Positions 1 through 64,000 of a stretch of DNA of 64,000 nt are shown one piece after another. Where the stretch lies: the NCBI RefSeq assembly GCF_000015045.1, contig NC_008609.1:2427501-2491500 (forward strand). Direction: 5' to 3'. A program made the position numbers and the translations under genes. The notes below the pieces were generated by a model. It did no database searches. It was not told where the DNA came from and saw nothing but the letters and a program-made list of their open reading frames with translations. The DNA comes from Pelobacter propionicus DSM 2379. Lineage in GTDB: Bacteria; Desulfobacterota; Desulfuromonadia; Geobacterales; Pseudopelobacteraceae. The number at the start of each line of letters is the position of its first letter. Position 1 is the stretch's first letter.

Positions 1-774
1 CTGGCCGACGAGGACGACCTGCTGGAGGGGATGGCGGAGGATCTGGCGGCCAGGGCCTGCCATTTCGGCAGCGACAGCGTCTCCTGCTCCCTGACCCGAC
101 TGGAGGGGGAACCCCAGGCACTCAAACGCAGGCTGGTGCGCCGGATCCTGGCCCATCTGACAGGGAACGGCGAACACGTTACCCGGCGCCATATCCAGGC
201 CATGGAAGATCTCATGGATTCTCCCCGGCCCAACGCGACCCTTAACCTGTTCCGAGGGATCAGGGCGGTACGGGAATACGGAACCTTGCGCCTCTCAAGG
301 GGGCTGCCGCCGGAGGATCTCCCCCATGAAGCGCGGGAACTGCCCGGCCCCGGCCGATACATTCTCTCCGACGGTTCCCTGCTGACGCTGGCTCCGGCGA
401 CCGCTCCGCCGGATCCGGCCTCCCTGCCGGCAACCGTGGCCCTCTTCGACCTGGAGAAAGCCCCCTTTCCCTGGAGGGTGCGCACCTTCACCCCCGGAGA
501 CCGGATCGCCCCCTTTGCCATGGCCGGCAGCAAGAAGGTCAAGGAACTGTTCATGGAACGCAGGGTCCCCCGCGACCAACGGGGACGGATCCCGCTAATC
601 TTCTGTGGCGACGACCTGATCTGGGTCTGCGGCCTGCGCACATCCCGACTGGCGCAGCTTGACGCCGGATCCCGGAACATCATTATGGCGGTATACTCTC
701 CACGGTCGGGGGATGATCGACTGACCGACGCCAAGGAGAGGGACAGGGAGGAAAAACCATGCGCATGGGAATGA
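1..774 (+). CDS. tilS: tRNA(Ile)-lysidine synthase, C-terminal part (5' end outside window)
   Basis: TilS uses ATP to attach lysine to C34 of tRNA-Ile(CAU), so that it reads AUA rather than AUG. The reading frame is open from base 1, so the N-terminal PP-loop ATPase domain lies upstream of the window. About 257 residues are visible: a middle helical domain and the TilS C-terminal domain, marked by FTPGDRIAPFAMAGSKKVK followed by ELFMERRVPRDQRG, which is typical of the family. The gene overlaps gnd by 16 nt and is the first visible member of a plus-strand run tilS-gnd-zwf-pgl. Identity is strong from the C-terminal domain alone; catalytic residues cannot be checked. Confidence 0.9.
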   Translation: MADEDDLLEGMAEDLAARACHFGSDSVSCSLTRLEGEPQALKRRLVRRILAHLTGNGEHVTRRHIQAMEDLMDSPRPNATLNLFRGIRAVREYGTLRLSRGLPPEDLPHEARELPGPGRYILSDGSLLTLAPATAPPDPASLPATVALFDLEKAPFPWRVRTFTPGDRIAPFAMAGSKKVKELFMERRVPRDQRGRIPLIFCGDDLIWVCGLRTSRLAQLDAGSRNIIMAVYSPRSGDDRLTDAKERDREEKPCAWE

Positions 775-1784
775 TCGGAGTGGGGAGGATGGGCGGAGAC
801 ATGGTGCGGAGGCTCTTGAAGGGCGGTCACGAGTGCGTGGTCCACGCCCGCAGACCATCGTCCATGGAACCGCTGGTCAGAGAGGGGGCACTGGGGGCAG
901 CGCCCCTGGCCGAACTGGTCTCGCTGCTCCCGAAGCCGCGCGTGGTCTGGCTGATGATCCCGGCCGCCTCGGTGGACAGGGTCATCGCCGACATAGCGCC
1001 GCTTCTCGACGCGGGCGACATTCTGATCGACGGCGGCAACTCCCACTACCACGACGACATCAGGCGTTGTGACGAACTGCGCGACAGATCGATCCACTAC
1101 CTGGATGTGGGCACCAGCGGCGGCGTCTGGGGGCTTGAGCGGGGCTACTGCCTGATGATCGGCGGTGAACGGGAAGCGGTGCAGTACCTGGACCCGCTCT
1201 TCGCCACCCTGGCCCCCGGCAGGGGCGCAGCCCCGGACAGTCCCGGCCGGAGCGACTCCGGCTCCAGTGCCGAAAGGGGCTACCTGCACTGCGGACCCAG
1301 CGGGGCCGGACATTTCGTCAAGATGGTGCACAACGGCATCGAATACGGCATGATGGCCGCCTATGCCGAGGGGTTCAACATCCTGGCCCATGCCAACATC
1401 GGCAGCCAGGAGCGGGAGACGGATGCCGAGACAACGCCCCTGCGCGACCCGCGCCACTTCCGCTTTGAGCTGAACCTGGCCGACATCGCCGAACTGTGGC
1501 GAAGGGGGAGCGTGGTTTCCTCCTGGCTTTTGGACCTCACCGCCAGGGCCTTGGCCGCTGGCCAGGGGTTGGAGCGCTTCAGCGGACAGGTTTCCGACTC
1601 GGGCGAGGGGCGCTGGACCGTGGCCACGGCCATCGAGGCAGGTGTCCCGGCACCGGTGCTTGCCACGGCGCTCTTCCAGCGTTTCAGCTCGCGCGGCGAG
1701 GCGGACTTCGCCGACCGCCTCTTGTCGGCCATGCGCTACGAATTCGGCGGCCACCATGAAAAGAGCACATCAGGGGAGGGATAG
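759..1784 (+). CDS. gnd: 6-phosphogluconate dehydrogenase (short, GndA/YqeC type)
   Basis: Oxidatively decarboxylates 6-phosphogluconate to ribulose 5-phosphate, the third step of the oxidative pentose phosphate pathway. The 341-aa protein begins with a Rossmann nucleotide-binding motif (GVGRMG), has the substrate-loop GGNSHYHDD, TSGGVWG near residue 120, and the catalytic KMVHNGIEYG segment. The length fits the short class (about 300-340 aa), which is often NAD-dependent, rather than the 470-aa enzyme. A Ser/Gly/Pro-rich stretch of about 20 residues just before RGYLHCGPSGAG looks like a loop insertion. It overlaps the end of tilS and is followed after 3 nt by zwf, so co-transcription with zwf and pgl is likely. 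Cofactor preference is not deducible with certainty. Confidence 0.93.
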   Translation: MRMGMIGVGRMGGDMVRRLLKGGHECVVHARRPSSMEPLVREGALGAAPLAELVSLLPKPRVVWLMIPAASVDRVIADIAPLLDAGDILIDGGNSHYHDDIRRCDELRDRSIHYLDVGTSGGVWGLERGYCLMIGGEREAVQYLDPLFATLAPGRGAAPDSPGRSDSGSSAERGYLHCGPSGAGHFVKMVHNGIEYGMMAAYAEGFNILAHANIGSQERETDAETTPLRDPRHFRFELNLADIAELWRRGSVVSSWLLDLTARALAAGQGLERFSGQVSDSGEGRWTVATAIEAGVPAPVLATALFQRFSSRGEADFADRLLSAMRYEFGGHHEKSTSGEG

Positions 1785-1787
1785 ATC

Positions 1788-3296
1788 ATGCCGTCATCCA
1801 GAAAGCTGGACCCGACCATCATCGTGATCTTCGGCGGCGGGGGGGATCTGACCAGGCGCAAACTCATTCCGGCGCTGCACAACCTCATGCTGGACAATCT
1901 GCTCCCCCAACGCTGCGCCATCATCGGCATCGGCCGGAGGAGCATGGACGACGACACCTTCCGCAACCATCTCAAAAGCGGCCTGGAACAGTTCTCCCGA
2001 CGCGGTGGAAGCACAGAACAGCCCTGGGACGATTTCGGCTCCCGGATCAGCTACGTCTCCGAGGACGTGACCTCGAAAGAGTCGGGGGCGGCCCTGACCC
2101 GACGCCTGAACGAGATCGACAGCGACTGGGGGGTACGCGCCAACCGCATCTTCTACCTGGCAATCCCCCCCTCCATGATGGAGCCGGCAGCCGCCATGCT
2201 GCAGCGCATGGGGGTCTGCCGGGACTGCAAACGGGACCGGCTGGTGGTGGAGAAACCCTTCGGACGGGACATCGCCTCGGCCCGGACATTGAACCAGCTC
2301 CTCTCCGGCATGTTCGTGGAATCCCAGATCTACCGTATCGACCACTTCCTGGGCAAGGAGACGGTGCAGAACATTCTCGCCTTCCGTTTCGCCAACTCAC
2401 TGTTCGAGCCGGTCTGGAACCGGCGCTACATCGACCATGTGCAGATCACCGTTGCCGAGACCGTGGGGGTGGAGAACCGCGCCAATTTCTTCGAGCAGTC
2501 CGGCGCCTTGCGGGACATGATCCAGAATCACCTGCTGCAGATCCTCTGCCTGGTGGCCATGGAACCTCCCATCTCCTTTGACGCCGACGAGGTGCGCAAC
2601 AAGAAGGTGGACGTGCTGCGCGCCATCCGCCCGATCCTGGCCGATGACGTGCACAAGAGCGCCGTGCGCGGCCAGTACGCCAGGGGATTCGTGGAGGGGC
2701 AGGCCGTGGCCGGTTATCGCGAGGAAAGCGGCGTCTCCCCTCACTCCTGCACCGAGACCTACGTGGCGCTCAAGCTCCTGATCGACAACTGGCGCTGGCA
2801 GGGGGTCCCCTTCTACCTGCGAACCGGCAAACGCCTTCCGGCAAAGGTCTCCGAAGTCTCCATCATCTTCCGTTCCCCTCCCCACCAGCTCTTCCCCTCC
2901 GCCGCGGTGGACAACTGGCAGCCCAACCGCATCGTGATCAAGATTCAGCCTGAAGAGGGGATCAACACCCGCATCCAGGTCAAGCAACCAGGCACCCGCC
3001 TGCTGTTGGGGGAGGCGGACATGCGCTTCCGCTATGGCGAGGCCTTCAAGGCGGCAGCACCCGAGGCCTACGAGACACTGCTCCTGGACGCGATCCGCGG
3101 CGATGCCACCCTGTTCATGCGCGCCGACCAGGTGGAATGCGCCTGGAACGTGGTCTCACCCATCCTGGCCGCCTGGGAAGCGGTACCTCCCGCGGATTTC
3201 CCCGACTACCCGGCCGGCAGCTGGGGGCCCGAGGCGGCCGACCGCATGATCGCCCGGGGGGGTCACAACTGGCTGCAGCCAGGCATGAAGCGATGA
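1788..3296 (+). CDS. zwf: Glucose-6-phosphate 1-dehydrogenase
   Basis: Oxidises glucose 6-phosphate to 6-phosphogluconolactone, entry to the oxidative pentose phosphate pathway. The 502-aa length is normal for the family. The nucleotide-binding motif is GGGGDLTRRKL, where the usual form is GASGDLTxRKL, so the second and third residues differ from the common pattern. The active-site signature YRIDHFLGKE (His as base) is intact near residues 181-190, followed by the conserved FxNxxFEPxWNR segment. The ATG lies 3 nt after the gnd stop; the stop codon overlaps the pgl start as ATGA, which suggests translational coupling with the next enzyme of the pathway. Confidence 0.96.
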   Translation: MPSSRKLDPTIIVIFGGGGDLTRRKLIPALHNLMLDNLLPQRCAIIGIGRRSMDDDTFRNHLKSGLEQFSRRGGSTEQPWDDFGSRISYVSEDVTSKESGAALTRRLNEIDSDWGVRANRIFYLAIPPSMMEPAAAMLQRMGVCRDCKRDRLVVEKPFGRDIASARTLNQLLSGMFVESQIYRIDHFLGKETVQNILAFRFANSLFEPVWNRRYIDHVQITVAETVGVENRANFFEQSGALRDMIQNHLLQILCLVAMEPPISFDADEVRNKKVDVLRAIRPILADDVHKSAVRGQYARGFVEGQAVAGYREESGVSPHSCTETYVALKLLIDNWRWQGVPFYLRTGKRLPAKVSEVSIIFRSPPHQLFPSAAVDNWQPNRIVIKIQPEEGINTRIQVKQPGTRLLLGEADMRFRYGEAFKAAAPEAYETLLLDAIRGDATLFMRADQVECAWNVVSPILAAWEAVPPADFPDYPAGSWGPEAADRMIARGGHNWLQPGMKR

Positions 3297-4039
3297 GCGC
3301 CACTGTCCGGCGTTTCAACGACGAAGAATCGCTCAGCCGGGCGGCGGCCGAGATTTTCGCCCTGACCGCGGAACAGGCGATCGCCTCCCAGGGTCGCTTT
3401 TCGGTCCTGCTGAGCGGCGGCGAGACCCCCCGCCGCGCCTATGAGCTTCTCAGCCAGGAGCCGCTGTGCAGTCGCATACCCTGGCAGGGGGTGCACCTGT
3501 TCTGGGGGGACGAACGCTGCGTAGCCGCCACTGACCCGGCCAGCAACGCCCTGATGGTGCGCAGGGCACTGCTGGACAGAGTCCCGATCCCGGAGGAGCA
3601 GATCCACCCCATCGCCTGCGGCACCGAACCCGAAGTGGCGGCAGCCCGCTACGAGGCGCTTGTGCGTGCCCATTTTCCCCACGGGGGCGCCCGTTTCGAC
3701 CTGGCCCTGCTGGGCCTGGGGGAGGACGGCCACACCGCCTCCCTGTTCCCCGATTCCCCCTCGCTGGGCGAGCAAGAACACTGGGTGGCGGCGACGCGAA
3801 AAAAGGGAGAGGAGATCATGCGCATCTCCCTGACCCCCCCTGCCCTGAACCAGGCCGAACTGGTGGTGTTCCTGGTCAGCGGCGCACACAAGGCCAGCGT
3901 GCTGCACCGGGTGCTGGAGGGGCCATCCATCCCCCGACTGCTTCCGGCCCAGCTGATCGCACCGTCCCGGGGCAGGCTCGTCTGGATGGTGGACCAGGGG
4001 GCGGCACGCCTGCTGAAAACGACCGTTCCCGCCACGTGA
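3293..4039 (+). CDS. pgl: 6-phosphogluconolactonase
   Basis: Hydrolyses 6-phosphogluconolactone to 6-phosphogluconate, the step between Zwf and Gnd. I chose the ATG at 3293 because it overlaps the zwf stop (ATGA) and gives a 248-aa protein, the usual DevB/SOL length; the longer open frame upstream is zwf in another frame. Recognisable motifs are LSGGETPRRAYELL, the WGDERCV segment and LGLGEDGHTASLFP, which is the family signature. The three pathway enzymes are therefore encoded contiguously as gnd-zwf-pgl. No terminator with a T-run was noticed in the 128 nt before ftsH. Confidence 0.94.
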   Translation: MSATVRRFNDEESLSRAAAEIFALTAEQAIASQGRFSVLLSGGETPRRAYELLSQEPLCSRIPWQGVHLFWGDERCVAATDPASNALMVRRALLDRVPIPEEQIHPIACGTEPEVAAARYEALVRAHFPHGGARFDLALLGLGEDGHTASLFPDSPSLGEQEHWVAATRKKGEEIMRISLTPPALNQAELVVFLVSGAHKASVLHRVLEGPSIPRLLPAQLIAPSRGRLVWMVDQGAARLLKTTVPAT

Positions 4040-4092
4040 AGCCGCTCAAAACGCCCTTCCACAGGTTACGGCGTAGCAAAAAGGTAAACATA

Positions 4093-4121
4093 TTGTAAAG
4101 CGATACCTGCTATGGTAGAGT
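4093..4121 (+). promoter_or_regulatory. Possible sigma-70 promoter for ftsH
   Basis: TTGTAA (4093-4098), a 17-nt spacer and TAGAGT (4116-4121) lie about 50 nt before the ftsH start, in the only sizeable gap between pgl and ftsH. Each hexamer matches the consensus at four of six positions. This is a pattern call only. Confidence 0.3.
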
Positions 4122-4167
4122 TTCCAATTTCAAACTGCCGTATCAGCGCATTCTTCTGGGGGTAACC

Positions 4168-6033
<1,866 letters not shown>

Positions 6034-6034
6034 T

Positions 6035-7237
6035 ATGGACCATTTCCAGGCGCGAACGCTCTCCCTGGGCAGTCCGGTCGCCGCCGAGCGCGAACTGCGC
6101 CGCATGGGGGTTGACCCGGGCGGCATCCAGAGGCTTCTGCCCAAGATGTCCAGCCACTGCATCCAGATCCCTCGCCTGCAGTGCCGCCAGGCCAACATCC
6201 TCAAACAGGAAATGCTGGCCCTGGGGGGGGATGCGGCGGTTGCCCGCGGCAGCGTGGCCTGCAGCATCGAGGCCAGCGACGCGATCCTGATGGGAACGGA
6301 GAAACAGCTCAGGCAGCTCTGCACAAGACTGGCCCGGCAGCCCTTCGGCCTCCCCTCCCTGGGGGAAGAGCTGTCCACGCTCCTGGACCGGATCGCCACC
6401 CCAGCCTTCTTCTGGCGCACATCCCGGCGGGAGCTCCCGCTGACACGTCCGCTGATCATGGGCATCCTCAACATAACCCCGGACTCCTTCTCCGACGGCG
6501 GCCGCTACCTGGACCCGGCACGGGCAGTGGAACGGGCGGAGCAGATGATTGCCGAGGGAGCCGACATCATCGACATCGGCGGCGAGAGCACCCGCCCCGG
6601 CGCCCCGGCCATATCAGCGCAGGAGGAGATCGACCGGGTCGTGCCGGTCATTTCGGCGATCGCCAAGAGTTCATCCATCCCTCTCTCCGTGGACAGCTGG
6701 AAGGGGGAAGTGGCCCGCCAGGCCATGGACGCCGGAGCGGAGATCATCAACGACATCAGCGGACTCGGCTTCGACCCCTCCCTGGCCCAGGTAGCGGCCA
6801 CCAGCAAGGCGGGACTGGTGCTGATGCACACGCGGGGAACACCGGACGGCATGCAGCGCGACACCGAGTACGGCGACCTTTTGGCCGAGGTCATGCAGGG
6901 GCTACGCCATTCGACAGAGACCGCCCTCTCCGCCGGCGTGGAACGGGAACTGATCTGCCTGGACCCGGGCATAGGCTTCGCCAAGAGCGCCCAGGGCAAC
7001 CTGGAGCTCTTGCGGCGTCTGCGGGAATTCCAGAGCCTGGGCCTGCCGCTTCTGGTGGGCACGTCACGAAAATCGTTCATCGGCGCTGCCATCGGCCGGG
7101 AGGTGCATGACCGGCTGTTCGGTACGGCCGCCACTGTGGCCCTGGCGGTGAGCCATGGCGCATCCATCCTGCGGGTCCATGACGTGGCAGCCATGCGGGA
7201 TGTGGCCGACATGGCTCGGGCAATCGTGGAGGGATAG
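6035..7237 (+). CDS. folP: Dihydropteroate synthase with N-terminal extension
   Basis: Condenses p-aminobenzoate with the pterin pyrophosphate in folate synthesis; target of sulfonamides. The ATG at 6035 begins 1 nt after the ftsH stop. The 400-aa protein is about 120-130 residues longer than the common 270-280-aa enzyme: the catalytic barrel begins around residue 135 with PLIMGILNITPDSFSDGG, continues with DIIDIGGESTRPGA, and ends with GTSRKSFIG and a C-terminal RVHDVAA. The extra N-terminal domain contains no motif I recognise except a short helical, Cys-containing region; related long forms occur in Geobacter-type genomes (recollection). It is followed by a 115-nt gap and cdaA. Confidence 0.93.
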   Translation: MDHFQARTLSLGSPVAAERELRRMGVDPGGIQRLLPKMSSHCIQIPRLQCRQANILKQEMLALGGDAAVARGSVACSIEASDAILMGTEKQLRQLCTRLARQPFGLPSLGEELSTLLDRIATPAFFWRTSRRELPLTRPLIMGILNITPDSFSDGGRYLDPARAVERAEQMIAEGADIIDIGGESTRPGAPAISAQEEIDRVVPVISAIAKSSSIPLSVDSWKGEVARQAMDAGAEIINDISGLGFDPSLAQVAATSKAGLVLMHTRGTPDGMQRDTEYGDLLAEVMQGLRHSTETALSAGVERELICLDPGIGFAKSAQGNLELLRRLREFQSLGLPLLVGTSRKSFIGAAIGREVHDRLFGTAATVALAVSHGASILRVHDVAAMRDVADMARAIVEG

Positions 7238-7352
7238 GCACTCCCGGCGCTCCTCGCCACGCAACCGAGCCGGATGCGCGCCGCCCCCCCCGGCGGATTC
7301 GGGAACAGAACACCCGGTCTGTTATCAAACAGACACCCTTTCGAGGAGCTGA

Positions 7353-8138
7353 ATGTCGGACCTGTTAGCCAGCTTCACCCTGCTCGATCTCTGCGACATC
7401 CTGATCCTGGCTGTCATCGTCTACCGCTTCGCCCTCATCCTGAAGGAGGACGTGGCCATCCGCCTGGTCCTGTTCCTGCTGGCCTTCTTCTCCCTGCTGG
7501 TCCTGTCATGCTTTTCAGGGTTCGCCGCCACCGGCTGGCTGCTGCGTTCCCTGTTCGGCTCAAGCCTGGTCATCCTGGCCGTCATCTTCCAGGGGGACAT
7601 CAGGCGTGCCTTCATGCTCATGGGGCGCCGTCCGGTGGAGCCCCAGATCCGCGACGAAGAGCTGGTGATGATCGAAGAGCTGATCAAGGCCACCGCCGAG
7701 ATGGCCGAGAAGCACATCGGCGCGCTGATCGTCATCGTCCGCCAGCACCCCATCGACCACCTGCTGGAGATCGGCACCCAGATCGAGGCCATGGTGACCA
7801 GCGAACTGCTCAACTCGATCTTTCTCCCCTACTCCCCGATTCACGACGGAGCGGTGATCATCCAGAGGGGCAAGATTACCATGGCCGGCTGCCTGCTGCC
7901 GATCTCCCGCAATCCGGATATCGCCAAGAGCTTCGGCACGCGCCACCGGGCCGCCCTGGGGCTCTCCGAACTGACCGATGCGCTGGTCCTGGTCGTCTCC
8001 GAGGAGACCGGCAAGATATCCATGGTCCACGACGGCAAGATCACCTATGACATGGCCGCGGCGGAAATCCGGCGCTTGCTGCGCAAGGGGCTGGACCTGA
8101 AGCGCAGCAACAAGCCGCAACCGCCGGGAGAGGACTGA
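7353..8138 (+). CDS. cdaA: Diadenylate cyclase CdaA (c-di-AMP synthase)
   Basis: Makes the second messenger c-di-AMP from two ATP at the membrane. The 261-aa protein has hydrophobic membrane segments in the first 80 residues (roughly 10-30, 37-52 and 62-78), then a DAC domain with the two defining motifs, HDGAVII and GTRHRAALGLSE. A good Shine-Dalgarno (GAGGAG) precedes the ATG. The order cdaA-ybbR-glmM seen here is the classic linkage: YbbR-domain proteins regulate CdaA and GlmM forms a complex with it (known for Gram-positives; inferred here). A perfect 7-bp stem (GTCTGTT/AAACAGAC region) lies just upstream. Confidence 0.95.
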   Translation: MSDLLASFTLLDLCDILILAVIVYRFALILKEDVAIRLVLFLLAFFSLLVLSCFSGFAATGWLLRSLFGSSLVILAVIFQGDIRRAFMLMGRRPVEPQIRDEELVMIEELIKATAEMAEKHIGALIVIVRQHPIDHLLEIGTQIEAMVTSELLNSIFLPYSPIHDGAVIIQRGKITMAGCLLPISRNPDIAKSFGTRHRAALGLSELTDALVLVVSEETGKISMVHDGKITYDMAAAEIRRLLRKGLDLKRSNKPQPPGED

Positions 8139-8139
8139 C

Positions 8140-8568
8140 ATGGACAGGATCCCCAGCGATACCGTCAGCCGCTTTCGCCCCCGCAACCTGACTCTCAAAC
8201 TGCTCTGCCTCGCCCTTGCCTTCAGCGTCTGGAGTCTGGCAGCCACATGGAAGAAGAGCGAAGCCGTACTTAGCCTGGAGCCGCGGCTGGTCAACATCCC
8301 CCGGGGATACAGCCTTGGCAGCCCGTTGCCGCGAAAGGTCAGCATCACCCTGTACGGCCCCCCGGCCCTGATCCGTGCCGCCAAGCACGCCAACCCGGCG
8401 CTGGTCCTGGACCTGGCAGGCGCCGCGGCCCCCGGCACAACGGCGTTCATCCACCTGGAAACCCGCCTCAGGCTTCCGGAGGAGATCAGGGTAACCCGCG
8501 TCTCTCCAGGCCGGCTGGAACTGCGCCTGGAACCGGAACACTCACCACAAGGAGACAGACACCCGTGA
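8140..8568 (+). CDS. YbbR-domain membrane-anchored protein (CdaR-like)
   Basis: A 142-aa protein with an N-terminal membrane anchor (about residues 17-33, [15 protein letters not shown]) followed by a single YbbR-like beta domain (P-R[10 protein letters not shown], then the [10 protein letters not shown] segment). Gram-positive CdaR proteins carry several YbbR repeats; this one has a single clear unit. It begins 1 nt after cdaA and overlaps the GTG start of glmM by 4 nt, so translation of the three is probably coupled. The likely role is regulation of CdaA, inferred from context and family. Confidence 0.8.
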
Positions 8569-9926
8569 AAAAACTCTTCGGCACCGACGGCGTCCGCGGC
8601 GTCGCCAACGTCTACCCCATGACAACCGAGATGGCCATGCAACTGGGCAGGGCCGCCGCCTATATCTTCAAGAGCTCAAGCAAGCGCCGCCACCGCATCG
8701 TGATCGGCAAGGACACGCGCCTCTCCGGCTACATGCTGGAAAACGCCATGGTGGCCGGCATCTGCTCCATGGGAGTGGACGTGCTGCTGGTGGGGCCGCT
8801 TCCCACGCCGGGCATCGCCAACATCACCTCCTCCATGCGGGCCGACGCCGGCGTGGTCATATCAGCCTCCCACAACCCGTTCCAGGACAACGGCATCAAG
8901 TTCTTCTCCGCCGACGGCTTCAAGCTGCCCGACCAGATCGAGCTGAAAATAGAGAAGCTGATCGAGTCCAACAAGATCGACTCCCTGCGCCCCACGGCCA
9001 GCGAGGTGGGCAAGGCCTTCCGCATCGACGATGCCGCCGGCCGCTACATCGTCTTCCTCAAGAACACCTTTCCCACTGAGATGGACCTCTCGGGCATGAA
9101 GATCGTGCTGGACTGCGCCAATGGCGCCGCCTACCGGGTTGCTCCGGCGGTGTTCGAGGAGTTGGGGGCCGAGGTGATCTGCCTGGGGGTCAGCCCCAAC
9201 GGCACCAACATCAACGCCGACTGCGGCTCGCTCTATCCCCAGGTGATCAGCGAGGCGGTGAAGAAGCACCGCGCCGATATCGGCATCGCCCTGGACGGCG
9301 ACGCCGACCGGGTCATCGTCTGCGACGAGTTCGGCCACGAGGTGGACGGCGACCACATCATGGCCATCTGCGCCACCGATATGCTCCGGCGCAAGCTTTT
9401 AAAAAAGAAGACCCTGGTAACGACGGTGATGAGCAACATGGGGCTGGACATCGCCATGCGCGCGGCGGGCGGCAAGATCGTCAAGACGGCCGTGGGAGAC
9501 CGCTACGTGGTTGAGGAGATGCGCAAGGGTGGCTATAATCTGGGCGGGGAGCAGTCCGGCCACATGATCTTCCTGGACAGCAACACCACCGGCGACGGCA
9601 TCCTCTCGGCATTGCAGCTCCTGGCGGTCATGCGCAGGACGGAGAAGCCGCTCTCCGAACTGTCCGAGGTGATGATCGCGCTGCCCCAGGTGCTGGTCAA
9701 CACCCGGGTGCGCGAGAAGAAGGACATCACCACCATCCCGGAGATCGCCGCCAGGATCAGGGACGTTGAAGAGAAGCTGGGCAATGAGGGGCGGGTGCTG
9801 ATCCGCTATTCCGGCACCGAGCCGCTGCTGCGGGTCATGCTGGAGGGGAAGGACACCTACGAGATCACCGCCTGGGCCAACGAGATCATCGACCTGGTCA
9901 GGAAGCACCTGGGAGAAAAGCAGTAA
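8565..9926 (+). CDS. glmM: Phosphoglucosamine mutase
   Basis: Interconverts glucosamine 6-phosphate and glucosamine 1-phosphate, supplying UDP-GlcNAc for peptidoglycan and LPS. GTG start at 8565, 453 aa, usual length. Visible motifs are the N-terminal [12 protein letters not shown], the phosphoserine loop [12 protein letters not shown], the metal-binding DGDADR and the C-terminal [12 protein letters not shown] phosphate-binding loop. Third gene of the cdaA-ybbR-glmM set. Confidence 0.97.
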
Positions 9927-9955
9927 CCCCGCCGGATTCGCAAGGAGACGAGAAC

Positions 9956-10675
9956 ATGGCAAAACTGGGACTCAACGTCGATCATGTGGCCACCGTGCGC
10001 CAGGCGCGCGGCGGCATGGAGCCGGATCCGGTCACGGCGGCCGCCCTGGGCGAGCTTGCCGGCGCCGAAGGAATCACCATCCACCTGCGGGAGGACCGCC
10101 GTCACATCCAGGACCGCGACCTGGAGATCCTGCGACGCACCGTCAAGACAAAGCTCAACCTGGAAATGGCGGCAACCCAGGAGATGGTGCGCATCGCCCT
10201 GAGGACCAAGCCGGAGCAGGTCACCCTGGTGCCGGAGAAACGGCAGGAGCTGACCACCGAGGGGGGGCTGGACGTGATCCTCAACCTGAAGGCCATCACC
10301 GACGCGGTCAAGCGCCTGCGGGACGGCGGCATTGTGGTCAGCCTGTTCGTGGACCCGGACCAGGAGCAGATCAAGGCCGCCAACAAGAGCGGCGCCGACT
10401 ACATCGAGATTCACACCGGCGCCTATGCCGACGCTCCAGACTGGCCCTCCCAGAAGCGGCAACTGGAGGAGATCGACGCGGCCATCAAGCTGGCCAGCAA
10501 GGTCGGCATGGGGGTCAACGCCGGACATGGCATCAACTACGTCAACATCAAGCCGCTGGCAGCCCTGGGGGGCATCGAGGAGTACAACATCGGCCACTCC
10601 ATCATGGCCCGCGCCATACTGGTGGGCATGGACCGTGCCGTGAAGGACATGGTCGAGCTGATCAAATACGCATGA
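9956..10675 (+). CDS. pdxJ: Pyridoxine 5'-phosphate synthase
   Basis: Forms pyridoxine 5'-phosphate from 1-deoxyxylulose 5-phosphate and 3-amino-2-oxopropyl phosphate in DXP-dependent vitamin B6 synthesis. The 239-aa length and the motifs [16 protein letters not shown] at the N-terminus, [13 protein letters not shown] and VNAGHGINY are diagnostic. A clear AAGGAG site precedes the ATG. The stop overlaps the acpS start (ATGA), so pdxJ-acpS-nnr is a tight chain. Confidence 0.97.
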
Positions 10676-11055
10676 TCATCGGCATCGGCACCGACATCGT
10701 CGGCATCCCCCGTTTCCAGCGTCATGTGGACGACCCCGACAGTTCTCTCCTGCGACGCATCTTTACTGACCAGGAACGAAGCTACTGCAACGCCCGGAAG
10801 AGCGGCGCTGCCGCCTGTTTCGCCGCCCGCTTCGCCGCCAAGGAATCCTTCCTCAAGGCCCTGGGAACCGGGCTGAGCGACGGCATATCCTGGCATGACA
10901 TGGAGGTGGTCAACGACGAGCTGGGCAAGCCGGAGCTGCGCCTCTCCCGCAGGGCGGAGGAGCTATTCCGGAAAAAGAAGGGGGCAGGCCTGTTCCTCTC
11001 CCTCTCCCATGACGGCGGCTGTGCCGTTGCCATGGTGGTTCTGGAGTCCCTATGA
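10672..11055 (+). CDS. acpS: Holo-[acyl-carrier-protein] synthase
   Basis: Transfers 4'-phosphopantetheine from CoA to acyl carrier protein. 127 aa, with the family motifs [12 protein letters not shown] at the N-terminus, [18 protein letters not shown], and [16 protein letters not shown] at the C-terminus. Coupled by ATGA overlaps to pdxJ upstream and to nnr downstream, the common arrangement in this group of bacteria. Confidence 0.96.
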
Positions 11056-12629
11056 AAATCGTCATGTCACAGACCATGCAGGAGATGGACAGACGGACCA
11101 TGGAGGAGTACGGCATCCCCGGTCTCGTTCTGATGGAGAACGCAGGACGCTGCTGCGTGGAGGAGATTATCCGCCACTTCGGCCATCTGGAGGAGAAGCG
11201 GGTGCTCATCCTGGCCGGCAAGGGGAACAACGGCGGGGACGGCCACGTCATCGCCCGCCTGCTGCTGGGTCAGGGGTGGCAGGTTACCCTGCTGGTGCTG
11301 GCTGAGCAGGAACAGATCAGGGGCGACGCTGCCGCGAACCTTGAGCTGCTCCCCCATGACCTGCCCCGCTTCCGCACCGGGGAGGCTGAGTTTTCCTCCC
11401 TGCACGCCGTCGACTTTCGTCAGGCCGACCTGATCGTGGACGCCATGCTGGGAACCGGCCTGAACAGCGACCTGGGCGGCGTCTATCGCGAGGCGGTTCA
11501 GCTGATCAACGGTTCCGGCAAGCCGGTTATGGCGGTTGACATCCCCTCCGGCATCCACGGCAGCAGCGGCAGGATTCTGGGGAGCGCGGTGAAGGCCGAC
11601 CTGACCGTCACCTTTGCCTGCCCCAAACTGGGGCATGTGCTCTACCCCGGCGCCGAGCTGACGGGGCGGCTGGTGGTTAAAGACATCGGCATCCCCCCTG
11701 CCCTGCTGGAACAGGCGCCCGGTTTCCAGTACCTGGATGAGGAGAGCATGGCCCCCCTGCTCCAGCGGCGCGACCGCCAGGGGCACAAGGGGAATTACGG
11801 CCACTGCCTGTTCATTGCCGGCTCCACCGGCAAGAGCGGCGCCGCGGCGCTGTGCGCCAACGCCGCCGTGCGTGCCGGCTCCGGCCTGGTGACCCTGGGA
11901 GTGCCTGAGCGGCTCAACCCTATCCTGGAGGTGAAGACCACCGAGGCCATGACCGTCCCCCTGCCCGACTCCGACGACGGCCACCTGTCGGGGAGAGCCT
12001 TCCACGAGATCGTCAGGCTGCTGGAGGGAAGGGACGTGCTGGCCATCGGCCCGGGCATCGACCGCAGACCGGAGACCGTGGAACTGGTGCGCAACCTGGC
12101 GGAAACCGTGGAACTCCCGCTGGTGATCGACGCCGACGGCCTGAACGCCCTGGCAACGGACATGAGCGTCCTGAAATGGAACCGCTCCACCGCCACGGTG
12201 CTGACCCCCCATCCGGGGGAGATGGCCCGCCTGCTTGGTGCCCCGCTCCCCTCCGAACAGGCCGATCGCATCGAGCTCTGCCGTGATTTCGCCACCAGCT
12301 ATGACGTGTACCTGGTGCTCAAAGGGGCGCGCACCATCATCGCCTCCCCCGACGGCTCGATCGCCATCAACTCCAGCGGCAATCCGGGCATGGCCAGCGG
12401 CGGCATGGGGGACGTGCTCACCGGCATCATCGCATCGCTGATCGGCCAGGGATACGAGGTCCGGGACGCCTGTTGCCTGGGGGTCTTCATCCATGGCCAT
12501 AGCGCCGACCTGGTGGCTCGCGACAAGGGTGAGGTCGGCATCACTGCCACGGATGTGGCCGAGATGCTCCCCTACGCCCGGAAAAAGCTGATGGAGCGAA
12601 ACTCCCCCTCTGCCATCCGCTACGCTTGA
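11052..12629 (+). CDS. nnr: Bifunctional NAD(P)H-hydrate repair enzyme (epimerase + dehydratase)
   Basis: Repairs hydrated NAD(P)H. The N-terminal half is the NAD(P)HX epimerase (YjeF_N) with [17 protein letters not shown]; the C-terminal half (from about residue 230) is the ADP-dependent dehydratase (YjeF_C) with [20 protein letters not shown] and the [15 protein letters not shown] loop that holds the catalytic Asp. At 525 aa it is a standard fusion. It ends at 12629, and the 228 nt to the next gene are almost entirely occupied by the folded element at 12646-12828. Confidence 0.96.
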
Positions 12630-12645
12630 CCTTCAAACCAGCATC

Positions 12646-12828
12646 CGGCAGTCGGGGGTATCCGCAGAGAGCGACTTATCCCTGCTCCGTCGTGGTTCCC
12701 GGCGAAATGGAGCATGAGGCAGCCGGACTGTCTGAACCCGCCAGGGTGAGTTTCCGGCTGCCGCGAAATGAGCCACGGAACCACAGGAGCAGGGATCCGG
12801 AGCGGAAAGCGGATACCCCCGACTGCCG
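12646..12828 (+). repeat. Long nested inverted-repeat / structured leader before the CBS gene
   Basis: A 183-nt element that folds almost end to end. Outer stem P1 is a perfect 20 bp (12646-12665 with 12809-12828). P2 is a perfect 11 bp (12678-12688 with 12786-12796), P3 a perfect 8 bp (12692-12699 with 12777-12784), P4 a perfect 10 bp (12718-12727 with 12753-12762), capped by ACCC/GGGT (12736-12739 with 12744-12747). The P1-P2 internal loop is 12 nt on each side. The P3-P4 internal loop contains GCGAAATG on both strands, as a direct rather than an inverted repeat. It ends 29 nt before the CBS gene start. It could be a cis-regulatory RNA, a small RNA or a MITE-like insertion. I do not match it to a riboswitch class. 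Confidence 0.75.
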
Positions 12829-12857
12829 CACAGAGAATCAATCCAAGGAGACTACCC

Positions 12858-13310
12858 ATGCAGACCGTTGCAGATATCATGACCACAGAGGTCATCACCG
12901 TGAAACGAGAGACCACAGTGCGGGAACTGGCCGAAATCTTCAAGGAGCACCCCATCGGCAGCCTGCCGGTGGTGGACGACGGCGGCGCTCCCACCGGTAT
13001 CGTCACCGAATCGGACCTGATCGAGCAGGGGCGCAGCCTGCACATCCCCACGGTCATCTCCCTGTTCGACTGGGTCATCCCCCTGGGGGGCGAAAAGAGC
13101 CTGCAGCGGGATCTGCAGCGGATAACCGCCCAAAACGTGGGCGAGATATACTCCCGCGAGTTGGTCTGCATCGCCCCCGACGCGCCGGTCAGCACGGCAG
13201 CCGACCTGATGAGCAGCCGCAGGCTGAATTCCCTGCCGGTTCTCCAGGAGGGAAAACTGGTGGGGATCGTGTCGCGCATCGACATCATCCGCAGCCTGAT
13301 CAACCGATGA
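12858..13310 (+). CDS. CBS-domain pair protein
   Basis: A 150-aa protein made of two CBS domains: the first begins with VADIMTTEVITVKRETTV and contains PIGSLPVVDD, the second contains ELVCIAPDAPVSTAADLM and NSLPVLQEGKLVGIVSR. CBS pairs bind adenine nucleotides (AMP, ATP, SAM, c-di-AMP) and usually act as sensors. I chose the ATG at 12858 over an upstream one because AAGGAG sits 7 nt before it and because the longer N-terminus would be read through the folded leader. The cdaA gene 5 kb upstream makes c-di-AMP sensing a thought, not a claim. It overlaps tsaE by 4 nt. Confidence 0.85.
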   Translation: MQTVADIMTTEVITVKRETTVRELAEIFKEHPIGSLPVVDDGGAPTGIVTESDLIEQGRSLHIPTVISLFDWVIPLGGEKSLQRDLQRITAQNVGEIYSRELVCIAPDAPVSTAADLMSSRRLNSLPVLQEGKLVGIVSRIDIIRSLINR

Positions 13311-13801
13311 AACGGCTCTCCCTGGCGACCTCTTCGCCGGCAGAGACCGAGGAGCTTGGCCGACGCCTGGGAGAAATGCTCATTCCCGGAACCTTCGTCG
13401 CCCTGTGCGGGGAACTGGGGGGGGGCAAGACCTGCTTCACCCGGGGGGTGGTGAGCGGAGCGGCGCCCCAAAGCGCCCATCTGGTGGCCAGCCCCACCTT
13501 TGCCATCATGAACGAGTATCCCGGCACCCCTCCCATCTATCACTTCGACTTCTACCGGTTATCCTCCTGTCACGAGATTGCCGAACTGGGCTTCGAGGAT
13601 TTTTTCCAGGGAGAGGGCATCTGCCTGGCCGAATGGTCCGAACGCCTGGAAGAGCTGCTTCCGGTTGAGCGCCTGAGCGTCACCTTCCAGCATGACGGCG
13701 ACGACAGGCGCATCATCACCATCCAGGCAGAAGGGGCCGGTCCGGAGGCCCTGCTGGAGCGGCTTGATGCCCGCCAGGAACCCAGAAATGCTTTGACCTG
13801 A
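13307..13801 (+). CDS. tsaE: tRNA threonylcarbamoyladenosine biosynthesis ATPase TsaE
   Basis: ATPase partner of TsaB/TsaD in forming t6A37 on ANN-decoding tRNAs. The ATG at 13307 overlaps the CBS gene stop and yields 164 aa, the normal size. The P-loop is GELGGGKTCF (commonly GDLGAGKT), followed by VASPTFAIMNEY and HFDFYRL, and a late LAEWSERL (the usual form is xxEWxExx). All key positions are conserved. Its last bases overlap the -35 of the lysC promoter. Confidence 0.94.
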   Translation: MKRLSLATSSPAETEELGRRLGEMLIPGTFVALCGELGGGKTCFTRGVVSGAAPQSAHLVASPTFAIMNEYPGTPPIYHFDFYRLSSCHEIAELGFEDFFQGEGICLAEWSERLEELLPVERLSVTFQHDGDDRRIITIQAEGAGPEALLERLDARQEPRNALT

Positions 13802-13822
13802 TCCGGTTTTGTCTGCTATACA
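13793..13822 (+). promoter_or_regulatory. Probable sigma-70 promoter of lysC
   Basis: TTGACC (13793-13798), an 18-nt spacer and TATACA (13817-13822) with a TG at the extended -10 position. The -35 box matches the consensus at five of six positions. It lies at the tsaE stop codon, 58 nt before the lysC start. Confidence 0.5.
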
Positions 13823-13879
13823 GTGGAGTCCGCCAGCAGCTTGACGGACACCATTACCAGGAAAGGGAGTACCTGAAGT

Positions 13880-15094
13880 ATGGCACTTGTCGTTCAGAAA
13901 TACGGCGGTACGTCGGTCGGCAATCCCGACCGCATCAGGAACGTCGCCAAGCGGGTCGCCAGGACCTGTGATGCGGGCAACGAGCTGATCGTTGTCCTTT
14001 CTGCCATGTCCGGAGAGACCAACAGACTGGTCTCCCTGGCCAACGAGATGTGTGAACTGCCCCACGGCCGCGAATACGACACCCTGGTGTCCACCGGCGA
14101 ACAGGTCACCATCGCCCTTCTTGCCATGCACCTCAAATCCATGGGATACAAGGCCAAATCGTACCTGGGGTGGCAGGTGCCGATCATCACCGACGACACG
14201 GCAACCAAGGCGCGCATCGAGCGGATCGAGGACGCACGCATCCGCGCCGATCTGAACGAGGGGACTATCGTGATCGTGGCCGGTTTCCAGGGCATCGACG
14301 CCAACGGCAACATCACCACCCTGGGGCGCGGCGGTTCCGACACCTCGGCGGTTGCCCTGGCAGCGGCCCTCAAGGCGGATGTGTGCGAGATCTACACCGA
14401 CGTGGACGGTGTCTACACCACCGACCCCAACATCTGCAAGGAAGCTCGCAAGATGGAGAGCATCTCCTACGATGAGATGCTGGAACTGGCCAGCCTGGGC
14501 GCCAAGGTCCTGCAGATCCGCTCGGTGGAGTTCGCCAAGAAATACAACGTCAACGTACATGTACGTTCCAGTTTGAATGACAATACCGGTACCATGGTTA
14601 CGAGGGAGAACAAGGATATGGAAGGGATTCTCGTTTCAGGCGTTGCCTATGATAAGAATGAAGCCAAGATCGTCGTCATGGGGGTAGCCGACAAACCGGG
14701 TACCGCCGCCAGGATCCTGTCGGCGCTTTCCGACGCTTCGATCCCGGTGGACATGATCGTACAGAACGTGAGCCAGGCCGGCCTGGCAGACTTCACCTTC
14801 ACCGTCAACAAGACCGACCTGAAACAAGCCATGCAGATCACCAACCAGGTTGCCGGCGAACTCCAGGCCAGGGAAGTCATCTCCGACGAGAAGATCAGCA
14901 AGATTTCCATCGTCGGCCTGGGCATGCGCAGCCACGCCGGCGTGGCCACCACCATGTTCTCGGCACTGGCCGCCGCCAACATCAACATCCAGACCATCTC
15001 CACCTCGGAGATCAAGATCTCGGTGATCATCGACGACAAGTACACCGAACTGGCCGTGCGCGTGCTGCATGAGGCATTCAACCTGCAGGGATAA
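13880..15094 (+). CDS. lysC: Aspartate kinase with two ACT domains
   Basis: Phosphorylates aspartate, the first step to lysine, threonine and methionine. The 404-aa protein has the kinase start VVQKYGGTSVGNPDRI, the GRGGSDTSAVALAAAL loop, TDVDGVYTTDP, and two C-terminal ACT regulatory domains (from about residue 265), the second containing RSHAGVATTMFSALAAANINI, which binds the feedback inhibitor in this family. The length and layout match the lysine/threonine-sensitive single-gene class. It has its own putative promoter and is followed by a strong hairpin. Confidence 0.96.
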   Translation: MALVVQKYGGTSVGNPDRIRNVAKRVARTCDAGNELIVVLSAMSGETNRLVSLANEMCELPHGREYDTLVSTGEQVTIALLAMHLKSMGYKAKSYLGWQVPIITDDTATKARIERIEDARIRADLNEGTIVIVAGFQGIDANGNITTLGRGGSDTSAVALAAALKADVCEIYTDVDGVYTTDPNICKEARKMESISYDEMLELASLGAKVLQIRSVEFAKKYNVNVHVRSSLNDNTGTMVTRENKDMEGILVSGVAYDKNEAKIVVMGVADKPGTAARILSALSDASIPVDMIVQNVSQAGLADFTFTVNKTDLKQAMQITNQVAGELQAREVISDEKISKISIVGLGMRSHAGVATTMFSALAAANINIQTISTSEIKISVIIDDKYTELAVRVLHEAFNLQG

Positions 15095-15115
15095 TCAGCA
15101 GCCTCAAAGCGCTGA

Positions 15116-15158
15116 ACGACATGAGCCCCGCCGGAATATCCGGAGGGGCTCATGTCGT
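15116..15158 (+). terminator. Hairpin after lysC
   Basis: Perfect 14-bp arms (15116-15129 and 15145-15158, ACGACATGAGCCCC and its complement), with an inner CCGG-aatat-CCGG stem. No T-run follows, so it may be a processing or Rho-associated hairpin. It lies between lysC (plus) and the convergent gene ending at 15180, so it may serve both. Confidence 0.6.
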
Positions 15159-15179
15159 ATGCAGCTGAATCAAATGAGA

Positions 15180-15821
15180 TTAGCGGTGTCTACCGTGATC
15201 CCGATCCTGCCTGCGGTCATTCTTCATTTCGCGGTTCTCGCGCTTTTGTAAGTCCTTCATGGCGCGCTGTTCCTGCTTGTGGTCGAACTTCATCTCGCGC
15301 TGCTCTTGCTTGTGCTCGAACTTCATTTCGCGCCGGTCCTGTTTGCGCTCTTCCTTCCAGTCTCGCCGGCGGGTATCCACGAACACCGGCCTGCCCCCCT
15401 GATCGGGCCTGAAATAGCGGCCGCGGTAGTGATCATGGTCCCTGCGATAGCCTTGGTATTCCCTGTCGCGACGGACGCGGATATACTCCACACCCTGGCG
15501 GCGCACAACCAGCGGCAGACGCTCCTGACGGACACCGGCCCAGGGGCCGTTGTAGTGGTTGGAACGGTACCAGGCGTTACGGTAGTTCAGGTAGTAGAAG
15601 TCATCGACATAAACAATATCGTAGGGAATACCCACACCAACGTAGATACCCAGGCTGGGCGGCACCAGGAACAGCGGCGGACTGGCAAACACCACGGCCG
15701 GTGGAGCGGCAACCACAACGGGCGCGGGAATACCGAGGTTGACGTTGACGTTCACCCCCGCCAGCGCGGACATGGGCACCGAGAGTGCCGCAGCACAGAA
15801 CAGCATGAATCTCTTTTTCAT
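15180..15821 (-). CDS. Secreted hypothetical protein with charged C-terminal repeats
   Basis: A 213-aa protein. I start it at the ATG (15821) preceded by GGAGGAGAG. Residues 1-21 form a signal peptide (MKKRFMLFCAAALSVPMSALA). The mature part starts with alternating NVNVNLG, then a Pro/Val-rich stretch, a Tyr/Asn/Trp-rich middle (YYLNYRNAWYRSNHY), and a highly basic and acidic tail with a repeated REMKFEHKQEQ-like unit of about 11-12 residues, at least three copies. Likely periplasmic or outer-membrane associated; Geobacter genomes carry similar short proteins (recollection). No function assigned. Confidence 0.75.
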   Translation of the reverse strand: MKKRFMLFCAAALSVPMSALAGVNVNVNLGIPAPVVVAAPPAVVFASPPLFLVPPSLGIYVGVGIPYDIVYVDDFYYLNYRNAWYRSNHYNGPWAGVRQERLPLVVRRQGVEYIRVRRDREYQGYRRDHDHYRGRYFRPDQGGRPVFVDTRRRDWKEERKQDRREMKFEHKQEQREMKFDHKQEQRAMKDLQKRENREMKNDRRQDRDHGRHR

Positions 15822-16014
15822 AATCTTCTCTCCTCCTGAATAGTCAATCCACCAGAAACTACAGCAACTTGCATGCCGAGTCCAGAGTTTTGCACGGCAG
15901 GCCAACCAATGCTACGCCTATTTCAACTGTTTTGTGATCCAAGTAGGGGTTAGGAGTCCCCCGCGCGCCGGGCCGGAAAGGCTCGCTGACGCAAATGGGG
16001 TATGACAGGGCGCA

Positions 16015-16053
16015 TTCGGGTCACCTGGCAGCACTGTTGCCAGGTGACCCGAA
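16015..16053. repeat. Perfect 16-bp inverted repeat (7-nt loop)
   Basis: TTCGGGTCACCTGGCA (16015-16030), loop of seven, and its exact complement (16038-16053). There is no T-run on either side, so it is a weak terminator candidate for tadA on the minus strand, or an operator-like dyad or repeat element. It sits in a 414-nt gap (15822-16235) whose only other content is the pseudogene-like frame at 16142. Confidence 0.6.
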
Positions 16054-16141
16054 AGTGTACTATACATGCGGATCATGATCCCCGGGTTGCGGACTCCGCC
16101 CCGCGGAGCCGACAGCCCTGCCCGGCTGCCGACCGCTCCCC

Positions 16142-16279
16142 GTGACGGACAGCGCCAGGATTGGTGGGGTGACCGGCGTGATCCCCCGACAGGTGATCCG
16201 CTCCATTCCCGGCGCCGGAGTGTCGTTCCGCAACATCAACAGCCCTGTGGAGTTCCGGGAAGCTCTCCAGCGGAGCTAA
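16142..16279 (+). pseudogene. Possible C-terminal remnant of a MobA-like protein
   Basis: A plus-strand frame, opened by GTG at 16142 and with a stop at 16076 upstream, reads RSIPGAGVSFRNINSPVEF and ends at 16279. The FxNINxPxEF pattern near a C-terminus resembles the end of molybdenum cofactor guanylyltransferase (MobA). Only about 45 residues remain. It overlaps the 3' end of tadA on the other strand by 44 nt. This could be chance; treat as a weak call. Confidence 0.25.
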
Positions 16280-16781
16280 GGCGCGCCTCACGCCTGCGCC
16301 TCCTCAACTCGGCGAAGAAGCCGCTCAAAAGCGACGAGCAATCGCGCTCCAGCACGCCGGGCAGCAGTTCCACACGATGATTGAGACGGGGATCGTTGGA
16401 GAGATCGTAGAGCGAACCGGCCGCCCCCCCCTTGGGGTCCAGGCAGCCGAACACGACGCGGGGGATGCGCGAAAGGATGATGGCGCCCATGCACATGGTG
16501 CAGGGTTCCAGGGTTACATAGAGGGTGGTGTCCAGGAGTCGCCAGGAGGAGAGCTTTCGGGCTGCCTTGCGTATGGCGATCATCTCGGCATGGGCGGAAG
16601 GGTCCTGGGAACTCTCCCGCAGGTTGTGGCCGCGGGCGATAATCCTGTTGTCCCTGACGATCACGCAGCCGATGGGGACCTCGTCCCTGCTGCGGGCCTT
16701 GCCCGCCTCGGCTATGGCCCGCTGCATCCAGTACTCGTGGCTGCGGGCGATACTCTTCTTTTCCACGATCATGACCGGCAT
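16236..16781 (-). CDS. tadA: tRNA-specific adenosine deaminase
   Basis: Deaminates A34 to inosine in tRNA-Arg(ACG). The zinc-binding, catalytic motifs of the cytidine/adenosine deaminase fold are intact: SAHAEMIAI (His and the proton-shuttling Glu) and LEPCTMCMGAII. The 181-aa length includes a C-terminal tail of about 20 residues past FFAELRRRRRE. The start could be the ATG at 16781 or the one three codons later; neither has a strong ribosome site. Monocistronic in appearance, between a hairpin region downstream and a small membrane protein gene upstream. Confidence 0.93.
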   Translation of the reverse strand: MPVMIVEKKSIARSHEYWMQRAIAEAGKARSRDEVPIGCVIVRDNRIIARGHNLRESSQDPSAHAEMIAIRKAARKLSSWRLLDTTLYVTLEPCTMCMGAIILSRIPRVVFGCLDPKGGAAGSLYDLSNDPRLNHRVELLPGVLERDCSSLLSGFFAELRRRRREARLSSAGELPGTPQGC

Positions 16782-16844
16782 CTATACCACAGAGGGGGGA
16801 AACGGGCAAAGGGAATCCTGGGGGAGGGGTCACGGCACGTCATG

Positions 16845-17153
16845 CTACCTGGTCATGAGGTAGCTGACCAACAGAAAGCCCAGGGCGAGCAGCACGAGGA
16901 TCACCCAGGAGATAAGGCTCGTGCGCCTTGCCTCTGCGGGGGAAACGTTCCCCTCGCCTGACAGCCGCCTCACCAGGGAGCGGGAAAAGCGTTGGAAGGC
17001 CAGCAGACCCGCTGCACCCAGCAGAAGCCAGGCCATGATGCCGGGCAGCGGGGCATCGGCGCGCCTGGTCACGTCCAGCACAGCCATGGTAAAGCCGGCC
17101 ACCGCCACCAAGCCGGCCAACAGTTTTCCCAGCATCAGCGGCAGCTGCTTCAT
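16845..17153 (-). CDS. Small membrane protein, three TM segments
   Basis: A 102-aa protein started at the internal ATG (17153, MKQLPLML), since upstream codons would overlap the neighbouring gene. Three hydrophobic helices are visible at about residues 9-28, 39-54 and 80-98; the loop between the second and third is basic. No family recognised. It lies head to tail after the 17177 gene with 23 nt between them. Confidence 0.6.
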   Translation of the reverse strand: MKQLPLMLGKLLAGLVAVAGFTMAVLDVTRRADAPLPGIMAWLLLGAAGLLAFQRFSRSLVRRLSGEGNVSPAEARRTSLISWVILVLLALGFLLVSYLMTR

Positions 17154-17176
17154 CTCCGACCTGAAGCAGGCCCCGC

Positions 17177-17587
17177 TCACCGGTCCGTCTCCGCCCGTTT
17201 CACCCTCAGTACGCAGGTCGCGCTCCAGGGAGTAAAGAGCATGGCACACTCCATGGTCCCCTCCAGCACGGCATGGCGACCATCCATGGCCGCCACCCTC
17301 TCCCGCAATTCAGGGGGCACGCTCAGCCGGATCCGCTCCACCACCCGCTCCGACCTGCTCCCCTTGGCAAAGTGGATCGGCTCATCCAGCACCAGCCATG
17401 TCCCCTGCTCTGCAATGATTCCGCCCAAGCTGGTTTCCCTGACCACGCTGTACAAGGACTGCCCGGAATCGGCACTCTTGGTGTTTTGATCGTCCCCCCC
17501 AGCACCATCAGCTTTGACAGCAGCACCAGCTCCCAGACTGACCGCGACGCCAGCCACCAGCAGCACTGTTTTCAGCATCCGCCTCAT
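17177..17587 (-). CDS. Secreted hypothetical protein (DUF4431-like)
   Basis: A 136-aa protein beginning at 17587 behind GGGGAGGG. It has a signal peptide (RRMLKTVLLVAGVAVSLGAGAA). The mature domain contains WLVLDEPIHF and VLEGTMECAMLFTPWSATCVL with two cysteines, reminiscent of DUF4431 proteins, a match from memory only. First of a string of secreted proteins read leftwards; the spacing to the 17643 gene is 55 nt. Confidence 0.6.
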   Translation of the reverse strand: MRRMLKTVLLVAGVAVSLGAGAAVKADGAGGDDQNTKSADSGQSLYSVVRETSLGGIIAEQGTWLVLDEPIHFAKGSRSERVVERIRLSVPPELRERVAAMDGRHAVLEGTMECAMLFTPWSATCVLRVKRAETDR

Positions 17588-17642
17588 GTAGCCCTCCCCT
17601 GACCTCTCTCCGCTGTTGCTGCGAGATTGCGCCATGTATCAA

Positions 17643-18182
17643 TCAGTCGAAGATAACCTGCGGGTTCATCTCTCCCGGCGAGCGCCAGTCGATGCCGTAC
17701 CTGTTCTTGAGCAGCCGCTTCTTGGTCTCCCAGTAGATGTTGACGAAACCTTCCCCCCCCCGTCGGGGATGATCGGCCAGCAGAGCCTTGACCTCGTCAT
17801 CGATGTTCCTGAATACCACGGCATGGCGGGGGTCATCCTCCACCGGATCGCGGAGCAGACCGGAACGTTTCTCCACGGCGGGCTCGACTCCCGGCATTTT
17901 CCCCTGGACTTCCCCCGATGCCGGAGGTTCGCAGAGCTGACGGCACTCTTCCAGGCTCTCGAAGGGGACCACCGCTCCGCAGCCATCGTAGATGTACTCC
18001 CGGCATGTGCCGCTCTTCTGGTCGAAGCGGTAGCGCTCCATCATAGCCTTGCAGGGGCCGTTGACCGGCTCAAGCCGGCACCTGTCGGCCAGAACGGCCC
18101 CTTGGGGAGCGCAGGCGGAGCAGAGCAGGAGCAGTGCGGCAGAGACATATGTAATGAGCGGAACAGGCGGATGGTTACCCAT
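17643..18182 (-). CDS. Kunitz (BPTI-type) protease-inhibitor domain lipoprotein/secreted protein
   Basis: A 179-aa protein started at the ATG at 18182. Residues 8-25 form a hydrophobic export signal ending in LCSACAPQ, a possible but imperfect lipobox. Residues 35-84 form a Kunitz domain: cysteines at 35, 44, 60, 68, 80 and 84, spacing x8, x15, x7, x11 and x3, against the canonical 8-15-7-12-3. The reactive-site loop NGPCKAMMERY closely parallels bovine pancreatic trypsin inhibitor, with Lys45 at P1, predicting trypsin-like targets. The last 80 residues are an unrelated acidic/basic region. Kunitz domains are mostly animal but are known sporadically in bacteria. The target is unknown. Confidence 0.8.
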   Translation of the reverse strand: MGNHPPVPLITYVSAALLLLCSACAPQGAVLADRCRLEPVNGPCKAMMERYRFDQKSGTCREYIYDGCGAVVPFESLEECRQLCEPPASGEVQGKMPGVEPAVEKRSGLLRDPVEDDPRHAVVFRNIDDEVKALLADHPRRGGEGFVNIYWETKKRLLKNRYGIDWRSPGEMNPQVIFD

Positions 18183-18273
18183 GGTGGTTCTCCCTCGCTG
18201 CGTGGCAGGCCCGCCCAATCCGCCGGACCTTTCGGGCAGGACGGCAGAACAGGTGCGCATCACGGTCAGCGGT

Positions 18274-18711
18274 TCATTGGATCTGGCGCGGCGCATCACC
18301 CTGTATGTTCAGGTTGACATCCACGTCCTGATCGGAATAGGACGTGCCCTGACAGGACACCCCAGTAAACCTCATCTTCACAAACCATCTCCCCGGCAGT
18401 TGCGGTGTGCCGACGATCTTGAAACCGTCGACCTTCAGACCTGGGGGGAGATACCCCTCCACGATGCGCGGATTATCGGCATTCCAGCTTGGTTGGCAAT
18501 TTGCCCGTGGCTCACTGACCATGTGATAGCCAACGGTGCCGTTCATGCCCTGATAGTAGATCCCCAGGGATGCCGGAGAGGCAACGGCCCGCCTTCTCGT
18601 ATCCAGCCGTGTGTCCCGGGTTTGCGGGGTGACCTGGGCACACCCGGCAGCAAGCGTCATGAGCAGGGCGGAAACAACCAGTGTACGTTTCTTGCGGATG
18701 AACATGTTCAT
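18274..18711 (-). CDS. Lipoprotein with putative Ig (He_PIG-like) domain
   Basis: A 145-aa protein with a good lipobox (LAAGC, Cys at residue 24) after a basic N-terminus, so probably lipidated. The C-terminal half reads EGYLPPGLKVDGFKIVGTPQ then LPGRWFVKMRF, which follows the LPPGLxLDxxGxIxGTPxxxGxY pattern of putative-Ig He_PIG modules. AAGGAGG precedes the ATG. Part of the secreted-protein cluster 17177-20696. Confidence 0.7.
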   Translation of the reverse strand: MNMFIRKKRTLVVSALLMTLAAGCAQVTPQTRDTRLDTRRRAVASPASLGIYYQGMNGTVGYHMVSEPRANCQPSWNADNPRIVEGYLPPGLKVDGFKIVGTPQLPGRWFVKMRFTGVSCQGTSYSDQDVDVNLNIQGDAPRQIQ

Positions 18712-18745
18712 ACCTCCTTGAATAGAAGTGACGAAAAACAGGCCC

Positions 18746-19915
18746 CTAGTCCAGCAGTGGTGGCGGCATGTGCAGGCTACTACCGCTTCCGCAGCCGGTC
18801 AGGCACCCGTCGCGGTACTCCCGCAGACATCCCTTCAGGCAGCCGAGCTCACCCATATCCCTCTCCATGCGCCGGGACAGCTCCCTGACCTGCGCCGCAT
18901 ACTCCTCGTTCTGCCGGGTCAGGCTGTTGATCCTGTACCAGCTGACGCATTCCGCGACCACGTTGGAATAGGCCTGGGCGCTCATCTTCAGATGACTGAA
19001 CGGCGGAGCGATAATCCCGGCCATCCAGCCCAAGCCGTCGACGAGACTGTCATAGTCGTCGGCCCGTTTCGTATTCCATTCCCGCAGATCGTAGTTGGTC
19101 TTCAGGGCGCCAAGGTTGTCCAACTGCCGCAGATTGTACCTGGCAAGCTTCTCTTCGCGGGCAAGCCACTGCCGCACGGCACGGTATTGCTCGCGCCGAG
19201 TGGGATCGGACGTACTGGCCAGCAGGTCCGCCGACCTGACGGACTGTTTCTCGATCTCCTGGAGACGTTTTTTCAGGAGAGTGCCCAGCTTGTATGTCCC
19301 GTACTCAAAAGGAAGACTGAGCAGATACTCAAGACCGTTGCGCCAGGTGTCGTTCACCGCCTCGTCCACCGTCCCCTTCCAGGTTTCGAATTCGGCGGTA
19401 CTGGCGCGCAGGGTTTGCGTCAACCCCTTGAGCCGCCCCTGGATCCTGCGCAGATTCCGTTCCAGGTCGACGACCCGTTGCAGGCTCCTCTGCAGTTCCC
19501 GGGGCAACGGATGTGCGCTATGCAGGGCGTCGTCGTTCGCGAGCGCAGTGGGTGACAGCAACGACACCAGCTGCACCTGCCAGGTGTACGCATCCACAGC
19601 CGAGCGGTAGTCGCCGATTCTGGCCAAGAGATCCGTTTGCCGCTTCCGGCAGGAGGAGGCGCGCGAAGAATCAGCGGCAGGAACCCGGCTGCAGTCAGCA
19701 TTCAAGGCTCCGATATCAGCCTCCAGCGCCTGGCGCATGGCGTCCAGTGACGCTTTCCTGCGCTGAAGCCTGTCATGGTCATCCTGGTTGATGCCGGATG
19801 GCGGCCGGGGTGGGGAGGAGATGGTCTGGGCAGAGGCACCGACTACCGGAGCCAGCAGGATGCAGAGGAGAAGCAACAACCCCATGTGGTGAAAGGCAGG
19901 GCTATTTTTTCCCAT
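18746..19915 (-). CDS. Secreted coiled-coil protein, function unknown
   Basis: 389 aa. A signal peptide of about 30 residues (HHMGLLLLLCILLAPVVGASA) is followed by long helical, charged stretches with heptad character (about 45-110, 145-190, 215-300), and a Cys-rich C-terminus (GCLKGCLREYRDGCLTGC) of spaced cysteine pairs. The tail and the helices suggest an envelope structural or adaptor role. No family recognised. The start overlaps the end of the upstream gene by 14 nt, so the two are translated together. Confidence 0.65.
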   Translation of the reverse strand: MGKNSPAFHHMGLLLLLCILLAPVVGASAQTISSPPRPPSGINQDDHDRLQRRKASLDAMRQALEADIGALNADCSRVPAADSSRASSCRKRQTDLLARIGDYRSAVDAYTWQVQLVSLLSPTALANDDALHSAHPLPRELQRSLQRVVDLERNLRRIQGRLKGLTQTLRASTAEFETWKGTVDEAVNDTWRNGLEYLLSLPFEYGTYKLGTLLKKRLQEIEKQSVRSADLLASTSDPTRREQYRAVRQWLAREEKLARYNLRQLDNLGALKTNYDLREWNTKRADDYDSLVDGLGWMAGIIAPPFSHLKMSAQAYSNVVAECVSWYRINSLTRQNEEYAAQVRELSRRMERDMGELGCLKGCLREYRDGCLTGCGSGSSLHMPPPLLD

Positions 19916-20696
19916 GGGGGGCCCCGGCCTTCTGCAGTTCCACCTGAATGGAGAAGTTCAGGAAATTCTCCTGGTTCCTGGCATTACTGATCTCCTGTTT
20001 GATCCGCACCAGCTCCACCGGGTTGGCTTTCGGCTTTGTTTGCAGCTCATTCAGCCTGGTTTCCAGGTTAGCCCGTTTTTTACGCGAGCTGTCCCGTTCC
20101 CTTTCGATGCGGTCAATGGCGGGGGTCCGCTTGTCCGGTGCGACAACCGGATCCCGGTATCCGTAATACTGATTGTAGACAACGGGAGGTGGAAGAGTGC
20201 CCGCATTCGATCCCCCCGTATCGAACCCCTGCCCTGACAGGGGCCTTCCCGTTGCGGAGTTGCCGCTCTGCAGCGCCTGATTGCCGTGGTGGACAGTCGA
20301 CAGCAACTGCTGGCCTGCCAGTCCGGACTGTCTGGCCGCCTCTTCCCGTGCCCGTTTCAGATTATGCTGCAGGGAGGGGTTGTAGGGAGCGTAGGCCAGC
20401 GCTTCCTGAAAATTGCGTATGGCGCAGTTCCACTCTTTGCGCTGAAAGCAGCCGATTCCCCGCTCGTTGGCATTGTTAAGCGCCCTGGCGCGCGCCTGTT
20501 CGCGCTGTTCCGGGGTCGGGCCGGCCGGCTCTGGGCGCTGTGTCTGTTCCTCTCTCCCGCTGGAGTCGCCGCAATTTCCCACACACTCCGGAGCGCCCAC
20601 CTCGGGGATACTGCCGGAGTGGGCAACGGAGCAGGGTGCGCTGAGGGCAAGAACAAGACACAGCGATAACCAGCGTAAAAGCATCCGGTTCTTCAT
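19902..20696 (-). CDS. Secreted TPR-like protein
   Basis: 264 aa with a signal peptide (about residues 1-25, LSLCLVLALSAPCSVA), a Pro/Glu-rich linker, one TPR-like helix pair (ARALNNANERGIGCFQRKEW then NCAIRNFQEALAYAPYNPSL, roughly 70-112), a Gly/Ser/Asn/Tyr-rich low-complexity region, and a C-terminal coiled coil (about 195-255). First gene of the secreted-protein operon; a 468-nt gap lies upstream. Confidence 0.65.
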   Translation of the reverse strand: MKNRMLLRWLSLCLVLALSAPCSVAHSGSIPEVGAPECVGNCGDSSGREEQTQRPEPAGPTPEQREQARARALNNANERGIGCFQRKEWNCAIRNFQEALAYAPYNPSLQHNLKRAREEAARQSGLAGQQLLSTVHHGNQALQSGNSATGRPLSGQGFDTGGSNAGTLPPPVVYNQYYGYRDPVVAPDKRTPAIDRIERERDSSRKKRANLETRLNELQTKPKANPVELVRIKQEISNARNQENFLNFSIQVELQKAGAPHGKK

Positions 20697-21164
20697 GGCA
20701 GGCCTCCCCAGTGCATTGTGTAGCCATACTGATCCATACGGAAATTTCCCTCCAGAGCTTCACCCACGACCCGCACATATAGCGAAAACAGACTCATCGA
20801 CATGATCCGCATAGCTTCCAAAACAGGCAAAAAAAACCACACTTCCCGTGTATAAACCGAAAGCGTGGCTCTTATGCAAAATATTCTTCCCTCACTTCGA
20901 CAACCCCTCTATCCCTCTTCGGGATGGTAGTTTTGCGACACACGGTTACCCGTGCTGTGCACCGTCGGTGGCAGTATATAACTGAATCAATTGAGTTTAC
21001 TGGTAGACAACCATGACAATGTCAACCTGTCTACTCTTTAACGGCTTATGCCAGCCATTCCCAGACTCACTCAGAGTCAATCCGGGATACCGAGCAATTG
21101 CATCGTCATTATATCGGCTGTCGTCAGGACTCTATCGCAGCAATGAGCCGAAAAAGACCTGCTA
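20697..21164. other. Intergenic gap, no gene recognised
   Basis: 468 nt between the secreted-protein operon and the 21165 gene. It should hold the operon promoter on the minus strand. I see short dyads (ATCCC-tcttc-GGGAT near 20910-20925) but no coding frame with a ribosome site, no tRNA and no riboswitch motif I recognise. Confidence 0.4.
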
Positions 21165-21470
21165 TCAACGACCAGTCCGGGGTTTGCTTTCCAGGGCAGC
21201 CTTCATGCCCTTCTCGATTTCCGGATCAAGCCAATCCCTTTGTTCCGGGAGCGAATGGAACACCTGCCCAAGAAGAAATCGCAACCACAGGTTTTCCTCC
21301 AGAAGCTCGTCTCTCAGTTGCCGCGCCTTCATCTCCTGTCGGTACTCGCACCACGGACGATGCTTGTCGAGTTCGCCATTGATTTCAAGCACCGGCACCT
21401 TGCAGCTTTTGCATTGTCGATAAAGGCTGCCGTCGCCCATTGGTTCAGTTGGATAATCGTTGTAGTTCAT
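21165..21470 (-). CDS. Small hypothetical protein with cysteine pair
   Basis: 101 aa from the ATG at 21470 (GGAGG 7 nt upstream). It has CKSCKVPVLEING followed by HRPWCEY, an arrangement (C-x2-C and H-x3-C) that could bind a metal, then a helical C-terminus. Not recognised as a family. It is probably the last chromosomal gene before the island if the left attachment site proposed at 21704 is right. Confidence 0.55.
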   Translation of the reverse strand: MNYNDYPTEPMGDGSLYRQCKSCKVPVLEINGELDKHRPWCEYRQEMKARQLRDELLEENLWLRFLLGQVFHSLPEQRDWLDPEIEKGMKAALESKPRTGR

Positions 21471-21661
21471 TGCTGCACCTCCGATACTGCACACAGTACG
21501 CTCTGTAAGTGTCTAAATATTCAATCCATTCTTCTTTAAACCAGTCAATATGGACACGAGGGTTTTGTTCCAAATCGGCAAGGGAGCTACTGGCCGCTGG
21601 TACTACCCCGTCGTACCGAGTCCGTTTTTTGCGGGTTGCGACAAGCACGATACACCAAAAG

Positions 21662-21699
21662 AAAACAGCCACTCAGGAAGGATCCTAAATGGCTGTTTT
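21662..21699. terminator. Bidirectional rho-independent terminator
   Basis: AAAACAGCCA (21662-21671) pairs exactly with TGGCTGTTTT (21690-21699), with an AGGATCCT palindrome in the loop. A T-run follows on the plus strand (21696-21701), and on the minus strand the stem is followed by TTTTCTTTT. On the minus strand it comes directly after the tRNA-like sequence at 21704-21722, so I infer it was the original terminator of the tRNA-Pro operon before the island inserted. Confidence 0.75.
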
Positions 21700-21703
21700 T
21701 TAT

Positions 21704-21722
21704 GGTGCGACTTCAATTTAAC
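21704..21722 (+). repeat. Candidate left attachment site (attL/R) of the island
   Basis: GGTGCGACTTCAATTTAAC matches the 3' part of tRNA-Pro at 56226-56244 (GGTGCGACTGGATTCGAAC) at 14 of 19 positions, including nine contiguous bases. Same orientation, as expected for a direct repeat flanking an element. A terminator suited to the tRNA lies on its left, and the nonamer ATACCGAAA, which recurs next to the integrase gene, lies at 21778-21786 on its right. The identity is low for a recent insertion, so the call is tentative. Confidence 0.4.
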
Positions 21723-21777
21723 TGACGACGTAAATGATTGTAATTTATAAGTAATCATAGGTTATGCTTTCCTTGGT

Positions 21778-21786
21778 ATACCGAAA
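21778..21786 (+). repeat. Possible integrase arm-type site (ATACCGAAA)
   Basis: ATACCGAAA, within GGTATACCGAAATATATACC. The same nonamer is found as TTTCGGTAT twice and ATACCGAAA once in the 5' region of the integrase gene (56056-56110). Inferred to be an integrase or excisionase binding site. Confidence 0.35.
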
Positions 21787-22163
21787 TATATACCATTAAA
21801 TATTATGCTCGAACAATTCGTCGGTATTTCTGGCAGTGAATACAGCAAATTTTCCGTGGCGCTTTCCATAGCATATATTTAGTGATATTGCTACCGATCA
21901 AAGCACAGCTATTCAATATTCATCCGGAAATAACGTCGTGGTAACTGACCGGTCCCATTCCGTGATTATCCATATTTTGGGCAACCCTTCTTTCATATAA
22001 ACCGAGAAGAGTCGTTCGCCATGCTGAGGCTGATCAGAAAAATTGATGGAAATTAGGCGAGAAATAGACGAGAAATGTGAGGAAAAGATGGAGAAGCCCC
22101 CTCACTTTTCTTGGCGGAATCGACGGGGGCTCCTCCTTGCCCAGCAGGAATCAGGCAGGAGTC
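21787..22163. other. AT-rich gap before the transposon-like unit
   Basis: No supported gene. Near its right end a short direct repeat GCGAGAAATAG / ACGAGAAATGT (about 22057-22077) may mark the element's left end. I could not define terminal inverted repeats for the DUF6431-integrase-ATPase unit by eye. Confidence 0.3.
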
Positions 22164-22726
22164 ATGCTACCAGAAATTATTCAGCGTCAGAAGCTTTTTT
22201 CCCTCCTTCATAACATCGACGTCGACCTTGCCGAGGGGGTGCGCTCCCTTGGTTGCCCTACTGTTCGGGACCGCTGCACCGAGGCGCCTATGTGCGCAAA
22301 CCCCGTGGCGGCCCCGCCAACCTGTTCGAAACATTCTTCATACGCCATAGTCTTTGCTGCGGTCGTGAAGGTTGCCGACGACGGACCTTGCCGCCATCGG
22401 TGCTCTTCCTGGGCCGGCGTGTTTATTGGGGCGGGGTGATCGTTGTCGCCACAGCCCTTCGCCAACAGCGGGAAAAGGGTTACAGCGCCCGCAAGATCAT
22501 GGACCTCTTCGGCGTCACCCTCTCGACTTTCAGACGCTGGCTGGCGTTTTTTCGCTCGACCTTCCCGCATACCTCAACCTGGCAAAGATTGCGCGGTCTC
22601 CTGATCCCTCCAGTGGCGGCGGAAGCGATTCCGTTGGGGGTGCTGGAGCGCCTGGGGCTTGGCCGCGACGGCCCGGAAACGGCGTTGGTGCGCTGTCTGC
22701 GACTGCTTGCGGGATGCGGCTTTTGA
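22164..22726 (+). pseudogene. DUF6431-like transposon protein, frameshifted
   Basis: Two overlapping frames together make one protein. Frame A starts at the ATG at 22164 behind AGGAG and reads PEIIQRQKLFSLLHN to SLGCPT; frame B continues YCSGPLHRGAYVRKP, CCGREGCRRRTLPPS, FLGRRVYWGG and KIMDLFGVTLSTFRRWLAFF, ending at 22726. The expected GCPYC zinc motif is broken by one missing base at about 22256-22260. The domain (Cys-rich N-terminus plus helix-turn-helix) is the DUF6431 type I associate with a neighbouring integrase and AAA ATPase. Either a dead copy or, less likely, a programmed frameshift. Confidence 0.6.
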
Positions 22727-22880
22727 ACAGGATCGGCGAGGGAGCTGGACTGTCGTAAGGGTCCGCGCAAAAGATGGCGGATTCGCATCGGGCTCGGAAT
22801 GGTTTATAAGGCGGCTCTTGGCTGACCCGAAGGTGCTCCACAGTGGAGACGCCTGGATGGCGGCCGGAAAGGAGCCTTAA

Positions 22881-24335
22881 ATGAAGAAGAATGTAGTCCC
22901 GAAGCAGCGCTGGGCCAGGTTTCGGCTGCAGGTGATCGGACCGCTATTGGCGAGCCCTGCCGCGAGCGGGGAGTTGCAGGGAAAGATCCGGGAATTGAGC
23001 GAGAGGGTGTACCGGCATCCCCTGCTCCCGGAGAAGTCTATACGACTTGGTTTTTCCACGCTCGAACGCTGGTACTACCAGGCGAAGGACGCCGCGGACC
23101 CGATCGCTGCGCTGAGTCGCAAGGCGCGTTCGGACGCCGGGTGTCAGATTGCGCTGTCCGAGGCGCTCTTGAGCGCCCTGGAAGTGCAGTATGCCAGGTA
23201 TCCTCGCTGGACGGTGCAACTGCACTACGACAACCTCGCCGCCGAAGTGGCCCAAAAGCCCCAGATGGGAGCCTTGCCGAGCTACCAGAGCGTGCTTCGC
23301 CGAATGCGGGAGAAGGGGTGGCAGAAAAGGCGCGAGCCCGCGAACCCGACCGAAGGACAACGCCGCGCCGTCCGGCGCCGCGAAAGCCGTGAGATTCGCG
23401 GCTATGAGGCGAGCCACGTGCACGCCCTGTGGCACCTCGACTTCCACCAGGGAAGCCTCAAGGTGCTGGACGAGGAGGGGGGCTGGCAGACGCCCCTGGT
23501 GTGCGCGGTTCTGGACGACCGGAGCAGGCTCTGCTGCCATCTGCAGTGGTATCTGGCGGAAAGCGCCCAGAACCTCGCGCATGCTCTCACGCAGGCGATG
23601 CTGAAACGTGGGCTTCCCAGGGCTCTGATGACCGATAATGGAAGCGCGATGCTGGCGGAGGAAACCCGGGAGGGGCTGGCCCGACTCGGGGTGAGCCACG
23701 ACACAACCCTTCCTTACTCGCCCTATATGAACGGGAAACAGGAGGTGTTCTGGGCGCAGCTTGAGGGACGTCTCATGGAGCTTTTGCGCGGGGTGAGCCC
23801 CTTGCGGCTGGAGTTCCTCAACCGCACCACCCAGGCGTGGGTCGAACAGGACTATCACCGCCGTACCCACAGCGAGATCGGCTGCGCTCCGATCGAGCGC
23901 CTGCTCGCCGGACCGGAGGTCTCCCGCTCGGCTCCCGACATGGACTCCTTGAATCTCGCCTTCACCCGCCAGGTTACGCGCACCCAGCGCAAAAGCGATG
24001 CAACCGTGACGGTCGAGGGGGTGCGCTTCGAGGTCCCGTCGCGGTTCAGGCATCTCCCCCGCCTGACGTTACGCCATGCCGGTTGGGACGTAAGCCGGAT
24101 GGTTCTAGTGGATCCCGACAGCTGCAATCCCTTGGCCCGGCTGCTCCCCCAGGACAAGGAGAAAAACGCCTCCGGTCAGCGCCGCACTCTGGAACCGGTT
24201 GCGGCGCAGTCGGCCCAGGCGAACGCCTCACCCGAGGAGATGCCCGCACTGCTTCGCAAGTGGCTGGCGGATTACGCCGCCACCGGGCTTCCACCGGCCT
24301 ATCTTGCCGTGAAGGAGGGTCCCGATGAACGATAA
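22881..24335 (+). CDS. DDE integrase/transposase (rve family, TnsB/IstA-like)
   Basis: 484-aa transposase. The catalytic DDE triad is visible: Asp in WHLDFHQGS (about residue 187), Asp in MTDNGS (about 251) and Glu in NGKQEVFW (about 287), a spacing of roughly 35 between the last two. An N-terminal helical DNA-binding part and a C-terminal beta domain (VEGVRFEVPSRF, typical Mu-C-like) flank the core. Overlaps the ATPase gene by 11 nt, a common transposase plus ATPase pairing. Appears intact, although the upstream DUF6431 gene of the same unit is broken. Confidence 0.85.
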   Translation: MKKNVVPKQRWARFRLQVIGPLLASPAASGELQGKIRELSERVYRHPLLPEKSIRLGFSTLERWYYQAKDAADPIAALSRKARSDAGCQIALSEALLSALEVQYARYPRWTVQLHYDNLAAEVAQKPQMGALPSYQSVLRRMREKGWQKRREPANPTEGQRRAVRRRESREIRGYEASHVHALWHLDFHQGSLKVLDEEGGWQTPLVCAVLDDRSRLCCHLQWYLAESAQNLAHALTQAMLKRGLPRALMTDNGSAMLAEETREGLARLGVSHDTTLPYSPYMNGKQEVFWAQLEGRLMELLRGVSPLRLEFLNRTTQAWVEQDYHRRTHSEIGCAPIERLLAGPEVSRSAPDMDSLNLAFTRQVTRTQRKSDATVTVEGVRFEVPSRFRHLPRLTLRHAGWDVSRMVLVDPDSCNPLARLLPQDKEKNASGQRRTLEPVAAQSAQANASPEEMPALLRKWLADYAATGLPPAYLAVKEGPDER

Positions 24336-25155
24336 GACTCTCCTGGCCCTCTACGGGCTCAAGTACAACCCGTTCGTGCCGGCGCTTCCCGTGGAGGCGC
24401 TCTGGCCGCTGCCGGGCGCCGAACTCTTTGCCCGGCGCCTGGAGTCCCTGGTCTCCCAGGGCGGGTTCTCCCTGATCACCGGTGAGCCGGGCTACGGCAA
24501 ATCGAAGACCCTGCAGTGGCTTGGCGCCCGCCTGGGACAACTGCCCGACATCGTAGTGGGGGTGATGGAGCGCCCCCAAAGCAAGGTCGCCGATTTCTAT
24601 CGCGAGCTTGGAGAGCTATTCGGCGTTCAGCTCAATCCCGCCAACCGGTATGGCGGATTCAAGGCGCTGCGTGAGCGCTGGCGCGCACACTGTGCAGCGA
24701 CTCTCTTGCGCCCGCTGCTCCTGGTCGATGAGGCTCAGGAGGTCAGCTCCGAGTGCCTGACCGAACTGAGGCTCCTGCAAAGCGCGAGCTTCGACTCCCA
24801 GAGCCTGCTCTTCACCGTGCTGTGCGGCGACGCCCGGCTCCCCCAGCGCTTCCGCACCCCGGAACTCCTACCCTTGGGCAGTCGCATCCGCGCCCGCCTG
24901 GAACTCTCCGCGCTCACCCCGCAGGAGCTGGCTTCCTACCTGGACTACGTCCTGCAGAAAGCCGGGGCGCCCCAGTTGATCGCACCGGAGCTGATCCAAA
25001 CCCTGGCAACCCATGCACACGGAAACCTGCGGGTGCTCACACACATGGCGGCGGAACTGCTCACCGCCGCCGCCGAGCGCAACCTCCCGCGCATCGACGA
25101 ACCCCTCTACTTCGACCTATTCACTCCTCCCGTGCGTCAGCCGCGCCGTTCCTGA
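24325..25155 (+). CDS. AAA+ ATPase, TnsC/ExeA-like, transposition partner
   Basis: 276 aa. The N-terminus LYGLKYNPFVPALPVEALWP is typical of ExeA/TnsC-type ATPases. Walker A is GEPGYGKSKT (about 52-61), Walker B LLLVDEAQE (about 132-140). A sensor/arginine-finger region SRIRARLEL and the ALTPQELASYLDYVL helices follow. In Tn7/IS21-like systems this ATPase selects the target and activates the transposase. Adjacent to the DDE gene and coupled by an overlap. Confidence 0.85.
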   Translation: MNDKTLLALYGLKYNPFVPALPVEALWPLPGAELFARRLESLVSQGGFSLITGEPGYGKSKTLQWLGARLGQLPDIVVGVMERPQSKVADFYRELGELFGVQLNPANRYGGFKALRERWRAHCAATLLRPLLLVDEAQEVSSECLTELRLLQSASFDSQSLLFTVLCGDARLPQRFRTPELLPLGSRIRARLELSALTPQELASYLDYVLQKAGAPQLIAPELIQTLATHAHGNLRVLTHMAAELLTAAAERNLPRIDEPLYFDLFTPPVRQPRRS

Positions 25156-25174
25156 AATAGCCCGGGAGGTGGAT

Positions 25175-25423
25175 ATGGAATGCACTGTGTATAACCCCCA
25201 GAAAAGACGGCTGGAAACGCTCGATGTGGAGATCACGGAGGAAAATACGACATGGTTCCGCTACCGTCGGAATATTAGAAGCATCACCATGATCACTGAC
25301 TGGAACGGAGGACTGCTCATCAAGACAGGGTTTAACTATCCGGTCTATCTGTATGACGTATCGAGGGAGGACATCGGTTACAGCCGGAAGAAGGCAAGGG
25401 AGCTCATGCGGCAACTGAGGTAG
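25175..25423 (+). CDS. Small hypothetical protein
   Basis: 82 aa from the ATG at 25175 with GGGAGGTGGAT before it. The sequence reads like a small beta protein (LETLDVEITEENTTWFRYRR, then SITMITDWNGGLLIKTG) with a basic C-terminus (SRKKARELMRQLR). It begins 19 nt after the ATPase stop and may be cargo or part of the element. Not recognised. Confidence 0.55.
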   Translation: MECTVYNPQKRRLETLDVEITEENTTWFRYRRNIRSITMITDWNGGLLIKTGFNYPVYLYDVSREDIGYSRKKARELMRQLR

Positions 25424-25565
25424 GAAAAACCTGGGGGCGGCGGATGAACCTACTGTTATGCAGGGCTCAACCGCCGCCCATCCAGCATCCATGATCGTCA
25501 GGTCAGGGCCTGCAATGATCCCTCAATTAGCAAGTCTGAACCTCCCTCGATTATCGTGTTTACTC

Positions 25566-25739
25566 TCAATGCTGTAGGGCAAATTCATTGGTAACTCGAT
25601 CTTCATCGCAAAGATCACCCCAGTCTCCGGCCAGGTGTCGTTTCAGCGACAGGTGAACATGTTTGGCAAAATCCTCGTTGGTGGCAATTAAATCATTTAC
25701 GCCTCTGGTCACGACCAGCTGCCCTGGATTGAATTTCAT
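25566..25739 (-). CDS. Short conserved accessory protein, C-terminally truncated
   Basis: 57 aa starting at 25739. MKFNPGQLVVTRGVNDLIA and HLSLKRHLAGDWGDL are characteristic of a small protein found beside radC on integrative elements (sometimes mislabelled as a type I restriction subunit). Longer relatives, as I remember them, run on for about 40 residues after the point where this one stops (FALQH), so it may be truncated. It is 57 nt downstream of the radC start region in the same orientation. Confidence 0.55.
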   Translation of the reverse strand: MKFNPGQLVVTRGVNDLIATNEDFAKHVHLSLKRHLAGDWGDLCDEDRVTNEFALQH

Positions 25740-25797
25740 CTGAATACTCCTTTCGGTTTGTCGGCATGCATATGGCATCCTATTGTCGTTTTATTCC

Positions 25798-26298
25798 TTA
25801 CAGCAGTCCCTGGCTGGCAAACGAATGAAAGTTGTCGCCGATAATGATGTGATCCAATACCTTCACGCCGATAAGCTCTCCTGCTTCCTTTAATCGTTTT
25901 GTTATTTCAATGTCCTCTCTGCTTGGCGCTGGATCTCCTGAAGGATGATTGTGCATCAGGATAATCGCTGCTGCCGATGACAAGAGGGCCGTTTTGAATA
26001 CTTCTCTTGGGTGGACAACGCTCTGATTCAATGAGCCGACTGATACTTCGTCAACGCAACAGATACGGTTTTTGCCGTCCAAGTGTATGGCAAAGAAATA
26101 TTCCTTCGTTTCATGCCGCAAAAAGTTGAAAGTTTCGAAAACCTGCTCCGGACTGCTGTATCTGGTGAACGGCTTCAGATAACGGCTATTCCCCTCTTTG
26201 ATGGTCAATGTTTCATATACCGCTCTGATTTTCTTGAGCCTGATCGCTCTCGGTTTCGCTGGAACCTGTTCCTGGCCGAATAATGTTTCAATTGTCAT
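25798..26298 (-). CDS. radC: RadC-family JAB/MPN domain protein
   Basis: 166 aa. The MPN/JAB metal-binding motif is complete: a Glu upstream (CCVDEVSVGSLN) and MHNHPSGDPAPSREDIEIT (H-x-H-x7-D type), with the family ending LKVLDHIIIG. RadC-like proteins are common on mobile elements; their role in repair is doubtful. The N-terminal helix-hairpin-helix of chromosomal RadC is absent, as is usual for element-borne copies. Overlaps the 26295 gene by 4 nt. Confidence 0.9.
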   Translation of the reverse strand: MTIETLFGQEQVPAKPRAIRLKKIRAVYETLTIKEGNSRYLKPFTRYSSPEQVFETFNFLRHETKEYFFAIHLDGKNRICCVDEVSVGSLNQSVVHPREVFKTALLSSAAAIILMHNHPSGDPAPSREDIEITKRLKEAGELIGVKVLDHIIIGDNFHSFASQGLL

Positions 26299-26525
26299 GG
26301 CGATGTCCTCTTTAGTCGATTGGTATCAATGTCAATGGTGTAGCCGTTGGATTCCAGGATCGACCAGAGGTCACTCATTGCAGAACCAAGCAATTCAGCG
26401 TCATCCTTGCCGATTTCGTACTCCTCTAAAGCTCCAGCCACTTTCTCAATGCTCCTGATTGCTCCCGCAACAGCTTGTAAGATTTTGCGGTTGATATGTC
26501 CTTCCGGTGAATGCTGCAAACTCAT
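26295..26525 (-). CDS. Small helical hypothetical protein
   Basis: 76 aa, preceded by a good GGAGG. Helical, acidic (VAGALEEYEIGKDDAELL), no known motif. Coupled to radC by a 4-nt overlap, so probably an element-borne accessory gene of the radC operon. Confidence 0.55.
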   Translation of the reverse strand: MSLQHSPEGHINRKILQAVAGAIRSIEKVAGALEEYEIGKDDAELLGSAMSDLWSILESNGYTIDIDTNRLKRTSP

Positions 26526-26881
26526 GGCGCCGCCTCCTACGCGGTATCAAGCTATTCATGGCTGTTGTTCACCTTGAATGGCTCGTTGTTCCTCTTGAAA
26601 AATTCAGGGATTCATTGGGGTCTCATTACAGTTTCTCCTCTCCTATTGTGTTGGCCGGTCTGGTGGTTACACTGCTGACCTTCAAGCAGTTCGGCGGCAA
26701 TAATCAGCCGCTGTCTTCGCAATGTTTGGCAACGACAAACACCGGAACGCAGAAATTCCGGAATCAGAAATGATGGTTGTTTGGATGTTAAGAACTGAGG
26801 GGGAAACAGCTGGTAAAGCAGGTTGTTAAAGAAAAGGTTGAACTTAGTTCGTCGTGAGCAGAAAAGCCTTATGGTTGTGGT
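26526..26881. other. Gap without a recognised gene
   Basis: 356 nt between the C39-like gene and the radC operon. It contains short frames on both strands, none with a convincing ribosome site and length, and probably holds the radC operon promoter on the minus strand. Confidence 0.35.
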
Positions 26882-27487
26882 CTATTCGCGAATCCTGTTC
26901 AACAAGAGGCATTCGCGATCATCATAATCACCCAAAATGTATTTACGGTCGTCAGGCGTTACTGCCTGATTGAATTCTTTGTCCAACCAGTCCATACGGA
27001 TTTTCAGATTTGGCGTATGGTGGCCGGTAGTCGAAATAAACTGAACAGAATCATTATTGATAAATCTTGTGGTACGCGGGTATGGATCATAGCAATACAG
27101 CCAGCCACGTTCATATCGAATGCCCAGTATGCAATGCCATTCGTACCGGCTTAGATGCACGCAGAGCAATGCCGCACCATTTGCATTGAGACACTTGATG
27201 ATCCTGCTGTTTCGGCGTAAATGTACCTGTTCGCCAAAGATATATTTGGTTTCGATGGTAAACTTCACATAACTTTTTTCATTGTAGCAGTTGAGCCAAA
27301 AGCCTAGATCCTGAATCGCACGCCCCGATGTGCCGCGAGCAGACTCATAATCCAGGCAGTCCCTATAAACCCGTTGAACCACGAACGGTGGTATTTCCTT
27401 TCTGCCAAATAGATAAACCAACGCGTTGATTAACGAAGTCGGTACGCAATCGAACTCGGATGCTTGCTGCCTGAATGGTACTTTCAT
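26882..27487 (-). CDS. C39-like cysteine peptidase domain protein
   Basis: 201 aa from the ATG at 27487. The N-terminal QQASEFDCVPTSLINALVYL gives the catalytic Cys in the usual Q-x5-DC-x3 context; a His occurs in SRYEWHCILGIRY and an Asp in YCYDPYPR, as in C39/C39-like papain-fold peptidases. There is no signal peptide and no ABC transporter beside it, so it is not a bacteriocin exporter. A free-standing peptidase in the island; the substrate is unknown. Confidence 0.7.
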   Translation of the reverse strand: MKVPFRQQASEFDCVPTSLINALVYLFGRKEIPPFVVQRVYRDCLDYESARGTSGRAIQDLGFWLNCYNEKSYVKFTIETKYIFGEQVHLRRNSRIIKCLNANGAALLCVHLSRYEWHCILGIRYERGWLYCYDPYPRTTRFINNDSVQFISTTGHHTPNLKIRMDWLDKEFNQAVTPDDRKYILGDYDDRECLLLNRIRE

Positions 27488-27573
27488 TACTGCCCCATTT
27501 CCTCGATGTAAATGATGATTCGATAGCCTTACCTTCTCTGATTGACGCCTAACACCCCCCCCCTTTATGCAAG

Positions 27574-27804
27574 TCACTTTTGCACGTCGATTGCTAGACG
27601 CACCTCAACACATTCGGGGAACCAGTGTCGGAAACCCTTCTCAAAAGTTTGTAAATATCGAGCGAGTTGCCTCAACTGATCGATATCAAGCCGTTTTAAT
27701 TGTGTTAAAAGTGGATTCGCGATGGAAAAATGATGAGTCGATTGGTCGTGTTGCTGACATGATGATTGCGTGAAATTGCCGACAAAACATTTTTTTGCTT
27801 GCAA
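27574..27804 (-). CDS. Doubtful small ORF
   Basis: 76 aa, no clear Shine-Dalgarno, no family. The middle (QLKRLDIDQLRQLARYLQTF) could be a helix. It may be a decayed gene fragment; kept only because the 27488-27977 gap is otherwise empty. Confidence 0.2.
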   Translation of the reverse strand: MQAKKCFVGNFTQSSCQQHDQSTHHFSIANPLLTQLKRLDIDQLRQLARYLQTFEKGFRHWFPECVEVRLAIDVQK

Positions 27805-27977
27805 TTAATTTAACACATATTTTGCGATAAATCAAGTAATTGCTGATTAATATCGGGTAGTTATGCTAATAAGGTAGCCAAAGTTGTTATAAAAAGTCAG
27901 GACAAATAGTCAGCGATCAGTCTCAACTTCACCGTCACATTCCTGCCTTCATCCGGTCGCTAGATCGGAGAGATAAT
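27805..27977. other. AT-rich gap
   Basis: No gene, RNA or clear terminator seen; poly-A/T runs only. Confidence 0.3.
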
Positions 27978-28211
27978 TTGACTACCGTTGTCCTCCTGGT
28001 GAGGCACTTCTGGCAGATGACATCTGCAAACGGGAAAAAGCGTGTTACCGATGTGGCTGATGCCGAACAGCTGCTCAGGCTCGGCTCATTCAGTCCATTC
28101 CATCCCCCAAAGCGGACACCTCATCAGGCCCTGGTGCGTATTCCGGTCCATGCCGACCGTTGTTCCGGTGGTGAAGCAGACCGGTTGTATGTGAAGTATA
28201 GCTGGGAGTAG
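27978..28211 (+). pseudogene. Relic of a Bro-N/DinD-like antirepressor, frameshifted
   Basis: The frame reads QMTSANGKKRVTDVADAEQL, and then, after a shift near 28080, another frame gives RLIQSIPSPKAD. Together these match the Bro-N pattern of phage antirepressor and DNA-damage-inducible D-like proteins (ADGKxRxTDVADTEQLxRLIQSIPSPKAEPF, from memory). The N- and C-terminal parts are missing. An old phage or island relic. Confidence 0.5.
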
Positions 28212-28225
28212 TTAACCAGGTGGAA

Positions 28226-28381
28226 CTAACCAACCACCCCCCTTCCAGCAATTTTGAGTTTTTCACCGGCCTCAAGTGTTGCCTTCATAATATCGAAGAC
28301 CGTTTCCAACAAATCGGCGCAATCCTTCTTGGCAAAGCCGGTCTTTTCATAAATCCGCTCAACTATGTCTGCTTTGGTCAC
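28226..28381 (-). pseudogene. IHF/HU-like protein, truncated
   Basis: Starts with GTG at 28381, behind AAAGGAGAAC, and its GTGA overlaps the stop of the 613-aa gene. The 51 residues TKADIVERIYEKTGF... to EKLKIAG match the chromosomal IHF alpha at 56668 at 31 of 45 positions, then end in GRGVVG with a stop instead of the FGNF and DNA-binding arm. Without the arm it should not bind DNA normally. Either a truncated paralogue or a rearrangement joint; probably non-functional. Confidence 0.6.
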
Positions 28382-30219
28382 TTTTGTTCTCCTTTGCATG
28401 ATTCTGAATCTATCACTCCCCATATTGGTAACCGCCAGATTTCGGGTGGCAAGGGAGTTTGATGTTTCAGACAGGCTAAAACAAGAACAGAAGCAGGAAG
28501 CCATTCTGGGAACTCAAATTTCTGAGCTTCTCGCGATTGCCGAACGAATTGTTCTATATTTTCCACAATTCTCTTACTGTCCAAATCACCCTGAATATTG
28601 AAAACAGATAGAGCCTGACATTCTCCCTCATAAGAAAGACTTTTGATGAGAATCCGTGATGCCCAGTCTTCTGGAGGCGCCCACCCCATCAGGTCTATCG
28701 GCTCACAATTCTTTAGTTGATTGCCGGATGAATCTTGGGCAAGTATTATCTGTTTGTAATAAAGGGCAATGAGCTTTTCGCGTTTTTCAGGGTCAAGGCA
28801 GAAGGCTATTTCTAACAGGCAGAGCAGTAATAGCGAGCTTTGGTCCGTAAACTCGGGAGGCTTTTCGTTTGTAGCCAGATACTCAAAAACCGTTTCGAGA
28901 GAATTCCCTCCTTCGATAAATGGTAACCATGCAGTTTTTGACCGTCTGACGAGAAGATTGCGTTGCAGGTTAAACAGCCATTTATAAATATCTTCAATTC
29001 TCCCTACCTGCCAAAGTGTCCGCCAGATAAGAAATTGCTCAATATGATTAATGTCAAGTATTGGCCTCATAGTTGAAGGATTCGCGTTCATGAAACCAAT
29101 CAACCAATCAGCTATTTCGTTAAGCATTTTCAATTGAGCTTTTTGCTCTTCTTCAGGCGGGTCAGTTCCAAATTCCGCAAGACCAACTGCCAAAATACCC
29201 AATCGGGCTACATGCCATTGTGCAACAATGGCAGAAGCAACTGAATCAAGGTATGTTCCTGAACCTCTTGATTCAAGGCTGTGCTCGGTCGCAAGCTCTT
29301 TAGCATGAGCACGATAATATTGATGCAACTCTGGCAGGTACATACCGAACCAAATCTCTAATATGGCTTGTTTCACTCCATTTTTGTCGGCAGTGCGAAA
29401 AACTTCCCAAATTGCCAGCATCGCCCATTCTGCAAGGTCTAACCACCCGGTTCCAGAACTTGGATTTATATTTCCTTGCTCTCTAAGAATTATCAAGGCA
29501 ACCGGTAACAGCCGAACATTTCGCTCTCCAACATTACCCGTGAGCAAATCGCTCAAAAAACGATTCCAATTCGGTATTAATTGTTGCGTCCAGGCATCAG
29601 AACCGTGTCTGAAATCGGCAAATTGTGATGATATGTAGCTGAATAAACTGAAGAATCTTTGTGGCAGCAAGGATGGGGTTAATAGTTTGTCTTTAACCTT
29701 TTCGGTAATAGTCGTGAGATTCCATCTTTCAAACGATAGAGGAATAGTCCCCCGGATTGTTGGCCCCAAATTTTTAGTAAGATTTTCAAAATATTGGATG
29801 CCTGTTTGGTCCTCGTCTTTATTGTAGGCCAGGATGATACGGACCGCTTGTATCTCTAGAAACTCTGGAGCTTCGAGATTTGGGCTTGCAGCATTGCGCA
29901 AGTCATAATCGAAGTTATTTGAATTCCACGTAGAACCCTTCAAAACCTCATCTTTCAAGACAAAAATGTACAATACCTTTTTGTCTGGGGAAATAAATGA
30001 AAGGTCAACGCCAAATTCTGGTTCAGTTTTAGTTTTCGAGATTTCGTCTGGGCCGCCACGGATAAACGGCAATCGATATGGAATTAATTCATCTGCGAGT
30101 GCAAGATTATAGATTATCCAGTCAAAACCGAATTTGGTTGACGATTTTTCTTCACGAGTCCTTTCTCCAAGGCTCCGAATATAATATGTCAAAAAAGAAG
30201 TCGTAAATTCTGCACTCAT
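28378..30219 (-). CDS. Unknown large protein after BREX (613 aa), weak nuclease-like N-terminus
   Basis: No family recognised. Residues 25-110 have alternating strands with EPEFGVDLSF (about 66-75) and LYIFVLKDEV (about 83-92), an order that vaguely recalls PD-(D/E)XK folds (Asp72, Lys89); the acidic residue expected two before the Lys is Val87, so this is weak. The rest is helical. Start ATG at 30219 overlaps the previous stop as ATGA with GAGGAAG upstream: translationally coupled with the 641-aa gene. It ends coupled to the truncated IHF-like frame. Co-directional with the BREX operon. Candidate defence effector, by location only. Confidence 0.7.
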   Translation of the reverse strand: MSAEFTTSFLTYYIRSLGERTREEKSSTKFGFDWIIYNLALADELIPYRLPFIRGGPDEISKTKTEPEFGVDLSFISPDKKVLYIFVLKDEVLKGSTWNSNNFDYDLRNAASPNLEAPEFLEIQAVRIILAYNKDEDQTGIQYFENLTKNLGPTIRGTIPLSFERWNLTTITEKVKDKLLTPSLLPQRFFSLFSYISSQFADFRHGSDAWTQQLIPNWNRFLSDLLTGNVGERNVRLLPVALIILREQGNINPSSGTGWLDLAEWAMLAIWEVFRTADKNGVKQAILEIWFGMYLPELHQYYRAHAKELATEHSLESRGSGTYLDSVASAIVAQWHVARLGILAVGLAEFGTDPPEEEQKAQLKMLNEIADWLIGFMNANPSTMRPILDINHIEQFLIWRTLWQVGRIEDIYKWLFNLQRNLLVRRSKTAWLPFIEGGNSLETVFEYLATNEKPPEFTDQSSLLLLCLLEIAFCLDPEKREKLIALYYKQIILAQDSSGNQLKNCEPIDLMGWAPPEDWASRILIKSLSYEGECQALSVFNIQGDLDSKRIVENIEQFVRQSREAQKFEFPEWLPASVLVLACLKHQTPLPPEIWRLPIWGVIDSESCKGEQK

Positions 30220-32141
30220 GCTTCTTCCTCCAAGACGATACCTTTCGACAGTGCGTCAATTTGGGCTGAAGCATGTAGGCGACGGAATGCCATGCCTTCA
30301 GGGTCAATTAGTTCAATACGTGGCATTTCAATCGAATTTGAAAATTGCTTGAGCGCAGTTGATTCACCAAGATTACCTTGCATAAATGTTCGCCATGACC
30401 GGCCGTAAAGCAGCCGATATTTCTTGCAGAGCTGAGAAAATACAGATAATTCCTCCGCCCCTTTTGAAACTTCATTGTTGAATCGTCGTGCATAGTTGCG
30501 TCTGGCGAGACGGTAGCCTGGTACATCCATTGCGCAAACGCTTGAATTATGAATATCCTTCAGCAAAGTAAAGTAATTATTAACCGTATCGGTTACTTTC
30601 TGCAAAAGAGGAATACCTTCAGCTCTCCGCTCAAATTCCTCTAAACATAATCCACTGTAATTCTTGGCCTGAAGCACCAGTTCATCATAGAAGTCATCCT
30701 GTAACGATTGTTCGGCGCTCAGAATTTTGGGGATTAAGCATATGAGAATGTTCGCTATTGACCCTCCATTCATGTGCGTCCGCTGAATCTCATAAAACGC
30801 CAAGCACAAATTACTTTCGGAAAGATTCTCCACCAATACATCAGGGAAAGAGGTCACTTGTAATTTGTCGAAAAGAAATAATCCTAGCTTTCGGCATTTT
30901 GAATCATTAGAAAAGCACAGCTTTCCGACCATCTCGTTAAGGTCTTTGCTATTCACCTCGTTAAAGAACCACTCAAAACTACGCGGTTCGTGCATAATTG
31001 CTAGAAGAGTACTGGCATTTGCATTAGCTAATTTGGTAAAAAATTCTGTGAATGCTTCAAGATTGTTCTTTTGCAAAGATACTAGTATATGTTCGAGTCG
31101 CCCCCATGTACCACCGTTTTCAATTGGAATCGGCTGAATATTCACAACCAAATCAAGCAACTCCAGATTATTGTTTTCGACATATTGGGCAACGCAATCA
31201 ACCACAGAGTATTTTGCTTCTGGCGAAATTCCGGCCGACACGTTTGTCATGAGCCATGTTAGGCAAAAATCATAGTTTTCCTGCGGTATAGTTGGAACAA
31301 GCAAGGAGCGGCATACAATCCAAAATGCCTCGTGCTGTTCGACTGGTGTTTTGAGCTGAAACTGTTCCGCGAGTTTTTGTAAATCTTCCAATGACATTTG
31401 GCCTCTTTGTGCAGTTTGCACCCAAGAGCGTCGGTAAGCGGAGCGCATTCTTGCATTTGTAGATGTGAAATATTCCGACTCCAGTACGTCGAAATCATCT
31501 GACATTTTTTTTTGTTTTGCGAGTGCCCTCAGAGTTCCGAGCAAAAAAGCGGCTATAGCAACATCAGAATCGTCATCGCTTCCATACAAGCAATGGATTG
31601 TCCCCAAAGCAATACCAGGATGCTTTTCGCAGATAATGCCAAGAGACTCCCAAAATACTCCGGATGCCAAATCGTTGCCGATTCGTCGCATTATGGATGA
31701 AAGCCATTCAGCAGCAAATTCTGGTCGGAGTTTTACACGGGATAAAAAATGCGGCAGGCTACGAAGAGATTTAAAAAAAGGATAACCCTCGATTGAGGGT
31801 AATATTCTGAGGAGTTCCTCAAATTCTTCGACAGTAAGAATTTCAGGAGTTACGGACCAAATGCTCCCAATAGCCTGTTCTACTTGAATACTCCATCCAA
31901 CGCATGAGAGGAATTCATTCAGGCGGGCATAAAATTGCGGAGAATTGGGAATTTTTTCTGGGTATAGCAACCTTAAAATTCCGAGAGAAGTTTGAGCATC
32001 GGAAATTATGCAATTCAGTTCCTCAGTAAGTTTCTCCTCTAGGTCACCTACCTGAATAGGTTCAACATTATCAGATTGTTGCGCATCTTGTTGCTTTAGT
32101 ATTTCAAGCAATATCGGCGTATTAAGGTCAAGATAATTCAT
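30216..32141 (-). CDS. Unknown large helical protein after BREX (641 aa)
   Basis: No family recognised. I start it at the ATG at 32141, which has CTGGAG a few bases before it and lies 2 nt after the stop of the 46-aa Cys-rich gene. The sequence is nearly all alpha-helical with irregular Leu/Ile patterns such as SLGIICEKHPGIALGTIHCL, resembling a HEAT-like solenoid; there is no signal, TM segment or catalytic motif. Coupled by ATGA to the 613-aa gene, so the two are probably partners. It lies 340 nt past brxL in the BREX direction. Confidence 0.7.
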   Translation of the reverse strand: MNYLDLNTPILLEILKQQDAQQSDNVEPIQVGDLEEKLTEELNCIISDAQTSLGILRLLYPEKIPNSPQFYARLNEFLSCVGWSIQVEQAIGSIWSVTPEILTVEEFEELLRILPSIEGYPFFKSLRSLPHFLSRVKLRPEFAAEWLSSIMRRIGNDLASGVFWESLGIICEKHPGIALGTIHCLYGSDDDSDVAIAAFLLGTLRALAKQKKMSDDFDVLESEYFTSTNARMRSAYRRSWVQTAQRGQMSLEDLQKLAEQFQLKTPVEQHEAFWIVCRSLLVPTIPQENYDFCLTWLMTNVSAGISPEAKYSVVDCVAQYVENNNLELLDLVVNIQPIPIENGGTWGRLEHILVSLQKNNLEAFTEFFTKLANANASTLLAIMHEPRSFEWFFNEVNSKDLNEMVGKLCFSNDSKCRKLGLFLFDKLQVTSFPDVLVENLSESNLCLAFYEIQRTHMNGGSIANILICLIPKILSAEQSLQDDFYDELVLQAKNYSGLCLEEFERRAEGIPLLQKVTDTVNNYFTLLKDIHNSSVCAMDVPGYRLARRNYARRFNNEVSKGAEELSVFSQLCKKYRLLYGRSWRTFMQGNLGESTALKQFSNSIEMPRIELIDPEGMAFRRLHASAQIDALSKGIVLEEEA

Positions 32142-32143
32142 TA

Positions 32144-32284
32144 TCACTCCAGGCCGCAACCTAGGTCTAGCGGAACGAACTCTGGATTATTACATTTCGT
32201 TCCACATGAATGGCATATTAAGTAGGGTTCATAGTATTTAACAGCATTCAACTCTTTGCAGTGAGAGCCTTTTGCATACTTCAT
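32144..32284 (-). CDS. 46-aa Cys-rich small protein
   Basis: ATG at 32284 preceded by AAGGAAA; ends 2 nt before the start of the 641-aa gene. The 46 residues contain HCKEL, then ICHSCGTKC, so a C-x2-C plus C and H, like a tiny zinc ribbon. Too short for routine calling; supported by the ribosome site, the spacing and the tight link to the next gene. Unknown function. Confidence 0.45.
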   Translation of the reverse strand: MKYAKGSHCKELNAVKYYEPYLICHSCGTKCNNPEFVPLDLGCGLE

Positions 32285-32323
32285 TATTGGCTTTCCTTAA
32301 AAACAGGATAATCAGTTGAAATA

Positions 32324-32476
32324 TCAGGCATTCACATAAGCAACCGGATTCTGCGAGCCTTTTGTCAAATAAGCAGTTACACAATGTCCGAAATACTTGC
32401 TTCTGATTTCTTCTGAAGCTAAGCCCGTCTTTGCAAGGGACTTAAGTGAGAAACGGATTTTCTTGTATTCATGCAT
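32324..32476 (-). CDS. 50-aa small protein after brxL
   Basis: Starts at 32476, 6 nt after the brxL stop, with AGGA close upstream. It reads MHEYKKIRFSLKSLAKTG, then SEEIRSKYFGHCVTAYLTKG: basic, partly helical. No family. Plausible by position between brxL and the 46-aa gene, not proven. Confidence 0.35.
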   Translation of the reverse strand: MHEYKKIRFSLKSLAKTGLASEEIRSKYFGHCVTAYLTKGSQNPVAYVNA

Positions 32477-32482
32477 ATGGTC

Positions 32483-34522
32483 CTAATCCACCCCCAGCGC
32501 CTTAAATACCGCATCCACCGGATCAGCATAAAAACTGGTCTGGAACTTGGCGAACAACTCCCCCGGTATCGTCGGTATGTCTTTGACACTGCTCATGGGA
32601 ATCAGAATCCTTTTTGCTCCTGCATCAAAAGCAACCTGGAGCGATTCGGCCAGGTTCTCCGCCGGAATAATGCTCCCCCCAAGGCTCATGTCACCCAGAA
32701 TTACCATTTGGCTTTGTATCGGCTTGCCCAGTAACCCCGAACAGAAACAGACAAACGAGGCTATGGTCAAAGCCGATGCAGGTCCGGTATTATGCAGCTC
32801 AACCATGTGCATGTGGTAATCATGGTCAATCGCCTTGGCGATTCCGCTTACCCTGGTCAGATTGGCTTTGAAATAGTCGAATGCCACCTTGACCGGCTCT
32901 TTCGCATTTTGGGATGTGCCGAACCCCGACAGGGACAACTTCCCATTGCCGCCGATGACCTGCAATTCAAGGCGATATAGGCCAAGCATGCCGCCAGATC
33001 CGGTTGATACGGTGTGCAACGTACCCGGTTTCAGCTGTCCTTCAGGGATGAGGGAGCTGCCTCCCTGCTCGGGAACTCCGATAAAGCGCTCTTCCATGCT
33101 TTCGTTGTCGATATAGCTGAAATGAACGTCGTAAAATTCCATGCCACCGATTTTCTTGAGCTGTTCCTTGATCCTCCTGCGGACCTCCAAGGCATAGTGC
33201 AGGCATTGGCGTACTGCTTCCTTGTCAAATTCACCATGGGGATACAGGAGCTTCAATAGCCCGGATACCGTTCGGCGAACGGCGATGGTATCCCGCTGGT
33301 TGAGGTTGTTCCCCAGCTTGAAAAACTTGTCGATGGCATCCGAGAAATTGTACTTCCGCATCTCCCGCAGATATTCGGCAAGGTAGTCTACAATCAAGCC
33401 ATACTGGTTGGTGAAGAACTCCGGCCGCATCTTCGGAACTTCCCAGCCGGGGATGTAGCAGTGGAAGCGGTCGAAGAAGGCTGAATCAATCATGCTCTCG
33501 GGGAATGGTGCCAGCAGATGGCTGGTTTTGACCAAGGTATCCACCGGTTGGTTGATGTTACCGACGAAGACCATGGCAGCATTGGCGGAAATCTGATCTT
33601 TACCCCTGGCAAAAGAACCGGAAGCCATGTAGTCCTTCATGATCTGGACGCCATCTTTGTCCTTGAAGGATATGCCTGCAACTTCGTCGAAGGCGACCAC
33701 ATCCCACATACCCACAAGGCCAACCTGATGCGACCCCATGTTGTAGAACAGATTGGCTACGGTCGTCTGTCCGCCGGAAACAAGGATGCTGTTCGGACTG
33801 ATTTCCTTGTAGATATGGCTCTTGCCGGTTCCCCTCGGGCCAAGCTCACAGAGGTTATAGCCGTTCTCGACAAAGGGGATCATTCTGGCGATCAGGTGCC
33901 ACTTAACCCGCTGCTCCAGCACGGAAGGTTCCATGCCGGTGGAGCGGACAAGAACATCCATCCACTGTTCCTGGCTGAATGCCTTGCGACCTTCAAACAG
34001 CCCCTCCATGTCCATGTTCGGCATCTGAATCGGCTTCAGGTCACCGATGCTGAAAGGAGAGCCCTTCATATTCTCTTCGTAGAAATAATTAAGGGTGACA
34101 ATGCACCAGATCCCGCCGACCAGCAGCTTTTCGTACTTCTTGACGGTGCCACTGGCGATCTCAACCCCCTTCACCCCCAGGTTAGACAGCAGAGCTTCAT
34201 AGGTATCCCGTTTTTCATTCAGCTTGACCGTAACCTTGTCGATGACCTTATAGGTTCCCAGTTCGCGGATTTTGGACTTCACCTTCTCGGCTTCGTCCGG
34301 ACGGACATAGTTCTCGGCCAGTATCTTCTTGACGTTCACCAACCCGTCCTGAATGACCTCTTCGTTATCCGAAGCGCAATACATCCCCAGAAGGTATTCC
34401 AGGACATAGACTGGAACGTTCGCCCCTTCCTTCACCAGCTTGGTCAGGTCTTTCCTGACGACCTTACCGGCAAAGTGCTGGTTCAGGAGGCTGTCCAGGC
34501 TGCAATTCAATTGGGTATCCAT
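32483..34522 (-). CDS. brxL: BREX protein BrxL (Lon-like AAA+ protease-type)
   Basis: 679 aa from the ATG at 34522 (AAGGA 8 nt upstream). AAA+ core: Walker A GPRGTGKS at residues 228-235 and Walker B VVAFDEVAG. The C-terminal Lon-like domain has ELHNTGPASALTIASF around the Ser and AGAKRILIPMSSVKDI, marking the BrxL family. In type I BREX it acts with the phosphatase-like PglZ and the others to block phage replication. 16 nt after pglZ. Confidence 0.93.
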   Translation of the reverse strand: MDTQLNCSLDSLLNQHFAGKVVRKDLTKLVKEGANVPVYVLEYLLGMYCASDNEEVIQDGLVNVKKILAENYVRPDEAEKVKSKIRELGTYKVIDKVTVKLNEKRDTYEALLSNLGVKGVEIASGTVKKYEKLLVGGIWCIVTLNYFYEENMKGSPFSIGDLKPIQMPNMDMEGLFEGRKAFSQEQWMDVLVRSTGMEPSVLEQRVKWHLIARMIPFVENGYNLCELGPRGTGKSHIYKEISPNSILVSGGQTTVANLFYNMGSHQVGLVGMWDVVAFDEVAGISFKDKDGVQIMKDYMASGSFARGKDQISANAAMVFVGNINQPVDTLVKTSHLLAPFPESMIDSAFFDRFHCYIPGWEVPKMRPEFFTNQYGLIVDYLAEYLREMRKYNFSDAIDKFFKLGNNLNQRDTIAVRRTVSGLLKLLYPHGEFDKEAVRQCLHYALEVRRRIKEQLKKIGGMEFYDVHFSYIDNESMEERFIGVPEQGGSSLIPEGQLKPGTLHTVSTGSGGMLGLYRLELQVIGGNGKLSLSGFGTSQNAKEPVKVAFDYFKANLTRVSGIAKAIDHDYHMHMVELHNTGPASALTIASFVCFCSGLLGKPIQSQMVILGDMSLGGSIIPAENLAESLQVAFDAGAKRILIPMSSVKDIPTIPGELFAKFQTSFYADPVDAVFKALGVD

Positions 34523-34538
34523 ACCGGTTCCTTGATGG

Positions 34539-37139
34539 TCAGAATTCATTTCCAAATGATAAATCAATCGTCAGCGGAATCCGCTCGATTTCGGTCTTGT
34601 CCGCTGCATCACGGAGCACCAGGTAATACTCTTTTTTCTTGTCGTAATTGCCTGCCTTGACCATGAGGCTGGCCGACTTCTTGCGGTCGTTCATCTGGTC
34701 GGATGCGCTGTCAAAGGTCAGCGTCATTTCGTTGCTGATGAGCTGGTCAACGTCACGCAGGGAAACCGTGAGGGTTACGGGCCTGACTCTTTCCGAGATC
34801 GCCTCGGTCTGGATGAACTCGAACCGCTGCATGTTATTGACAATCTTCTTCACCGTACCAAGGAGAGAAACATTGACCTTGCCCGGCTTCTCGACCCCAC
34901 GGACCCCCTTCACTGATACTATCGGCACAACAATCTCCTGCAACATCGCCCCGCCGTGGACATAACGCGCTCCACCTGCAAAGTGGAACCGGTTTGCCCC
35001 CTTGGGTATCCAGAATTCAACGCTGTTCGTCGTTCCGGCCGTTATTGAGGTGTAGCCATGCCAGGCTTTGGCGTTTCCCCCCAGGTCGTTACCCAGCAGA
35101 TAGCGTTTCTTGGCCTTGAGCGTACCTTCCGGCTTGGTGTCCAGGCCGCTCTTGTCATTTTGTCCGGGATAGGTCTCCTGGAACAGGAACCCGTGGTCGG
35201 CGGTAATGAGTACAAGACTGCCGTTAAGGTTGTTGATTATGTAGCCGGTCAGGGCTGTCAGTTCGTTGATTGTTTCACGAACAGAACGGAATGTATTGGA
35301 CTCGGTTGAAGCCGTATCGCCGGTTGCATCGATTTGGTTGTGATAGATGTAGATGAGCCGGTGCGGCTTGACAAATTCCCTCCCCTTGTCCTTGCTCATG
35401 GCCAACAGCTCTTCTGCCTTGATGAGCGTTCCGGAGTATTCCGCAAGAATCTTGTTGCGCTGCTCCAATGAAGCGGTCGGCTGGCCATCTACCTCGACAT
35501 CGCCACTTGCCTTGTAATCGAGCGAGTTATGTGGCAGAAGTGCCGCCATTCCCAGGGCGGTATAGCTTGGAAGCACTCCCAGTTGGGATGAGATGTCGGC
35601 ATCGAAGCGGGTCTTTGCATTCAGTTCATCCGTAAGCTCTGCCGCCGCTTCATAGCGGAGGGCATCACTGATGACCACATAGACCCGCCCTTGCGGAAAG
35701 GCTTTCAAGGCCGGCTCGACGCAAGATTTAAAGAAATCCTGCTGGTTCGGGATATTGTTCAATCGCCAATCCTGCAATAAGCCGGTGCCATGCGGCGGCT
35801 CTATCATCGTTCCCCATGTCACGGCAACCTGGTCGATAAACCAGTTGCTGTAACAGTTCTCAACGTCAGCCCTCAGTCCCTTGAGGATATCCGTTCCCGA
35901 CAGTTCAATCTGGTCGGCCTTCTCGTGAAACTGCCGGTAAAGCTGGTCAAAACGGTAAAGCTCACCGGTGTAGGCTGCATACATGCCGGATGCATCGGGA
36001 TAGCTCAAGCCGGTCTGATGCCTGCTTCTCAACTCAAACAGGTCAGCCGCTGCCAACAGCGCCCCATAGAGAGTGCGGTAATTGATAACGCCGGAAGAGA
36101 TTTGGGCATTGGACCAATAGCCATCGAGCCGGTGGGCGACAACCGATTTAATCTCGTCACCGAAGGAATAACCGTTCTTCATTTTTGCCAGCATGCAAAG
36201 GATTATCCTTCGTTCAACAGCCTCGAATGTCATTACCTCCAACAGGGCCTGCTCATCGAGGTCACCCAGCTGGTTGTCCACCTTGAGTTGCTGGGCAACA
36301 TTCCCTGCCAACTCGTTATAGCACTTGTAATGATTGATATTACTGCGCCAGTGATTGGCAAACACGGAAGCGGTCAGGGCAAGGCTTTTGCTGGGTATGA
36401 CGAAATGCTGCAACGATAAGGGAACAGCGCCTTTCAGGGTTTTCGCAAAATCCGTAACCAGGATGCGAATGAGCAGGTCATTGACGCTCGGTTCTGGTTC
36501 GGTATAACCAAACGTGGTGGCAATGAGATTCCAGAAAGGTTTTAAAAGGTCATATTTGCCAATTTCTTCCCAAGACATTTGCGAAGCAAGCAGGAGTTGT
36601 TGCTCGCCTGAATTGCATAGTTCCCCAAACAGTTTCATCAGGATTGAGAAGATATCGGGTAGCTCGGCCCTGGATAAGACCGCCAGCATCTTCAAATCAA
36701 GTTCGTTCTCGACATCCTCAGGCTTCACCCATTTCTTCAGGCGATTCAGGCGGTCCTGATTGCGGAAAAATGTTCTTCTGCTGGTCAGGAATGGTCGAAG
36801 AGCCTGGCTGGTCAAACCCAGTTCATTCAGAAGGATGGAAGCCTGGTCCGCATGGAAAATGCGGCTATAGAGGCGGATGTCCAGAAGCCAGTCGTTCTTG
36901 GCATCCGGTTCCACAAATGGGGCATACAGAAGGTATTTACCGGTGGTGTCCTGAAGCTCAAGGAGTATCTTGATTTCCAGTGAGCCGATTTCGTCAAGGC
37001 GGATGACTTTCACCCCGTCAAGCTTCAGGTCTGGCAAACCTTCCTCAAATTCCCGGTCGGTATCGTACCAGAAGACGATGCGTTGTTTCTCTTCCTTGAA
37101 TATCTTTTGCAGCGTATCAGTCAGTTGATGTTTGGGCAT
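34539..37139 (-). CDS. pglZ: BREX phosphatase-like protein PglZ (BrxZ)
   Basis: 866 aa. PglZ-domain (alkaline phosphatase superfamily) protein: metal-site residues in VYVVISDALRYEAAAEL and VLITADHGFLFQE, both about where they belong. The N-terminal RIVFWYDTDREFEE opening is typical of type I BREX PglZ. Required for BREX defence. 21 nt after the Fic gene and 16 nt before brxL. Confidence 0.95.
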   Translation of the reverse strand: MPKHQLTDTLQKIFKEEKQRIVFWYDTDREFEEGLPDLKLDGVKVIRLDEIGSLEIKILLELQDTTGKYLLYAPFVEPDAKNDWLLDIRLYSRIFHADQASILLNELGLTSQALRPFLTSRRTFFRNQDRLNRLKKWVKPEDVENELDLKMLAVLSRAELPDIFSILMKLFGELCNSGEQQLLLASQMSWEEIGKYDLLKPFWNLIATTFGYTEPEPSVNDLLIRILVTDFAKTLKGAVPLSLQHFVIPSKSLALTASVFANHWRSNINHYKCYNELAGNVAQQLKVDNQLGDLDEQALLEVMTFEAVERRIILCMLAKMKNGYSFGDEIKSVVAHRLDGYWSNAQISSGVINYRTLYGALLAAADLFELRSRHQTGLSYPDASGMYAAYTGELYRFDQLYRQFHEKADQIELSGTDILKGLRADVENCYSNWFIDQVAVTWGTMIEPPHGTGLLQDWRLNNIPNQQDFFKSCVEPALKAFPQGRVYVVISDALRYEAAAELTDELNAKTRFDADISSQLGVLPSYTALGMAALLPHNSLDYKASGDVEVDGQPTASLEQRNKILAEYSGTLIKAEELLAMSKDKGREFVKPHRLIYIYHNQIDATGDTASTESNTFRSVRETINELTALTGYIINNLNGSLVLITADHGFLFQETYPGQNDKSGLDTKPEGTLKAKKRYLLGNDLGGNAKAWHGYTSITAGTTNSVEFWIPKGANRFHFAGGARYVHGGAMLQEIVVPIVSVKGVRGVEKPGKVNVSLLGTVKKIVNNMQRFEFIQTEAISERVRPVTLTVSLRDVDQLISNEMTLTFDSASDQMNDRKKSASLMVKAGNYDKKKEYYLVLRDAADKTEIERIPLTIDLSFGNEF

Positions 37140-37160
37140 GGTTTCTCGCTATATCGAGGT

Positions 37161-37913
37161 CTATTTCCTGTCAAGGCTCTCCAGCAGGCGCAGATATTCC
37201 TTCTGGCTTTCCCACACGCAGCAGGAGATGAAATTTACAAACGGCTGATTGTCGCCTTTGTTGGAATCACGGAGGACAGAGATATAGTCGCCCCGGATTA
37301 TGGGGGGAATAATGGTGATGGGGTATCCAGCCTGTAACAGGGCAAGGTTCATCAGCAGTCGTGCGGTTCTGCCGTTGCCGTCAATAAAGGGATGGATGGT
37401 TACAAGATTAAGGTGCAGCATGGCGGCATACTCAACCGGATGCATCAGAGATAGTGACGGTATACTGTTTATAAAATCCTGCATGGTGAGTGGTATATCA
37501 GATGGTGGCGGCGGGGTGAAATCGGTTCCAGTGATGATGACGTTACGATCCCGGTATTTTCCGGCTGTTTCAGCTTGAATCCTGTAATAGAACAGCCGAT
37601 GCAGTCCAAGAATGTCGTCCTCTGTGATTTCCTGGCTGCCAGCCAGTTTGTAGAGAAGGTCAAACGCTTCGCTATGTCCGACAGCCTCAAAGTGATCCTT
37701 CAGGGGCTTTCCGCCGATGGTGATACCATCCTCCAGAACCACTTTGGTTTCGCTCTCCGTGAGGCTGTTACCTTCAAGTGCATTGCTTGACCACGTCAGG
37801 CCAATACGGTAATACTCTTTCAGCTGTTTGACTTCGTAAGCGTCAAGCGGACGGTGTGACCGAATTTTTTCATGAAGCTTGTCGTTATCGGTTAGTCGAT
37901 TTTGGTATTTCAT
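37161..37913 (-). CDS. Fic-family protein with N-terminal inhibitory motif
   Basis: 250 aa. The Fic motif HPFIDGNGR is complete at residues 174-182, predicting AMPylation (or related nucleotidyl transfer). Residues 43-48, SNALEG, match the (S/T)xxxE(G/N) inhibitory helix of class II Fic proteins, within the same chain, so the enzyme is probably autoinhibited. Fic lies between the RelA/SpoT-like gene and pglZ, within the BREX operon, 39 and 21 nt from them. Known in other defence islands as an accessory; target unknown. Confidence 0.88.
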   Translation of the reverse strand: MKYQNRLTDNDKLHEKIRSHRPLDAYEVKQLKEYYRIGLTWSSNALEGNSLTESETKVVLEDGITIGGKPLKDHFEAVGHSEAFDLLYKLAGSQEITEDDILGLHRLFYYRIQAETAGKYRDRNVIITGTDFTPPPPSDIPLTMQDFINSIPSLSLMHPVEYAAMLHLNLVTIHPFIDGNGRTARLLMNLALLQAGYPITIIPPIIRGDYISVLRDSNKGDNQPFVNFISCCVWESQKEYLRLLESLDRK

Positions 37914-37952
37914 AGCGCACCTATTGAAATATTTATATGAGGAGAGCCAATG

Positions 37953-38618
37953 TTATTGGCTACTTCGGAAAATTGAATCAACAAGGCGGCTTCCAGCTCC
38001 AACGAGCTTGGCAAGGACTCGAAGCTGTTCTCTACACGAGACTTTATCAGATGGTTCAGGGTAATTAAGTGTGTGGTCAACTTCTCCCCATATCTCTTCG
38101 AATAAGGTTCTTACCTGTATTTCGCAGCATAAAGGTGAATCAGATCTTGGTTTCACCAAATAATGAACACTTGTGTAAAAACTTTCTTTTACATGAACCT
38201 CGATTCCAATATCCTCAAAAAACTTTTGTGACTCTGGGTCCCAAGTGTAAGCTTTTGGTGCTTCTGGGAGGTACCAATCATTAAGGTCATTTACCTTGGC
38301 AAGAACCTCGTTATGAATGAGTGGAAATTGGTCTTGATAAAGGTGCATAATTCTAACCCCAGCTAAATCGGTAATTCTATCAAAAATATTTTCCGGACCA
38401 ATTGGGTTTTCATCAGTCCATTTGCGGAATAATTTATCTTTTAGATGGTCTCTACTCTTAATTCTTGCTTTAACCGAATGCACAATTGGGAATTCTATTT
38501 TGACTAATTTAGGGTGTGTCTGAAACCACTGACTAACTCCGGTCATAAATAAATTTAACTCATGCAATTTGTTGTCAAATGCGAGTAGAGACTGCTCAAT
38601 TAAATTTTCTTTTGGCAT
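37953..38618 (-). CDS. RelA/SpoT-domain (alarmone synthetase-like) protein
   Basis: 221 aa. Single synthetase domain: VHSVKARIKSRDHLKDKL, ITDLAGVRIMHLYQDQF, YTSVHYLV and CEIQVRTLFEEIWGEVDH are the usual conserved blocks. No HD hydrolase, TGS or ACT domain, so it is a small-alarmone-synthetase or toxin-type (ToxSAS/CapRel-like) protein. Product (pp)pGpp, pp(p)App or tRNA pyrophosphorylation cannot be told. 8 nt after the ParA-like gene, inside the BREX operon. Confidence 0.88.
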   Translation of the reverse strand: MPKENLIEQSLLAFDNKLHELNLFMTGVSQWFQTHPKLVKIEFPIVHSVKARIKSRDHLKDKLFRKWTDENPIGPENIFDRITDLAGVRIMHLYQDQFPLIHNEVLAKVNDLNDWYLPEAPKAYTWDPESQKFFEDIGIEVHVKESFYTSVHYLVKPRSDSPLCCEIQVRTLFEEIWGEVDHTLNYPEPSDKVSCREQLRVLAKLVGAGSRLVDSIFRSSQ

Positions 38619-38626
38619 TTGAGCAC

Positions 38627-39727
38627 CTATATCAATGAAGTAACGCGAGTTAGTAAGTCTTGAGCAAATGCACAGTATTTGTCTTGAGTTGCTTCATAAA
38701 TTGTTCGGTTACCAGCGATTGTACTTATATCAGTTGATTGAAGGTTCGAACTTGATGGGACTTGCCACATTGGCAAATGATATCTTTGAGCCATAGATGG
38801 TAGTGTATTATGAGTATGCATAATGGCGGTATCCCCTATGGGGTGTGAAAGTAATTCATCGCTTAAATGACTTCTTACGTCAGGACTAATAAATTTTTTA
38901 ATAGCGTCAGGAACCTTAGTAGCATAATTGTAATGAGCAATTGCTAAATCCCATGGAGTAACTCCCGTATATTTCTTTGCGTTGTATACTGTAAACCCCA
39001 ACAAACGAACAAAATGTTCTGGGAAACTCTTGCGTTTTTCAGCAGACAGCAAGTGAAATATTGTCTCAAATTGTTTTTTCCATCCAGCTAATGCATTACC
39101 TATATTTCGAATTCCGTAAAGCGAAAACATATCTGGCATACATGGAATAACGAATCCATCAGTTGTTGAAATAATAACCTTGTTCAGGGCACCTAAGCTC
39201 GGTGACGTGTCCATAATGACGTATTCATAGCCATGTTGACGGGCATAAGCTTCCACAATTTCCCTTGGTTTAGTAACTGTTCTTATTGCTAATGGGTCTC
39301 CTTGATAAACGTCACTCCAACGACTTGATATTTTGTCTTCGTAGAGATGCATAGTTAGCCTACCAGGAAGTAGGTCTAAATTTGAAGCCAACGGAAATGG
39401 AGGGGACAATTTTCCAGTTTCCGCAGCACCGTCCTCTGCTGGTTTTAAAAGGAAATGGATAGAACGTGTGCTTGTTATTAAATTGTCAAAGTCTTTTGCA
39501 GGCAATTTATCGCGAGCAGCCTGATAATCTTCGATAAAATCGTCTTCTTCTTGCCATATTTTGTGTAGAGTCTCTTCATCCATTCCAATAATGGTTAAGT
39601 TGCACTGAGGGTCAAAATCAATAATCAATGTTCTGTGACCCATTTCAGCTAATATATGAGCCAAATGAAACGTAAGAGTGGTCTTGCCAACTCCGCCCTT
39701 ATTGTTAAATATGGAAATTGTTTTCAT
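38627..39727 (-). CDS. ParA/MinD-like P-loop ATPase
   Basis: 366 aa. Deviant Walker A KGGVGKTT at residues 10-17, TLIIDFDPQCNLT, and VIMDTSPSL: a ParA/Soj ATPase. The C-terminus (about 230-366) is longer than in Soj and of unknown type. There is no parB or parS beside it, so it is not a partition cassette; its partner is probably the adjacent RelA/SpoT-like protein. 17 nt after pglX. In-operon insertion within BREX. Confidence 0.88.
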   Translation of the reverse strand: MKTISIFNNKGGVGKTTLTFHLAHILAEMGHRTLIIDFDPQCNLTIIGMDEETLHKIWQEEDDFIEDYQAARDKLPAKDFDNLITSTRSIHFLLKPAEDGAAETGKLSPPFPLASNLDLLPGRLTMHLYEDKISSRWSDVYQGDPLAIRTVTKPREIVEAYARQHGYEYVIMDTSPSLGALNKVIISTTDGFVIPCMPDMFSLYGIRNIGNALAGWKKQFETIFHLLSAEKRKSFPEHFVRLLGFTVYNAKKYTGVTPWDLAIAHYNYATKVPDAIKKFISPDVRSHLSDELLSHPIGDTAIMHTHNTLPSMAQRYHLPMWQVPSSSNLQSTDISTIAGNRTIYEATQDKYCAFAQDLLTRVTSLI

Positions 39728-39744
39728 GCTATCTCCTTGTAAAT

Positions 39745-42700
39745 TTACTCACTACCAGTAACCACCTTCACCTCAGCTAACAACGCTCCAAACTTTCCAT
39801 AATTCACCTTCACCCCATCATCCAGGTCAAGGCTGATACGCTGGTCGGCATAGTGACGCAACAAATCATCGAAAGCAGCAAGTTCAACCTGCTTCTTTCG
39901 TAGTGTATCGAGTTGCTTTTGCAGGCGGTTGCGCTCGGCAGTGGATGTTGCGGCATTTACCTCATTTGTCAGGTAGTCAAATTGGGCGGAGAACTTGCCT
40001 TGCAGGACAGTGACGTACTCGTTACGCATACGGGAAAGCGTAGCTTCGTTGTAGCGATGCAGGTAGACTAGGCACTCGAATGCCCGTTGCTTGCCGCTGG
40101 AAAAGAGCCAGTAGATTGGGCGTTTCTTGTAGGTTTGCAGGTGGTCCTTGAAAAACTGGGTACTGATGTAGCGGCGGATGGTTTCCCGTGGTGTTTCACT
40201 GCCTTTGGGAGACAGGCTATCGGCAACGAATTTCAGATTTTCTTCCAGTGTTTCCGGTGCCCAGGTGACTTTCAGAAACTCTTCAAAGCGGCAGGCTGCA
40301 TCATCCGGGAACCAGTCTATATCTATGACTGGAACAATTCCGTCATCGTCTGCAGGGAATATTGGGTATTTAATTGGGTCAAAGCCGATATTGCCACTGT
40401 TGGCGTAAATAAGGCCGTGATTATCAAGGCTATAGCGCCCCATCATGCAGCCGATTGCGTAGGAAATGAGACGTTTCATGTCTGCTTCGCGGTCAGCACG
40501 GGAAAGAGTTATCTGGTCTTCGGGAACTTCTGGGGAAAGTTCATCTTGCAAGCCGAAGGCTCCAATGAATAAGCGGTTATTCTCTTTTTCAAGTTCCTGC
40601 ATTAGAATTATTTGGGAAGATGAGTGGGTTTGCCAGTTTTTCCAAGACGTTTCGAGTGTGGCTGATTTGAGATGATTAGTGAGTAGTGGCAATGATTGGA
40701 AATCCCATGATGTTTCGAAAAAATCCCAATCAGTATTGGCAATAGAGATAATATTACTCACTATTTTATCTGCATCGACACTTATGTAGGGTAGCGATAT
40801 AACATTTCCAACTTGGAAATTTATGGTTGGATTTAGTGCAGCCATGAGGTTTGGAGCTACTTTTGAACACAAAAAACCAGTTACAGAAAACAGGTCCTTC
40901 TCTGAAGGAAATACTGCAGAACCTGCAACATCAAAGATGAAGCCCTTCGGATAAAATCGAACACCAAAATATGATGCACTTATAAATGACCAACTTACGC
41001 ATGGTTTAAAATAACTGTCTCTACCATCGTGACGAAAACCGGAATTGGAGCCATCTTTAGCCCCAGTTACCATATCGTACCCATCATGCCAATAGTTTAC
41101 AACGTACTCTTGATTTCCATACCATTTTCTATAGGCACCACCTTTGTTGTAAGGGAACCATCGTACATTTGAATCTGATGCGGAAACTTTATCAGCAAAT
41201 GAAAAACCAATTTGTTTATTACTCACTTCATGCCAGAGTCTTACAAATCTATTGTTATTACCGGTTGACATTCCATGTTTACCTACCGCAATTTCACCTA
41301 GAACCTTCTTATTCAAAAACGTAGAAAGCATACTATTGCTTAACCAATACGCAATTGGGCTTCCAGGAATTATTCTAAAATTAGCAGTTGAGGAAGTCTT
41401 AATTTGTGAAGACGCAAAACGCTCATTTAATTCCTCATTGGAAGCGACACTGCCCTGCTTTTCAAAAAGTCGTTTATAGCTGCCATAATAATTTGGCATT
41501 GTAGTATGTGAAAATGTAAATGCACAGCTTCCAAAGTCAGAGCCAAAAACACCCCTTCCATTATGAATAAATGTTTCAATTGTTGTTTCGTCAAGTAACC
41601 ATTTCCGAAGATCTTTAAAAGTTGATAGGAACATCCAATTTGGAATAGTTATCATTCCAATTAATCCACCTTTATGTGTAAATAAAGTGTTACGCATCAT
41701 AAAGCATGTATATAGGTCACCCTTAGCAGGTTTATATTGAACTTCAATAAAATTCTTTAAAACAGGACAAAAGAATTTACTCCCCATATAAGGTGGATTC
41801 GCCACCACGCAATCGTATCTCCCAGCAGATATTTTTGCTTGTTCCACCAATGGTAACAACATATTTGCTGCATGCACCGCATACAAATCGCCGGTGGTCA
41901 TTGTTTGCATCAGAGCCTCTTCAAGGGTCTGAAGTTTTGCTGCCAGAGCTTCTGGTATTTGAATTAATGAACCAAATGCCTTTCCGTTCTTGAACAGGTC
42001 AACAACATCACGTAGAGCGTTTGCATGCTCGCCAAAAACGGAATTATCAATGGCAATGTCTCCACTCTCCTGAATCGCCATCACATTCAGTTTGACCGGA
42101 TTGTCACTCCGCAATATCCGCCGATCATCCTTACGAGCCTTCATCAGCAGAGCAAACCCTGCCATCTGTGCCGCACGGTCATCAATGTCTAACCCATAAA
42201 GATTCTTTTCCAGAATCAGGCGTGGAAAGTCCCGGTTACTGTAACCACGCTCCAGGTAGATTTCCTTGAAGACATCATATGCTTCAACAAGGATGTGACC
42301 GGAACCGCAGGCAGGGTCAAGCAGGGTCAATGTTTCCGGGTCGAGTGAATCCGGGGTGATGGCGGCAAGCTGAGCCTTCACGTCATCGGTCTGCTCGGCA
42401 GGCTCGATGTAATATTCCATCTTTGCCTTGAGAGGAGAATTGGGGTACGTGGCCAACCATTTTCGCCCTAGGCTGTTCTGCGCCATGTATTTCACAATCC
42501 AGTTGGGAGTGAAAAGCTGCGTGGCGGCCGGAATATCCTCGCTCTTGACCACCTTCCCGATAACCTGGTCTTTTTTCTCGGAGATATAGAACTGGTAGAG
42601 CCAACCGATAATTTCGACCTCCTGCCAGTCTTCCTCCTCGATCTCTGTCACCAGCTTGCGGATGAGCGAATCGGAGTGCAGTAGGTTATCGGGGAGCAGT

Positions 42701-43227
42701 AGTTCGGTTTCGTCCTCGATCTTTTCAAACAGAAACGGCATAGTGGTATGCAGAGCATTGCACTGGGCCACCAGCAACAGACGGTACAGCTCGGCATCCT
42801 TGCTACCGTCCAGCTTCAGTTCTACCACCTTTTGCTTGTCCAGCCCCGTTAGGTCCAGCTCGGAAGCATAGTCAAGGATCTCCGGAACGGTACTGTTGCC
42901 AGAGTTGCTGAGGACACGGAAACCATGCTCCAGATAGCCGTGCAGCTCCATGAAACGTAGAGCGAGAAAGCGGTTGAACCAAGTATAGGCAACCGTCTCC
43001 ATGACCTGATTGAAACCTTCCCGCTTGACCCGCTCTTCCAGTTTTTTTCGCTGGGCTGCAACTTTGAGCGGGAATGGACGACCACCGATAATGGCGACAT
43101 CTCCGCTTTCTTCGACTGGGATAATATTTGATTCAGAAAGACCGAAGAAGTGGGCACGATCGGTGACTGCCTGTATGAAATCCCGACGTGCTGCCGGGGC
43201 GTAGGATTTGAGTTTTGCCTTGTTCAT
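39745..43227 (-). CDS. pglX: BREX adenine-specific DNA methyltransferase PglX (BrxX)
   Basis: 1160 aa. SAM-binding LDPACGSGHILVEAYDVF near residue 300 and the N6-adenine motif VANPPYMGSK near residue 470 are intact. PglX methylates one strand of a non-palindromic site, marking self DNA; phages lacking it are blocked. The specificity cannot be read by eye. 15 nt after brxC. Standard position in the operon. Confidence 0.95.
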   Translation of the reverse strand: MNKAKLKSYAPAARRDFIQAVTDRAHFFGLSESNIIPVEESGDVAIIGGRPFPLKVAAQRKKLEERVKREGFNQVMETVAYTWFNRFLALRFMELHGYLEHGFRVLSNSGNSTVPEILDYASELDLTGLDKQKVVELKLDGSKDAELYRLLLVAQCNALHTTMPFLFEKIEDETELLLPDNLLHSDSLIRKLVTEIEEEDWQEVEIIGWLYQFYISEKKDQVIGKVVKSEDIPAATQLFTPNWIVKYMAQNSLGRKWLATYPNSPLKAKMEYYIEPAEQTDDVKAQLAAITPDSLDPETLTLLDPACGSGHILVEAYDVFKEIYLERGYSNRDFPRLILEKNLYGLDIDDRAAQMAGFALLMKARKDDRRILRSDNPVKLNVMAIQESGDIAIDNSVFGEHANALRDVVDLFKNGKAFGSLIQIPEALAAKLQTLEEALMQTMTTGDLYAVHAANMLLPLVEQAKISAGRYDCVVANPPYMGSKFFCPVLKNFIEVQYKPAKGDLYTCFMMRNTLFTHKGGLIGMITIPNWMFLSTFKDLRKWLLDETTIETFIHNGRGVFGSDFGSCAFTFSHTTMPNYYGSYKRLFEKQGSVASNEELNERFASSQIKTSSTANFRIIPGSPIAYWLSNSMLSTFLNKKVLGEIAVGKHGMSTGNNNRFVRLWHEVSNKQIGFSFADKVSASDSNVRWFPYNKGGAYRKWYGNQEYVVNYWHDGYDMVTGAKDGSNSGFRHDGRDSYFKPCVSWSFISASYFGVRFYPKGFIFDVAGSAVFPSEKDLFSVTGFLCSKVAPNLMAALNPTINFQVGNVISLPYISVDADKIVSNIISIANTDWDFFETSWDFQSLPLLTNHLKSATLETSWKNWQTHSSSQIILMQELEKENNRLFIGAFGLQDELSPEVPEDQITLSRADREADMKRLISYAIGCMMGRYSLDNHGLIYANSGNIGFDPIKYPIFPADDDGIVPVIDIDWFPDDAACRFEEFLKVTWAPETLEENLKFVADSLSPKGSETPRETIRRYISTQFFKDHLQTYKKRPIYWLFSSGKQRAFECLVYLHRYNEATLSRMRNEYVTVLQGKFSAQFDYLTNEVNAATSTAERNRLQKQLDTLRKKQVELAAFDDLLRHYADQRISLDLDDGVKVNYGKFGALLAEVKVVTGSE

Positions 43228-43242
43228 GAAATCTCCAGAGAG

Positions 43243-46200
43243 TTACTTGATTCGCACTCGCATGCTGTTCTGCACTGCCGCCATCAGCTCTTTTTTTAGA
43301 GCCTCCAGGTATTCGTTTACATCCGCCTCGGTCTCCAGGAAAGACTTGGATGAACAGCTTGCAGCGGTTACATTTTTTACCGGTTTTGCCGGTGGCGAAA
43401 TAGGTCCACCCCCTCCAGGCTTAGGAGGTTGTTCAACAGCCTTTTCCATTTCCTCCATTGCGCTATCAACAGCGTCATCAGCCTTATTGAGCTGATAGTG
43501 CATGTTCGGAATTGACTGCTCTTCCTGCACCTGTTTTTTAATATCCTGAAGTGGCTTCAGCGAGTGGTTACGAACGTCTGCAGTAGCCTTGTATGCCTCA
43601 AGATTTTCTGCAACAAGGGAGATTTTCTCCTCCAGCTTGCTCAAGAGGATTACACGCTCTTTGTCCACGCACTTGGCATTAACGGCTGATACCGCATTTA
43701 TCAGGCCATCGACGTCTTTTATCATCCCGTAAGGACGCGGAGCCTTGAGGATTTCATCCATCCGCAGTAAAGACTTTTTCGCATCTGCATCCTTTACCAA
43801 CTCCTGCCGGTTGGCCTTAAACACACCGTCCATACTGCTCTGGAGCTTGTCCCAGGTCGGTTTCTGCGTGGTGTAAAAGCCGTTCAGCTCCTGCATGTCA
43901 TCCGACAGGTCAAGCAGGTCATCCTTTGCCTTGTTGAAGGCATCGAAGAACTCGAAGCTGTCATGAATATTCAGCAGCTTCTGGATAAGCTTCAGCCCAT
44001 TGGTTATCTCACTGCTGCCGGGATATCTGCCGCTCTGTGCAAGGGGCTTGAATGAATTCAGGCTATCCTGCCATGCGGTGATATTCTCGCGCAGGAACTG
44101 GTTGAGCTGGTCTTCGCTGTCCGGTCCGATGACGTGGAAAATGTCTTTGCCGATGGCACGGGCCTTCTTCAGCTCTTCTTCCCCAACAGCCTTGCGCTTC
44201 AGGACGGTGACCTGCTTCCATTTAACCTGTTTAGTGAGAGGGTCAACCGCCTCTTTGGGCGTAAGGGCTGCTCCATCTGACATGAGGTTAAGGTCGCCTG
44301 CCATGAACAGGCGCGCTACCAGCAGGATGATTTCCCATTCCCCCCAGCCATAGGGTCTGCGGGCAAACCGTTCTACCAGTTCATGCAGCAGAACCTTCTG
44401 GTTGTTGGTGGTTGAGAGGTAGATGAACTGCTTGACCTCTTTGACGGCAAGCTCATTGGCGTCCCCACCTTCAACCTGCAGGCTGTATTGGCCGATGTCG
44501 TTGCTTTTCAGAATGGCAGTGATTTCCTTGAGCGGTTCTTCCTTGATGATTTTGAGATATCCAAGCTTGGAAAAGATATTTTCAACGAGATAGTTTATCC
44601 CCTCGGTGACAGCATTTCTGGCTGTGGATGCCTTGATTTGCAGGGTCTGGCCGTATGCGTAGTAATCGGATTCCAGCAGCATGGTATCCAGCAGCGCAAT
44701 CAGGCGGCCCTTGCGCTCACGGTTCTGTTCCGCACGATCCTTGAGGATGCGCTTGAGATTGTCGGGTGCTGCGGCATCATTTTTCAGCCGGATGTATTTA
44801 TCTGTTTGCAGGAGAGTCCGTAACTCCCTCCCAAGCTCTTTGCTGTCCTCAAGTTTGATGACAACGGAACCGCCGTTGGTGCTGGCGCTCTGCATGATGC
44901 ACTTGGCAGGGTTGAACGCCTGATAATCATCATTGAGCGGGGTGATGACCTCAATGGTCAGATCATGTCCGGCATTGGAGCCGAAGAACTGCCCGTCACA
45001 GATGCGGTTGTAGCCGTAGTCCCGCTTGTTTACCTGATAGCGGAACTTGTTGTCACCCTTGTAGACCTCTTCAAATATCAGTTCGGCAAGCTGCTTGGTC
45101 TGCTCGCTGCTGGCGATATCGACGTTCTTGATTTCTCGGGAAACATCCCGTTCCTCGTTGGTCAGGAAGAAATAGAGATCGCCGTTGCTGGTAATCAGGG
45201 TTTCTTTCTCCAGGCGTTGCAGACTTTCTTCGATCTGGCGCTTGATGGTGAGGCGGTCGGCATCCACCTTGTCTATGCAGAGGGTGACAAGGTTATCAAC
45301 GGTCGGCTTGAGGATGTCCACGTACCGGATCAGAAAGAGTACCCGGAGAAGCTTGGTATCGAACGGTTCAAGCCCGGTATTGTCGTCGGCCTGCTCGATA
45401 GTCTTCTTGACGATGGTATCCAGGAAGCTTTCGATGGCGGGGTAGAACTCATAGAGCGGTACTAGCGTACCGATTTCCTGTTCTGAAACGCTTTTTGCAG
45501 CGGACTGGAAGGCATCAAGCATGGAGCGTTCACCACGGCTGAGATGCATGCCGGTTGCTCCTGCCTTGCGGATGGATTCAAATATCTTCTGCACCAGCTG
45601 GAAATGATACGGGGCAAAGGGGTAATTCTCCTCGAAGGTCTTTGCATCGGAATAGTTCTTCAGGGTGGCGCTGTGGGTGAAACTTATCTGGTTCTTGAGG
45701 ATGTCGCCTTTCTGATGCCAGAGTTCTTCCAGGGCACGACGGGCATCGCCGGTCTTTTCCAGAAGTCGGGCCTGGATTACTTCGTCAGTGTTGGTGCTGG
45801 ATAGGGAAAGTCGCGTATAGAAACGACCCTGAATCTTGGAAAAGTCGTTGGCCTTTGATCCGCGAACCTCTCCCAAAATGGCGTCTATATCCTCCTGAGA
45901 GGTAACGATGACCCATGCCCTGCCGTTACAGATTCGCCCGAGGTCTTCGGTGATGGTTTGAAGGTTCAACATGAGGTGGGTTTCGCTGCCGATGAACTGG
46001 CCGACTTCATCTGCCAGAAAGACAATGCGGTGCTTCGGTCCCTTGCTGTCCAGGTACTCCTTGACCAGCTTGGAGAACCCTTCGATATTGATTTTGAAGC
46101 GTTCCTCTGCTTCATCGAACCATATGCTGGCCGATTCGATGCCCATTTCCAGGGCAATTGAAAGAGCCTTGATAATCTCATCACGGCTGAATGAGTAGGC

Positions 46201-46821
46201 ATCCCGTTCCTTGATCCAATCGGTTCCGGAAGCTTCCTTGAAAGCCTGGTGGAATTTCTCCAGAGCGCCTTTACTCTGAAGATACCGTTCCATGCTGGCA
46301 ATATGGGGGTCATCACCGCTGTATCCCAGCTTCTCGTTGAAGACCCGCAGGAATACTGAAAGGATGGCATCCTTGCCGTCTTTGTTGTCGGCTTTGCTGT
46401 CAATGTTGAAAAGGATTACATCCGTATCGGAAGCGACTGCCCGCTTGATATCGCCTTGCAGCATGGCATCGGCGATTTTCTCTTCGAAAAACTCGACTGC
46501 TTTCCGGTTCTGATTTGTTTCGGAATTGTGGGCCTGGTAGTTGCCAAGAAGGTAGGAAAGGATTTTCAGAAAGTGGGATTTACCGGAACCAAAGAAGCCG
46601 GAAACCCAAACTGCCATACGAGCGGCAACAGCCGGGTCGTTGGGGTTATCCATGGCGCTGAGATAGGCATCAAAAAACTTGACGAAGTGCTTGTCCAGCT
46701 CCCTGGTGACGACATATTCGTCCAGCTCCTGCCAGACTACCGATTCATCCTGCTGGTCAGCCTTGACAACGCCATTTATGGGGCGGAAGAGGTTCTTGGC
46801 GAAGATGTTCTTGATATGCAT
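43243..46821 (-). CDS. brxC: BREX ATPase BrxC
   Basis: 1192 aa, the normal size. Walker A GFFGSGKS at residues 75-82; the start is MHIKNIFAKNLFRPINGVVK, typical of BrxC (DUF6079 / PglY-like). A Walker B-like VFLADEVGQFIG around residue 270 follows. AAA+-type ATPase essential to BREX. Pro/Gly-rich linker near the end (EQPPKPGGGGPISPP). 25 nt after brxB. Confidence 0.95.
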   Translation of the reverse strand: MHIKNIFAKNLFRPINGVVKADQQDESVVWQELDEYVVTRELDKHFVKFFDAYLSAMDNPNDPAVAARMAVWVSGFFGSGKSHFLKILSYLLGNYQAHNSETNQNRKAVEFFEEKIADAMLQGDIKRAVASDTDVILFNIDSKADNKDGKDAILSVFLRVFNEKLGYSGDDPHIASMERYLQSKGALEKFHQAFKEASGTDWIKERDAYSFSRDEIIKALSIALEMGIESASIWFDEAEERFKINIEGFSKLVKEYLDSKGPKHRIVFLADEVGQFIGSETHLMLNLQTITEDLGRICNGRAWVIVTSQEDIDAILGEVRGSKANDFSKIQGRFYTRLSLSSTNTDEVIQARLLEKTGDARRALEELWHQKGDILKNQISFTHSATLKNYSDAKTFEENYPFAPYHFQLVQKIFESIRKAGATGMHLSRGERSMLDAFQSAAKSVSEQEIGTLVPLYEFYPAIESFLDTIVKKTIEQADDNTGLEPFDTKLLRVLFLIRYVDILKPTVDNLVTLCIDKVDADRLTIKRQIEESLQRLEKETLITSNGDLYFFLTNEERDVSREIKNVDIASSEQTKQLAELIFEEVYKGDNKFRYQVNKRDYGYNRICDGQFFGSNAGHDLTIEVITPLNDDYQAFNPAKCIMQSASTNGGSVVIKLEDSKELGRELRTLLQTDKYIRLKNDAAAPDNLKRILKDRAEQNRERKGRLIALLDTMLLESDYYAYGQTLQIKASTARNAVTEGINYLVENIFSKLGYLKIIKEEPLKEITAILKSNDIGQYSLQVEGGDANELAVKEVKQFIYLSTTNNQKVLLHELVERFARRPYGWGEWEIILLVARLFMAGDLNLMSDGAALTPKEAVDPLTKQVKWKQVTVLKRKAVGEEELKKARAIGKDIFHVIGPDSEDQLNQFLRENITAWQDSLNSFKPLAQSGRYPGSSEITNGLKLIQKLLNIHDSFEFFDAFNKAKDDLLDLSDDMQELNGFYTTQKPTWDKLQSSMDGVFKANRQELVKDADAKKSLLRMDEILKAPRPYGMIKDVDGLINAVSAVNAKCVDKERVILLSKLEEKISLVAENLEAYKATADVRNHSLKPLQDIKKQVQEEQSIPNMHYQLNKADDAVDSAMEEMEKAVEQPPKPGGGGPISPPAKPVKNVTAASCSSKSFLETEADVNEYLEALKKELMAAVQNSMRVRIK

Positions 46822-46846
46822 GGATACCCTCTGTTTTCATTGATAA

Positions 46847-47422
46847 TCACACGACGAGCCGGAAGGCCCGATAATAATTGTTGTCTTTCATCTTACCGAA
46901 AAGGCTCAAACCCTGGCCGTCATATGATCCGGGATAGAAGACCACCAGCGGGGTTCCTCCCATGAGCGGATGCAGGTTATTCAGCAACGTATGGGAGCGA
47001 AGCAGCGGATAGGCATTGCCCACACCGGTCATGAAGACGAAATCATGGCTTTCGGGCTGCGCTGCCTTGGCAAATTCCTTGGCGATTTTTTCCTCATGCA
47101 GCGGTCCTCTCAGAGCCTTGAACATAGCCTCGTCACCCTTGTCCTTCTGCATGGCGAGGGCCTTTTCAAGAAGTCCGCGTTCTTTCAGGTAATCCACCAG
47201 AAGCTGAAACAAATTCACATGGGCGATTCGCAATTCAGGCTTCCGCTTTGATGCCTTGTCCATGACAAACTCGACGTGCTGGCGAACTTCAAGTTCCGCT
47301 TCAGATGGATAATCAAAGATGTAGAAACCGATTTCATTGCCAAGCCCTGCATTGCTCAGAAATTCGGGTGAGGTTATCCGATCAAGAATCTTATTGAGTC
47401 GTTCTTTCAGAGCTTCATTCAT
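46847..47422 (-). CDS. brxB: BREX protein BrxB
   Basis: 191 aa, DUF1788-type. The family pattern includes HVNLFQLLVDYLKERGLL, DFVFMTGVGNAYPLLRSH and the C-terminal LVVFYPGSYDGQGLSLFG. Small BREX factor of unknown mechanism. Overlaps brxA by 8 nt. Confidence 0.93.
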   Translation of the reverse strand: MNEALKERLNKILDRITSPEFLSNAGLGNEIGFYIFDYPSEAELEVRQHVEFVMDKASKRKPELRIAHVNLFQLLVDYLKERGLLEKALAMQKDKGDEAMFKALRGPLHEEKIAKEFAKAAQPESHDFVFMTGVGNAYPLLRSHTLLNNLHPLMGGTPLVVFYPGSYDGQGLSLFGKMKDNNYYRAFRLVV

Positions 47423-48029
47423 GGGCGATTTCCATGCATTTCAGGATATATTTCTCATCGTGGCTATTCAGGAACTTGCTGACTTCCGGAGCAATCAGGA
47501 CTGGCTGGAGCTTCAAGGAACGGGTGTTATCGAGATATCCGGCTTCGGACAGAATCCGGTAGGCGACCTGACCGACCTTTTTCCTGGTGCTTTGGCTCCA
47601 GGACGCAACTGCCGGGTCGATATGAGCGCATTCGGCCAGAAATGAATCCCATTCCCTCGAAAGGATCTTAGGGTTGAACTCTCGATAATGTCGCTGCAAG
47701 ACCTTGAGCATGAAGTCTCCAAGCAAACGACTGTGCTTGATGGCTGCTGCCATAAGGGACTGAATTGCCACTTCGGTTGTGCCATCCGCTATCATGCTCC
47801 ATAGCTCTCGGGGCATCAATTCCAGGCGCTTCCTGATTAAGGACGACATCCGTTTGGCACTGGCTGGTGAGGTCTTTTGAAGAATGTTATCAATTGCGAT
47901 GGCTTGCCGCCATGCTGTTTCATCCGCGCTCTGTAAAAGTAGTTGCGCGATAGCACGGCTCTCCTTCAGCAGGAGAGAGCCCGCGGTTATCTCGGCATTA
48001 TATAATTGCTGTGCTACATTCAAATGCAA
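47415..48029 (-). CDS. brxA: BREX protein BrxA
   Basis: 204 aa, DUF1819-type; BrxA is a small DNA-binding helical protein in solved cases. Starts with TTG at 48029, only 1 nt after the stop codon of the RHH gene, whose last codons (CCGGAG) form its ribosome site, so expression of brxA is probably coupled to the regulator. NAEITAGSLLLKESRAIAQL is family-like. Confidence 0.92.
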   Translation of the reverse strand: MHLNVAQQLYNAEITAGSLLLKESRAIAQLLLQSADETAWRQAIAIDNILQKTSPASAKRMSSLIRKRLELMPRELWSMIADGTTEVAIQSLMAAAIKHSRLLGDFMLKVLQRHYREFNPKILSREWDSFLAECAHIDPAVASWSQSTRKKVGQVAYRILSEAGYLDNTRSLKLQPVLIAPEVSKFLNSHDEKYILKCMEIAHE

Positions 48030-48030
48030 A

Positions 48031-48255
48031 TTACTCCGGAACTAATGAGATGTTGGCGCTGCTCGGCGAGTCGTCTTGCTTGGTATCATTTTTTTGTTTG
48101 TTGATGGGTATTTCGTTCCGTTGGCAGTGCTGGACAATCAGATATTCAACCATGTTACTGATGCTGCGATGGTCAAGTTCCGCTGCTTTCCGCAGGGCTT
48201 CACGCACTTCAGGAGCGATTCTGAGGTTGAGGTTGGTTGACTTAAGTTGTGCCAT
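48031..48255 (-). CDS. Ribbon-helix-helix (Arc/CopG-like) regulator, first gene of BREX operon
   Basis: 74 aa: KSTNLNLRIAPEVREALRKA and HRSISNMVEYLIVQHC fit an RHH DNA-binding fold; the C-terminus is an acidic, Ser-rich tail. Preceded by AGGAGG. It takes the place where many BREX loci have a WYL-domain regulator (BrxR). Likely autoregulates the operon (inference). Confidence 0.75.
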   Translation of the reverse strand: MAQLKSTNLNLRIAPEVREALRKAAELDHRSISNMVEYLIVQHCQRNEIPINKQKNDTKQDDSPSSANISLVPE

Positions 48256-48279
48256 TTTTTGAACCTCCTAGCTGGTGGC

Positions 48280-48309
48280 AATATACAGCAAATGCACAGC
48301 AGAAGTAAA
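48280..48309 (-). promoter_or_regulatory. Putative promoter of the BREX operon
   Basis: On the minus strand TTTACT (48309-48304), 18-nt spacer, TATATT (48285-48280). The -10 box matches five of six. About 25 nt before the RHH start. Pattern call only. Confidence 0.35.
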
Positions 48310-48483
48310 CTGAGATCAACTTGCAAATCTGATGTCAAAAGTATTTTTTTAATGAAACAGCGTATGCATTACAATTGAAAGGCCATATGAAATCAGCCCG
48401 GCATAGCGACCGGAAGACATACGGAATGTGAATGTATGATAAACTGGTTGAAAATACGCATTGTAGGAAATAGGGGATAATAC

Positions 48484-48774
48484 ATGCCCAAGCTTGATGA
48501 GCATTGTAGAGAGTCACAGAAAACTTTTGGCAAGGATTTTGCTGAAGTTCATACATGGCTGGATGAATTTGCCGGTACTCCTGAATACGGTTTCCGTCAC
48601 CGCAGAAAGAGACATCACGAAGCTGGCATCCGGAAAACAATAGAAATATTTGGTGAGGTTGTGGCCCCTGTGGCTCGACAACATATCGTATCTGATTTGA
48701 AGCAAGAGGGTTGGACTGAGAAGGACCACTTCCCACGGGACGAGGCGGACTATGTTAAGATGGGATTATTCTGA
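48484..48774 (+). CDS. Small conserved hypothetical protein
   Basis: 96 aa, with GGGGATA just upstream. The sequence (MPKLDEHCRESQKTFGKDF, HRRKRHHEAGIRK, then VARQHIVSDLKQEGW) and the ending YVKMGLF suggest a conserved small protein I have seen in accessory regions; no function. Divergent from the BREX operon. Confidence 0.65.
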   Translation: MPKLDEHCRESQKTFGKDFAEVHTWLDEFAGTPEYGFRHRRKRHHEAGIRKTIEIFGEVVAPVARQHIVSDLKQEGWTEKDHFPRDEADYVKMGLF

Positions 48775-48807
48775 GTTTACTTTTCTTGATGCGCTTGTCT
48801 GGCGTTA

Positions 48808-48930
48808 TCACCAATATTTAGAAATAAAGTGGTAAGCCACATAAATCAATGCGATCACTATTGAAAAAAAAGCCACCATTGCAAGAACTATCACTACTTC
48901 AGCAGCTGTGAATCCATTTTCATTTTTCAT
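48808..48930 (-). CDS. 40-aa pilin-like small protein
   Basis: ATG at 48930 with AAGGAG 10 nt upstream. MKNENG then FTAAEVVIVLAMVAFFSIVI: exactly the class III prepilin cleavage pattern G|FTxxE with Glu at +5, and a single hydrophobic helix, ending YHFISKYW. Either a minimal pilin-like protein or a C-terminally lost pseudopilin. Too short for usual ORF calling. Confidence 0.45.
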   Translation of the reverse strand: MKNENGFTAAEVVIVLAMVAFFSIVIALIYVAYHFISKYW

Positions 48931-49120
48931 CTTTGTATCTCCTTAATGTGATAACCAATGCATAGACACTGGTTTTGCTATGCTTCATGAAACGTTGGGC
49001 AACATTGGCCAAGTGAGGTCTTTTGGGTTATATTTCAAACGTTTACTGCAACACTGCTGAATTTACTTTCTGTAAGACCGTTTTGTTGCGAAACAGACCA
49101 CATGGCATTTCCTGTATCAG

Positions 49121-50044
49121 CTACGTGTCCAATCCCAAATCATTTCGCAGCCATCTCGACATCTGAATCAGGCTATCCATTCGATCTGTTTCTTTATACT
49201 GCCTGATCTCATCAAGCAGCACCTGCTTCTGTTCAATAGAAAAGCCACGAATCATATCAATGTAGAAGTAAAGGCCGTTACGGATGGTTTTTAGATTTTT
49301 ACTGAATACCTCAATTCCCTCCAGATCATACAGCTTCAACGCTGCAACTCGTTGAAGCCAGAGGTCGTCACCGTCGAAAAATGGAGTGCCTGCTGGATTC
49401 CGTTGAGCAATCGCCGTAAGCATTTTCTTGCCAGCAGAGTATTTACCAATCATCAGGACACTGAAATAGAGCGCCCTGAATAGTAGGGCAAATCGAAAAC
49501 TCTCCTCTTTGACCACGCAATCTTCATTCATTTGCAGACCATCGCCATTCAGCCACCAGGATATGTAATGTTTTACGAGATGCCTGCACGATGAAAGCAT
49601 GTCAGCAAGCTTTCGCATTTGTTTACTACAGTCCTCCCAGAAATATGTCTCAGCCTCATACAGGATTCCGAGGGAGGCAATATTGAGTCCCGCTGTTGCC
49701 ACTTCAAATGCCTGCCGATTCTCGCTGGAACAGAGTGCTGCAATGGCATCCCGGTAAAGAGGCATTTTTAGCAGCCGTTGGTATGCTGGCGAGGCGAACC
49801 CCTGTTCCAACAGAATTTCCAATCCACGGCATAGCACCACATCGTGTGATACTTCAGAAAAGAACGGCAGTCGTTTTTGTGCCAGAGACCGCTTGAGCCT
49901 ATCCAGTGCGGAAATAAAGTCCTGAGATTCACGCAGGTAAAAATGACGTCCCAGGTTACTCCCCAATTCTTTCATCTGCAGATTTCCCTGCACGTCTTTA
50001 CGTAAAACATAGAGAGCTGTTTCTTCGGTACAATAACCACACAT
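49121..50044 (-). CDS. Hypothetical protein (307 aa)
   Basis: Starts at 50044 behind GGAGGCATC. N-terminal MCGYCTEETALYVLRKDVQG has a Cys pair; the remainder is helical (QEQ/KRSLAQKR and similar) without a known motif. No neighbour coupling. A dyad (50073-50140) sits just upstream and may be its operator. Confidence 0.6.
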   Translation of the reverse strand: MCGYCTEETALYVLRKDVQGNLQMKELGSNLGRHFYLRESQDFISALDRLKRSLAQKRLPFFSEVSHDVVLCRGLEILLEQGFASPAYQRLLKMPLYRDAIAALCSSENRQAFEVATAGLNIASLGILYEAETYFWEDCSKQMRKLADMLSSCRHLVKHYISWWLNGDGLQMNEDCVVKEESFRFALLFRALYFSVLMIGKYSAGKKMLTAIAQRNPAGTPFFDGDDLWLQRVAALKLYDLEGIEVFSKNLKTIRNGLYFYIDMIRGFSIEQKQVLLDEIRQYKETDRMDSLIQMSRWLRNDLGLDT

Positions 50045-50072
50045 GATGCCTCCAGTTGCTATTGTTGTTTCA

Positions 50073-50140
50073 TTTTTTCCCGCAACAGTCCGTTCATTCC
50101 AAAGAAATAGTGTTGTTCTGACATTTGTTGCGGGAAAAAA
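50073..50140. repeat. 15-bp perfect inverted repeat with 38-nt loop
   Basis: TTTTTTCCCGCAACA (50073-50087) and its exact complement (50126-50140). Upstream of the 307-aa gene on the minus strand; could be an operator pair, a terminator for leftward transcription arriving from 50284, or a phage-like repeat. Confidence 0.5.
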
Positions 50141-50283
50141 ACGGACATATAGTCGTTACCCCATGCTGATGAAGCAATAAACGGGTATGGTCGATTCCAG
50201 TGCTGCAATCAATTACAGCCTGACACTACGGCTCCCTCCCCATTCATCTTCACATCAAAAAATCGCAACAATAGCCATGCTTG

Positions 50284-50625
50284 CTATATGTCCACATCTT
50301 CAGGTTCGTCCTGATCGTCGTTGTCCGCACTTTCATTGCCATTAGGAAGGAATTCTTCAAGAATCCTATCCGGTACAAAACGATAGTGGTCGAGGTCGTT
50401 CTCACGGGCAATAAGCAATGAGTTGTTTAAAACTATCAAGGTCCTTCCGTATTCAGAAAGCTCCGTATTGACCTCCTTAAGGAAGGCATCGCTCAGGCGT
50501 GGGACTGCCGCCAGCGAACGGAGCTGTGGCCATGTCAAGCGGTACGGCTCGTCATAGTCCTGGTCAAAACTTAGGTGAAATAACTTGATGAGAATACGTG
50601 CGGTTTCCTCTGCGGTACGTGTCAT
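50284..50625 (-). CDS. Hypothetical acidic protein
   Basis: 113 aa; AAGGAGG precedes the ATG. The middle (YRLTWPQLRSLAAVPRLSDA, then LNTELSEYGRTLIVLNNS) may be a small winged helix; C-terminus acidic (ADNDDQDEPEDVDI). Similar proteins occur on integrative elements (recollection). Function unknown. Confidence 0.6.
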   Translation of the reverse strand: MTRTAEETARILIKLFHLSFDQDYDEPYRLTWPQLRSLAAVPRLSDAFLKEVNTELSEYGRTLIVLNNSLLIARENDLDHYRFVPDRILEEFLPNGNESADNDDQDEPEDVDI

Positions 50626-50796
50626 GGTCAGCCTCCTTGAGTGTGTGTTTTGCGATAAAATCTTGGGCCATCGACAGGATATATCGTGTTGTTCGCACGA
50701 CGAATTGATTCCACGAAAATTAACGGAAATCTAGATAGGGTTCGAAATCTCATGGGCAGCGAATTGCAATGTAATCAGAAGAGGGATTGAAAAAAA

Positions 50797-50925
50797 ATGA
50801 GGTTTGAAACTGCGGAGTTGAAAAAAACTGTAAATAGTAATTTGAAAGTATCAGTTATGAAACGCATCAGAAATAATAACTGTAAATGTATTTCGCATAG
50901 GGACACATGCAAAAATGATAACTAA
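50797..50925 (+). CDS. Possible 42-aa ORF upstream of the HUH gene
   Basis: MRFETAELKKTVNSNLKVSV, then a Cys/Arg/Asn-rich end. A GAGGG lies about 10 nt before, not strong. AT-rich context and no homologue known to me. An imperfect hairpin follows at about 50949-51002. Confidence 0.25.
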   Translation: MRFETAELKKTVNSNLKVSVMKRIRNNNCKCISHRDTCKNDN

Positions 50926-51152
50926 CAACGTTGCTATCATTATGTGTCTCCCCAGGTTTTGTATCAAAAAAAAGAGGGTTTTTTCTACTCTCTTGATGGG
51001 GAAGTAGCATCATTAATCAATTATTAATATATACAAATATAATACTATAAATAGATATATAGGTATAACATACTAGTATAATAAATACACTATAGCATAT
51101 CTACTTTTACACGCAACACAAATAATACATAAATATGTGAATGGGAGAACAT
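50926..51152. other. AT-rich region before the Rep-like gene, hairpin included
   Basis: TCCCCA (50949-50954) and TGGGGA (50997-51002) with inner TCAA/TTGA can pair; then a run of about 130 nt of A/T-rich sequence full of TATA motifs. This is a position where a rolling-circle origin could lie; no iterons or nick site recognised. Confidence 0.35.
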
Positions 51153-51779
51153 ATGAATAATCAAGAATGTAGTAAATCAATAGATGTAGAATCAGAATTG
51201 CCTAAATGTGGTTTCAGTCGTCTCAAACCATTACAACAGTGTATACCTGCTGATTTTTTTAAGTATAATAGGCATAACATATTAACAAATGCGTACAAGC
51301 AACTGGTCCTAGATCAGGGTCCATATTTTTATTTCATTACGTTGACCTTCGCTAGGAACGTAGGTTTTAATTCAATATGCAAATTTACCGGTGATTATAT
51401 CCACTATCACAACAAAGAAATTTTCAATGTTAAGTACAGACCACAGAATAAATATATTCAAGGATTTGCTTTTCTTGAAGATCATCCGAATAAAGATTTT
51501 GGTGATCGTATCCACATTCATCTTCTTATAAAATGCCATTCAAAGTTCAATGAATGGGATAACTTTGATTCTCATACTGAAATTTTCCATACAGCTGCAA
51601 AACAAGTTAAAGACGACAATGGGAGGCCAGTTTTTAATCCCGGGTGCATTGATATTCAGAGGTACAGAGACAGTGGAGCAATAGCATACTGCTTTAAATG
51701 TATTTGGGATGGGAATATTGATCGGGTCAAATTCATCTGCAAGGATGGGTTGTCAGATAACCAATCAATATTATGGTGA
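51153..51779 (+). CDS. HUH endonuclease, Rep/inovirus Gp2-like
   Basis: 208 aa from the ATG at 51153 (GGGAG upstream). The three motifs of rolling-circle replication nucleases are there in order: FITLTF (61-66), HIHLL (121-125, His121 and His123), and AYCFK (Tyr179, Lys182). AT-rich codon use unlike the BREX genes suggests a separate origin such as a plasmid or filamentous phage. Usual inovirus/Rep length is greater, so this may be minimal or incomplete. Confidence 0.65.
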   Translation: MNNQECSKSIDVESELPKCGFSRLKPLQQCIPADFFKYNRHNILTNAYKQLVLDQGPYFYFITLTFARNVGFNSICKFTGDYIHYHNKEIFNVKYRPQNKYIQGFAFLEDHPNKDFGDRIHIHLLIKCHSKFNEWDNFDSHTEIFHTAAKQVKDDNGRPVFNPGCIDIQRYRDSGAIAYCFKCIWDGNIDRVKFICKDGLSDNQSILW

Positions 51780-52266
51780 TTTGCTACCCTTGACATGGAT
51801 CTTCGAGCGTCTCGTTCGGGAAACTCAGCAGTGATTAAACATATGTATTTTAACTTCGTAGAGCGTTGCACGATGGAAGTCAGAAATTCAAGCTAATATG
51901 TTGAAGTTCCAGTTAAAATCATCTCTACAACATCAATGTATAACACTTATATTTTTCTTTATTGCAGAAACTGGACAAGGTTAAATTTCCAAATTGGCGC
52001 GATTGAATGTCCTCAGTTGACAATAGCACTCCAGTGTGTGAAAACCAGCAATATTGTTAACGATGCCAACAACTGGCAGTGGAAATTTTAAACAGGATAA
52101 TTGCTTGATTCGTTACCGTGAGTAATTACTGTAAGAATGAAAAACTCCATACTAGAAAAGCTTGTTGTTTCGAGATCTGAGGGAGTTTAGGCTGCAAAAT
52201 ATTCATTTTTTCAACAAGTTATTTGCCTGCATCGTGCATTATGAAAAAAAACTATTCGGAGGATGT
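51780..52266. other. Gap, no gene recognised
   Basis: 487 nt, AT-rich. An open frame from 52162 continues into the next gene, but the ATG at 52267 is preferred. I see no RNA gene or repeat structure. Confidence 0.3.
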
Positions 52267-53271
52267 ATGTCTAAACCAGCACCTAATATTTTGACACTAT
52301 TTTCTATGCTTTTAGTCGCATTATCAATTAACATTATATTTATTAATAATGTTCAAGCTACAGACTTTATGCACTCTTCAATCGGTAATCCGGCAAGTAT
52401 CGGAACAATTACTATAGAGGAGTTTGTTGATATATTGAAGAATATTAAACTCGCAGATGGATCTCACCCAAAAGTCGGTAACATATATAAGCACAAAAAT
52501 ATTTATTCTCTCGACGCAATAATGAACCAGGGTTCAAAACTACATATTAGATTCGAGCATCTTCTCAACTATTATGGTGAAATGTCTTCATTTAGTGTCA
52601 CTGTGAATGGAAAGACCATTGATCCACAATCTTTTTTAGTAGCAATTTGCAATGTTCCACGCAATGAAACTAAAGCAGATAAAGTTCTCAAAGAAAAACA
52701 AAGGCTTGAAGTTGAAAAAAAAGAAAATGAAAGGGTTGAAAACGCGAGAATAAGTGCTGAGGCCATTGCGAATAGAAATGAAAAGGCACGTTTAAGTAAG
52801 ATTTCAGCTATAGAAGAAGCCAGGCGTGCAATAAATGGTACATTTTCCAGCGAAGGTAAGTATTATGATGGTCACCCAAGTCATCCTGACTTTATAATAT
52901 TTAAAAGCATTGACATTAAAACAGTAAATAATAATACAGCAAGCATACTTTTCAAATCTTTGATGGGTGGTGAAGAGGTATGTCGTTTTATTGATAATAA
53001 TGCTGAAATACAAACAGATTACCATAGTGATACAGATGTTGATTTTACCATCATTGCAAAAGATAAAAATTGTTCGCTGAAGATAACTACTGACCGTCAT
53101 ACATTTCAAATACAATATAGAGGTGACGCATGTGAAAAATTATGTGCAATAAGTGATGATATGAGTTCTCTAAAAAGCTATGTTAGGCCAAACGGATTTT
53201 ATGTCAATAAAGCTAAAGCTGAACAAGCAGAAAAAGAAGAAAAGATTAGAAATGAGAACGTATGGAAATAG
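52267..53271 (+). CDS. Secreted hypothetical protein
   Basis: 334 aa starting at 52267 with CGGAGG 5 nt upstream. Residues 9-32 are a signal peptide (LTLFSMLLVALSINIIFINN, then VQA). There follows a coiled-coil-like Lys/Glu/Arg stretch (about 140-180) and a second, beta-rich half with cysteines (CRFID, KNCSLKI, CEKLCAI). AT-rich like the HUH gene. No family recognised. Confidence 0.65.
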   Translation: MSKPAPNILTLFSMLLVALSINIIFINNVQATDFMHSSIGNPASIGTITIEEFVDILKNIKLADGSHPKVGNIYKHKNIYSLDAIMNQGSKLHIRFEHLLNYYGEMSSFSVTVNGKTIDPQSFLVAICNVPRNETKADKVLKEKQRLEVEKKENERVENARISAEAIANRNEKARLSKISAIEEARRAINGTFSSEGKYYDGHPSHPDFIIFKSIDIKTVNNNTASILFKSLMGGEEVCRFIDNNAEIQTDYHSDTDVDFTIIAKDKNCSLKITTDRHTFQIQYRGDACEKLCAISDDMSSLKSYVRPNGFYVNKAKAEQAEKEEKIRNENVWK

Positions 53272-53452
53272 TGTATTAAACTTGCTATTATCCTCGTATT
53301 TTTGAGCTAGTAGTAGGCCACTGTAGACGTCATCGTAGATCTGCCCACGGTAATTGATGCAAGTGGAAGGTTCAGGGTACCCAAAATCAATCGGAATAGT
53401 TGGTTGTATTGAGTCGTAATGATGGTAGGTTTGCTTTTTAAATGTGTGCGTG

Positions 53453-53497
53453 TATTTCCTACCCGCAGCTGAAAAATTCAGCTGCGGGTAGGAAATA
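53453..53497. terminator. Perfect 21-bp hairpin between convergent genes
   Basis: Arms 53453-53473 and 53477-53497 pair at all 21 positions with a 3-nt AAA loop, centred on CAGCTGAA/TTCAGCTG. It lies between the plus gene ending 53271 and the minus gene ending 53517, so a bidirectional terminator is likely, although no long T-run is present (TAATAAAG to the right, TTTAAATG to the left). Confidence 0.6.
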
Positions 53498-53516
53498 ATA
53501 AAGCACAACTGATCGC

Positions 53517-54329
53517 CTAAGATTTCTCTTGTTTTATTTCGGAATGACATGGCGAGGAAAATGCGTCGGCAAATAACTCTCGTGTATACCCTTTGTATGT
53601 CTTGTCGCCGAACCGAATTTCCTTACTTTGAATGCCATACAATTTCAGGATGTCAGAAATCTGTTTAAAATTGATCTGTTCGCCTTGGTTGTAGGTGGCC
53701 CACAATTTGTTGCGCACGCAAAGTGAGTTGATTAAATCCTCGGAGCGGATTCGATCCTCATAACTGCCTTTAAAAATGTGGTAAATATCATTTAACAACC
53801 GCGGACCAAGGAACTTGGCCTTGTTAATAAACTTCCTTTGTTTCGCAACCTCTTTATCGAGAATACTCATCCGAACATTCAACCGTGAGGCTTCATCTTT
53901 TCTAACATGTTCATAGTCAAGGGGTGGCATAGTGGCAAGACGCGTAATATCGCTGTCTACGTTGTTTACAGAGAATTCATCGGTCAGTCCAACATCTGTC
54001 AGGTCTATTGTTTCAGGGGCAATGTTTGTGTTACTAATCTGGGCACTAGCTAATGCCTCCTTTATTTGGTCCTTCATTTCTTTTAACTTTTTTTTGTAAA
54101 TAGCCTCTTCCTGGTCATCTTTTCTTTTGGGTGCCCATCTTCTGTAGACGCTACCATCATAGCTGCCGTAAAGCCCAACTGCCGGCTCTTCTATATCGAG
54201 GATATACCAACGACGTTCCCCGTTCACATCATAACTTTGCAATTGCCCATTTTTGAAAATATCTTTTTTTGCTGGCGAATCACCAAGTTTGTTCATGCAG
54301 TCAAAAAATCTATCAACATATGGATTCAT
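53517..54329 (-). CDS. DUF3631-containing protein, primase/helicase fragment
   Basis: 270 aa. The C-terminal part (about 185-265: LLNDIYHIFKGSYEDRIRSE, then LCVRNKLWATYNQGEQIN and RFGDKTYKGYTRELF) matches the DUF3631 module at the end of phage-type primase/helicases. The ATPase domain normally before it is missing; the N-terminal part is unknown. Probably a relic or minimised replication protein, co-directional with AlpA and the integrase. Confidence 0.6.
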   Translation of the reverse strand: MNPYVDRFFDCMNKLGDSPAKKDIFKNGQLQSYDVNGERRWYILDIEEPAVGLYGSYDGSVYRRWAPKRKDDQEEAIYKKKLKEMKDQIKEALASAQISNTNIAPETIDLTDVGLTDEFSVNNVDSDITRLATMPPLDYEHVRKDEASRLNVRMSILDKEVAKQRKFINKAKFLGPRLLNDIYHIFKGSYEDRIRSEDLINSLCVRNKLWATYNQGEQINFKQISDILKLYGIQSKEIRFGDKTYKGYTRELFADAFSSPCHSEIKQEKS

Positions 54330-54382
54330 TTAATAACCTCCGAGTTCGTAGTATTCTGGTAGTTTCTAATGTTTGCACATTT

Positions 54383-54556
54383 TTACCCCTCACATTTAGC
54401 AATAAATTCAGCTATTTCTGAATATCTCCAGCAACTACATCTACCCAATTTGATTGGCGCCGGGGCTCTTGAATGGGCAACCCAATCTAACCAAGTACTC
54501 CTCGAAACCGGAATAATCTCTAAAACCTGTTTTAAGCGCAACAACCGGAGTTCCAT
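54383..54556 (-). CDS. AlpA-like excisionase/regulator (57 aa)
   Basis: ATG at 54556 behind AGGGGGAAG. ELRLLRLKQVLEIIPVSRST and WLDWVAHSRAPAPIKLG are the canonical AlpA/excisionase helix-turn-helix pattern, then WRYSEIAEFIAKCEG. Such proteins control integrase expression or excision. It lies 53 nt before the DUF3631 gene; the integrase terminator sits just upstream. Too short for the usual length cut-off. Confidence 0.7.
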   Translation of the reverse strand: MELRLLRLKQVLEIIPVSRSTWLDWVAHSRAPAPIKLGRCSCWRYSEIAEFIAKCEG

Positions 54557-54596
54557 ATTACTTCCCCCTTTTTCGGTTGTCTGTGCGGTGGTTCGA

Positions 54597-54635
54597 CCAA
54601 AAAAAACGGCAATCAGGAGAACCCGATTGCCGTTT
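54597..54635 (-). terminator. Rho-independent terminator after the integrase
   Basis: AAACGGCAATC (54604-54614) and GATTGCCGTTT (54625-54635) pair over 11 bp; on the minus strand eight Ts follow (54606-54599). Downstream of the integrase in its reading direction. Confidence 0.8.
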
Positions 54636-54829
54636 AGTATTGCTAGGAACTTAAACTGACAATCAAGGTGGTAAACTCTTAATTGCCGTTGCCGTGCCGA
54701 AGCTGTGCGTTGACAGATTTAAACTACGAATATGTTATTAGATCATTTCGGAAGAAAAATCAACAGCAATTTTCTTTTTCAGCCTACCCTTCCAACACAA
54801 TAAAATTTAAGAAGTTCGCCTTTATGTAA

Positions 54830-56041
54830 TTAGATGCCATTCCTGGTCTTTAAATCATCCAGATAATCTGCCCATGCCTGCATCATCTTCTTTCGTTCCG
54901 CTAGATGTGCCGTTCTATTATATGCTCTGCCATTGGGATCTCTAACCGCGTGGGCTAACTGGTGCTCGATAAAGTCAGGCCTTACATGCAGTACTTCATC
55001 AAGTATTGTCCGGGCCATAGCCCTAAAACCGTGGCCGCTCATCTCATCCTTCTCAAAGCCCATACGCCTTAGTGCTGAAAGAATTGCATTATCACTCATG
55101 GGGCGAAGCGGTGAGCGAGGGGAAGGAAAAAGAAATTTGGAATGACCCGTTAACGGATAAAGCTCTTTCAGTATTTCAACAGCCTGAGAAGCCAATGGCA
55201 CAATATGATCGTTTTTCATCTTCATCTTATCACCGGGAATCCTCCACTCAGTGGCCTTAAAATCAACCTCTGACCACTCAGCTTTACGGAGTTCGCCAGG
55301 ACGGACGAAAAGAAGCGGAGCAAGCTTCAAAGCGCATTTTACCGGAAAGGTCCCTTGATAATCATCAATAGCCCTCAGAAGTGGTGCAACTTCTTTCGGA
55401 TCGGTAAGTGCTGCACGATGCCCTTTTTTGTATGGTGGCAAAGCGCCGATCAAATCTGAAGCACAATCCCTCTCAGCCCTTCCGGTGGCGACAGCGTACC
55501 GAAGCACCTGACTACAAGCAGAGCGGGTCCTGTGTGCCGTTTCCAGTGCGCCACGGCCTTCAATACGACGTAATGCTGAAAGCAGTTCTGGGGCTTTCAA
55601 ATTCTTTACAGCAACCCTACCTATCCACGGAAAGACATCACGCTCGAAATTCGACAGCATCTTGTCGCGGTAACTCTCGGACTTGTTCAATAAAAACTTG
55701 CCGTGCCATTCTCGGGCAATAACTTCAAAGCTATTTTCATCGCCTTCGCCAGATGACACTTTTTGGGCTTTTTTCACTTCACCAGGGTCAATACCATTCG
55801 CAACTTGTTTACGAGCGTCCTCACGCCTCTGACGAGCATCAGCAAGGGAAATCTCTGGGTAGGTCCCAAGCGCAAGCAACTTTTCCTTTCCGAACAGACT
55901 ATATTTTAATCTCCAGAGTTTTCCGCCGGTAGGTGTAATCAGAAGATACAGTCCACCACCGTCAAAAAGTGTGACCTGCTTTTCTTTCGGTTTCGCATTA
56001 CGAACCTGCAGATCCGAAAGCGGCGCAATCCTTTTAGGCAT
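54830..56041 (-). CDS. int: P4-type tyrosine integrase
   Basis: 403 aa from the ATG at 56041 (GGAGG upstream). The N-terminal arm-binding domain (DLQVRNAKPKEKQVTLFDGG) and DUF4102-like LGTYPEISLADAR give the P4-type. The catalytic set is visible: Arg in VRPGELRKAEWSE, His-x-x-Arg in SGHGFRAMART, and the Tyr in GRAYNRTAHL. Sits beside tRNA-Pro, whose 3' end faces it, the usual attachment arrangement. Intact, therefore possibly active. Confidence 0.92.
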   Translation of the reverse strand: MPKRIAPLSDLQVRNAKPKEKQVTLFDGGGLYLLITPTGGKLWRLKYSLFGKEKLLALGTYPEISLADARQRREDARKQVANGIDPGEVKKAQKVSSGEGDENSFEVIAREWHGKFLLNKSESYRDKMLSNFERDVFPWIGRVAVKNLKAPELLSALRRIEGRGALETAHRTRSACSQVLRYAVATGRAERDCASDLIGALPPYKKGHRAALTDPKEVAPLLRAIDDYQGTFPVKCALKLAPLLFVRPGELRKAEWSEVDFKATEWRIPGDKMKMKNDHIVPLASQAVEILKELYPLTGHSKFLFPSPRSPLRPMSDNAILSALRRMGFEKDEMSGHGFRAMARTILDEVLHVRPDFIEHQLAHAVRDPNGRAYNRTAHLAERKKMMQAWADYLDDLKTRNGI

Positions 56042-56055
56042 GGGATTTTCCTCCT

Positions 56056-56110
56056 TTTCGGTATACGGGTTTCGGTATCGGTATATATACCCAACCCACA
56101 TATACCGAAA
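56056..56110. repeat. Repeated TTTCGGTAT sites in the integrase 5' region
   Basis: TTTCGGTAT at 56056-56064 and 56070-56078, and in inverse ATACCGAAA at 56102-56110. Probably arm-type integrase or AlpA binding sites; the same nonamer is near the left candidate att site. Confidence 0.45.
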
Positions 56111-56154
56111 GTAATTGGATTTGAGTATATCTAAGTGAATTTCACTGGACAATA

Positions 56155-56187
56155 CAAAAAGAAAAGGCCTTGATTTCTCAAGGCCTT
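56155..56187 (-). terminator. Terminator after tRNA-Pro (island side)
   Basis: AAGGCCTTG (56164-56172) and CAAGGCCTT (56179-56187) pair over 9 bp; on the minus strand TTTTC-TTTTT follows. Terminates the ihfA-merR-tRNA-Pro transcript after island insertion. A further GTCCGG/CCGGAC dyad is at 56196-56213. Confidence 0.7.
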
Positions 56188-56220
56188 CTGTACTTGTCCG
56201 GATGATACCGGACTATTTAT

Positions 56221-56297
56221 TGGTCGGTGCGACTGGATTCGAACCAGCGACCACTAGACCCCCAGTCTAGTGCGCTACCAGGCTGCGCTACGCACCG
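56221..56297 (-). tRNA. tRNA-Pro (anticodon GGG)
   Basis: 77 nt including an encoded CCA (56221-56223). Acceptor stem CGGTGCG/CGCACCG, anticodon arm CTAGA-CTGGGGG-TCTAG giving anticodon GGG, and T-arm with TTCGAAT. Its first 10 bases are also the end of merR. It is the integration target of the island: the 3' part recurs, degenerate, at 21704-21722. Confidence 0.97.
56226..56244 (+). repeat. Candidate right attachment site, within tRNA-Pro
   Basis: GGTGCGACTGGATTCGAAC, the T-arm to acceptor stretch of the tRNA seen from the plus strand; matches 21704-21722 at 14 of 19. See that entry. Confidence 0.4.
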
Positions 56298-56656
56298 AAA
56301 CCCTTTTGCAACTGGCACTTAAGCACCAGCAGTTCTGCTTTGATATCCTTCAGAAGCCCGTAATAACCGGTTTCTGAATCCTGGTGGGATACCGCTTCGC
56401 CACGGATCTTCCCATGGCGATTAATTCTTTTCCGGACACCCTCGATGGTGAATTTTTCCGTGTAGAGGAGGCGTTTCACCTCCTGCAAGAGGGTGACTTC
56501 CTTCTTCGTATAGAGCCTCTGGCCGGTACTGCTCTTTTCAGGCCTGAGAAACTCGAACTCGCTCTCCCAGAAACGGAGCACCGAGGCCTTGACTCCCACT
56601 AGTTGGGCCACTTCACCGATCTTGTAATACAGCTTGTCGGAGAAGTCTTCATTCAT
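56288..56656 (-). CDS. MerR-family transcriptional regulator
   Basis: 122 aa. The MerR winged helix is at the N-terminus: [20 protein letters not shown], then [20 protein letters not shown]. The rest is helical, no metal cysteines. In this group it is commonly found after ihfA (recollection). The stop codon (TAG, 56290-56288) is inside the 5' acceptor/D region of tRNA-Pro, an overlap of 10 nt. Confidence 0.9.
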
Positions 56657-56667
56657 GCCGCCGTCCG

Positions 56668-56961
56668 CTAGGCACTCTCGGCGTTTTCTACGTTGATGGC
56701 ATTCTTCAGCACTTGGCTTGGCTTGAACGTCAAAATGCGGCGTGCTGCGATGGTTATGGTTTCACCAGTCTGCGGGTTGCGTCCCCTGCGGTCAGCCTTC
56801 TGCTTGACAACAAAATTACCGAAACCGGCAATCTTGATTTTTTCGCCCGTTTCCAGCGTGCTTTTGATGATGCTGAAAACCGTTTCCACCATTTCGGCAG
56901 ACTCTTTTTTCGAGAAACCTATTTTTTGGTGAATTCTTTCGACGATGTCGGCTTTGGTCAT
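56668..56961 (-). CDS. ihfA: Integration host factor subunit alpha
   Basis: 97 aa: MTKADIVERIHQKIGFSKKE, GEKIKIAGFGNFVVKQK, RRGRNPQTGETITIAARR and the C-terminal TFKPSQVLKNAIN. Complete DNA-bending arm. Follows pheT, as in E. coli (pheST-ihfA). 11 nt before merR. Confidence 0.93.
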   Translation of the reverse strand: MTKADIVERIHQKIGFSKKESAEMVETVFSIIKSTLETGEKIKIAGFGNFVVKQKADRRGRNPQTGETITIAARRILTFKPSQVLKNAINVENAESA

Positions 56962-57042
56962 GACAACCTCAATCTGGTTTCTTTCGTAAGCTGCTAAAAG
57001 GAAAACCTATATAGCATGAGCAAATGTATTTCGCAACAGTTT

Positions 57043-59448
57043 TTATCTTATTGATACGTTTACCTTATTAACGAGACTGTCGCGTACCTTGGCATGGATG
57101 GCTGCGATCTCCTCATCCAGCAGGGTCCGCTCGAAGGAGCGATAACGGATGCGAATGGCGATGCTCTTGAACCCATCGGGAATACCGCTGCCACGATAGA
57201 CGTCGAATATCTCCACCTGCTCGATCTCCCTTGCCTTGACTCCCTTGACGCAGTCGATGATCCGATCCGCCGGGACCTCTTCGGGAACCAGCAGGGCCAT
57301 GTCACGCGTGCTGTCGGGGAAGCGTGACGGCACGGTAATGGCGGCCTTCCCGCGGCAGCAACTAACCAGCTTTTCAAAATCCAGCTCAAAACAGTAGATC
57401 GGCCTGTCCAGGTCAAAGGCCTCCTGTACGGCGGGATGAATCTCTCCCAGGGCGCCGATGCGCTCCCTGCCGACCACGATGCTGCAGGACTTACCGGGGT
57501 GAAAGTACGGCTCGGGGGTATCGGCAACCCACTTGGCCCCCTCGATGTGGAGCAGTTCCAGGATGTTTTCCACGATCCCCTTGGCGTCGTAGAAATCCAC
57601 CGCTTCCGCCCCATGGCACCATCCCTCCCGTTCCCGGGAGCCGGTCAGAGCAGCGGCGATGCGGATCGGCTCCTGGGGCATCTCCTCGCCGGCCCGGGGC
57701 AGATAGACCCGGCGCATCTCGAAGAAGCGCAGGTCCAGCGAGCGGAACTTGCTGTTGCGACTGACCGTCTCCAGAAGACCGGGGAGCAGGGTGGTGCGCA
57801 TAACCGACTGTTCCTCCACCAGCGGATTGGCCAGACTGATGACCGTGCGACGGGGATCATCGGCAGAAAGCAGCAGCCGGTCGGCAGCGCCAGGGTCGGT
57901 GAAGCTGTAGTTGATGATCTCATGCAGGCCGAGGGACACCAGGGCGTCGCGCACGCTGCGCTGCAGGCTCTGATGGAGCGTGGGGCGGTCGGAACCGACC
58001 CGGGCCAGGGGCATGCTGGTTGGTATGCGGTCAAAGCCGTTCAGCCGGGCGATCTCCTCCACCAGGTCGATCTCGCGCTCGATGTCCACCCGGTAGCTGG
58101 GTGCCAGCACTTCCAGGTTTCCGTCGGCCAGAGTCCGCACCGAAAAACGCAGGTTAGTGAGGATGCGGACGATCTCCTCGGTGGGGAGCGAAATCCCGAT
58201 CAGGGCGTTTGCCCGCTCAGGGCGCAGGGTTATGGCCACCGGTTCGACCCTTCCGGGATAGACGTCCAGTGCCCCCTTTGAAACGGTGCCGCCGGCCAAA
58301 CAGGCGATCAGTGAGGCAGCACGGTCAAGGGCGAAGGAGACCCCTTCGACGTCTATGCCGCGCTCGAAGCGGTGGGACGATTCCGTGTGCAGGCCAAGGC
58401 GTTTACTGGTGGTGCGGATGGAAGCCGGCTTGAAGCAGGCGCTCTCCAGCAGCACCGTGGTGGTTTCAGGAGATATTTCGGAATTAAGCCCCCCCATGAC
58501 CCCGGCCAGCGCCACGGGGCGCTCGGCATCGCAGATGACCAGATCGTTGCAGGTGAGCGTGCGTTCCTGGCCGTCCAGGGTGGTGAATAGCTCTCCTTGG
58601 GCGGCGCGGCGAACAACGATGCGCTGGCCGGCCAACTGGTCGCAGTCGAAGGCATGCAGCGGCTGGCCCAACTCCATCATCACCAGATTGGTCACATCCA
58701 CCACGTTGTTAATTGAGCGGATTCCGACAGCGCTGAGGCGCTTGACCAGCCAATCCGGCGAGGGGGCGATGCGGCAGCCGGAGATGTGGCGGGCGGCATA
58801 GCGCGGACAGAGGTCGCCATCTTCCACGGTTACGCTAATCCTGTTCTCCACCGAGTCATCGCCCTCGTCGATGGCGACCGACGGGGTGGTGAGTGTGGTA
58901 CCCAGCTTAGCGGCGATCTCACGGGCAATGCCGATGGCACTCAGACAGTCGGCACGGTTGGGGGTCAGACCGATCTCATAGAGCGTATCCTTCAGCCCCA
59001 AGGCCTGGAAGAGCGGCTGTCCCAGCTCAAGGGAGGGGGGGAGGATCATGATGCCGCTGCTCTCCTCGGCCAACCCCAACTCCTTTTCCGAGCAGAGCAT
59101 GCCAAAGGACTCCTGGCCGCGAATCTTTGATTTCTTTATCTTGAACTCGCCCGGCAGCACGGCGCCGATGCGCGCTAGGGCCACCGTGTCCCCGGCCGCG
59201 AAGTTCTGCGCGCCGCAGACGACGTCCAGCAGTTCCGATCCGCTGTTCACCTTGCAGAGGGAGAGCTTGTCCGCGTTGGGATGCTGTTCACGCGACTCCA
59301 CGCGAGCCACTACGACATCGTCCATGCCGGAACCGAGTGTGTTCATTCCCTCCACTTCCAGGCCAAGCATGGTCAGCATATCAGCCAGCTGTTCGGGAGT
59401 GAGATCAAAGTCGACGAATTCCTTGAGCCAGTTATAGGTAACATTCAT
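57043..59448 (-). CDS. pheT: Phenylalanyl-tRNA synthetase beta subunit
   Basis: 801 aa started at the ATG at 59448 (MNVTYNWLKEFVDFD), which is the family start; the longer frame upstream is rejected for lack of a ribosome site. tRNA-binding (EMAP-like) domain at 40-150, B3/B4 editing domain with MGGLNSEIS, B5 and the C-terminal anticodon-binding (FDX-ACB) with FPDSTRDMALLVP. Pairs with PheS. Normal length. Confidence 0.96.
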   Translation of the reverse strand: MNVTYNWLKEFVDFDLTPEQLADMLTMLGLEVEGMNTLGSGMDDVVVARVESREQHPNADKLSLCKVNSGSELLDVVCGAQNFAAGDTVALARIGAVLPGEFKIKKSKIRGQESFGMLCSEKELGLAEESSGIMILPPSLELGQPLFQALGLKDTLYEIGLTPNRADCLSAIGIAREIAAKLGTTLTTPSVAIDEGDDSVENRISVTVEDGDLCPRYAARHISGCRIAPSPDWLVKRLSAVGIRSINNVVDVTNLVMMELGQPLHAFDCDQLAGQRIVVRRAAQGELFTTLDGQERTLTCNDLVICDAERPVALAGVMGGLNSEISPETTTVLLESACFKPASIRTTSKRLGLHTESSHRFERGIDVEGVSFALDRAASLIACLAGGTVSKGALDVYPGRVEPVAITLRPERANALIGISLPTEEIVRILTNLRFSVRTLADGNLEVLAPSYRVDIEREIDLVEEIARLNGFDRIPTSMPLARVGSDRPTLHQSLQRSVRDALVSLGLHEIINYSFTDPGAADRLLLSADDPRRTVISLANPLVEEQSVMRTTLLPGLLETVSRNSKFRSLDLRFFEMRRVYLPRAGEEMPQEPIRIAAALTGSREREGWCHGAEAVDFYDAKGIVENILELLHIEGAKWVADTPEPYFHPGKSCSIVVGRERIGALGEIHPAVQEAFDLDRPIYCFELDFEKLVSCCRGKAAITVPSRFPDSTRDMALLVPEEVPADRIIDCVKGVKAREIEQVEIFDVYRGSGIPDGFKSIAIRIRYRSFERTLLDEEIAAIHAKVRDSLVNKVNVSIR

Positions 59449-59516
59449 ATGAGTAGCACCGAGAAGTAGTTGTTTATATTCGCACATGACGGATCACGCG
59501 CGGGGTTGACGAGGCT

Positions 59517-60533
59517 TTAGAACTGGCGCAGGAACCGCACGTCGTTCTCGAAGAGCAGGCGCATGTCGCTGATTCCGTATTTCAGCATGGCGATGCGCTC
59601 GATGCCCATGCCAAAGGCAAAACCGGACACAGCCTCGGCATCGTAGCCCACGTGGCGGTAGACCTCGGGGTCGACCATGCCGGCGCCAAGGATCTCCAGC
59701 CAGCCGCTGTTCTTGCAGACCCGACATCCCTTGCCGCCACAGATGACGCAGGCGATGTCCACCTCGGCCGACGGCTCGGTAAAGGGAAAGAAGCTGGGTC
59801 GCAGCCGCACGCCGGTCTTCTGGCCGAAGAGCTGGTTGGTAAAGATGGTCAGGATACCCTTCAGGTCACCAAAACTGACCCCCTGATCCACCATCAGCCC
59901 CTCGATCTGGTGAAACATGGGCGAATGGGTGGCGTCGGAGTCGCAGCGGTACACCGTTCCGGGCGCGATAATGCGCAGAGGCGGCTTGCGTTTCAGCATG
60001 GTACGGATCTGCACCGGAGAGGTGTGGGTGCGCAACAGCAGGTTGTTGTCCACGAAGAAGGTATCCTGCATGTCCCTGGCCGGGTGTTCGGGCGGAAAGT
60101 TAAGCGCCTCGAAATTATACCAGTCGTGTTCGATCTCCGGCCCCTCGGCGACGGAGAAACCCAGGCCGGCGAAGATGTCGCAGACCTCCTCGATCACCAG
60201 GGTGATGGGGTGTTTGCTGCCGCACCCCGGGCGACGTCCCGGAAGGGTGACGTCGATGCGTTCCGAGCGCAGCTTCTCGTCCCGGGCGCGTTCGCGCGCC
60301 GCGAACAGGCCGGCCTCGATACCGGATTCGATCTCGTCCCTGATGCTGTTGACCATCTGGCCCACAACCGGACGTTCCTCGGCCGACAGGGCGCCCAGGC
60401 CCTTCATGAGGGCGGTCATGGCGCCCTTGCGCCCCAGGTACTTTATCCTGATGTTCTGAAGCGCTTCTCCGGTGGAAGCATCGGCGATGGCCTGAAACGC
60501 TTCGCATCTCAATTGTTCAAGCTGTTCCCGCAT
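59517..60533 (-). CDS. pheS: Phenylalanyl-tRNA synthetase alpha subunit
   Basis: 338 aa started at the ATG at 60533. Class II catalytic motifs: SPMFHQIEGLMVDQGVSF (motif 2 region), GWLEILGAGMVDPEVYRH, and GFAFGMGIERIAMLKYGI (motif 3). N-terminal coiled coil (about 5-90). A terminator-like hairpin lies just upstream (60547-60581). Confidence 0.96.
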   Translation of the reverse strand: MREQLEQLRCEAFQAIADASTGEALQNIRIKYLGRKGAMTALMKGLGALSAEERPVVGQMVNSIRDEIESGIEAGLFAARERARDEKLRSERIDVTLPGRRPGCGSKHPITLVIEEVCDIFAGLGFSVAEGPEIEHDWYNFEALNFPPEHPARDMQDTFFVDNNLLLRTHTSPVQIRTMLKRKPPLRIIAPGTVYRCDSDATHSPMFHQIEGLMVDQGVSFGDLKGILTIFTNQLFGQKTGVRLRPSFFPFTEPSAEVDIACVICGGKGCRVCKNSGWLEILGAGMVDPEVYRHVGYDAEAVSGFAFGMGIERIAMLKYGISDMRLLFENDVRFLRQF

Positions 60534-60546
60534 GGTGTTTACCCTT

Positions 60547-60581
60547 AAAAAAAGGGAATGGGAGTATTTCGTCCCATTCCC
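60547..60581 (-). terminator. Terminator or attenuator between rplT and pheS
   Basis: GGGAATGGGA (60554-60563) and TCCCATTCCC (60572-60581) form a 10-bp stem; on the minus strand seven Ts follow (60553-60547). It ends only 13 nt before the pheS start, so it could be a simple rplT terminator or an attenuator of pheST. I saw no Phe-rich leader peptide or T-box sequence. Confidence 0.75.
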
Positions 60582-60613
60582 CAATGAATTGATCTGCACA
60601 GCACTACCACAAA

Positions 60614-60967
60614 CTAGATGCTGGCTCTGGCAACCCCGGCGATTTCCGAGAATCCCTTGGGATCGGAGACGGCGATATCGGCAAGCACCTTGCGGTCGAT
60701 CTCCACATTGGCCTTTTTCAGGCCGAAGATAAACTTGCTGTAGGACAGCCCATTAAGCCGCGACGCGGCGTTGATACGGGTGATCCACAGGCTGCGGAAA
60801 TCGCGTTTCTTTACGCGACGGTCGCGAAATGCATAGTTGAGCGCGCGGTCAACGGCCTCGGTCGCGCTGCGGAAGAGTTTGCTCCTGGCGCCACGATACC
60901 CCTTGGCAAGCTTGAGTACCTTGTTGCGCCTGCGTCTCGCTTTGAAACCTCTTTTTACACGTGCCAT
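60614..60967 (-). CDS. rplT: 50S ribosomal protein L20
   Basis: 117 aa. [20 protein letters not shown] and the [20 protein letters not shown] segment are diagnostic. In E. coli L20 represses its own operon by binding mRNA. Third of infC-rpmI-rplT. Confidence 0.98.
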
Positions 60968-61042
60968 GTTCTACTCCTTGATCATGAATTTTGCCCGATC
61001 CACAAGGGGAGACTGTCCTCGTGGTTCTTGGCGTGGTCCCGC

Positions 61043-61240
61043 TTACTTGTACGGGATGAGACGTGAAATATTCTTCTGGTCCACATCGGACACCATGGAA
61101 GTACCACGCAGGTTGCGTTTGTTCTTACGGGTCTTGTGGGTCAGGATGTGGCTGGTAAAGGCATTACCGCGCTTGACACGGCCGGATGCTGATTTTCTGA
61201 AGCGCTTGGCAGCGCCGCGGTTCGTCTTGATTTTCGGCAT
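61043..61240 (-). CDS. rpmI: 50S ribosomal protein L35
   Basis: 65 aa. [20 protein letters not shown] and [16 protein letters not shown] match L35 closely. Between infC and rplT; upstream gap of 51 nt. Confidence 0.98.
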
Positions 61241-61291
61241 GTTCGCTCTCCCTCTCTAAATTGCTACTAAATAATCAAACTCTCGATCGAG

Positions 61292-61810
61292 TTATTTTTT
61301 GATCTTGGGGGCCACGATCATGTACATATTGCGGCCATCGACCCGTGGCTGGGTTTCGATAATGGCGATATCTTCCAGTTCGGCGGCAAAGCGCTGAATC
61401 ACGGCTCGACCGATGTCCATGTGGGTGATCTCCCTGCCACGAAACACCAGGGTCACCTTGGCTTTGTTCCCCTCTTCCAGAAAACGCCGCACATGCTTGA
61501 CCTTGAACATGAGGTCGTGGTCATCGGTCTTGGGACGCAACTTAATCTCCTTGACCTCCACATGGGCCTGCTTTTTTCGGGATTCCTGCTGCTTCTTGCT
61601 CTGCTGGTACTTGAACTTGCCGTAGTCCATGATGCGGCAGACCGGAGGAGTCGCGGTGGGTGACACCTCAACAAGGTCCAGTTGCTGCTGCTCGGCAAGT
61701 TCACGTGCCTTTGACAGGGAAATCACACCGAGCTGTTCGTTATCGGGGCCGATCACCCTGACTTCCGCTGCTCGGATGGCATTATTGATGTTTACGGTCG
61801 GTTTTGCTAT
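61292..61810 (-). CDS. infC: Translation initiation factor IF-3, probable AUA start
   Basis: 172 aa if read from 61810. The conserved IF-3 N-terminus (AKPTVNINNAIRAAEVRVIG, about 20 residues) is encoded upstream of the GTG at 61756, and there is no ATG, GTG or TTG in that stretch; the first codon with a perfect AGGAGGTG ribosome site at 7 nt is ATA (61810-61808). IF-3 genes elsewhere use AUU or another rare start for autoregulation. The C-terminal part (KTDDHDLMFKVKHVRRFLEE, DIAIIETQPRVDGRNMYMI) is standard. Confidence 0.9.
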   Translation of the reverse strand: MAKPTVNINNAIRAAEVRVIGPDNEQLGVISLSKARELAEQQQLDLVEVSPTATPPVCRIMDYGKFKYQQSKKQQESRKKQAHVEVKEIKLRPKTDDHDLMFKVKHVRRFLEEGNKAKVTLVFRGREITHMDIGRAVIQRFAAELEDIAIIETQPRVDGRNMYMIVAPKIKK

Positions 61811-61835
61811 GACTGCACCTCCTGGGTGGAACAGT
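61803..61835 (-). promoter_or_regulatory. Strong Shine-Dalgarno before the AUA of infC
   Basis: On the minus strand CCCAGGAGGTGCAGTC precedes ATA (61810-61808): the GGAGG ends 7 nt before. Supports the AUA start. Confidence 0.75.
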
Positions 61836-61863
61836 TCCGACGCCGCGAAACGGGCGCGGGCGT

Positions 61864-63774
61864 CTATCTGAAGTTCTTGGTTTCCTCTACGACAAAGGCA
61901 ACAAAATCCTCGGGCTTCATGGCCACCAGGTTCTTGCCGTCACGGAAGCGCGGGGTCACCGTAGCCGACTCCATCTCCTTGTCGCCGATCACCAGCATGT
62001 AGGGGACCTTCTGGAGCTGAGCCTCGCGAATCTTGAAGCTCAGTTTCTCATTGCGGAAATCACCCTGGACCCTGATACCCGCTTCCCTGAGGTGCTCCAG
62101 TACCCCCTGGGCATAGGGGATATGGTTGTCGGTAACGGTGACCAGCATGGCCTGAACCGGCGAGAGCCAGAGCGGGAAGTTGCCAGCGTAGTGTTCGATC
62201 AGCACACCGATGAAGCGTTCGATGGCGCCCAGGACGACCCTGTGCACCATGACCGGGCGCTTTTTTTCGCCATCGGCCGCAACGTACTGCAGGTCAAAGC
62301 GTTCCGGCAGGGTAAAATCGCACTGGATAGTAGCACACTGCCAGCGCCTGTCAAGCGCGTCTTTCAGCTTGATATCGATCTTGGGGCCGTAAAATGCGCC
62401 GTCTCCCTCGTTGATCTCAAAGGAGCGCCCCGTATCCTTGAGAGCCGAGAGCAGCGCCTCGGTGGCCAGTTCCCAGGCAGCATCATCGCCGATGGATTTC
62501 TCCGGCCGGGTGGAGAGCTCCATTTCGTACTCGAAGCCGAAGATGGCCATGACGTCGCTGACGAATTTCAGCACACCCTTGATCTCACCGTCCAGTTGCT
62601 CCGGTGCGCAGAGAATATGGGCATCGTCCTGGGTAAAACCACGCACGCGCAGAAGGCCGTGCAGCACGCCGGCGCGCTCATGGCGATGCACCGTGCCCAG
62701 TTCGAAGTAGCGCAGCGGCAGGTCGCGGTAACTCCTCAGATGGGACTTGTAGATCATCATGTGGGCGAGACAGTTCATCGGCTTGATGCCATAGCTCTGC
62801 TCGTCAACCTCGGTGAAATACATGTTCTCGCGGTAGTTTTCGTAATGGCCGGAACGCTGCCAGAGTTCCTTCTTCAGTATCTGCGGGCCGAGGACGATGT
62901 CGTAGCCGCGCTTCAGGTGCTCGCGGCGCTCGAAATCCTCCAGGATTGTGCGCAGCATGGCCCCCTTGGGGTGCCAGATCACCAGGCCGGCGCCCACCTC
63001 GTCGGAGAAGGAGAACAGGTCCAGTTCTCTGCCCAGCCTGCGGTGGTCGCGACGTTTGGATTCCTCCAGGCGGTGCAGGTACGCCTCCAGCTCCTTCTTG
63101 TCCGCGAAGGCCGTGCCGTAGATGCGCTGCAGCATGCGGTTCTTCTCGTCGCCGCGCCAGTAGGCGCCGGCGATGGAGAGCAGCTTGAAGGCCTTGATGC
63201 GCGAGGTGGAGGGAAGATGGGGGCCGCGGCAGAGGTCGGCGAAATCGCCCTGGCTGTAAACCGAAACCGTCTCTGCTGCCAGATCGTTGATCAGCTCAAC
63301 CTTGTAGTTTTCACCCATACCCGAAAACAGGCTGACCGCCTCGCTGCTGGAGAGCACTCTGCGCTCGATCTTCTGGTTGGCAGCCGCCAGTTCGGCCATC
63401 CTGGCTTCGATACGCTCCAGGTCTTCGGGAGTGAAGGGGGCGTCCATGTCAAAATCGTAGTAGAAGCCGCTCTCGATGGCAGGACCGATGGTCACCTTGG
63501 CCTGGGGGAACAGTTCCTTAACCGCCTGGGCCATGAGATGGGCGGCGGAGTGGCGGATGACGGTCAGCGCCTCCGGGCTCTTTTCGGTGATGATCTCAAC
63601 CCGGGAATCGTCCTTCAGCTCCGTCGAAAGATCGACCAGTTCTCCGTCCAGCTTCCCGGCAATGGCAGCCTTGGCAAGGCCGGCGCCGATGGAAGCAGCC
63701 AAATCAGCAATAGTCGAACCGGATGCAATCTCACGCTTCGAACCGTCTGGCAGTGCAATCGAAATAGATGACAT
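61864..63774 (-). CDS. thrS: Threonyl-tRNA synthetase
   Basis: 636 aa started at the ATG at 63774 ([19 protein letters not shown]), the start of the TGS domain. HRSAAH-like [11 protein letters not shown] of the editing domain, class II motifs ([47 protein letters not shown]) and the C-terminal anticodon domain are present. A GTG-initiated longer version (63807) exists but adds only 11 residues without a family match. Usual position before infC. Confidence 0.96.
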
Positions 63775-63897
63775 TGGAGTACCCAGTTTAAAACCTTTCG
63801 CCGTCACCGGCAGTTACGACACAACTAACGTCCGAAGCACACAATCACGGGAGCAGCGCGTCCCGCCTGAAAAGCGGAGTAGTGCAGGCTCCTGAAA

Positions 63898-63925
63898 CAG
63901 AAAAGGCATCGAACCGATCGATGCC
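63898..63925 (-). terminator. Terminator of tRNA-Val
   Basis: GGCATCGA (63905-63912) and TCGATGCC (63918-63925) pair; on the minus strand TTTTCTGTTT follows. Between tRNA-Val and thrS. Confidence 0.75.
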
Positions 63926-63947
63926 CCGACACTTCCTGCTGCTGTAA

Positions 63948-64000
63948 TGGTAGGCGCGGGCGGTCTCGAACCGCCGACCTCTACCGTGTCAAGGTAGCGC
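63948..64000 (-). tRNA. tRNA-Val (anticodon GAC), 3' part
   Basis: The 3' end with encoded CCA is at 63948. T-arm GGCGG-TTCGAGA-CCGCC and the anticodon loop TTGACAC closed by CTACC/GGTAG give anticodon GAC. The 5' acceptor and D-arm lie beyond the window. Confidence 0.9.

Follow-up and report, generated by a model that had tools for sequence, protein, structure and literature searches.

The MITEs of prokaryotes are usually viewed as decayed leftovers of insertion sequences. Two well-described groups of repeats, Correia/NEMIS and ERIC, resemble the element studied here in being short, mostly intergenic and multicopy, with inverted ends and foldable transcripts, and the accessible text of PMC10969869 reports effects on mRNA, via RNase III or RNase E, for Correia and ERIC elements. 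The present element differs from them in its IS1380-type ends with 5-bp duplications, in its three conserved GA-rich internal loops, and in a body common to several orders and phyla. It shares with the insertion sequences of the IS1380 family both its inverted ends and the 5-bp duplication, but has no transposase gene.

A MITE from the same bacterial group is Chunjie of Geobacter uraniireducens Rf4 (Chen et al. 2008), which, as described in the available portion of PMC10969869, measures 178-235 bp and has 38 copies plus 57 partial ones, one of them inside an operon. Chunjie is probably, rather than provably, another family than the hairpin of Pelobacter propionicus, as judged from a count of matches and not from the Chunjie sequence. 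Only two matches to the hairpin family were found at E 1e-5 in genome G086, which we take to be that of G. uraniireducens Rf4. Multicopy sequence families, some of them palindromic, have also been documented in Geobacter and Pelobacter genomes (Aklujkar et al. 2009, 2010, 2012; PMC2700814, PMC2996986, PMC3543383), and one is said, in the part of PMC2700814 available, to occur also in P. propionicus. Compared by description only, and within the accessible portions of those papers, these families are presented without transposon ends or the structure of the hairpin. The P. propionicus repeat may already figure in a supplement to the earlier genome papers; among the open-access papers listed in our literature search, none was seen to describe it.

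The hairpin occupies positions 12646-12828 (183 nt) of the window, by which we mean the whole 64-kb stretch of P. propionicus DSM 2379 DNA that was analyzed, and lies between two genes named nnr and the CBS-domain gene in the first-pass annotation. The features of the locus are as follows.

11052-12629, plus strand: nnr, the upstream neighbor
12633-12637, no strand: expected left 5-bp duplication, TCAAA, placed by reference to intact copies
12638-12645, plus strand: left outer end CCAGCATC, degraded; intact copies have, for example, CCTAAATC or CCTGAAAA
12646-12828, plus strand: hairpin body of the probable mobile element; plus is the strand on which related copies favor G-U over A-C
12646-12665, plus strand: P1 5' arm, 20 bp, in the inverted-repeat region, partner 12809-12828
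12678-12688, plus strand: P2 5' arm, 11 bp, partner 12786-12796
12692-12699, plus strand: P3 5' arm, 8 bp, partner 12777-12784, followed by the conserved loop GGCGAAATG
12718-12727, plus strand: P4 5' arm, 10 bp, partner 12753-12762, followed by the conserved CTGTCTGA
12753-12762, plus strand: P4 3' arm, with a conserved GAGTT just before it
12777-12784, plus strand: P3 3' arm, with the conserved loop AATGAGCC just before it
12786-12796, plus strand: P2 3' arm
12809-12828, plus strand: P1 3' arm
12829-12836, plus strand: right outer end CACAGAGA, strongly degraded; intact copies have, for example, AATCTAGG or AATCCAGG
12837-12841, no strand: expected right 5-bp duplication, ATCAA, placed by reference to intact copies
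12858-13310, plus strand: CBS-domain gene, the downstream neighbor

The four nested perfect stems of 20, 11, 8 and 10 bp that the first-pass annotation had described are all present at their positions. The paired motif it noted in the internal loop, GCGAAATG, is likewise present; it forms a direct repeat, with one copy (12702-12709) facing the other (12763-12770) across the loop. The hairpin does end 29 nt before the start codon of the CBS gene at 12858, and the AAGGAG-like site of that gene (12846-12851) falls outside the element. The original boundaries held for the stems, but comparison with intact copies revealed that about 8 nt had been missed on each side (12638-12645 and 12829-12836). 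The minimum free energy of the hairpin is -122.7 kcal/mol, compared to a mean of -73.6 for shuffled sequences (z = -10.2), and none of 200 shuffles was equally good; the hairpin structure is real. An Rfam search of the hairpin with E up to 5 returned no family match, riboswitch classes included. Elsewhere in the window, all on the minus strand, Rfam matched a c-di-GMP-I-UAU riboswitch at 20895-20970, a tRNA at 56224-56297 and an L20 leader at 60974-61033. The 183 nt hold no open reading frame of transposase size. An intrinsic terminator was considered and rejected, as by eye there is no T run directly after the stem, where CACAGAGAATC is found instead.

The first-pass annotation had proposed that the element be compared by BLASTN against its own genome, and the element proved to be repeated, with seven other places found at 74-85% identity and E 1e-9 or better. 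A covariance model, R1, was then built from eight own-genome copies (alignment A2), and it found the element at full length in 15 places of the genome, counting the window copy, with E values no higher than 6.4e-14; there were also weaker and shorter matches. Such multiplicity is what the annotation had set against its own idea of a leader. By a crude scan for open reading frames, one that misjudged the CBS gene beside the window copy, these 15 copies are intergenic, lie in varied orientations and have differing neighbor genes. The same scan placed the upstream gene on the same strand for 11 of the 15 and found three copies crossed by an antisense open reading frame of 173-272 aa, which is probably spurious in each case.

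With its own genome counted each time, R1 had matches in 15 of 57 relatives, in 29 of 141 genomes of the order, and in 25 of 297 genomes of the phylum. The presence of the element is patchy: the sole other species of the genus among the 57 has none, and several genera of sister families have many. Altogether 161 copies were collected, with lengths of 157-200 nt and nearly all at 173-200 nt. A distant blastn search of plasmids and phages with the element gave no match.

Several variant forms were observed among these sequences. The P. propionicus genome has shorter hairpins (L050, L051, L052, L053, L054 and L056, of 60-76 nt, and L048, of 95 nt) whose ends are by eye like those of the element and from which most of the body is missing; in L050, ATGAA flanks the CCTG..CAGG ends on both sides. 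These are probably derivatives of the element formed by internal deletion. Two opposed copies about 30 bp apart were found both in G055 (C25:2321-2477 and 2504-2685) and in G048 (C235:1639-1819 and 1851-2007), and one member of each pair is a 157-nt form that has no apical stem. G095, a member of the order, yielded 13 copies of 183-184 nt, most of them with closely similar ends. Seven have exact 5-bp duplications and further copies are located at contig ends, making G095 a good place in which to seek recent activity of the element.

The CBS gene is present in 55 of the 57 genomes, and we compared the gap upstream of it at the best 30 loci among those 55, with the P. propionicus genome included. 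The nnr-CBS gap measures 228 nt in P. propionicus, -17 to 155 nt in the 29 other syntenic relatives, and 12 nt in the other genome of the same genus; the hairpin element was found in none of the 29. Because the orthologous gaps of all 29 relatives examined are empty, the insertion can be dated to this lineage, where the element very probably entered a gap that had been short. The 155-nt gap in G005 (L136) holds a different palindrome, GTAGCAGCGCTACGCC, which resembles the short-RNA family of PMC2700814 (Additional File 4). The nnr-CBS gap may have received different repeats in different lineages.

The true ends of the element were first spotted by eye in the flanks of the copies and were subsequently tested on sets of 141 and 161 copies. 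The element extends 8 nt past the stem as originally drawn, with the end consensus CCTRAANNCGGCAGTTGG. With intact ends taken to mean CCT/CCC and AGG/GGG at the spacing expected for either side, 26 of the 161 copies had both ends intact, and 13 of these 26 had an exact A/T-rich direct repeat of 5 bp beside the ends. Shuffling gave a mean of 1.42 such duplications, and none of 5000 shuffles reached 13. No other repeat length from 3 to 8 was comparable, the next best being 2 of 26 at length 4. The smaller set of 141 contained 13 copies with both ends, of which six had exact 5-bp repeats. A duplication scan of 61 copies that was anchored on the CGG..CCG body, and not on the true ends, gave nothing convincing. 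The window copy itself has no clean 5-bp duplication (TCAAA versus ATCAA), and its left end is fair and its right end poor; its insertion consequently rests on the family and on the empty sites. With a degraded right end, and in a genome where a search for an IS1380 transposase detected none, the window copy is probably immobile.

IS1380-like insertion sequences were looked for through their transposases, using PF13701. L107 (G021) has CCTAAATCCGGCAGTTGG at one boundary and, in inverted form, CCTATAAAAAGCAGTTGA at the other, and these match the element ends with one and three mismatches; two or more matches arose in 1 of 200 shuffles. A second type of end, CCTGAATCCGTGA, is exact at both ends of L106 (G007) and is found at the ends of L108 (G053) with one and zero mismatches, and within the same order it also terminates another group of element copies (e.g. 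L210, L222 and L227). ATATA stands on either side of L108. The proteins of L107 and L108 both match PF13701; against NCBIfam NF033539 (IS1380), which has a cut-off of 180, the L108 transposase passes with a score of 298 and that of L107, at 149.8, falls below. The body of the element is, by eye, unlike the inner ends of these insertion sequences.

No PF13701 transposase was found in the P. propionicus genome. Among the 15 element-bearing genomes of the 57-relative set, two had a match (G053 over the cut-off and G048 with a fragment below it), and in 10 further element-bearing genomes one was found in G064 over the cut-off, one in G097 below it, and none in the other eight. G095 had no PF13701 match, and neither type of element end was found at the transposase locus of G064. 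The source of the transposase is therefore inferred from the end sequence and the length of the duplication.

The above considerations indicate, with a probability that we place near 0.85, that the window hairpin is a MITE whose family has IS1380-type ends and A/T-rich target duplications of 5 bp. Its members are short, have no transposase gene, have terminal inverted repeats in common with IS1380-like insertion sequences, show target duplications, and are present in dispersed copies with sites empty in relatives, and the MITE-like repeat that the first-pass annotation listed as its second choice is the description that stands. An IS1380-family transposase would have moved the element in trans. 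Read through on the operon mRNA, the element would form a long hairpin which, by analogy with Correia and ERIC, would most likely influence how the transcript is processed, or how stable it is, between nnr on one side and the CBS gene with the genes behind it on the other.

We then examined how far the fold is kept. MAFFT, used without structure, aligned 134 of 141 copies (alignment A4). The seven that were excluded comprised three forms of 157 nt and one of 173 nt, as well as three copies with lower scores, of which two came from the P. propionicus genome. The structure was that of the window copy, except that the apical stem was shifted to the majority register, as the window copy's own P4 register misfits most copies (38.9% paired), and that the weak pairs 31/189, 20/200 and 34/186 were removed. 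Across the 134 copies 90.9% of cells were paired, versus 31-46% when partners were slid, and at 58 of 61 pairs at least one copy had changed on both sides. The covariation score was 0.511, compared to 0.174 for shuffled and at most 0.111 for slid alignments. Covariation was seen in every long stem, P2 being the weakest with 78.5% of cells paired. The lack of covariation that the first-pass annotation had named as a refutation is thus the opposite of what these copies show. The best-kept unpaired bases are GA-rich and surround three internal loops (GAG/CGAA, GGCGAAATG/AATGAGCC and CTGTCTGA/GAGTT), which can be read as tandem sheared G-A motifs.

Mismatches between the arms were then used to ask about strand. 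The same mismatches are read reversed on the other strand, and G-T is also the milder mismatch in single-stranded DNA. The two arms of each stem were compared by aligning the 5' arm with the 3' arm in reverse complement, under a scoring that gives every mismatch the same weight, and G-T and A-C were counted in the 154 of 161 copies that are 170-190 nt long. The outer stem had 250 G-T versus 53 A-C, the P3 stretch 37 versus 11, and the P4 stretch 97 versus 14; P2 was reversed, at 52 versus 92. On the columns of A4, the outer stem again had 214 G-T versus 40 A-C, and the other stems were near even (P2 43 versus 57, P3 40 versus 34, and P4 24 versus 20). The signal is firm in the outer stem only. 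There, G-T was commoner in 14 of 17 genomes, A-C in one, and two were tied. The P. propionicus genome is the sole one with an A-C excess (six G-T versus eight A-C), and G095 had 14 of each. With each genome, position and type counted once, there were 136 G-U versus 36 A-C, counts that are uncorrected for relatedness. This excess of G-U over A-C, seen in related genomes, suggests that selection acts on a single folded strand, the plus strand of the window, as either RNA or single-stranded DNA; the body would then have been kept as a folded strand of that one polarity. Since the outer stem contains the transposon ends as well, part of the G-U signal may come from fixed left-right differences between those ends.

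A wider family was sought with the apex pattern TGTYTGARCCCGNAGGGYGAGTT, which occurs in at least 120 stretches of a collection of species genomes; the matches listed include Nitrospirae, Betaproteobacteria, Acidithiobacillus, Acidobacteria, Armatimonadetes, Desulfobacterales and others. The pattern was absent from viral contigs. R1, run on 94 of the 120 apex loci listed, matched 33 loci not labeled Geobacter at E 1e-5 or better, and 28 of the 33 span the full length of the model. Conservation of the apex is circular among loci selected by it, but outside the apex the bases near GAGCG, GGCGAA, TAGA and GCGAAA are invariant or nearly so in 32 aligned copies (alignment A5, with 30 copies of other lineages picked from the R1 matches among the apex loci). 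A search of the phylum conducted without the apex pattern gave 22 genomes outside the order, and seven copies from outside the order, inspected by eye, had similar loops and other outer stems. The copy of Acidithiobacillus concretivorus bears the IS1380-like end CCCAAAAACGGCAGTTG and is flanked on each side by ATGAA. In the cross-phylum set the G-T excess is weak, at 80 versus 50. Among nine loci of other lineages, the only Rfam match was a tRNA. At betaproteobacterial loci (for example L229, L253 and L260) the apex motif lies near a second hairpin of the CTTTCTTGGCGAAGCAAGAAAG kind in repeats from Zoogloea and Denitromonas, which may represent a composite related to this element.

These matches permit a tentative reading, to which we give somewhat less than even odds, of a cross-phylum family in which a hairpin of about 180 nt, selected on one strand as RNA or single-stranded DNA, has three GA-rich loops (GAGCG/GCGAA, GGCGAA/GAGCC and CTGTYTGA/GAGTT) and moves between different transposon ends, the two IS1380 types among them, in Desulfobacterota, Nitrospirota, Acidithiobacillia and other phyla. 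If so, the fold would be the working part, recognized by the transposase or by a host RNA-binding protein.

The first-pass annotation had favored a metabolite-binding leader of the CBS gene, which would be a new cis-acting riboswitch. Strong structure with covariation and a position just upstream of the ribosome-binding site are what such a leader would have, but the element is absent from 29 of 29 examined orthologous gaps, the 14 other full-length copies in the genome stand beside other genes in several orientations, Rfam offers no match, and the copies carry transposon ends and target duplications. The leader is refuted as an ancestral one, and we regard any form of it as highly improbable. 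No better placed is a REP-like element moved by a Y1 transposase acting on hairpins (RAYT/IS200), for which the hairpin form and three PF01797 matches in the P. propionicus genome might be cited. It was rejected on the ground that the element and PF01797 do not co-occur: 52 of the 57 relatives have PF01797 regardless of the element, PF01797 gave no match in G040 or G041, both of which have the element, and the best R1 match near the three P. propionicus genes scores 15 bits over 32 nt. The 5-bp duplications, moreover, fit a DDE transposase, and this explanation is strongly disfavored.

Two further explanations concern why the fold is kept. Template switching can match both arms of a quasi-palindrome without selection, and repair of this kind could maintain the palindrome so that its covariation reflected DNA mutation instead of selection on a strand. 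The absence of an asymmetry between G-U and A-C in the P. propionicus genome, and in P2 to P4 on the aligned columns, agrees with this, but the explanation predicts equal numbers of G-T and A-C mismatches, from which the outer stem of most genomes departs greatly, and it leaves the near-invariant loop bases across phyla unexplained; we consider it improbable. Rather less unlikely, though still doubtful, is that the structured body functions as RNA, carried between transposon ends as a passenger and selected as RNA in the host. The covariation of all the long stems, the outer-stem G-U excess across genomes and among distinct events, and the similar loops within different outer stems in other families and phyla all argue for it. 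Against it, no conserved gene partner was seen, presence is patchy, the P. propionicus genome has no G-U bias, and part of the signal could arise from selection on active source copies or on a single-stranded DNA intermediate, or from the fixed end differences noted above.

As a MITE in an operon gap, the P. propionicus element is ordinary in kind; it is unusual in the conservation of its fold and in its breadth. Its inner sequence varies freely, and its pairs, its loops and its near-constant length are kept across very distant bacteria, with outer-stem mismatches that are mainly those a folded single strand tolerates. It also cautions against taking every long covarying hairpin upstream of a gene for a riboswitch. 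If the reading given here is true, conservation would lie with the fold, and the transposon ends would be what is exchanged; it then becomes testable whether RNA or single-strand structure is something that a mobile element can live on.
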